From positions 1 to 24,469 of IMG/VR virus record IMGVR_UViG_3300046331_000487: DNA of 24,469 nt; one strand, written 5' to 3'. Numbering within the stretch: position 1 is the stretch's first letter; every line of letters starts with the position of its first letter. This DNA comes from a virus. Position numbers and translations under genes: made by a program. This document shows, one piece after another, positions 1 through 24,469 of the stretch. Under the pieces are notes generated by a model that saw nothing but the letters and a program-made list of their open reading frames with translations, made no database searches and had not been told where the DNA came from.

Positions 1-1
1 C

Positions 2-547
2 ACTAATGGAGTTATAAACCTTAGCGCAACTGCGGGGGTAGAGTTGCCGTTTGTTACAACGACTGGGCTTTCAAATACTTCTGGTCAGGTTTCAAACTCT
101 GGAACAACTAACCTTATTGGCGCTGTATACTCCCAGGGCATCTACGATGCAACTACATCTCAGGTCTATAACGTTCACATTCAGGGGTCTGGAAACAGCT
201 ACAGAATCTACCGAAGCACCGCAGCATCTTCTCGCACTTACAAGCGTGACATACGAGAACTGCAGTTTGACTCAGAAGCTTACATGTCGATCAAGCCAGT
301 TGTCTTTAAGTATAATGAAGGCATCCTTCGCGAGGAGGAAAAGGACTGGGACATTATCGGTTTTATTGCAGAAGACTTTCAGGATGCAGGTTTTGGTGAG
401 CAACTTGTTGTGCAGCCAGACGACGAAGGCGAGACAGTTCAGCTTCGCTACGACAAGATGTACATGTTCTTGCACAAGGTTGTGGCTGAGCAACGGGAGA
501 TTATAAAGTCTCTGTCTGATAGAATTGAAGTACTAGAATCCAACTAA
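2..547 (+). CDS. Tail fibre/spike C-terminus with S74 intramolecular chaperone domain (5' partial)
   Basis: The reading frame is open from the first bases of the window to the TAA at 545-547, so this is the C-terminal part of a longer structural protein. The last ~110 residues fit the peptidase S74 / endosialidase intramolecular chaperone family: an SSRTYKRDI segment (family pattern S-x-R-x-K-x-DI, with the Ser and Lys expected to act in self-cleavage), then KPVVFKYNE, IGFIAEDF and a C-terminal helix LRYDKMYMFLHKVVAEQREI ending in a coiled coil. In this family the domain folds the trimeric fibre and is then cut off autocatalytically. The preceding Thr/Ser/Gly-rich stretch looks like fibre shaft. 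A TTG at 44 is not needed as a start because the frame continues upstream. Confidence 0.85.
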   Translation, partial: TNGVINLSATAGVELPFVTTTGLSNTSGQVSNSGTTNLIGAVYSQGIYDATTSQVYNVHIQGSGNSYRIYRSTAASSRTYKRDIRELQFDSEAYMSIKPVVFKYNEGILREEEKDWDIIGFIAEDFQDAGFGEQLVVQPDDEGETVQLRYDKMYMFLHKVVAEQREIIKSLSDRIEVLESN

Positions 548-557
548 TGGAGCATAA

Positions 558-707
558 ATGAGCGAACAGACTAAAGTAGATTTGGAAGATGTCTTGAGGC
601 ACTTCCGCGAGATTAACGCAACCCAGGCGCAAGAGATTGCAATCCTGAAAGCAACAATCGATGCAATCAATGCTAAGAACGAGGAAGTAAATGGCAGTAA
701 CCTCTAA
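558..707 (+). CDS. Small coiled-coil protein, 49 aa, structural module
   Basis: A 49-residue ORF starts with ATG ten bases after the S74 gene and overlaps the next start by 17 bases, which is the usual phage packing. The product (MSEQTKVDLEDVLRHF...) is predicted to be mostly helical with heptad-like spacing (DVLRHFREINATQAQEIAILKATIDAI), so a short coiled coil is likely. Position between the fibre gene and another structural-type gene suggests a fibre-associated or chaperone role, but there is no recognisable domain and function is unknown. Confidence 0.6.
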   Translation: MSEQTKVDLEDVLRHFREINATQAQEIAILKATIDAINAKNEEVNGSNL

Positions 708-1059
708 GGGTATTACGTACCCGACATCAAGCGATAACATCGCACCACTTGAGACGCACTTTGCTAACCTAGCGAACACTGCAGATAATGTTGGCGTTAT
801 CGCCGGTCGCACCCAGTTTACTGGCCCAGATGCTACTGGCTCAACAATGGACGTAGAGGTTACCTTTGCAACTCCAGTACCGCTAAATAGCAAGGTAACT
901 GCAAACGTTGAGACTACTGCTAACGGCAGCTGCTATGCGGTGACCTTGCTCGAGAGTCCAACCGTAAACAAGTTTAAGGTTCGAGTATACCGACTAAACG
1001 GTAGCACCCCAGAAGCTCTAAAGCTTGCGTGGATCGTAAGCTCGTACATCCAACCGTAA
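691..1059 (+). CDS. Putative minor structural protein, 122 aa
   Basis: ATG at 691 follows GAGGAAGTAA, giving a Shine-Dalgarno-like GAGGAAG. The product opens with AVTSKGITYPTSSDNIAPLE, a stretch of the kind often seen at the start of small actinophage tail or appendage proteins, followed by alternating hydrophobic/Thr residues consistent with beta strands (STMDVEVTFATPVPLNSKVTA and FKVRVYRLNGSTPEA). There is no signal peptide or membrane segment. It lies between the fibre and endolysin genes, so a small receptor-facing or baseplate beta-sandwich protein is the most likely role; this is inference from location and composition. Confidence 0.6.
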   Translation: MAVTSKGITYPTSSDNIAPLETHFANLANTADNVGVIAGRTQFTGPDATGSTMDVEVTFATPVPLNSKVTANVETTANGSCYAVTLLESPTVNKFKVRVYRLNGSTPEALKLAWIVSSYIQP

Positions 1060-1068
1060 GGAAAATAA

Positions 1069-1668
1069 ATGGCTAAGGCACAATTTCCAATTGATGGAAA
1101 ACTAGGCAAAGACTTTAAGATCACTTCGCTCATGGGTTGGCGTATCCACCCTGTGCAGAAGACTAAGAAGCACCACAACGGAACCGACATCTGGTCGCAA
1201 CACGAGCCATGCTGGATTGAAGCGCCTTACGACGGCAAGGTCATCGAGGCCCGCAAGTCTACTGCCGCAGGTGGAGGCTTCGGCAACTTTGTAATCATCC
1301 TCCACAAGATTGATGGCAAGTTCTACACCACCCTTTACGCACACATGCAGGATGGCACCCTGAAGGTTAAGAAGGGCCAGAAGGTAACTGCTGGCATGCC
1401 TCTTGGCAAGATGGGAACTACGGGCATGTCGACCGGCAAGCACCTTCACTGGGAGCTCCGCCTGGGCAAGGTTCATACCTGGGATGCTGCTGGCAAGAGC
1501 TACATTGAGCCGATTGCATTCTTTAAGGCTTTGATTGCCAAGGAGAAGGCTATTGCCTCAGCTCCGGTCTCCACTCCAGAAGAGGCAACCATTGCGCCAG
1601 CCCCAGAACATGGCGAAGCTCAAGCCGCGATTGTAGAAGCTGAAAGGCTCGCTGCAAAAGCTCAGTAA
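1069..1668 (+). CDS. Endolysin, M23 (LytM-type) zinc metallopeptidase
   Basis: This 199-residue protein carries the zinc site of peptidase family M23: HNGTD (H36 and D40), YAHM (H92) and HLHW (H125 and H127). The family cleaves peptide cross-bridges in peptidoglycan. The catalytic domain spans about residues 10-150. It is followed by an Ala/Pro/Glu-rich tail (about 155-199) ending AERLAAKAQ, which may be a linker or a weak wall-binding segment. There is no signal peptide, so release would depend on holins, and membrane-protein genes lie downstream at 3241-3972. A strong terminator immediately follows the gene. Start ATG 1069 is preceded by AAGGAAAATAA. Confidence 0.9.
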   Translation: MAKAQFPIDGKLGKDFKITSLMGWRIHPVQKTKKHHNGTDIWSQHEPCWIEAPYDGKVIEARKSTAAGGGFGNFVIILHKIDGKFYTTLYAHMQDGTLKVKKGQKVTAGMPLGKMGTTGMSTGKHLHWELRLGKVHTWDAAGKSYIEPIAFFKALIAKEKAIASAPVSTPEEATIAPAPEHGEAQAAIVEAERLAAKAQ

Positions 1669-1683
1669 CACATAACTTAAAAC

Positions 1684-1716
1684 AAATGGGCCCTAGTTAA
1701 TTCTGGGGCCCATTTT
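1684..1716 (+). terminator. Rho-independent terminator after the endolysin
   Basis: AAATGGGCCC at 1684-1693 is perfectly complementary to GGGCCCATTT at 1706-1715 across a 12-base loop. The 10-bp stem ends in a T run. It lies 15 bases after the endolysin stop and upstream of the secreted-protein gene, so transcription of the latter must read through or start anew; no good TTGACA promoter is visible in the gap. Confidence 0.85.
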
Positions 1717-1732
1717 CTATATCTAGGGATGT

Positions 1733-3241
1733 ATGAAAAATATTAGATTGATAGCGGCGCTTTTACTTGCATTTGGATCACTTGCATTTTCACAATCAGC
1801 TGCAGCCAGCGACTGGCAGACATCTAATGGGCGAGTAGTTGACGGCACTGTGCAGTTTGACTACCGAGGCGGTCAGGCCACTCAACTTCTAACTGTACCC
1901 GAAAACTCAACGCTGACAATATCGGTTAACAACATGACCGCAAACTGTATCGGCACCTGCACCCCACGCCCGGACACCTGGTCTTTGACCATTAATGGTG
2001 AGCGCTGGGACGGCAATACTATTGACATTGTTACCATCCAGACCCAGGTTTCAGGCGAGGTTCTGATTCAAGTCACAGGTCGAGACGAGGGCTTCTGGGG
2101 CGGCTGGTATGGGCCGATCTTTTCAGCGCCAATTATTACCAGCCCAGAGCCAGAGCCTGTAGAGACCGGCACTTGGGAGGGTCAAGTATTTACCGCAACC
2201 GCCCCAGAAGGCGAAGTGTTTACTGCTGTAACCGGCTGGTATGGCGCACCGAACGACCCTACTTGTGGTGCTGACGTGAGCACAATTCTGCAAGGACTTC
2301 TAGGCTCAAACACTTTTAGTGTCGGTGCAGATAACGGCGTGTTTGGTGACCCTTGTGGCGGTGTTGTTAAGGTTTTGCGCGTGAACCTGACCAGTACAGC
2401 AGGGCCATTGCAAATCGAGCTGCAACCAACACCGACACCATCACCAGTGGAAACCCCAGCGACATCTTCAGATACAGGCCCAGACCTCCCAGTGCCAGTA
2501 GAATCCCCAGAGAGTCAGCCGCAGCCTTCTCCCACTCCGTCAGTGGACGTGGTTGACCCTGTTGTGACTCCACCTGTAATTGAACCTCAGCCTCAGCCAC
2601 AGCCTATTCCCTTCCCTGTCGAGCCGACTCCTGAGCCAGAACCTGAACTGCCTTTGCCAGAAGAAACGCAAGCCCCAGAACCCCCAGTGGAGCAAACACC
2701 AGAGCCAGCATCGCCGGAGATTGCAGAATCGTTGCCAGAATCAGAATCGACGCAAGAACCGTTGCCACCGCTAGAAGAAACTCCTTTGACAGAACTACCA
2801 ATTAAACCTCCTGTTGAAACCGTAGAAGAACATTCTATCACTTTAATTGAAAACATTTCGGAGATTGAACCGTCAGAGCTTTCAAATGCGCAGGTTGCTT
2901 TGTTGGAAGCTGCCACCTTGGCGGTCTTCGAGACTGCACAGCAAGGATCGCAAGAGTACGCCCAGGCACTTGAGGCTTTGGTCGTTCTTGCCCAGGCAGA
3001 CGATGCCAAGTTGCCGGCTGAGCTGGCCGCTATTCCCTTGCTGGGAGAGGCTGCAGGGGCTGCTCTAGAGGCTTTTAACGCCATCGGTAACATCGGAGCA
3101 GACATGTCTCCACAGGTCCGCGAGCAGGCAGAGGACGCTGTTGTGGCCTCTGTCGTCGTCGGCCAAGTTGCTGCATCCGCAGCAGCCGCTGCAGTTTCTG
3201 CATCAGCATCAACCTCAACATCAACAAGAAAGATCAAGTAA
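1733..3241 (+). CDS. Secreted Pro/Glu-rich protein with signal peptide and Ala-rich C-terminal domain, 502 aa
   Basis: The N-terminus MKNIRLIAALLLAFGSLAFSQSAAA-S is a classical Sec signal peptide with an AxA-type cleavage site near residue 25. Two beta-rich segments follow (about 27-138 and 145-230), each with paired cysteines (CIGTC; CGAD...CGG) and Trp/Gly-rich turns (GFWGGWYG), resembling extracellular ligand-binding sandwiches. Residues ~232-365 are a low-complexity Pro/Glu/Gln/Thr linker, typical of wall-spanning proteins. The last ~135 residues form an Ala-rich helical domain containing PELAAIPLLGEAAGAALEAF and VREQAEDAVVASVVVGQVAA. No LPxTG signal is seen. It probably crosses or decorates the host envelope, or attaches to the virion; the true role is unknown. 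It overlaps the next gene at TAATG. Confidence 0.75.
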   Translation: MKNIRLIAALLLAFGSLAFSQSAAASDWQTSNGRVVDGTVQFDYRGGQATQLLTVPENSTLTISVNNMTANCIGTCTPRPDTWSLTINGERWDGNTIDIVTIQTQVSGEVLIQVTGRDEGFWGGWYGPIFSAPIITSPEPEPVETGTWEGQVFTATAPEGEVFTAVTGWYGAPNDPTCGADVSTILQGLLGSNTFSVGADNGVFGDPCGGVVKVLRVNLTSTAGPLQIELQPTPTPSPVETPATSSDTGPDLPVPVESPESQPQPSPTPSVDVVDPVVTPPVIEPQPQPQPIPFPVEPTPEPEPELPLPEETQAPEPPVEQTPEPASPEIAESLPESESTQEPLPPLEETPLTELPIKPPVETVEEHSITLIENISEIEPSELSNAQVALLEAATLAVFETAQQGSQEYAQALEALVVLAQADDAKLPAELAAIPLLGEAAGAALEAFNAIGNIGADMSPQVREQAEDAVVASVVVGQVAASAAAAAVSASASTSTSTRKIK

Positions 3242-3429
3242 TGAAGAAACTACTCAACCTAATTGGAATTGTTTTCACTCAAATCCTAGACCAGCTATGG
3301 ACTCTAGTCGCTCTAGTAATCGGCTGGCTTGTGCTGGAAGGCTCTGCAAAGACAACCACTGCAAACCTGGTGATTGCTGCAACAATTATCTGGATTATTA
3401 CATACCGAGTTCGCAACCCCAAAGAATAA
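3241..3429 (+). CDS. Small membrane protein, holin-like, 62 aa
   Basis: The ATG shares bases with the preceding stop (TAATG), so translation is probably coupled. Two hydrophobic segments are visible, about residues 12-32 (TQILDQLWTLVALVIGWLVL) and 38-54 (TTANLVIAATIIWIITY), followed by a basic/acidic tail RVRNPKE. Two membrane spans in a very small protein next to an endolysin and a second membrane gene suggest a holin or holin partner. No family is recognised with certainty. Confidence 0.6.
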   Translation: MKKLLNLIGIVFTQILDQLWTLVALVIGWLVLEGSAKTTTANLVIAATIIWIITYRVRNPKE

Positions 3430-3454
3430 TATAAGGTATAATTGAAGTTGTATA

Positions 3455-3730
3455 ATGGGCGAGAAATGGAAAATTATGCTTTTTGATATTATTCGCCGCA
3501 CAATCGCGGTGATTATCCTGAACGTAACAAGCGCATTCGTCGGCGGTTCTTTCGTCGGCCTAGAGGTTTGGCAGTCTGCAATCATGGCTGGCGTTGCCGG
3601 CATCATGGGTGTCGCACAGGAGCTATCTCGCTCATACCTGGCCGATGGCGCACTAGACATCGAAGAGATCAACCGAGCGTTCGGCAAGGCAGCAGCTAAG
3701 CACGAGCCTAAGGATGGCGAACAAGCCTAA
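3455..3730 (+). CDS. Probable holin, 91 aa
   Basis: Two hydrophobic stretches (about residues 15-35, IAVIILNVTSAFVGGSFVGLE, and 40-54, QSAIMAGVAGIMGVA) are followed by a charged C-terminal tail (LDIEEINRAFGKAAAKHEPKDGEQA). Small size, two spans, a charged tail and location after an endolysin are typical of actinophage holins; such proteins make the lesion that frees the endolysin. ATG at 3455 is used here; a second in-frame ATG eight codons in would also work, as neither has a strong ribosome site. The stop overlaps the next start at TAATG. Confidence 0.65.
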   Translation: MGEKWKIMLFDIIRRTIAVIILNVTSAFVGGSFVGLEVWQSAIMAGVAGIMGVAQELSRSYLADGALDIEEINRAFGKAAAKHEPKDGEQA

Positions 3731-3972
3731 TGTCGGAATCACCTGAACTTTATGTAACCCTTGGCAGGATTGAGGAGAGCGTTCGCAATATGCGTGAATC
3801 GCAAGACCGTATGGAAAAGAAATTTGACGCTCAAGATCTTCGTATTAACGAAATCGAGCTCGATGTCAAGGAGCTAAAGACTCAGCGTGACGACAAGAGT
3901 AACAAGGTCGCAGTAATCATTGCGCTATTTGCAGTGATTGTATCTGCAGTAGGAGTCCTTCTGGGGCTATAG
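3730..3972 (+). CDS. Coiled-coil protein with C-terminal membrane anchor, 80 aa (haemolysin XhlA-like)
   Basis: An N-terminal acidic coiled coil (about residues 8-55: LGRIEESVRNMRESQDRMEK and IELDVKELKTQRDD) precedes a single C-terminal membrane span (about 59-79, NKVAVIIALFAVIVSAVGVL). This architecture matches the XhlA/holin-associated type in which a tail-anchored coiled coil helps the holin. It is the last gene of the plus-strand lysis group and is followed after about 17 bases by the bidirectional terminator. Confidence 0.65.
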   Translation: MSESPELYVTLGRIEESVRNMRESQDRMEKKFDAQDLRINEIELDVKELKTQRDDKSNKVAVIIALFAVIVSAVGVLLGL

Positions 3973-3989
3973 GAAATACCCGACAAGAC

Positions 3990-4023
3990 AAAACCCCCGG
4001 TCAAGAGGTGAGCCGGGGGTTTT
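3990..4023. terminator. Bidirectional terminator between convergent modules
   Basis: AAAACCCCCGG (3990-4000) and CCGGGGGTTTT (4013-4023) are exact inverted repeats with a 12-base loop. The A run on one side and T run on the other make it able to stop transcription from both the plus-strand lysis genes (ending 3972) and the minus-strand genes (ending 4031). Confidence 0.9.
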
Positions 4024-4030
4024 GCTTTAT

Positions 4031-4738
4031 CTATGGTGCTACTCTGCCGTTTTCAACAAAGTACCCATGCGTTATTGGCATTACTTCTGCAAAGATTGCT
4101 TCCATTTCGTCGGCAACCATTGCGATTTCTTCCTGGGGGAACGATGGGTACGTGCCCTGGTTCAAAGAACGCAGGCTCAGGAAGTTCATCAGACTCCTGG
4201 CATTCATCGTGACATACATGCTTGAGTAGATGTTTACTGGTAGAACCATTCTAGCAACTTCTCTGGCAATGCCAGCCTTCAGCATTCTCTTATACGACAG
4301 GTAAGCGTCGTCATTGGTTCGCATAATCTGTGCCTGCACCATCATCACCTGAGCATAGTCACCCTGCTCGAAAGTGTAAGCACCAGGCTTACCGACCTGC
4401 ACTAGCGGACGCTCGGTGTGCGGAACATAAAACACAGGCTTAAGCTCCTTGTAGCGACCCGACTCCTCGTTGTAAGACGCTATGCGGTGGCGCATGAACT
4501 CTCGGAACACAAAGATCGGTGCCTCAATGTAGAAGGTAAACGAGTTGTGCTCAAACGGTGAGCCGTGACGGTCGCGCATTAGGTAGTTGATTAGACCGGA
4601 ATCTTTATCTGGGTCAGCTACTGCGTCGTGGCTTCCGCTGATGGTTGACACTCGGGCCGCCATTGCCACTGAAGCGTCAGATGCCATTGAGTCAACTAAT
4701 TCGACAGTCATGTCTGTTCTGAATTTGATACCTGTCAC
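4031..4738 (-). CDS. thyX: Flavin-dependent thymidylate synthase ThyX
   Basis: The 235-residue protein contains the ThyX signature RHR-x7-S at residues 83-93 (RHRIASYNEESGRY), which binds dUMP and FAD in this family, and the later RMVLPVNIYSSMYVTMNAR segment with the conserved arginines. ThyX makes dTMP from dUMP with methylenetetrahydrofolate, FAD and NADPH. Start is GTG at 4738, overlapping the stop of the DUF3310 gene, with GGAGGAGC just upstream. Together with the dUTPase two genes upstream it forms a dUTP to dUMP to dTMP supply module. It is the last gene of the long minus-strand set. Confidence 0.95.
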   Translation of the reverse strand: MTGIKFRTDMTVELVDSMASDASVAMAARVSTISGSHDAVADPDKDSGLINYLMRDRHGSPFEHNSFTFYIEAPIFVFREFMRHRIASYNEESGRYKELKPVFYVPHTERPLVQVGKPGAYTFEQGDYAQVMMVQAQIMRTNDDAYLSYKRMLKAGIAREVARMVLPVNIYSSMYVTMNARSLMNFLSLRSLNQGTYPSFPQEEIAMVADEMEAIFAEVMPITHGYFVENGRVAP

Positions 4739-4968
4739 TGTTGCTCCTCCAAGCGTTTTATTTCGTCTTCAATGTACCAGATTGCTTTACGCAAATCTTG
4801 AATCTTTGCATCTTCTTTTAACCCGGCTCGCCACAGGTATTTGATGGCGTTGCCGATGTTGAAGTTGCGGTGCCTAGTAATCTGAATGCACTCAACACCG
4901 CTAGGGTCGCTTGTGTAGTGCTTTGGGTGATTTACTGCGTCATGCGCCTGTTGAGCCAAACCCGGCAT
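4735..4968 (-). CDS. DUF3310 family protein
   Basis: The sequence has both family blocks: NHPKHYTSDPSGVECIQI near the N-terminus and FNIGNAIKYLWRAGLK...DLRKAIWYIEDEI in the C-terminal half. DUF3310 proteins are common in phages and are sometimes labelled nucleotide kinases, but the biochemical role is not established. The ATG at 4968 abuts an AGGAG; a TTG at 4959 has that AGGAG nine bases upstream and may be the true start (74 aa). The gene overlaps dut upstream and thyX downstream, suggesting work in the same nucleotide pathway. Confidence 0.85.
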   Translation of the reverse strand: MPGLAQQAHDAVNHPKHYTSDPSGVECIQITRHRNFNIGNAIKYLWRAGLKEDAKIQDLRKAIWYIEDEIKRLEEQQ

Positions 4969-5353
4969 CTCCTCGCTGTGTTTCTGACAACTCTTCTACT
5001 TGCACAAACTGTGCAGTCACAAACTCCTGAATAACCAGCTGGGCGATTCGCATGTCCTTATTGATGATTACCGGTCGAGCACCTGTGTTGTGCAGGAGAA
5101 CCTTAATCTCACCCCGAAAGCCCGAGTCAATGGTACCTGGCGCGTTAAGCACAGTGATTCCGTGGTTGGCTGCAAGCCCAGAGCGTGGATGGATCAACCC
5201 AACGTAACCCTCCGGAATTTCTATAAACGTTCCGCTCGCTACGGCGCTTGTCTGGCCTGGGTTCAGTACAATGAACTGTTCTGAAATCAGGTCCGCACCT
5301 GCGTCACCAGGCCTTGCGTAGGTGGGCATATTGCCCTTTACCTTTACTTCCAT
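4940..5353 (-). CDS. dut: dUTPase (deoxyuridine 5'-triphosphate nucleotidohydrolase)
   Basis: All five trimeric dUTPase motifs are present in order in 137 residues: PGDAGADL (15-22), HPRSGLA (55-61), NAPGTIDSGFRGE (70-82, with the catalytic Asp at 76), RIAQLVI, and the C-terminal P-loop-like RGDAGFGSTG. The enzyme turns dUTP into dUMP plus pyrophosphate, keeping uracil out of DNA and feeding ThyX. ATG 5353 has GGAGGAAAC upstream. The C-terminus overlaps the DUF3310 start. Confidence 0.95.
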   Translation of the reverse strand: MEVKVKGNMPTYARPGDAGADLISEQFIVLNPGQTSAVASGTFIEIPEGYVGLIHPRSGLAANHGITVLNAPGTIDSGFRGEIKVLLHNTGARPVIINKDMRIAQLVIQEFVTAQFVQVEELSETQRGDAGFGSTGA

Positions 5354-5361
5354 GTTTCCTC

Positions 5362-5544
5362 CTATTGCTTTTTGTCGGTAGTGTAGAAACCGCTACCGTT
5401 AAACCCGACTCCGCTAATTCTATAATCTCTTATGAGTAGAGACGGGCACTTGTCGCAGTGTGTTTTTTTCTGTAATTCAGTCATGCTGCGAATCTCACTG
5501 TAGATGATATCGCAAGATGGGCACTTATATTCGTAAGTTGGCAT
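5362..5544 (-). CDS. FmdB-type zinc-ribbon protein, 60 aa
   Basis: MPTYEYKCPSCDIIYSE, followed by CDKCPSLLIRD, is the FmdB regulatory-protein zinc ribbon pattern (two CxxC knuckles). These small proteins are common in bacteria and phages and presumably bind zinc; their role is unclear. The start overlaps the previous stop at TAATG with GGAGAAG as ribosome site. Confidence 0.8.
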   Translation of the reverse strand: MPTYEYKCPSCDIIYSEIRSMTELQKKTHCDKCPSLLIRDYRISGVGFNGSGFYTTDKKQ

Positions 5545-5855
5545 TACTTCTCCTTTGGAAACCTTAGCTCAAACATCTCATCTAAGCCTTTGCAGAGCTC
5601 GCAACCAGGATATCCGCATGGTCGGTCGCAGTGTTGGCAGTAAAAGTTCTCTTCTGTAATCTTGTTGACAGGCAGTTCGCAACCGCAAACGATTGTGACC
5701 TCTAGCTCTATGCCGTCTTCTTCAATGACCATAGTGTACAGGTCTTTTTCTTCGATTCTAAAAACTCGCTCCAAAGGCCTGGCTTGTGTTTTCACACAGA
5801 CCAGGCCCTCGGTCCAGTTCTTAGATCGGTCTTGTGGTTGACCCCGAAAGAACAC
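5544..5855 (-). CDS. Cys-rich putative zinc-binding protein, 103 aa
   Basis: No known family is recognised. The C-terminal half has several cysteine pairs (VCGCELP, FYCQHCDRPCGYPGCELC), suggesting a zinc-binding module. GTG at 5855 has GAGGGG eight bases upstream and is used here although it overlaps the preceding exonuclease by 35 bases. A second GTG at 5795 (83 aa) lies inside a strong RNA hairpin (5776-5807). Neighbours are another zinc ribbon and an exonuclease that itself carries a zinc ribbon. Confidence 0.6.
   Translation of the reverse strand: MFFRGQPQDRSKNWTEGLVCVKTQARPLERVFRIEEKDLYTMVIEEDGIELEVTIVCGCELPVNKITEENFYCQHCDRPCGYPGCELCKGLDEMFELRFPKEK
5776..5807 (-). promoter_or_regulatory. 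Intragenic RNA hairpin with GAAA tetraloop
   Basis: On the minus-strand transcript GGCCTGG pairs with CCAGGCC and TGTGT with ACACA, separated by one G-U wobble and one mismatch and capped by a GAAA (GNRA) loop. It lies just after the exonuclease stop (5821) and within the 5' part of the Cys-rich gene, with a possible GTG start in the stem-loop. It could modulate translation or stabilise or process the transcript; there is no clear T run for a terminator. Confidence 0.5.
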
Positions 5856-6555
5856 CCTTGCCCCTCATCCACTTGCCACAGCCGTTGCACTGGAAGCGCT
5901 GATACTGTGATGTTGTTGTTCTTGCAATTCCACGCTTCTGAAGGTTCTCAGAGCCGCAGTTTGGACATCCACTGCCATCTCCGTCATGCAGAGATACGTG
6001 TGGGTGGTTCTTAATCCAAGGCTTTAGGATTTCATAAAGGTCAATCAGCAGGTTAACATCCTGAATCTGATACTCCTTCATTTCCTTCCAGGCCTTCTTG
6101 TCGCCAGCCATGCAGGCAATCCACAGGTCGAAGCCTGAGTGCTTTACCTTAGAACCTACGCCTAGTTTCTGCGATACGTAGTCCAACTTGTTCGAGGGGA
6201 ACTTAAATTGCGACCGCACCACTCGCATAAGGTCAAGCTCTTTGTATGGTGATGGAGGTAGGTATCCGTTTTCCACAAATTCTCGCTTGATATGCTTACT
6301 GTCAAAGGCTTGTGAGTTCCAGCCAACAAGCACATCAGCCTCTTCCATAAGAGCGTGGAGTTCATCTAGCATCTCCTTCTTGCCGTGGTGGTGAACTGAC
6401 TTGAAGATAACCTTCTTCTCGCCATGCCAGCGAGCGCCGAAGCAGATAACTTCAGTCGATGCGACTAGCTGATTGATGCCAACGTTCTGGTCCCATAGCC
6501 CCCACACGTAGGCGAGGTTAGGCCTTGTTTCAAGGTCTAGAAATAGAATTTTCAT
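5821..6555 (-). CDS. DnaQ-like 3'-5' exonuclease (RNase H fold) with C-terminal zinc ribbon
   Basis: The N-terminus LFLDLET gives the ExoI DxE pair (D7, E9). GWNSQAFD (D85) fits ExoII and YQIQDV (Y162, D166) fits ExoIII of the DEDD family. Residues 190-230 form a zinc ribbon (C197-x2-C200 ... C223-x2-C226), probably a nucleic-acid-binding addition. The protein (244 aa) lacks polymerase motifs, so it is a stand-alone exonuclease. It could proofread for a polymerase encoded elsewhere or trim recombination ends; substrate is unknown. Confidence 0.85.
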   Translation of the reverse strand: MKILFLDLETRPNLAYVWGLWDQNVGINQLVASTEVICFGARWHGEKKVIFKSVHHHGKKEMLDELHALMEEADVLVGWNSQAFDSKHIKREFVENGYLPPSPYKELDLMRVVRSQFKFPSNKLDYVSQKLGVGSKVKHSGFDLWIACMAGDKKAWKEMKEYQIQDVNLLIDLYEILKPWIKNHPHVSLHDGDGSGCPNCGSENLQKRGIARTTTSQYQRFQCNGCGKWMRGKGVLSGSTTRPI

Positions 6556-6570
6556 GCGCCCGTTTCCCCG

Positions 6571-7083
6571 TTACTTGTCTAAGTTTATTCCGTTGACCCA
6601 GGACTTTCCTGCGTCACCACCCCATGCATCCCAAGCCACGCGGCCTGGTGACGGGAAGCCTTCTTCTCCTGCGCTAAAGCCCTTAGCGGACTTATCCACA
6701 GCGTGTCGAGCAAAGTAAGACTTCATTCTTGCAACGGTGGCGCGAGTGATAGTCTTGCCGGAGGCCAGCTGAGATGCCCTGGTTCTTCCGACGCTAGTAA
6801 ATCCACTTCCAGCCTTGCCTTCAGAGATCCACTTAAGAGCTCGTCTTGCTGCTGCCTGTGCGCCGCTTGGCGGCTTGTAACCGTCAACCTTCGCGGCTTC
6901 TTGGTTTACGTTGTCACGAGGGTGACTTCCGCCCGGGGCGATGTCTTCGCCTAGCGAGATTGCAACCATTTGACGAATCGCTGAAGCCTTTGTCTTGTGG
7001 CAACCCTTAATCTCATAGTCCGAGTTTACGGTGGCCCATCCAGACTTGCAGTCTGGGTGTTTCTGTGTAATGTAGTATGGCAT
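6571..7083 (-). CDS. Phage protein of unknown function with FARH/AWDAWGGDAG motifs, 170 aa
   Basis: Two parts are visible. Residues 1-48 (YYITQKHPDCKSGWATVN... GCHKTKASAIRQMVAISLGE) resemble a short 'CH-T-A' module found at the start of several phage proteins. Residues ~65-170 contain GYKPPSGAQAAARRAL, MKSYFARHAVDK and the block FPSPGRVAWDAWGGDAGKSW. I recall the FARH / AWDAWGGDAG block from proteins of many tailed phages, but no assigned enzymatic role is known to me. The gene sits between the resolvase and the exonuclease and starts ATG after GGAGGACTAA. Confidence 0.6.
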   Translation of the reverse strand: MPYYITQKHPDCKSGWATVNSDYEIKGCHKTKASAIRQMVAISLGEDIAPGGSHPRDNVNQEAAKVDGYKPPSGAQAAARRALKWISEGKAGSGFTSVGRTRASQLASGKTITRATVARMKSYFARHAVDKSAKGFSAGEEGFPSPGRVAWDAWGGDAGKSWVNGINLDK

Positions 7084-7533
7084 TTAGTCCTCCAAAGGCC
7101 AAGCTCTACGAAGTGTAGGCATGTGGCGATTGTTCCTTAAGTAAATTATACCGTGTCTCAGCGCATCGTTTGCGTGGCCACGCCCTGGGATGTAAATACC
7201 CAGTCGCTTTAGAACATCGTCGTCACACAGTGGCTTTGATGTTGGTGGTTGGTAAACCGGCTTTTGGCCCCACGCATCTTCGTAGGCTTCAAGCGCTCCG
7301 ATGATGTAGACCGGTGACAGGTCTGGGAACTTCACTCCTGTGCGGAGGGTGAATGACTCGCAGACCACGAAGTCCCAGGCTCCGTATGCATGTTCGCTAT
7401 ACCATTTGATAAACCCTTGCAGACCGTCCGGGACTTGCCCGGCCGATCTCACAACGGCTTCCGAGTCTTCTGTAAACTCGAATAGCGCATAACCAGTTGT
7501 GCCACCTGGGTCTAGGCACATCATCTTAGTCAA
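7084..7533 (-). CDS. RuvC-like Holliday-junction resolvase (RNase H fold)
   Basis: The protein starts with a strand carrying CLDPGGTTGYALFE (first catalytic Asp), continues with VCESFTLR (second acid) and ends with HANDALRHGIIYL (C-terminal acidic pair), the layout of phage RuvC-like nucleases that cut branched DNA. TTG at 7533 is chosen because GGAAG lies eight bases upstream and it overlaps the previous stop as TTGACTAA; ATGs at 7524 and 7521 are alternatives, and an ATG at 7581 would overlap the upstream gene by 56 bases. It probably processes recombination or replication intermediates before packaging. Confidence 0.8.
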   Translation of the reverse strand: MTKMMCLDPGGTTGYALFEFTEDSEAVVRSAGQVPDGLQGFIKWYSEHAYGAWDFVVCESFTLRTGVKFPDLSPVYIIGALEAYEDAWGQKPVYQPPTSKPLCDDDVLKRLGIYIPGRGHANDALRHGIIYLRNNRHMPTLRRAWPLED

Positions 7534-7765
7534 GGTTGAAACTTCCCTTGCGCCAGATTGATGGGGAGTGATTCTCCTCAATCTGCTTCTTCATGTCGCC
7601 GTTATCGTACATGCGAATCACTGTGATGCAAGGGTCGCCGTCTTCGAACTCTTCGTCTTCGTCGGCGGATGTCGGTAGCCCATCATGGGTGTAGCATACT
7701 GGCGGACCGCACCAGCCGTTCTTAAGTCCGTATTCAATCCACTCTTCAGCTGTTAGCTTTTTCAC
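7526..7765 (-). CDS. Conserved-type small acidic protein, 79 aa, unknown function
   Basis: GTG at 7765 is preferred over upstream starts because a perfect AGGAGG sits nine bases before it. The product (MKKLTAEEWIEYGLKNGWCG...) has a cysteine pair (WCGPPVC), an acidic stretch TSADEDEEFEDGD and a C-terminal VIRMYDNGDMKKQIEENH segment. No domain is recognised. It sits directly before the resolvase, whose TTG start overlaps its stop. Confidence 0.65.
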   Translation of the reverse strand: MKKLTAEEWIEYGLKNGWCGPPVCYTHDGLPTSADEDEEFEDGDPCITVIRMYDNGDMKKQIEENHSPSIWRKGSFNLD

Positions 7766-7865
7766 GCCCAGCATCCTCCTGTTTAATAAATTGATAACAC
7801 TGTAAAGCCAGTGGGTCTCGGCTTCCATTCTCGAACCTAGAGGCATGAAACTCTACTGCTTTCAT
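7746..7865 (-). CDS. Possible small protein, 39 aa
   Basis: An ATG at 7865 opens a 39-codon frame (MKAVEFHASRFENGSRDPLA... to KANS) that fills the only gap between the HTH gene (ending 7909) and the 7526-7765 gene and overlaps the latter by 20 bases. The residue pattern looks coding rather than random, and a GTG four codons upstream (7877) could also start it. The ribosome site is weak, so it could be translated by coupling or not at all. Confidence 0.4.
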   Translation of the reverse strand: MKAVEFHASRFENGSRDPLALQCYQFIKQEDAGREKANS

Positions 7866-7908
7866 GTTTTCTTTCACTAGGTCGAACTTTGCTTTTCTAC
7901 TAAATAAA

Positions 7909-8310
7909 TCAGCTATTTTTAGAACCCGCTTCCCTGCTTATTCTTGACTGGCTTAGACCGGTCAATCTTGATATCATGCCCTGGCTTGTGCCTGAGTCCA
8001 TTGCTCGTCGAACTGCCTCAAAGTCTACAGGCCCGCCATTGCTTACACTGAATAGCACAGTGGCTATGTCCTCTAGGCTTTGTGGCGAGAACCGCCCGCC
8101 CTTTTTGTTGGCTTTCGGGATGTTAGCGCTAACAGCCACATGGCTAAGAACACCACCCGATATTTTCGATATCTGGCGATTTGAAAATAAATCATAGTTT
8201 GCGAGATCTTTGGCCTTCTCAATTAGCGCCTCCTTCCTGATAAGTTCTGCATTATCTCTAATCCAAATTGCTTCATGTATTGCGAATAGTCTGTCTGATT
8301 GTTTACGCAT
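7909..8310 (-). CDS. Putative DNA-binding protein with helix-turn-helix segments, 133 aa
   Basis: Two segments resemble helix-turn-helix units: NYDLFSNRQISKISGGVLSH in the middle and MISRLTGLSQSRISREAG at the C-terminus (about residues 111-128). The N-terminus is helical and charged. No enzyme motif is seen. The start shares the TAATG junction with the primase-helicase gene upstream, so it is co-translated with replication genes. A replication-accessory or regulatory role is plausible. Confidence 0.6.
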   Translation of the reverse strand: MRKQSDRLFAIHEAIWIRDNAELIRKEALIEKAKDLANYDLFSNRQISKISGGVLSHVAVSANIPKANKKGGRFSPQSLEDIATVLFSVSNGGPVDFEAVRRAMDSGTSQGMISRLTGLSQSRISREAGSKNS

Positions 8311-10505
8311 TAGTTAATCAACTCCAAGAATGTCTTGTGGCCTTCAACAAACACGTTAAGTCTGGCCTGTGAACGAAGTGCATCAACCATCTCGTCAAAC
8401 TCTCGCTTGCGCTTGTTGTTGAACTTCTTGTAAGCCTCTTCGTATCGCATCTTGCCACCACGCTGTAGGATTACAGCCTCAAGGCTATCAACGTCACGTT
8501 GCCACTCCGAAGCGGAGATTGCACCAGCCATGCGCACAAGGTTCTTAAACCAGCCTTCTGCGTAGTGGATTGCGATAAGCAAGTGCTTTGACTCAACCTT
8601 TTCTGAGCGGTCGTACATTGCAAGTAGAACTGCAATCTTCCACACAGATAGGGCTAGACGCTGGCGAGACGGCTCGATAGACTCCTCGTTAGGGTGTCCA
8701 TGAGTGTAGTCACCCATCTCCCACTTGAAGCGGTTGAAGCGCTCTAGCGCCTCGTCCGACAAGAAGATTGGTCGAGGGAACGGTGCACCTTTACGTCGCC
8801 ACCATGAGGCGGTTCCGAATAGGCTTGCAACCAGCCTGTCCATCTCTTCGTCACGAACCATAACCTCTTGCTCACTGGCCTGTGCCAAGTCCTCGCTTTC
8901 ACGAGTTCTCTCAGGTGCGTCAGCAACAACGTAAATGAATCGAGCCAAGAATCCTGAACGGAAGTAGTCGATTGTCAGAACTTCTGCAACCTTGCTTGTG
9001 ATACCCATCAAGTACATCAAGAAGTTAGTCTCGGCTCGTTCGGTCTGAACAGCCTTGACACCGCTTGAAGCGCCTGTCGAGCGAAGCATTACAGGAACTT
9101 TACCATCGTAGAGTTCTGTGTACTGGTCAGCAGCAGCAGCCATGTAAGTCTTGGTTACAAACTCCTTGAACAGACCCTGAACCTCGTCTCGGTGGAACAG
9201 TGAGGTCATCTTGTCTCGACCTGCAAGGTGCTTGACAAGTGCTTCACCGGTCGCGTTAGAGCCGATGTCGATCTGGTAGCCTGCGTGGTTCTCGTATGCT
9301 GTAATCATTCGTAGCATGAGGCTACGGCTTGTTGACTTACGGCTACGAGTTGTCTCACCAAGTAGCATGAACCAGAGGTTTAGTCCCATTCTGCCGTATT
9401 TTGGTGCTGCACATCCAATGTCCGAGAATGCAGAAGAGAGAACGGTGAACGCACCAGCGACCTGATACTCAACAGCTCCGTCTGTTTTCTTCCCGGCCCA
9501 GTCGACGTAGGCATCGACAAAGGTTGGCGTTTCCGCAACAATTTTTCGTTCACTCTCGGTGAGGAAATCGATTTTTCTTTCATAGTCTTCTGCCTCGCTT
9601 TCAATAGGCTCAACGGTAATAACGTTTGACGTTACGCTTGCACCGGCACGTTGCACTTCACGCCACAGGTCGCCGTCTGCGTCCATGCGCTTAGGGCGGT
9701 CTGTGCGGTGGTACTTGTTGCACTTTGCATGCTTTGCAATTGTAAACACTTCTTCTGCGGTTAGCCCTTGACGGAACAGTTCCATCTCAAGTTTCCACAG
9801 CATCTTTGACAGGTCGGCGTTTGGTGTCGGCTCGTCAAGGTATAGCGAGATAATGTCAGAGTTGCTTGAAACCTTTGCAAGCACAGCCATAACCTCAGGG
9901 ATAGCCTCAGGCATTGGTGCGTTTGCAAGTTCAGGCATAGAGTCGACAACTACACCCTTGTAGAGTTCTTCAATCTCTGCGATGGTGTAGATGATTCCGT
10001 TGGTCTCTGCAACAACCGGCTGTGACTCGTCATACTTCAAGTTGCTGGTGTCAGCAACGCGAAGCAACTTGGTCGGGTTCCAACCTGATACGTCGCAACC
10101 CTGGTCTCGGTGTGCGTAAGCAATCTTCTTTGCAAGTAGCGCAACACGCTGTGGGTCTTGCTCTCCGTCAAGCACCCAGTATGCATGCCAGCGGTCCTTA
10201 GAGGTCTCTACAGAGATCGTAGGAGCAATCTTGAAGTTGGCTGGGTTGCAGGTGTCTGCGTCTGCGTAGACGACCGAAACGCTCTTAGCGTTCTCACGAA
10301 TGCGTCGCTCTTCGTAGTAAAGGATTGGCGAGAAGTACACGTCCTCAGCCTTGTGCGCCTTGGCGTATTCGGCCATCTCGTCAATTTCATCTGGATACGA
10401 GAAGAACTTTTGCACAGTAGGGACGTTGCGAGCATCCTTAGTTACGATAGTCGCGTATCCAGCGCCGTTGCCTAGCACTGTTTCTAGAAAATCTTTAATC
10501 TCCAT
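8310..10505 (-). CDS. Primase-helicase: RepB/AEP-like primase domain plus DUF3987-type ATPase
   Basis: The 731-residue protein has an N-terminal archaeo-eukaryotic primase-like region: VVYADADTC (about 78-86, acidic pair), HAYWVLDG (about 105-112) and CDVSGWNPTKLLRVADTSN. The middle carries a Walker A segment LGETTRSRKSTSRS (about 383-396) and a Walker B-like SLFHRDEVQGLF (about 433-445), followed by MGITSKVAEVLTIDYFRSGFL with a sensor-type Arg. This order matches phage DUF3987 primase-helicases, which prime and unwind at the fork. Start ATG 10505 has AAGGAGGATAC upstream; it is the largest gene in the window and the likely core of the replisome. Confidence 0.8.
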   Translation of the reverse strand: MEIKDFLETVLGNGAGYATIVTKDARNVPTVQKFFSYPDEIDEMAEYAKAHKAEDVYFSPILYYEERRIRENAKSVSVVYADADTCNPANFKIAPTISVETSKDRWHAYWVLDGEQDPQRVALLAKKIAYAHRDQGCDVSGWNPTKLLRVADTSNLKYDESQPVVAETNGIIYTIAEIEELYKGVVVDSMPELANAPMPEAIPEVMAVLAKVSSNSDIISLYLDEPTPNADLSKMLWKLEMELFRQGLTAEEVFTIAKHAKCNKYHRTDRPKRMDADGDLWREVQRAGASVTSNVITVEPIESEAEDYERKIDFLTESERKIVAETPTFVDAYVDWAGKKTDGAVEYQVAGAFTVLSSAFSDIGCAAPKYGRMGLNLWFMLLGETTRSRKSTSRSLMLRMITAYENHAGYQIDIGSNATGEALVKHLAGRDKMTSLFHRDEVQGLFKEFVTKTYMAAAADQYTELYDGKVPVMLRSTGASSGVKAVQTERAETNFLMYLMGITSKVAEVLTIDYFRSGFLARFIYVVADAPERTRESEDLAQASEQEVMVRDEEMDRLVASLFGTASWWRRKGAPFPRPIFLSDEALERFNRFKWEMGDYTHGHPNEESIEPSRQRLALSVWKIAVLLAMYDRSEKVESKHLLIAIHYAEGWFKNLVRMAGAISASEWQRDVDSLEAVILQRGGKMRYEEAYKKFNNKRKREFDEMVDALRSQARLNVFVEGHKTFLELIN

Positions 10506-10537
10506 GTATCCTCCTTTCTATTTGTTTCTCCCATTTG

Positions 10538-10609
10538 CTGCCCCTGCTGGATTCGAACCAACAACCTTAGAGTTAACAGCTCTCTGCTCTGCCATTGAGC
10601 TAAGGGGCA
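10538..10609 (-). tRNA. tRNA-Asn (anticodon GTT)
   Basis: Read on the minus strand, TGCCCCT (5' acceptor) pairs with AGGGGCA. A GCTC/GAGC D stem, a CTGTTAA anticodon loop giving GTT, and a T arm with TTCGAAT loop are all present; the discriminator base is G and no CCA is encoded. The outermost anticodon-stem pair is a G-A mismatch. It lies 32 bases upstream of the primase gene start in the same transcript. Confidence 0.9.
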
Positions 10610-10799
10610 AGGTATGATGCGCAGTTGACTAGACTACCATCACAGGCTCTATTCTTCATACACCTCCAAGCGGGAGCACTGTTGTAGGCGCTTTTGTCCT
10701 ACTCAGGGCTGTTGTCTGCCCATCACTCTTTCTTTGGCGAGCGAGTCCACCATCTAGCATTTCGGCACTAGCACCTAACATGAGGAGTCACCCTCATCG
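10610..10799 (-). other. Non-coding, hairpin-rich stretch between tRNA-Asn and a tRNA-like element
   Basis: No credible ORF is seen. On the minus strand several short perfect hairpins follow one another: ATGAGG/CCTCAT, CTAG..GC/GC..CTAG, GGGC/GCCC, GTAGG/CCTAC and CTCC/GGAG. No second TTCGA T-loop occurs here. It may be a structured RNA, decayed tRNA genes, or spacer processed away from the tRNA. Confidence 0.35.
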
Positions 10800-10851
10800 T
10801 GCCCCGGTCAAGAATCGAACTTGACTGCGCCAGAAAGGAGAGAAACGGGGC
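10800..10851 (-). ncRNA. tRNA-like element or truncated tRNA (acceptor stem and T arm only)
   Basis: On the minus strand CCGGGGC-A preceded by TCAAG-TTCGATT-CTTGA forms a perfect T arm and 3' acceptor half. GCCCCG at the other end gives six of seven acceptor pairs. Only about 20 bases lie where the D, anticodon and variable regions should be, so it cannot be a working tRNA. The 20 bases contain CTCCTTTCT, like the anti-Shine-Dalgarno end of actinobacterial 16S rRNA. It could be a deletion relic, a tRNA mimic, or the tRNA-end part of an attachment site, but no integrase is in the window. Confidence 0.4.
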
Positions 10852-10871
10852 GCAACGCCAGTGGGGGCTTG

Positions 10872-10896
10872 TGGGGTAGTTTTAAGTCATACCCCA
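10872..10896 (-). terminator. Hairpin after the DUF669-like gene (possible weak terminator)
   Basis: TGGGGTA (10872-10878) and TACCCCA (10890-10896) form a perfect 7-bp stem 16 bases after the stop codon at 10913. There is no strong T run, so it may attenuate transcription or define the 3' end of the upstream mRNA before the tRNA region. Confidence 0.4.
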
Positions 10897-10912
10897 GGAC
10901 TGCCCATTTAGA

Positions 10913-11386
10913 TTATGAAACCCAAATTTCGCTAGCCGACTTTACGTTGATTGGCTCAGCAAGCGATGAAGCAGTTGCAGTGCCAGCCTTGACGAAGCCT
11001 GCAACGTTGTTGTCTTCTCCGCCGTTCTGACCAGGAACAACGGTAACCTTTACGGCCACTGCCTTACCAGCCAACTCGTTTGGAGTCGGGACGGTGAACG
11101 AGCCTTCGCTCATGTCGTAGCCCAGAGCCGAGAAGAACGCCTGAGACTTCCAGAAGGCCTTGCCGGTGTATAGGGGGACGTAGGTGAAGATGCGACGGTT
11201 CTCAGCCTTGCCGTCCGAGATGCGGAACTGCAACTTGTACTGAGGCTTGCCGGCGTTCTCGCCTGACTTGACCTCGGTCAACTCGGCGTTGAAGACGGTT
11301 GCGTTGTAGGTTCCGGCAGGGATTGGTGCGTAGTCGCTGTTCTGCTGTAGGTCAGCAGGTGATAGATTGATTGTTAGGTTTGACAT
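10913..11386 (-). CDS. DUF669-like protein, probable ssDNA-binding protein
   Basis: The 157-residue protein opens with INLSPADLQQNSDYAPIPAG and has the beta-rich TYNATVFNAELTEVKSGENA and KPQYKLQFRISDG pattern followed by KAFWKSQAFFSALG, which matches DUF669-type phage proteins usually found next to Sak4-like recombinases and considered ssDNA-binding. There is no catalytic motif. It begins four bases after the recombinase gene ends. A role in coating ssDNA for annealing/replication is inferred from that pairing. Confidence 0.65.
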   Translation of the reverse strand: MSNLTINLSPADLQQNSDYAPIPAGTYNATVFNAELTEVKSGENAGKPQYKLQFRISDGKAENRRIFTYVPLYTGKAFWKSQAFFSALGYDMSEGSFTVPTPNELAGKAVAVKVTVVPGQNGGEDNNVAGFVKAGTATASSLAEPINVKSASEIWVS

Positions 11387-11390
11387 AAGT

Positions 11391-12119
11391 CTAGTTTCCT
11401 CCTAGTTTGTTGATGCCGTCAATGATTTTCTTGATGCTTGGGCCGTACAGCTTTGCTGGCAGTCCGAAGCGGTTTCCAGATACGAGACGCTCTGAAGACT
11501 GCAAGTTTAGCACACGATGTACAACTCCTGCTTCGTCAGTTTCTGCGCCCATGTATCCGATAATGTCAGGGATAGCTGGAAGCGTGTTCTTCGCTGACCC
11601 CGGCAACATTGGCACAGTCTTAACTGCACCAGTCTGGTCGTCCTTGTCGTCCTGAGCGTGTGCTACGAGGATTGATAGGAACGGAGCGGCGTGAAGTTTG
11701 CGGGCCAATAGGTTGATCCACTCCTTCAAGTCACCCCACTTACCGAACTTGTTGTTGCGGTTCTCTGGTTTCTCTCCAAAGAATTTCTCTGCCCGGTCCA
11801 TCGCAACGCCGAGCGTGTCGATGATAACGGTCTTGTACTTGTGAGGCTGGTCGAGTAGCGCAGTAACTACGCTGTCGAACTTCTCGTGAGTGTCAACCTC
11901 AACCACGTCGACATCTTTCCAGTCACGTGCAATTGCGGATGAGCCACCCTCGGTGTCAATTACTAGAACTGGTGAGAGTTCCTTGACTTCAGCGGCTGAT
12001 GCAGCAAACCAAGACTTACCACGCTTTGGGTCGCCGTAGACCAGGATGGTCTTTGGCGTGTTTAGTTTGTCTGCTTTTGTAATGAACTGCTCAAAGGGCA
12101 GTTTTGGGAAATCGCTCAT
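11391..12119 (-). CDS. Sak4-like RecA-family ATPase (single-strand annealing/recombination)
   Basis: Walker A GDPKRGKS at residues 29-36 and Walker B-type strands VLVIDTEGG (51-59) and KTVIIDTLG (D101), in a compact 242-residue protein, match the AAA_24/Sak4 group of phage recombinases, minimal RecA relatives that act with an SSB. A TTGACA promoter carrying the repeated operator motif lies directly upstream, and CTTAAGGAGGAG provides a strong ribosome site. Neighbours (RecB-like nuclease upstream, DUF669 protein downstream) support a recombination module. Confidence 0.85.
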   Translation of the reverse strand: MSDFPKLPFEQFITKADKLNTPKTILVYGDPKRGKSWFAASAAEVKELSPVLVIDTEGGSSAIARDWKDVDVVEVDTHEKFDSVVTALLDQPHKYKTVIIDTLGVAMDRAEKFFGEKPENRNNKFGKWGDLKEWINLLARKLHAAPFLSILVAHAQDDKDDQTGAVKTVPMLPGSAKNTLPAIPDIIGYMGAETDEAGVVHRVLNLQSSERLVSGNRFGLPAKLYGPSIKKIIDGINKLGGN

Positions 12120-12147
12120 TTTGTTTTCTCCTCCTTAAGAGATATTC

Positions 12148-12176
12148 AGTATAACATATTCAATTCTACTTGTCAA
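12148..12176 (-). promoter_or_regulatory. Sigma70-type promoter for the recombinase/replication genes
   Basis: On the minus strand: TTGACA (12176-12171), 17-base spacer, TATACT (12153-12148), about 29 bases before the recombinase ATG. The spacer contains most of the repeated TTGAATATGTTA motif, and the spacer also holds the stop codon of the upstream membrane-protein gene. Confidence 0.8.
12152..12163 (-). promoter_or_regulatory. Operator-like motif TTGAATATGTTA inside the promoter
   Basis: The minus strand reads TTGAATATGTTA here, overlapping the -10 element by two bases. The identical 12-mer recurs at 19915-19926 and 20195-20206, with near copies nearby. Placement between -35 and -10 would allow a bound protein to block RNA polymerase. 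Confidence 0.6.
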
Positions 12177-12405
12177 GCGCTTTTTCAAGTTTCTTCAAAT
12201 TGTTTGCAAATGCCATCATCTTTACGAAACGATACAGTCCAAACGTAATCATAATCGATACGATCGATAGCATAATCCACTTGAGTGCTTCTGAGTCGCT
12301 TTCCTTTGCGCCCCACAGCAGGATTACTGAGAAGCAGATGCGATAGATTAGCGCCATGCTTGATGCCAGTCGGACGGTTGTCTTGTTTACGTTTATGTTA
12401 TTCAT
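12166..12405 (-). CDS. Small membrane protein, 79 aa
   Basis: Two hydrophobic segments (about residues 15-33, SMALIYRICFSVILLWGA, and 42-62, KWIMLSIVSIMITFGLYRFV) and a basic, helical C-terminal tail (FANNLKKLEKALDK) indicate a two-span inner-membrane protein. Start ATG 12405 overlaps the previous stop at TAATG with GGAGG upstream. Function unknown; it is not next to the lysis genes. Confidence 0.6.
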   Translation of the reverse strand: MNNINVNKTTVRLASSMALIYRICFSVILLWGAKESDSEALKWIMLSIVSIMITFGLYRFVKMMAFANNLKKLEKALDK

Positions 12406-13127
12406 TAGGCCTCCAAAACCTTGCAGTCGAAGCAGTGCTCTTCACGCTGGAACTCTTCGATATCTTTACCGGACTGAACCTCAGCCCAGATTCTTGCTAA
12501 TCTGTCCCACATTGATTGTGCGAATGCTTCGTCATAAGGGAATGTCCAAGTCCACACGTCAGGGTCGTACGTGCCATCTCGGTTGATGAACACAAGAGAA
12601 CACGCATCGATCTCAGTGCCACCCTTGTTCAAGCCCCATGCGTAAATCTGCGCCTGCGCAAAGTATCGCTTGAGGGTGTAGGTTGACTCAGCGGCAACCT
12701 TAGTGTCCCTGGCCTCGCCTAGCACAACGGACTGCAACTGGCGTGACTTCTCACGCTTCGATGTCTTCCAGTCAACAAGGTGCTTGCCCTCAACTAGGGC
12801 CAGGTCTGGCTTTGACTTGATTGTACCGTAGCCGTCAAGTTCGCCCAGTACGATTGTCTGCTCAACACGAGCAGATGCAAACTCTGGAAACTCATCAAGG
12901 TCGACTGTCTCGATACGCGCCTCTAGGAACTCATGGATTGCAGTTCCTACCTTAGCGCCCATCCAGTATTTAAACTCGCCTGACGGCAGGCCTAGCAACT
13001 TCTTGGCTAAGTGGAACTCGCATGGGTCAGAGAAGTCTGATGCTCCTACTTTGCGTTGCGAGTCTCTTGCGGACTTTTGCTTGAAAAGCCCAAGCGCCAT
13101 GTCCCTGATTCGTGAATCCGGAATCAT
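12405..13127 (-). CDS. RecB/Cas4-like PD-(D/E)XK nuclease
   Basis: GTAIHEFLE (H65), a GYGTIKSKPDLAL strand (D108), LVDWKTSK (D119, K121) and YFAQAQIYAWGL make up the PD-(D/E)XK core with the QxxxY motif typical of the RecB/Cas4 exonuclease group. C36 and a C-terminal HCFDC (C232, C235) resemble the Fe-S cysteines of Cas4/AddB nucleases, but the usual last cysteine is missing as the protein ends five residues later. It probably resects double-stranded ends for the Sak4-like protein encoded downstream. Confidence 0.85.
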   Translation of the reverse strand: MIPDSRIRDMALGLFKQKSARDSQRKVGASDFSDPCEFHLAKKLLGLPSGEFKYWMGAKVGTAIHEFLEARIETVDLDEFPEFASARVEQTIVLGELDGYGTIKSKPDLALVEGKHLVDWKTSKREKSRQLQSVVLGEARDTKVAAESTYTLKRYFAQAQIYAWGLNKGGTEIDACSLVFINRDGTYDPDVWTWTFPYDEAFAQSMWDRLARIWAEVQSGKDIEEFQREEHCFDCKVLEA

Positions 13128-13148
13128 TTTCTCTCCTTTAAATGTGTA

Positions 13149-13490
13149 TTAGAACAGTGTATCTGGTTTTCTGGAAAAGTCAATACCGCCCCACACTCCA
13201 TACTGCTCCTCGTTTGCAACAGCAAAGTCGTAGCACTGCTTTAGTATTGGGCAACCATAGCACAAGGCTTCGCAGTCGTCCTCGGTGAGGGCTGAGCGCC
13301 CAGGTCCGTTGCCACTGCGAGCCTCAAAACCCAGACCGTCATAGTCGGTATAAAAGTATGGGTTATACAGGCATGGGTAGTATGGTTCTTTCTCGATTGC
13401 CGAGAACAACGCTCGCCACTTCCCCATAGCCTCCGGCTTTATGCCGAAGTGCAATGGGTCGGTAGTCATAATGGTTCCGTCTCCGGCCAT
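13149..13490 (-). CDS. WhiB-family Fe-S transcription factor
   Basis: The protein has the WhiB cysteine block (C73-x3-C77-x2-C80-x5-C86, with C40 also available) and the G[VI]WGG turn (YGVWGGIDF, residues 97-105). WhiB proteins carry a 4Fe-4S cluster, bind the primary sigma factor and are nearly confined to actinobacteria and their phages. At 113 aa it is of usual size; the C-terminal basic tail is very short (SRKPDTLF), so DNA contact may be limited. Start shares the TAATG junction with the membrane-protein gene upstream. It may redirect host transcription or affect host septation. Confidence 0.92.
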   Translation of the reverse strand: MAGDGTIMTTDPLHFGIKPEAMGKWRALFSAIEKEPYYPCLYNPYFYTDYDGLGFEARSGNGPGRSALTEDDCEALCYGCPILKQCYDFAVANEEQYGVWGGIDFSRKPDTLF

Positions 13491-14032
13491 TACTCGGCTT
13501 CCTTTGCAAACGCTAGACGCGTAATCTCTTCAGAAGCCAGTAGAACAGCAATAGGGGCACTGGCGGTAATAATAACACCCATCCAAACTCGGTAGTCAGA
13601 AGAAGTCCCATCCCAGTAAGCAAGAGTGTGGCTTGCATTAGCCACAACAGAAATGATCGCAAACCCCGATAGTCCAAGTGTCGTCCTCCAAGTAGATTCA
13701 CCGCGAGCCTTGAACACAATCAGCGAGACTGTATAGGCCAAGATTGCAGCGTCGATGAATAGTGCCGGTAGCCATTGGATAACCTTTGGGATTCCAGTCC
13801 ACTCTGAGACAGAGTAGATACCACTGAATGATACAGCGAATGATGAGACCATTAGTATGCCCACCAGCACAACAGCGAGTAGCAGAACCGGTATAGAGTC
13901 TGGGTTGATTCGAGCCTTCTTTACAGCAGGCTTTTCTTCCTTTACGATAATCTCTTCTAGCATCTCTTCCTCTGTGAACTGGTGCTTAATTGGGTTGTAG
14001 ATAGGTTCAAACCCGACCACTTCATTCCTCAT
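13490..14032 (-). CDS. DUF2637-like membrane protein, 180 aa
   Basis: After a charged cytosolic N-terminus (~45 residues), four membrane segments are visible: SIPVLLLAVVLVGILMVSSF, WLPALFIDAAILAYTVSLIV, TLGLSGFAIISVVANASHTL and VWMGVIITASAPIAVLLASE. The FSGIYS...GIP...LPALFIDAAI and ANASHT motifs match the DUF2637 family found in actinobacterial mobile elements and phages (related to Spd-type spread proteins). Its role in phages is unknown; it is placed immediately upstream of WhiB. Confidence 0.7.
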   Translation of the reverse strand: MRNEVVGFEPIYNPIKHQFTEEEMLEEIIVKEEKPAVKKARINPDSIPVLLLAVVLVGILMVSSFAVSFSGIYSVSEWTGIPKVIQWLPALFIDAAILAYTVSLIVFKARGESTWRTTLGLSGFAIISVVANASHTLAYWDGTSSDYRVWMGVIITASAPIAVLLASEEITRLAFAKEAE

Positions 14033-14303
14033 TCCTCAAAATTCCTAACAGTTTATTCACCATCTCTGGCTCCCACAGTGTGCCTTTGTTGTATTGCTCA
14101 ATCATTGCAATCGCCTTTTCAACGCCTTGCTTGCGCTTTTCGTTCTCGATGTGCTGTGCATACTCTAGAGGCGAGAACAGCGGTGGGCTCATCCTATTCT
14201 CGACCACCCAACTATTGTAGTCCTGAATAAGACTAATGTCAATGGTTGTCGAGAATTCAATCATCTCGCCAGTTCGTGGGTCTACAATTTCGTAATCGCT
14301 CAC
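14022..14303 (-). CDS. Hypothetical protein, 93 aa
   Basis: No family recognised. The product is acidic at the N-terminus (YEIVDPRTGEMIEFS) and helical and basic in the second half (YAQHIENEKRKQGVEKAIAM). The GTG start at 14303 overlaps the NrdH stop (AAGTGA) and the gene overlaps the next one by 11 bases, indicating coupled translation. Confidence 0.65.
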   Translation of the reverse strand: MSDYEIVDPRTGEMIEFSTTIDISLIQDYNSWVVENRMSPPLFSPLEYAQHIENEKRKQGVEKAIAMIEQYNKGTLWEPEMVNKLLGILRNEE

Positions 14304-14548
14304 TTGTGGTTCTCTCCTAGTAGGAATGAGTGGAGCGACTTAATCTTGTCGATGCGGAAGCCGGACCAAATCTTGATGTCAGTCTCGACGATAGGGGCTT
14401 GTAGCAAACCCTTAGCCTTAAACTCTTCCAACTTGTCTGGGTGCTCTGTTAGGTCGTATGACTCATACTTGATTCCGAGTCGATCGAGTTCCTTCTTTGT
14501 CATCATACACTGCACACAACTTGGGGTGCTCCACACCTTGATGTCCAT
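14300..14548 (-). CDS. nrdH: NrdH-like glutaredoxin
   Basis: A thioredoxin-fold redoxin of 82 residues with a CVQC active site (STPSCVQCMMTKKELD), the APIVETD cis-Pro strand and a SGFRIDKIKSL C-terminal helix, the layout of NrdH redoxins that give electrons to class Ib ribonucleotide reductase. No reductase gene is in the window, so it may serve the host enzyme or one encoded elsewhere in the phage. Start ATG 14548 has AGAGGAATAAT upstream. Confidence 0.85.
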   Translation of the reverse strand: MDIKVWSTPSCVQCMMTKKELDRLGIKYESYDLTEHPDKLEEFKAKGLLQAPIVETDIKIWSGFRIDKIKSLHSFLLGENHK

Positions 14549-14549
14549 A

Positions 14550-14720
14550 TTATTCCTCTACTTGTCCGTATGTGAAAATTTGCTTGTGTAGTTCTCGGTG
14601 CAACTTGTCCAACTCTTTGCAGGCTTTCCATTGCCCAGCCTCTGTATAAGCAGACTCGGCCGCTTTCATCGAGGTGAAGAGCATTTCAACCTGTTGCCTT
14701 GTTAGTTCAATCTCAACCAT
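14550..14720 (-). CDS. Small helical protein, 56 aa
   Basis: ATG 14720 to TAA 14550 encodes MVEIELTRQQVEMLFTSMKA... ending YGQVEE, a mostly helical charged protein (WKACKELDKLHRELHKQ). It fills the gap between NrdH and a 30-codon gene whose last bases overlap this start (ATGGTTGA). No domain is recognised. Confidence 0.7.
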   Translation of the reverse strand: MVEIELTRQQVEMLFTSMKAAESAYTEAGQWKACKELDKLHRELHKQIFTYGQVEE

Positions 14721-14805
14721 TGGCCTGCTTCATCTCCTCTAGCAATTCGTCATACGCAATCAATACCTGCACCTCAACTAGTAGTGCTAGTTCTGCTTTA
14801 GTCAA
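14713..14805 (-). CDS. Very small protein, 30 aa
   Basis: TTG at 14805 overlaps the stop of the Cys-rich gene as TTGACTAA and the frame runs to a TGA overlapping the next ATG. The product MTKAELALLVEVQVLIAYDE... is an amphipathic helix. Overlaps on both sides and the same TTGACTAA junction at two other places support it. Confidence 0.5.
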   Translation of the reverse strand: MTKAELALLVEVQVLIAYDELLEEMKQANG

Positions 14806-14974
14806 AATAAAGTTCCAATTCCATATCTTGCCACGCGTCAAAATCTGCGTCACACCTGCAACCGTGGCTTATGCCACACTCGTCGCAACCGTGGTTCTCA
14901 CAGTTGCACTCATCTGCGCAATCGTCTGCCTCACAGCAGTCCGGGGCCCAGACATCCTTAGGTTCTAGTAGCAT
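14798..14974 (-). CDS. Cys-rich small protein, 58 aa
   Basis: ATG 14974 has a perfect AAGGAGG six bases upstream and lies below a good promoter (15022-15050). The product has nine cysteines in 30 residues (CCEADDCADECNCENHGCDE and CGISHGCRCD), probably a metal-binding module, then an acidic tail DAWQDMELELYFD. The HGCxC units resemble an HSCxC unit in the amidoligase insert and in the Api92-like protein. Function unknown. Confidence 0.75.
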   Translation of the reverse strand: MLLEPKDVWAPDCCEADDCADECNCENHGCDECGISHGCRCDADFDAWQDMELELYFD

Positions 14975-15021
14975 TGTCCTCCTTGTGGCAATCGCAATCG
15001 CAGATGTAATTTGGTATCTCT

Positions 15022-15050
15022 AGTATGCACTGTTTGTGGTGACTTGTCAA
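15022..15050 (-). promoter_or_regulatory. Sigma70-type promoter upstream of the Cys-rich gene
   Basis: Minus strand: TTGACA (15050-15045), 17-base spacer, CATACT (15027-15022), in the 89-base gap between the helicase stop and the Cys-rich ATG. It would feed the redoxin, DUF2637, WhiB and nuclease genes. Confidence 0.75.
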
Positions 15051-15063
15051 GCACCAACCCAGC

Positions 15064-16458
15064 CTAGCCAACTTGTTTTCTCAGGCTTTCGTTCATCCTC
15101 AGTTGGTCTTTGACAAGTCGTGATAACTGACCCTCGTCGTAAGTATCCTCAGCGATAATCTCATAACTAATCACCGAGCGTTTCTGCCCACGACGATCGA
15201 GGCGACCAGCGGCCTGCTCATTGAGTAGACGGTTGTCGTCCTTAGACAGCCACACAACCACGCTAGCGGCTTCCTGTAGCCCATCTGTTCCCTCACCGAT
15301 TGCTGAGATTACAGCCACGATGAACTGAATCTTGCCGGCAATGAAGTCCGTCAGAGCCTGGTCACGCACTGGCTGAGAAGCCTTGCCCGACCACTCGAAA
15401 GCGTTGAAGCCTAGGCGTTGCAGTCGCTTAGTCACAACCTCAGCGAACTTCTGGCTATGGGTTAGGATAAGCATCTGCTCGCCTTGTGGGTGGTCTCCGA
15501 TTATTTGGAGGAGTTCCTCATACTTGGATGATTTACAATCCTCGCCAAACGTAACTTCTCCCTGCTCATTGATTTCAGGCACTCCGAGCGTAATTTGTCT
15601 AAGACGAATACGCACAGCAACAGGAACTTCAACGACAAGCGGGTTCTCACCAAGCCAAACGAATAATTCTTTCTCAAGTTTCTTATAAATCCTTTTCTGC
15701 TCTGAGGCTAGTTCCACTGTCCGGACTTCCGTCTGGACTGGTGGTAGTTCATTGTCAATGCCCTCTGGGTGAAACTCACAGCACTTCTCACGCTTGAGGT
15801 GGCGGATGTAGCAGGGGATTGACTCGATGATTGCGCCGGGGTTTACCTCACCAGTAATAATCTTCCCGGCAAAGAAGTCAACCTCAGTTGAACAATACTT
15901 GTCAACCCAGTTCCAATACGAGCGACCGGCGACATCTGGGTAAATCCATTTCAGGATGGCCCAGATGCCATCGATCTTGTTCCCTGCCACTGTGCCTGAC
16001 ATTCCGATACGGCGCTTAGCCTTTAGGGTCGTCAGCATAATGGCAGTCTTGCTCTTGCGGTTAGACGCTCGGTGAACCTCATCAAATACCGCTAGGTCAG
16101 GCGTGATGCCTTTCCAGTGGAACTTGCGGAAATACTCTGGGCTGACCATAAACCAGCCCTTAGCCCCAGCCTCTAACGCTTTGAACGCTTGCTGTCCTGC
16201 GACAGTAGAGTTCACATAGAACACCTCAGCGCCGGGAATCTGACGCTTGATAGTCTTCTCCCACGCTCGCTTGTGCGTTCCCTTTGGCGCAATGACAAGA
16301 TTAGTCCTAGTGGCAAGACGCTTACCAACCTCAATGGCAATAAGCGTCTTACCTCCACCTACCTGCGTTGCTACAATGCCTGAGCCGTCATTGGTAATAA
16401 GTTGTTCAATGTCTCGTTCCTGATAGTTATAAGGAACAAGGGGTGCTTCACTGGTCAA
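15064..16458 (-). CDS. Superfamily 2 helicase (SNF2/DEAD-like)
   Basis: Motif I VATQVGGGKT, motif II VFDEVHRA, motif III GMSGT, and C-terminal-lobe motifs MLILTHSQKF, GEGTDGLQEA and the arginine-finger motif QAAGRLDRRGQKR are all in order in about 464 residues, identifying an SF2 translocase. TTG at 16458 is chosen because GGAGA lies seven bases upstream and it overlaps the stop of the preceding small gene; an ATG at 16533 would run through that whole overlap. Likely roles are fork remodelling, recombination or origin activation. Confidence 0.88.
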   Translation of the reverse strand: MTSEAPLVPYNYQERDIEQLITNDGSGIVATQVGGGKTLIAIEVGKRLATRTNLVIAPKGTHKRAWEKTIKRQIPGAEVFYVNSTVAGQQAFKALEAGAKGWFMVSPEYFRKFHWKGITPDLAVFDEVHRASNRKSKTAIMLTTLKAKRRIGMSGTVAGNKIDGIWAILKWIYPDVAGRSYWNWVDKYCSTEVDFFAGKIITGEVNPGAIIESIPCYIRHLKREKCCEFHPEGIDNELPPVQTEVRTVELASEQKRIYKKLEKELFVWLGENPLVVEVPVAVRIRLRQITLGVPEINEQGEVTFGEDCKSSKYEELLQIIGDHPQGEQMLILTHSQKFAEVVTKRLQRLGFNAFEWSGKASQPVRDQALTDFIAGKIQFIVAVISAIGEGTDGLQEAASVVVWLSKDDNRLLNEQAAGRLDRRGQKRSVISYEIIAEDTYDEGQLSRLVKDQLRMNESLRKQVG

Positions 16459-16621
16459 GATACTGTCTCCAATAGTTTTCGTGCTGTGCTTTGTAGTTTG
16501 GCATATCGCTTCTTGTTTTTGTGCTGTCACCATCTTTGTCTAGCATGGCAACGATAACAACAATAAAAGGAGTGATTAGTGCTAGGAAGAACGCAAGCCA
16601 GATAATGCTAGATGCTTGCAA
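16448..16621 (-). CDS. Small membrane protein, 57 aa
   Basis: A frame from TTG 16621 to TGA 16448 encodes one clear membrane span (IIWLAFFLALITPFIVVIVA) followed by a soluble tail (DKDGDSTKTRSDMPNYKAQ). It bridges the gap between the HTH gene and the helicase and its stop overlaps the helicase TTG. The long hydrophobic run is unlikely by chance; the ribosome site is weak, so coupling to the upstream gene is likely. Confidence 0.6.
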   Translation of the reverse strand: MQASSIIWLAFFLALITPFIVVIVAMLDKDGDSTKTRSDMPNYKAQHENYWRQYLDQ

Positions 16622-17084
16622 GAACGTCTGTTACTGCGTCGTTCTGATACAACTGTCCGACTACGAATGCGTCACCGCTTACGTGTTCAAACTCGCCGGC
16701 TTCATCAATAGAAACAACCGCCTCACCGGAAACTCGGGCAAAGCCGAAGTTCTGTAGCACGACTCGGTAAGTGCCGTCGTCTTGCCTCGCGATAGTCCAT
16801 CCCGCTGATGTCGAACGCGTTACTAGTTCGCTTGTCTCTGCGAGGATGTCTTGAACAGTCTTGTAGTTGCTCGTGCCGATAGTCTTGCCTAACTGGGTGC
16901 GTGGCACTCCAGCCTCAGCGGCCAAGCGTAGCGCAATGTCACGCTTACGCTTGATAACCGCCAACTGCTCGTTCAACTGCTTCTTGAGTTCGGCCTCCAG
17001 CGTTGCCTTGGCTAGCACATACGCTGAATGCTCCTCTACGAGGGTCTCAAGGGCTTGTCTAGCGTGTGGTGTTAGTCGAGTCAT
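16608..17084 (-). CDS. Putative DNA-binding protein with HTH, 158 aa
   Basis: A helical N-terminus (VLAKATLEAELKKQLNEQLA) leads into a helix-turn-helix-like segment LAAEAGVPRTQLGKTIGTSN (about residues 53-73). The C-terminal half is beta-rich (GWTIARQDDGTYRVVLQNFG). ATG 17084 has GAGGTAGTCA upstream and overlaps the preceding gene. It may be one of the phage regulators, but its target is not shown. Confidence 0.65.
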   Translation of the reverse strand: MTRLTPHARQALETLVEEHSAYVLAKATLEAELKKQLNEQLAVIKRKRDIALRLAAEAGVPRTQLGKTIGTSNYKTVQDILAETSELVTRSTSAGWTIARQDDGTYRVVLQNFGFARVSGEAVVSIDEAGEFEHVSGDAFVVGQLYQNDAVTDVLASI

Positions 17085-17367
17085 TGACTACCTCACTTTC
17101 TCCTGCCGAGATTACGTCGTGGACTACGCCATCGATCAATCGGCCAATGGTTAGCGAGGTTAGGTCTGCGGTTAGCAACTCTAGTTCTCGTGGGTCTACC
17201 GGCTTCTCAACAACAACCTCAACCACCTGAGTGTATGCGTCTAGCGGATACCACTTGTAGTCTGAGATGTTTGGCGTATCTGATAGGAAACGCTTTTCGC
17301 TGCGTAGGCTGTCGACAACGTTAGAGATTTCACTAACGTCACCTGTAATAATGTATTCGAGTTTCAT
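17059..17367 (-). CDS. Hypothetical protein, 102 aa
   Basis: No family recognised. Alternating hydrophobic residues (KLEYIITGDVSEISNVVDSL and TQVVEVVVEKPVDPRELELL) suggest a small alpha/beta fold; the C-terminus is polar and overlaps the HTH gene by 26 bases. Start ATG has a strong AAGGAGGAAT site. Confidence 0.65.
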   Translation of the reverse strand: MKLEYIITGDVSEISNVVDSLRSEKRFLSDTPNISDYKWYPLDAYTQVVEVVVEKPVDPRELELLTADLTSLTIGRLIDGVVHDVISAGESEVVNDSTNTTR

Positions 17368-17403
17368 ATTCCTCCTTAGGAATGTTAGGGATTTATTGTA
17401 TCA

Positions 17404-18039
17404 CTATTTGTCGCACTTTGAACAATTGCAGGAGTGTTTCCCGTCCTTGTCCATAGACTTCTTTTCCTCCACAGTTCGAGGGCAGTCCTTATACCAAGAG
17501 TCTTCGTCGTCGTCCCACTCACACACGCACTCACGCCCCTTTGAGACGTAATCCTCGTGCGAATCTGGGATGTCCCACTCGGACTTGTGGCTAACCTCGC
17601 CGTTGTGGTAGGTGAGGATGCCACCCCAGCCCTGCTCCTCTTCGTATTCAACGTTGAAGATTAGGTTTGGGAACATCTTTGCCATAGCGTCGAACACTGG
17701 CATTGGTGGCGACCATGCAGTGTTGAAGTTGATAAGCACATAGTCGCTAAGGCCACGCTCCACAACTTCTTCACAAGCGTTCCACTTGGTGTCCCAGTTC
17801 TCGTTGTTCCACTTATACCAGTTGAACTCAGGGTCTCCGCTAAACACGCCACCACTGTAACCGGCGACGCTGTGGTATTGCTCCACCTTGTCCTCTGGCG
17901 GGGTGACGAACGAGTGGAAGTTGAACTGCCTCGGTTCATTTGGGGTGAACGGTGACGGCTTGCTAGCGTGTTCTAGGAACGCTGTTACCTCTGCGTCGCT
18001 ACCTCGAACAGAAATTGAATTGAATACCCAGTTAGGCAT
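17404..18039 (-). CDS. Api92-like / DUF1281 ferredoxin-fold protein, 211 aa
   Basis: The MPNWVFNSISVRG N-terminus, SFVTPPED, the WNACEEVVERG segment and ISVRG-like strands match the Api92-like/YubB ferredoxin-fold family of phages and plasmids (typically MPNWC.N...G). Function of the family is not known. The last ~40 residues are unusual: ECVCEWDDDEDSWYKDC and HSCNCSKC, a Cys cluster that resembles the amidoligase insert. Its stop lies 37 bases before the next gene's start. Confidence 0.75.
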   Translation of the reverse strand: MPNWVFNSISVRGSDAEVTAFLEHASKPSPFTPNEPRQFNFHSFVTPPEDKVEQYHSVAGYSGGVFSGDPEFNWYKWNNENWDTKWNACEEVVERGLSDYVLINFNTAWSPPMPVFDAMAKMFPNLIFNVEYEEEQGWGGILTYHNGEVSHKSEWDIPDSHEDYVSKGRECVCEWDDDEDSWYKDCPRTVEEKKSMDKDGKHSCNCSKCDK

Positions 18040-18220
18040 TGTCGGTCTCCTTTGTCTTTACTTCCTCAACGTCGAAATACCATTCGGCGTGTATTTCGTA
18101 ATCCTCAAAATCGTCGGCTATCCAGTCTTGAACCTGCTTGTAAGCCTCGTCCTTGTTGGTGGCCTCAACCTCCACCTTATACCAGTGTCGGCGTGTTGCG
18201 TAAATTGCATACTTAGTCAT
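18032..18220 (-). CDS. Small protein, 62 aa
   Basis: ATG 18220 is chosen (MTKYAIYATRRHWYKVEVEA...) because AAGGAGC lies seven bases upstream; an earlier in-frame start would lie deep in the previous gene. The sequence suggests a small alpha/beta fold (strand-helix EAYKQVQDWIADDFED, then strand AEWYFDVEEV). Unknown function; overlaps both neighbours. Confidence 0.65.
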   Translation of the reverse strand: MTKYAIYATRRHWYKVEVEATNKDEAYKQVQDWIADDFEDYEIHAEWYFDVEEVKTKETDNA

Positions 18221-18380
18221 TGTTGCGCTCCTTCTTCTTGAAAGCAATGTCAACGCTGTAAAACTCTGCTACAAGTTCTAGGGCGTTGCCCCAAAACTCA
18301 ATCTCAATGGCGGTGTCCTTGTGCATTTGCACTAGGTCGTCAGCCAGTCTACTGGCAATCTTCTCTAGTCTTGGGTTCAT
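18213..18380 (-). CDS. Small helical protein, 55 aa
   Basis: ATG 18380 follows GAGGAG by seven bases and comes directly after the previous gene's TAG; the ATG at 18401 lacks such a site. The product (MNPRLEKIASRLADDLVQMH...) is helical with a basic tail KKKERNND. No domain recognised. Confidence 0.6.
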   Translation of the reverse strand: MNPRLEKIASRLADDLVQMHKDTAIEIEFWGNALELVAEFYSVDIAFKKKERNND

Positions 18381-18381
18381 C

Positions 18382-18585
18382 CTATATCTCCTCTTCATCA
18401 ATGCTCATCCGAGCGTCTAGGTCAAATAGTCTTAGGTTGTCGTGTCCCACAAATCGATCGATAACAAACCACTGACGCTGTGAGAGCGTGTCCTCGTGGC
18501 CATGCAGTTGCTCTAGGTACTCCTCTAGCAGTGCGCCCTCTAGTTTGTATACGGCCTTGAAAGTTACGGTAATTTGCTTAGTCAA
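18382..18585 (-). CDS. Small protein with LSxRQW motif, 67 aa
   Basis: TTG at 18585 overlaps the zinc-ribbon stop as TTGACTAA. The product has a beta strand (TKQITVTFKAVYKL), a helix and TLSQRQWFVIDRF, a relaxed version of the LTxxQW motif shared by three other small proteins in the window, and an acidic C-terminus. Confidence 0.65.
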   Translation of the reverse strand: MTKQITVTFKAVYKLEGALLEEYLEQLHGHEDTLSQRQWFVIDRFVGHDNLRLFDLDARMSIDEEEI

Positions 18586-18679
18586 AAATCACGCTCAGGC
18601 TTTCTCCGCCACAACTAGGGCAGATGTCGGTGTTGCTTGTCGGGTCTGGCTCACTCCAGCCACATTCTCTACAAATCAT
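18578..18679 (-). CDS. Zinc-ribbon micro-protein, 33 aa
   Basis: ATG 18679 with GGAG close upstream opens MICRECGWSEPDP...DICPSCGGESLSV, a minimal zinc ribbon with two CxxC knuckles 15 residues apart. It overlaps the genes on both sides and lies just after a promoter, and such tiny Zn proteins are common in phages. Confidence 0.65.
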   Translation of the reverse strand: MICRECGWSEPDPTSNTDICPSCGGESLSVIFD

Positions 18680-18902
18680 TTTTCTCCAGATAATCCAATC
18701 TTGTTGCCAGTCGGCTCACTTTGCGGAGTGACTGGTTGATACTAGTGTATATCTCTCGCTTGGCTTTGTCAAGCCAATCTGGGTCTGATGCAAAGAAAGT
18801 TCCAGCAACCGCGTCCCCGAGGACTGGCATCTCCATCAAATCTAGTTCTTCACATAGCGCGGTGATAATGTCTTCGCGCATCTCTTCTTGACTGTTATAC
18901 AA
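18669..18902 (-). CDS. Hypothetical protein, 77 aa
   Basis: TTG 18902 (GAGG nine bases upstream, overlapping the previous stop) is preferred; ATG 18881 is an alternative (70 aa). The product is helical and acidic in front (MREDIITALCEELDLMEMPV) and basic later (WLDKAKREIYTSINQSLRKV). A promoter for the next genes is embedded in it. Function unknown. Confidence 0.55.
   Translation of the reverse strand: MYNSQEEMREDIITALCEELDLMEMPVLGDAVAGTFFASDPDWLDKAKREIYTSINQSLRKVSRLATRLDYLEKNDL
18744..18772 (-). promoter_or_regulatory. Sigma70-type promoter inside a coding region
   Basis: Minus strand: TTGACA (18772-18767), 17-base spacer, TACACT (18749-18744). It lies within the 18669-18902 gene and about 65 bases upstream of the zinc-ribbon start, so it could re-start transcription of the small-gene operon. 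Confidence 0.6.
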
Positions 18903-19170
18903 GCGACAATGCCTCATTCGCCATATACATCTCATCTAGTGGAACGGCAATCTTCTTGGCAATCGCCTCAATCTGTGCCACCTTCCTGTCGAGGGCCTGC
19001 CCCTTGTCTTCACGCTTGTTGTAGGTGTTGAGGTCGGCAATCGCTGATAGAACTGCTGAGCGGTCGAACAGAGCCTCCTCGGCCAGCATAATCTCCTCTA
19101 GGGTTAGATAGACGGCGTAGGTCGGCTGGTTAGGCTTGAGAGCCTCTTTGATAACGGTTTTGTCAATCAT
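18895..19170 (-). CDS. Hypothetical helical protein, 91 aa
   Basis: No family recognised. Mostly helical, with a YAVYLTLEEIMLAEEALFD segment and a basic stretch (NTYNKREDKGQALDRKVAQ). Start ATG directly follows the previous stop (ATCTAAATG) with GAAGAAGG upstream. Confidence 0.65.
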   Translation of the reverse strand: MIDKTVIKEALKPNQPTYAVYLTLEEIMLAEEALFDRSAVLSAIADLNTYNKREDKGQALDRKVAQIEAIAKKIAVPLDEMYMANEALSLV

Positions 19171-19398
19171 TTAGATACCTTCTTCTCTCATGATGTTGAT
19201 GTAACTGTTTAGGTCGTCGTCGGTTAGGTAGTGGTTCTGGATGATGTCCTCTGCCAGCCACTCCCACTGTGCCTCGGTGAGTGTGCCGTCATAGGCTTGT
19301 TCGAGTTCCTCTTTCTCGATAAGCATATAAGCAACCGTCCGGTCGCCATCCTTAGCGAGGTATTTGTTCAGGATAAAAATTAGTTCACTGAGTAGCAT
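19171..19398 (-). CDS. Small acidic protein with LTEAQW motif, 75 aa
   Basis: MLLSELIFILNKYLAKDGDR is followed by GTLTEAQWEWLAEDI, the same LTxxQW unit seen in the 19602 and 23680 genes. Acidic overall. Overlaps the preceding gene by 14 bases. The motif looks like a small helical fold shared by phage early proteins; function unknown. Confidence 0.65.
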   Translation of the reverse strand: MLLSELIFILNKYLAKDGDRTVAYMLIEKEELEQAYDGTLTEAQWEWLAEDIIQNHYLTDDDLNSYINIMREEGI

Positions 19399-19609
19399 TA
19401 TTCTCTTTCATTTTGTTTTCAAAGTCAACTGCTTGACTGTAACTTAGGTTCTTGAGTTGGTCTTCAGCGATGAAGAAGAACTCCTTGTAAATAGGCTGGT
19501 AAAGTTCCCCTGCGATAGCGTCTGCCACCTTGCGACTCTTACAGGTCATAACTAACCGGCCGGTCTGGTCGTAGAACGCAATCGATCGAAGTCGAGGGTT
19601 GCTAGCCAT
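19385..19609 (-). CDS. Hypothetical protein, 74 aa
   Basis: No family recognised. Begins with beta-like IAFYDQTGRLVMTCKSRKVA, then helical. ATG 19609 follows GGAAATCATCA and overlaps the previous gene by eight bases, a typical coupled junction. Confidence 0.65.
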   Translation of the reverse strand: MASNPRLRSIAFYDQTGRLVMTCKSRKVADAIAGELYQPIYKEFFFIAEDQLKNLSYSQAVDFENKMKENNATQ

Positions 19610-19832
19610 TGATGATTTCCTTTACGGCCTGCTTCATAGTGTCGTTACCATCGTCACCGAGGAACTCGTTATTGTCGTAGTAGTAGGCGATATCCGACCA
19701 CTGCTTGTCGGTCAGTGCCTCGTTTGTGAACTCCTCAGCGTCCTCCTTGAGCCAAATCTGGTTGATACCTAGGATTGTCTCGGGTGGCATTGTGGACAGG
19801 AATGCGATAACTTCTCGGACTGTTCTTGACAT
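19602..19832 (-). CDS. Small acidic protein with LTDKQW motif, 76 aa; first gene of the left-going set
   Basis: ATG 19832 has AAGGAG eight bases upstream and faces the 378-base control region. The product contains ALTDKQWSDIAYYYDNNEF, one of the LTxxQW family members, and ends in a helical EIING tail. As the promoter-proximal gene it is likely expressed early. Function unknown. Confidence 0.7.
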   Translation of the reverse strand: MSRTVREVIAFLSTMPPETILGINQIWLKEDAEEFTNEALTDKQWSDIAYYYDNNEFLGDDGNDTMKQAVKEIING

Positions 19833-19892
19833 TATTTACTCCTTTTTGTGATTGTTTGTGTAGTTTGGGGACGGATTCCGACACGCCCGAAA

Positions 19893-19926
19893 TGCATTCA
19901 ATATGTTATTTGCATTGAATATGTTA
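19893..19926 (+). repeat. Tandem direct repeat TGCATTSAATATGTTA (2 copies)
   Basis: Copies at 19893-19908 and 19911-19926 differ only at one base (C/G) and are 18 bases apart, close to two helical turns. They lie 60-95 bases upstream of the 19832 start, so a bound protein could control the left-going operon. Confidence 0.75.
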
Positions 19927-20033
19927 GGGGTTACATTGGTGAATCTCATAAAATGTCTTCGTAGAATATACTATAATCTACTAACAAAAAATGCTATGTA
20001 ATGGTCGGGGGATGTTGCGGAGGGGGTGATTTC

Positions 20034-20070
20034 GCATTCAATATGTTCAGGATTGAAACATATTAGATGC
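20034..20070. repeat. Inverted repeat of the same motif
   Basis: GCATTCAATATGTT (20034-20047) is mirrored by AACATATTAGATGC (20057-20070) across 9 bases, with only the two central 'TC/CT' positions differing. It looks like a dimer operator. Confidence 0.65.
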
Positions 20071-20105
20071 AAAATGGGCCAAATTTGAAAGTGTTCTATG
20101 TCTCT

Positions 20106-20134
20106 ATATTATTTATTATTATATTATTTGTCTA
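20106..20134 (-). promoter_or_regulatory. Candidate promoter for the left-going operon
   Basis: Minus strand: TAGACA (20134-20129), 17-base spacer, TAATAT (20111-20106) within the AT-rich tract, with the motif repeats downstream as possible operators. The AT-richness makes chance matches likelier here. Confidence 0.4.
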
Positions 20135-20194
20135 TGTAGTGAGGACTGGGGAGCGAGCGTGAAGTCTACACAACGCACTCGGGCGTGTCGTGGG

Positions 20195-20206
20195 TTGAAT
20201 ATGTTA
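20195..20206 (+). repeat. TTGAATATGTTA motif copy next to the amidotransferase stop
   Basis: Exact 12-base copy of the motif found at 19915 and (reverse) 12152, four bases outside the stop codon of the amidotransferase gene. Confidence 0.6.
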
Positions 20207-20210
20207 TCAA

Positions 20211-21299
20211 TTAGTCCCAGTAAGAACGACGGCTAAAACGAGAGCCGATAGTCTGGGACCGATTGAACTGATACTCATCCTCAGAAGCCGGAGTGACCTC
20301 CTCAGGGTCTTGGGTGTAACACATATTCTTGTCCGACCAGTAACGGTTGTAACGAGCCGTCTCGTAGTCCTCGTGAAGAGTGTCATAAGTTCCCATATAA
20401 GTGCCGTCGAAGTCATAGTAGAAACCCTCGTGAAGCACAAAGCCCTCTAAGTAATCCTCGAAGCCCTCGTCATACTCCTCCCACAAGCCACTGTATGGGT
20501 CGTCATAGCCCCAAGCAGTGCTTTGCTGGGTGAACTTGCCACCGGCAGTCGCAGAGCGGTAAGAGGCGTAAGAGGATGCTGACAACTTCTGCTCGAACTC
20601 AGGGTCAAGGTCAGGCAAAGTAGACATCTCATCAATGCGACCATCGCGAACAGCAAGCAGTGTGCGCTCCTTCACGTCCATAATGAAGTTATACTTGAGG
20701 CCAACAGAATCCAAGGCATTAGTCAGGATAGACTCGGTAGAGGCAAACACGAACGAGCCGTCAGCCAACTGAGCAACAGTCAAAGGACTGTGGCTGATAC
20801 GAGCAACATTGAGAACACCCTTGTTAGACTCGTCAAGCCAAGCAACAGCCGCATCGCCGTCAAGCATAGAGAACTTGTCAGTAGAAGAGAACTGCTGAAG
20901 AATAGCAGGAATAACAGCAGTATCAACATCTGGCAACTGCTTAGACTTAGACAAATGCGCACGAACAAGGTCGTGGTTATAAATGACACCATTGTGAACA
21001 AGGCTAATAGACGAATCAGGCGACTGAACCGGGTGATTGTTACGGTTATCACGAATAGAGCCATGCGTTGCAAGGCGAGTGTGCAAAATGACACTAGAAG
21101 CCTGCTTAGGCATAGACTTGAGAGTTAGGTTGCTACCAGAAACATCCTGCTTATAGAAGCCAGAACCCTGAGCATACTGGAAAGCATAACCAGAAGCCTG
21201 ATTGCCACGCTTCTCCAGTCCGGTAAGCAAAGCGTGAGCGAGTTTACGAGCATTTACTTTAGAGCCTGTCGAGAGGCTGAATCCACCGATTCCACACAT
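20211..21299 (-). CDS. Class II glutamine amidotransferase (Ntn hydrolase)
   Basis: The true start is ATG 21299, because it places the nucleophile at Cys2 (MCGIGGFS), exposed after Met removal. Further GATase-II elements match the GlmS/PurF group: HTRLATHG, LVHNGVIYNHDL, DVDTAVI and MLDGDAAVAWL. This domain (about 1-240) releases ammonia from glutamine. No synthase or isomerase domain follows; instead a ~120-residue acidic, Tyr/Asp/Glu-rich tail (GYDDPYSGLWEEYDEGFEDY, and YDFDGTYMGTYDTLHEDYE) ends in RSQTIGSRFSRRSYWD. A good promoter is at 21354-21382. It lies divergent to the amidoligase, its likely ammonia user. Confidence 0.88.
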   Translation of the reverse strand: MCGIGGFSLSTGSKVNARKLAHALLTGLEKRGNQASGYAFQYAQGSGFYKQDVSGSNLTLKSMPKQASSVILHTRLATHGSIRDNRNNHPVQSPDSSISLVHNGVIYNHDLVRAHLSKSKQLPDVDTAVIPAILQQFSSTDKFSMLDGDAAVAWLDESNKGVLNVARISHSPLTVAQLADGSFVFASTESILTNALDSVGLKYNFIMDVKERTLLAVRDGRIDEMSTLPDLDPEFEQKLSASSYASYRSATAGGKFTQQSTAWGYDDPYSGLWEEYDEGFEDYLEGFVLHEGFYYDFDGTYMGTYDTLHEDYETARYNRYWSDKNMCYTQDPEEVTPASEDEYQFNRSQTIGSRFSRRSYWD

Positions 21300-21353
21300 A
21301 ATATCTAATCCATTCCGACCCATCCGGGTCAATTGCGTTTTCCAACTACTTAT

Positions 21354-21382
21354 AGTTTACGGGAAAACATCCGTCGTGTCAA
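21354..21382 (-). promoter_or_regulatory. Sigma70-type promoter of the amidotransferase gene
   Basis: Minus strand: TTGACA (21382-21377), 17-base spacer, TAAACT (21359-21354), giving a predicted ~50-base leader before ATG 21299. The ribosome site (GGAATGG) is weak and far, so translation may be low or regulated. Confidence 0.75.
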
Positions 21383-21417
21383 CAACATTCGCAAACTTTT
21401 TTGAGAATTTTTCCCCC

Positions 21418-21446
21418 TTGAGGGATTTTCTTGACATCTGTATATA
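21418..21446 (+). promoter_or_regulatory. Candidate promoter for the amidoligase direction
   Basis: Plus strand: TTGAGG (21418-21423), 17-base spacer, TATATA (21441-21446). It is 36 bases from the divergent promoter, so the two may compete or share a regulator. A nearby TTGACA at 21431 has no -10 at proper spacing. Confidence 0.5.
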
Positions 21447-21687
21447 GTCTAATGGTTGCCGGCTTGGTTGTCAAATCGAAAACGCAAAAAATCCGGGCAA
21501 ATTCAAAAAAGGTCGCATCCTTATAAGGGTCGGGGTGGGTTCTAAAATTTAGAAATAGTGAGTGGGCGAGTAAAGAGTTATTGAAATGAGATATAGAAAT
21601 GAAATATTGAACCGCGGCGGTCAGCCCGTCGTGGGATCACGAGAGACACGGGCTTCCCGCGCGGGGGGTTTGGCTCAGATATAGGAG
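21447..21687 (+). promoter_or_regulatory. Long structured 5' leader of the amidoligase transcript
   Basis: About 240 bases without an ORF. It holds a near-perfect palindrome TTCTAAAATTTAGAA (21540-21554) and a GC-rich hairpin in which AGCCCGT-CGTG (21623-21633) pairs with CACG and ACGGGCT (21648-21654), flanked by CCGCG and a CCCGCGCGGG palindrome (21656-21665). There is no T run, so it reads as a structured leader, not a clear terminator. No known riboswitch class was recognised. Confidence 0.45.
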
Positions 21688-21810
21688 ATGATAAATGACA
21701 ACAAGTCACTAAATATATTATTCGGAATGTTATTCGTAATCTTAACGCTGCTATGCGTAGTAGCGCCGATAATGCATTCAATAGAATGCGGTTCAAAATT
21801 ATATTGTTAG
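21688..21810 (+). CDS. Possible small membrane protein, 40 aa
   Basis: The frame MINDNKSLNI... carries one hydrophobic span (ILFGMLFVILTLLCVVAPIM) and ends seven bases before the amidoligase ATG. AGGAG abuts the ATG (too close for the best initiation). Hydrophobic content and position suggest a real leader or membrane partner, but a chance frame is possible. Confidence 0.45.
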   Translation: MINDNKSLNILFGMLFVILTLLCVVAPIMHSIECGSKLYC

Positions 21811-21817
21811 GAAAAGA

Positions 21818-23320
21818 ATGTCCAACTTAGTTGAATTCAGAGCATCAGCTGTCAAGGCGATGGCGAAGTACGAAGAGATCTGGAACAGCAGATTCAACGA
21901 AAACGGCGAGCGCCGTCAGATGACAAACGAAGAGTTCAAAGAGATCTTCAGCATTCTACCAGGTTACAAGCTAAACGATGGAGTGTTCTACAGCGTTCGA
22001 CACATTATCACCGGATGGACTCCAGAGACATTGGCTGAACCGTCAGAGAATATCGCAGAGCTTGTTGAGTATCTCAAAAACAACCGGATCAAAGCTACTG
22101 TTTGGTTCGCAACTATGAAAGCAGCAGCAGACAAGATCGGACTCATTTACAATGTAAACGTTCGCAACGGTAACATTATCTTCAGTCAAGATGAGACATC
22201 GATGATTGCAGGCAGCGAGCTTCTAGAAGACATAAACTTCTATTACATGCTAAAGCAGCTGAGCGTTATTGAGATTACTCGCGAGAACCTAATTCGTGGT
22301 ATTTCAACATACAACGACTGGCTAGCGTCATACAGCCGTCAGCTTCGCAATAACTCAATTCCAGAAGCCAAAAACACTGGAATCGAGAAGGTGTTTGAGC
22401 AGGCACCAAAGCCAGAAGCTGAGTTGATCCTAGCTCAGCTTGACGAAGCAATCAAGTTGCTACCAAGCAACGGTCTAACAGCCAGAACTTGGGGCTTCGA
22501 GATTGAGGTTCCAGACGCCAAGAACGTTACACCAAGATTCAATTCAGGAATCGAAAAGGGCGAAGACGGAAGTCTTCGTAGCTACGAGGGTAACGACGAA
22601 TGCGAGTGCGGATGTTCAGACTGTGTATTTCACAGCTGCGACTGTGACAACTGCACAGACTACAACGACGACCCAAGCCACTGTGGAGACAGTGACTGCC
22701 AGACAGCAGACATGGCAGAGTTCCGAACCGTTGGTGGAGTCCAGCGAGCACACCACAACGGAATGTATCAGCTATGCAAGGAACTGAACGAGAACAATGC
22801 AGAGATGAATGACACTGCAGGTACTCACATTCACGTATATGCTCAGGACTTGACAACCCACCAGGTTGGTCAAGTAATGGCAATCTACAAGTACATTGAA
22901 GGTATTGTTAGCCCGATTGCTGGACGTTACAACGTGAACTACGCAGGTAAGGTACGTACTGACCACGTAGCAGCAGCGTTGAAGCGTAAAGATCCAAAGC
23001 TAAACAACGTCAAGCAGGTTGCAGTGAACGTAATGCACTTGCTAGGCGGACGCGGAACAATCGAGTTCCGACAGATGGACTGTAACTTGAACGCAAACAA
23101 GATTACATTCTGGGCTTGGCTAGTTCGTGGACTTGTCGAGACTGCAAAGCGTGGAGCATCGCTCAAAGACTTCAAAAAGGTCCAGGACTTGAACGACGTT
23201 ATTGATGTTCTCGGTAAGTTTGAGTTCTTCATCCAGAACGAGAACCCAGGAGATGTAATCTTCGGAAGCAAGTCAGACCAGATGTTGGTCAAGACCCAGA
23301 TGCACAAGCGTATCGACTAG
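21818..23320 (+). CDS. Amidoligase-family (Amidoligase_2, COOH-NH2 ligase) protein, 500 aa
   Basis: Residues ~224-450 fit the putative amidoligase family, a glutamine-synthetase-like fold: WGFEIEVPDA (ExE metal site, 225-231), EKGEDGSLRSYEG, EFRTVGGVQRAHHNGMYQLC, DTAGTHIHVYAQDLTTHQVG (HxH), GRYNVNYAG and GGRGTIEFRQMDCNLNANKI. These match the order in which this family carries its ATP/metal and substrate residues. The N-terminal ~220 residues are of unknown function. A Cys-rich insert (about 260-295, ECECGCSDCVFHSCDCDNC) is probably a zinc module. The family is predicted to make amide bonds using ammonia or an amine; the paired amidotransferase is the likely ammonia source. RBS AGGA is six bases upstream. 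Confidence 0.8.
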   Translation: MSNLVEFRASAVKAMAKYEEIWNSRFNENGERRQMTNEEFKEIFSILPGYKLNDGVFYSVRHIITGWTPETLAEPSENIAELVEYLKNNRIKATVWFATMKAAADKIGLIYNVNVRNGNIIFSQDETSMIAGSELLEDINFYYMLKQLSVIEITRENLIRGISTYNDWLASYSRQLRNNSIPEAKNTGIEKVFEQAPKPEAELILAQLDEAIKLLPSNGLTARTWGFEIEVPDAKNVTPRFNSGIEKGEDGSLRSYEGNDECECGCSDCVFHSCDCDNCTDYNDDPSHCGDSDCQTADMAEFRTVGGVQRAHHNGMYQLCKELNENNAEMNDTAGTHIHVYAQDLTTHQVGQVMAIYKYIEGIVSPIAGRYNVNYAGKVRTDHVAAALKRKDPKLNNVKQVAVNVMHLLGGRGTIEFRQMDCNLNANKITFWAWLVRGLVETAKRGASLKDFKKVQDLNDVIDVLGKFEFFIQNENPGDVIFGSKSDQMLVKTQMHKRID

Positions 23321-23330
23321 TGGCATAGAA

Positions 23331-23372
23331 CGGAGTGGGTGCTTCGCACCCCTCCGCTCGCCCCTGCGGGGC
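23331..23372 (+). promoter_or_regulatory. Tandem GC-rich hairpins after the amidoligase
   Basis: CGGAG-T-GGGTGC/GCACCC-CTCCG (23331-23356) is an 11-bp stem with a TTC loop and a bulged T; GCCCC/GGGGC (23360-23372) follows. Only a short T run follows (TCGTTTAT), so they may be a partial terminator or RNA-processing/stability element before the next gene. Confidence 0.6.
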
Positions 23373-23395
23373 TCGTTTATAAAAGAAAGAAAAAC

Positions 23396-23680
23396 ATGGA
23401 AATCAAGTTCGTTACAGAAGAAGAGATTGCTGAGAAGCGTGGGCGCAAAGAAAGGTACCCATGGAGCGAGTTCATCGAGGAGTTGTACAAGCACCCAGGC
23501 AAGTGGGCGGAGTTCCCAGTCAAGGTGGTCAATTCAGGTTCTGCATACCGTATCACAACGAAGTATAAGGATGTAGAGGTACAAGTAACAGGAGGCAACA
23601 ACCTACCAGTAGAAGACGCAAACAAGCAGTTGTGGACAGTATATGTCCGTTATACCCCAACAGAAGAGGAGACGTTCTAA
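23396..23680 (+). CDS. Hypothetical protein, 94 aa
   Basis: ATG 23396 follows AAAAGAAAG; an upstream TTG would overlap the hairpins. The product is charged in front (MEIKFVTEEEIAEKRGRKER) and then beta-rich (AYRITTKYKDVEVQVTGGNN, LWTVYVRYTPTEEETF). No family recognised. The stop overlaps the next start (TAATG). Confidence 0.7.
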   Translation: MEIKFVTEEEIAEKRGRKERYPWSEFIEELYKHPGKWAEFPVKVVNSGSAYRITTKYKDVEVQVTGGNNLPVEDANKQLWTVYVRYTPTEEETF

Positions 23681-23853
23681 TGGCATACGTAACAGCAGAT
23701 GGCAACTACGGCTCGGATGAGGTTGTAGAGTTTGAGTACGAGGAGCTAACAGACGCACAGTGGGAAACAGTCTCTGTGCTACCAGACAGGGACAAGTTCC
23801 CATACGTCATCTCTGTGCTCAACGGAGAAGATACGTCAGACTGGGAGCTGTAA
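23680..23853 (+). CDS. Small acidic protein with LTDAQW motif, 57 aa
   Basis: MAYVTADGNYGSDEVVEFEY is followed by EELTDAQWETVSVLPDRDKF, the same LTxxQW unit as in three minus-strand genes. Starts at the TAATG overlap and ends DWEL-TAA. Just before and past this stop, a second frame continues into the PGFL motif. Confidence 0.7.
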   Translation: MAYVTADGNYGSDEVVEFEYEELTDAQWETVSVLPDRDKFPYVISVLNGEDTSDWEL

Positions 23854-23965
23854 AACCCCCGGGTTTCTAAAGTCTCTAATAGTCCTAACAGGATGCGCAT
23901 ATAACGGCGTATCCGCCCCAGAAAACCAGTGGCTGATGATGGGGCGCTGCCCCTTCACTTTGTGA
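23852..23965 (+). other. Start-less reading frame with PGFLxxLxVLxG motif (copy 1)
   Basis: In the +1 frame relative to the 23680 gene, codons read TPGFLKSLIVLTGCAYNGVS and on to CPFTL before TGA 23963-23965, whose stop lies in the loop of a large hairpin. The open frame reaches back into the 23680 gene but has no ATG, GTG or TTG. Matching positions in copy 2 (24370 region) suggest coding constraint. Confidence 0.4.
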
Positions 23966-23984
23966 AGGAGGGGCAGCTAGCCCC
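23941..23984 (+). promoter_or_regulatory. Large GC-rich hairpin before the 24002 gene
   Basis: GCTGCCCC-TTCAC (23946-23958) pairs with GTGAA and GGGGCAGC (23962-23977) around a TTT loop, with a three-base bulge; GGGGC and GCCCC add an outer stem. It encloses an AAGGAGG-like sequence and ends 17 bases before the next ATG, whose own GGAAAGG site is left free. Confidence 0.7.
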
Positions 23985-24001
23985 TAGGAAAGGTAACTAC
24001 A

Positions 24002-24247
24002 ATGGATGAGCTGTTCGCCAGTAACGAGATGACAGACGAGGAAGCAGCATACGAGTCGTATCCATACAAGGACTACAACGGGTGGAATCTAGACATCGGC
24101 TCTCTTGTGCAGTTCGCAGGAGATGACCGGACATACGGTCAGATGTTTAGGATCGTAGTGTTTACGCTAGATGCTAAGAAGGCTCTAGTCGTAGCAGGAG
24201 AGAAAAAGTATTGGGTAACACTAAGTTCACTAAGGTGGGTCCGTTAA
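24002..24247 (+). CDS. Hypothetical protein, 81 aa
   Basis: ATG 24002 follows GGAAAGGTAACTACA. The front is acidic and Tyr-rich (MTDEEAAYESYPYKDYNGWN). The rest (IGSLVQFAGDDRTYGQMFRI, VVAGEKKYWVTLSSLRWV) looks like a small beta barrel. No family recognised. TAATG overlap with the next gene. Confidence 0.7.
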   Translation: MDELFASNEMTDEEAAYESYPYKDYNGWNLDIGSLVQFAGDDRTYGQMFRIVVFTLDAKKALVVAGEKKYWVTLSSLRWVR

Positions 24248-24378
24248 TGATTCAGGCAATCAGTTGGTTAATCATCATTGGGTTAGCAGTTGTTGTATAC
24301 GGCGCAATGAACGCACTATACATTGACTCGCTCAAGACGCAAGTTCGAGAGTTAGAAGAAAAGTCCCCGGGTTTTTAG
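24247..24378 (+). CDS. Small membrane-anchored coiled-coil protein, 43 aa (possible -1 frameshift product)
   Basis: MIQAISWLIIIGLAVVVYGA gives one membrane span, followed by a charged helix (IDSLKTQVRELEEKSPGF) and TAG. The last codons before the stop contain G-GGT-TTT, a -1 slippery heptamer. Slipping would append LENLKVLQGLENGSQSD...KLWYR, to the TAG at 24449, for about 67 aa in total. Confidence 0.6.
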   Translation: MIQAISWLIIIGLAVVVYGAMNALYIDSLKTQVRELEEKSPGF

Positions 24379-24449
24379 AAAACCTAAAAGTCCTACAAGG
24401 CCTAGAGAATGGGAGCCAATCAGACCAAGAGAAGCTGTGGTACAGATAG
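24370..24449 (+). other. -1 frame extension with PGFLxxLxVLxG motif (copy 2)
   Basis: The -1 frame from GGG-TTT-TTA encodes PGFLENLKVLQG and continues to LWYR-TAG (24447-24449). Upstream the same frame is open back to a TGA at 24324 but has no start codon, so it would only be reached by slippage at 24369-24375. Confidence 0.45.
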
Positions 24450-24469
24450 GAATAATAACAAGAAGCGAT

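Follow-up and report, generated by a model that had tools for sequence, protein, structure and literature searches.

Why would a phage carry a class II glutamine amidotransferase (GATase) that faces away from a glutamine-synthetase (GS)-like carboxylate-amine ligase, and what could the two proteins make together? The window, i.e. the whole stretch of 24,469 nucleotides that was analysed (IMG/VR record IMGVR_UViG_3300046331_000487), represents a whole, circular phage genome map, for which no DNA similarity to isolate phages was found. It encodes a WhiB-like gene (13149–13490, minus strand; PF02467, 1.8e-10) that is present in 19 of 22 window-like contigs and that points to an actinobacterium as the probable host. 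Among the 25 of 29 Pfam families listed for the rest of the genome are ThyX, dUTPase/DCD and ordinary replication genes. From our point of view, the two proteins are the subunits of an amide synthetase that depends on glutamine and serves a phage of actinobacteria; it would be a reduced form of a larger phage module, with a GATase that is made early. To this reading we assign a probability of roughly 0.6.

The GATase gene (20211–21299, minus strand) encodes a stand-alone class II (Ntn) enzyme of 362 amino acids. The open reading frame list starts it at TTG 21332; we place the true start at ATG 21299, since the cysteine must follow the initiator methionine and since relatives retain the TATG that immediately precedes MC(G/S). 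Numbered from this codon, the motifs are M1-C2-G-I, H73-TRLATHG-80, H102-NGVIYN-108 and D124-VDTAVI-130, and C2, H73, R75, T78, G80, N103, G104 and D126 are invariant over 40 relatives. The glutaminase domain spans residues 1–228 (20616–21299, minus strand), as delimited by a match to PHROG 14519 (1.5e-39), and also matches GATase_6 (PF13522, 4.6e-21, above cut-off) and GATase_7 (PF13537, 2e-14). In the AlphaFold model (pLDDT 85.4, and >90 throughout this domain) the predicted fold is that of an Ntn-hydrolase glutaminase, and Foldseek aligns it with 1xff, the glutaminase domain of GlmS (E 7.8e-14, TM-score 0.74–0.75 on the target). GlmS, PurF and AsnB share this domain and its residues, but they carry their synthase domain on the same chain, whereas Pfam finds no synthase domain beyond about residue 230 of the phage protein. 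Instead, a partly disordered C-terminal tail follows (20214–20615, minus strand; pLDDT blocks of 33–93), in which a small confident patch around residues 280–320 with a Y-D-x-x-G-x-x-x-G motif is retained in many relatives. One scan of genome contigs with the GATase found no host or prophage relatives.

The divergent amidoligase gene (21818–23320, plus strand; 500 amino acids) is recognised by Amidoligase_2 (PF12224, 3.9e-8, scoring 33.9 bits where 22 are required), a profile that also matches 32 of 37 relatives (best 8.5e-16), and by PHROGs 2443 and 7469. Its mostly helical N-terminal domain (about residues 1–215; 21818–22462, plus strand) occurs in long forms only and has no match in Pfam or among PDB sequences. 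The catalytic core (about residues 220–470; 22475–23227, plus strand) carries the motifs W225-GFEIEV-231, G335-THIHV-340 and G413-TIEFR-418, and its key residues E228-x-E230, D250, H337-x-H339, Y375 and E416-x-R418 are invariant or at least 90% conserved in 37 relatives. The motif order is the same as in Escherichia coli GlnA (E130-x-E132, H270-x-H272, E358-x-R360). The predicted structure (pLDDT 84.7) has a GS-like fold: the 50 Foldseek matches listed from the PDB are GS or YbdK-type carboxylate-amine ligases, all weak (best E 5.2e-3), and in BFVD the model falls among phage amidoligases with E-values down to 8e-31. In tblastn against isolate phages, the full-length protein found no match and the core found weak matches only. 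The two open reading frames with their motifs are not a product of chance. The initial annotation had read the motifs of both proteins, the missing synthase domain and the divergent orientation from the sequence, all of which the profiles, coordinates and relatives bear out; the structure comparison that it proposed placed the amidoligase model in the GS-like and the GATase model in the Ntn-glutaminase fold, with every key residue present.

Beside the active site, the amidoligase contains a cysteine-rich insert (residues 262–294; 22601–22699, plus strand) of the pattern CxCxCxxC-x4-CxCxxC-x9-C-x4-C, which separates the DGS strand of the core from the conserved Glu strand that follows. Five of its cysteines are invariant in 37 of 37 relatives and a sixth is kept in at least 90%. 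The isolate-phage amidoligases compared lack it at this place, and among the tblastn matches of the core listed none reaches it. The insert is likely to bind a metal and would probably shape the active site on its substrate side.

A joint function is supported by the linkage of the two genes. In 57 GATase contigs collected without use of the amidoligase, an amidoligase adjoins the GATase in all 52 with room for one, the remaining five being cut at the contig end. This adjacency holds across three arrangements, namely divergent, amidoligase before GATase at a distance of 4–395 bp, and GATase before amidoligase at about 290 bp. When the amidoligase is the starting point instead, a GATase is present on 10 of 10 contigs. 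Isolate phages with the same neighbours are LUZ24, SU10, J3S, LAh_9, LiSara, Ottawa and Marvin (gp105-gp106). The adjacency is kept in phages of very different hosts, and in the papers that we found there is neither a report of the pair's product nor biochemistry for any phage GATase/amidoligase pair.

The co-occurrence anticipated by the initial annotation is hence present, and its proposal of a phage amide-forming system is right as to the class; the class itself is no discovery, as such pairs are already published. They belong to a 'peptidoglycan modification module' in phiEco32, LUZ24 and RIO-1-type phages (PMC10580990, PMC5498523, PMC11945000), which these papers trace to earlier predictions by Iyer et al. 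2009 and Hardies et al. 2013. This larger module comprises a COOH-NH2 ligase, the amidoligase, the GATase, an ATP-grasp ligase and a gamma-glutamyl cyclotransferase. As in the window, amidoligase and class II GATase are direct neighbours there, in or close to the set of replication genes; the window pair differs in its divergent genes, its cysteine-rich insert and the lack of cyclotransferase and COOH-NH2 ligase. The cyclotransferase family PF06094 is found in 0 of 22 window-like contigs but in 4 of 4 distant ones, and COOH-NH2_lig (PF14395) in none of 26 contigs, with LUZ24, SU10 and J3S positive as controls. No ATP-grasp is among the 25 of 29 families listed for the rest of the genome; PF08443 is silent in the window relatives, yet equally so in LUZ24, where an ATP-grasp is annotated.

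Arthrobacter phages LiSara, Ottawa and relatives encode GATases that are 36–37% identical over the domain, with an amidoligase adjoining. Their genes are, however, co-directional and lack the insert, and the annotation of LiSara places a gamma-glutamyl cyclotransferase next to the two. The Mycobacterium phage Marvin is another actinophage with such a pair, distant in sequence; its gp105 is annotated as GATase but carries amidoligase motifs. What is new, then, is that WhiB-carrying actinophages have a version of two genes that lacks the cyclotransferase; also new are the insert, a conserved GATase promoter in the divergent relatives and, on 13 contigs, a covarying leader hairpin. The window clade, with the insert and the hairpin as its specific features, shrinks the problem to two genes, without cyclotransferase and second ligase.

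Promoter and hairpin lie in the non-coding region between the genes (21300–21817), whose 428-bp open gap holds no open reading frame of at least 45 amino acids. Two sigma-A-like promoters on the minus strand precede the GATase, TTGACA-17-TAGACT (21446–21474) and TTGACA-17-TAAACT (21354–21382), kept near -175 and -83 in relatives, and no divergent relative scanned is without such a site upstream of the GATase. Seventeen nucleotides before the start codon, the leader contains a hairpin, GACCC-GGAT-GGGTC followed by GGA (21317–21330, minus strand). Over 13 related contigs with 9 distinct sequences, all 45 of 45 pair cells are standard, four of the five pairs show double-sided changes and the covariation score exceeds all 500 shuffles; Rfam reports tRNA only. 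The amidoligase lies on the opposite strand and lacks this conserved promoter, so that production of the two subunits may be uncoordinated, a point against their joint function.

In the proposed two-subunit synthetase, the GATase would probably be made at once after infection from its host-type promoters, an expectation that also draws on the analogy with the immediately expressed PSA-HP1 module (PMC7082346), while the hairpin would probably tune its translation. With Cys2 as N-terminal nucleophile, it would hydrolyse glutamine to glutamate and ammonia. The amidoligase would activate a carboxylate with ATP and join it to this ammonia to give an amide. Ammonia transfer between the two is plausible, presumably within a complex. 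The carboxylate would sit on a host molecule, most likely a peptide-like acceptor such as a wall precursor, peptide or protein.

Two special cases of this amide synthetase reading name a target. It is possible, and we advance it tentatively, that a host protein, peptide, signal or small molecule is amidated early for host takeover or counter-defence. Such timing would agree with a GATase that comes first behind host-type promoters and with the immediate expression of the HP1 module. In addition, zinc-ribbon-like or cysteine-rich pieces recur in these systems, in the GATase tails of LUZ24, SU10, J3S, KIT05 and LAh_9, in both partners of Marvin (as ribbon-like CxxC motifs, N-terminal and not in the core of gp105, in the tail of gp106) and in the amidoligase core of the window clade, and would suit binding to a macromolecule. 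However, they may be structural only, and LiSara and Ottawa have none. A protein or signal target, if true, would mean new takeover or counter-defence chemistry.

The other special case, amidation of D-Glu or diaminopimelate in peptidoglycan precursors, which the initial annotation named as a plausible target, is rather unlikely for this phage. Many actinobacteria already amidate their own stem peptides, so that the reaction may be redundant in the probable host. Neither the two genes nor those around them indicate the cell wall and no wall synthesis gene lies nearby, which further weakens this target, and the module also occurs in phages of hosts with differing wall chemistry (Pseudomonas, Escherichia, Arthrobacter, Mycobacterium). 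On the other hand, the phage encodes an M23 peptidase (PF01551, 1.3e-22; PHROG matches too). GatD and MurT, the separate GATase and ATP-dependent ligase subunits of an amide-forming enzyme, belong to other fold classes, so that any likeness to the window pair is convergent at best. Cellular stem-peptide amidation in Gram-positive bacteria does use this combination (PMC3267633), and a wall target has been predicted for the homologous module (PMC5498523, PMC11945000, PMC10580990). The same papers conjecture that other phages or the phage's own endolysin act differently on the altered wall, and a wall target, if true, would explain the proposed form of superinfection exclusion.

One could also speculate about a distinct actinophage synthetase in which a metal-binding cysteine cluster has remodelled the active site, so that its substrate differs from that of the LUZ24-type module, and whose GATase is made immediately and held down by a novel RNA hairpin acting in cis; this combination we consider doubtful.

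It is improbable that the two proteins are neighbours without ammonia coupling, the amidoligase joining another amine and the GATase serving a separate reaction. In Bacillus 035JT001 and Porphyromonas phages, some amidoligases have no GATase annotated in their vicinity, so that a member of the PF12224 family may use another amine; transcription is also divergent. Distances of GATase and amidoligase correlate over 52 contigs (Spearman 0.78), but over 28 common contigs the value is 0.65 against 0.81 for GATase and helicase, so that we rejected the mirror-tree as a pair-specific signal and explain it by co-inheritance with the genome. Against uncoupled neighbours stand the unbroken adjacency across three arrangements and a GATase that, without its own synthase domain, needs a partner. 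Lastly, amidation of a DNA base as in archaeosine-type phage pathways is very improbable: class II GATase domains do occur in Gat-QueC, but no deazaguanine or hydroxymethyl-base gene is among the Pfam families listed for the rest of the genome.

A fusion of GATase and amidoligase, suggested by the BFVD match to Tesla A0A2L1J0D3, was rejected, its Marvin homologue gp105 being a misnamed amidoligase.

The stand-alone class II glutamine amidotransferase (GATase; 20211-21299, minus strand) and the divergent, glutamine-synthetase-like amidoligase (21818-23320, plus strand) are both present as open reading frames on opposite strands, in line with the initial annotation. The ORF listing opened the GATase at an earlier TTG (21332), but we place the start at ATG 21299: the enzyme needs its catalytic Cys directly after the initiator Met, and relatives keep the TATG ahead of that Cys. 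The protein matches Pfam GATase_6 (4.6e-21) and GATase_7 (2e-14), no second enzyme domain such as a synthase appeared in the Pfam search, as had been claimed, and C2, H73, R75, T78, G80, N103, G104 and D126 are invariant among 40 aligned relatives. The proposed amidoligase family assignment holds as well, as Amidoligase_2 is found above cut-off (3.9e-8) and also in 32 of 37 relatives. Across these 37 aligned proteins, E228, E230, D250, G335, H337, L345, Y375, E416 and R418 are invariant, with H339 and D344 conserved in 90% or more of the sequences. The order of motifs is common to E. coli glutamine synthetase (E228-x-E230/E130-x-E132, H337-x-H339/H270-x-H272 and I-E416-F-R418/I-E358-V-R360), where these residues bind metal and substrate. 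Structure prediction returned the expected folds: the model of the GATase (pLDDT 85.4) matches the glutaminase domain of GlmS (E 7.8e-14). In the PDB, that of the amidoligase (pLDDT 84.7) gives weak matches to glutamine synthetases and ligases of the YbdK type (best E 5.2e-3); it also matches 39 viral proteins at E <=0.001, of which most of those named are amidoligases. From the invariant active-site residues, the shared motif order and these fold matches, both proteins look like working enzymes.

Strong evidence for a joint function comes from gene adjacency that survives rearrangement. The GATase alone retrieved 61 viral contigs, or 57 after removal of four duplicates (some still nearly identical, one being the window's own genome). 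The amidoligase adjoins the GATase in all 52 contigs with enough sequence, the other five ending within about 360 bp of the GATase, and the genes occur divergently, amidoligase first or GATase first. In the reverse search, 10/10 contigs retrieved by the amidoligase carried the GATase, so that the expected co-occurrence in related phages is borne out; a mirror-tree of the pair was not specific. A short amidoligase of about 280-350 aa, which lacks the helical domain at the N-terminus, occurs in contigs L018, L021, L023-L025, L028-L031, L033, L035-L037, L042, L044, L046, L048 and L050, where the gene lies 530-1240 bp from the GATase, with no consistent extra gene in the larger gaps. In contigs L062 and L065, at positions 6.5-10.7 kb, one GATase lies between an upstream and a downstream amidoligase-family gene.

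The likeliest mechanism is that ammonia passes from the GATase to the amidoligase, which would use ATP to amidate a carboxylate; the ammonia transfer, the complex of the two proteins and the substrate are all putative. Host peptidoglycan, the target initially considered plausible and the published guess for the module, is not favoured by the present evidence over a peptide, protein or metabolite.

This kind of system is not new, and guesses at its function have been published. Besides amidoligase and GATase, LUZ24, SU10, J3S and LAh_9 encode a second (COOH-NH2) ligase and an enzyme of the ATP-grasp or RimK type; LUZ24 and SU10 also have an annotated cyclotransferase. Arthrobacter phage LiSara has cyclotransferase, amidoligase and GATase, Mycobacterium phage Marvin the pair gp105-gp106, and Bacillus and Porphyromonas phages an amidoligase with no GATase annotated nearby. 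Marvin gp105 (L088:31627-32988) is annotated as 'glutamine amidotransferase domain protein', yet its motifs (GVELEV, GYHIHV, YELRF) are those of an amidoligase, as is the fold match of its Tesla homologue; the GATase is gp106. The window-like contigs carry a reduced module, as the cyclotransferase is found in 0/22 of them, compared to 4/4 distant contigs, and the COOH-NH2 ligase (PF14395) is absent from them. The Pfam families listed for the rest of the window genome (25 of 29) include no ATP-grasp family, an absence that is less secure, since the RimK model was silent in LUZ24 too.

A Cys-rich insert with five invariant Cys, located between the DGS strand and the next conserved Glu strand, is found in 37/37 aligned window-group amidoligases, and it may bind a metal. 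AlphaFold confidence across it is low (about 44-47). It is absent at this place from the isolate-phage amidoligases compared (LUZ24, SU10, LiSara, Ottawa, Bacillus 035JT001, CVT22, LAh_9, Porphyromonas, KIT05 and Marvin), and none of the listed matches of the amidoligase core to isolate phages extends to it. CxxC-rich pieces occur elsewhere in such systems, namely in the GATase tails of LUZ24, SU10, J3S, KIT05, CVT22 and LAh_9 and in both Marvin proteins.

A circular 52-kb genome map underlies the window, which is a rotated part of it and crosses its join (8103-8225); the ends of the phage's own contig G001 (L002) overlap by 123 bp, in two copies that differ at one base. WhiB genes are present in 19/22 window-like contigs, the window itself (13149-13490) and Arthrobacter phage Ottawa, and were not found in LUZ24, SU10 or the four distant contigs; among 14 control genomes only Corynebacterium was positive. 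From this distribution, the host is most likely an actinobacterium, which the promoter form TTGACA-17-TA(A/G)ACT also suits. The genome also encodes an Api92-like protein (17404-18039, minus strand) with a DUF1281_C ferredoxin-like domain (3.5e-13) and, within the replication region, a lone tRNA-Asn (GTT; 10537-10609, minus strand).

Tandem host-type promoter-like sites, 92 bp apart and kept in relatives, lie upstream of the GATase (21354-21474, minus strand) and probably drive the entire leftward replication operon. In all divergent relatives scanned, the GATase strand carries one or more TTGAC-18/19-TA...T sites upstream of the gene, and in many of them two, near -175 and -83. The background frequency is 0.127 per kb per strand, and only five such sites lie on the amidoligase strand, at variable positions. 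A leader hairpin (21317-21330, minus strand; 5-bp stem, loop GGA(T/C), then GGA) is found 16-19 nt ahead of the GATase start codon in 13 contigs (the window, L014-L017, L019, L020, L022, L026, L027, L032, L034 and L039) and may control GATase translation. Among nine distinct sequences, 45/45 pair cells are standard and four of five pairs show both-sided changes, the covariation score being higher than for any of the 500 shuffles or any slid version. The pattern has few scattered matches elsewhere in the loci and no Rfam match. As far as these searches show, the variant with two genes, Cys insert and controlled GATase is new. The early position of the GATase agrees with the immediate expression of the PSA-HP1 module (PMC7082346).
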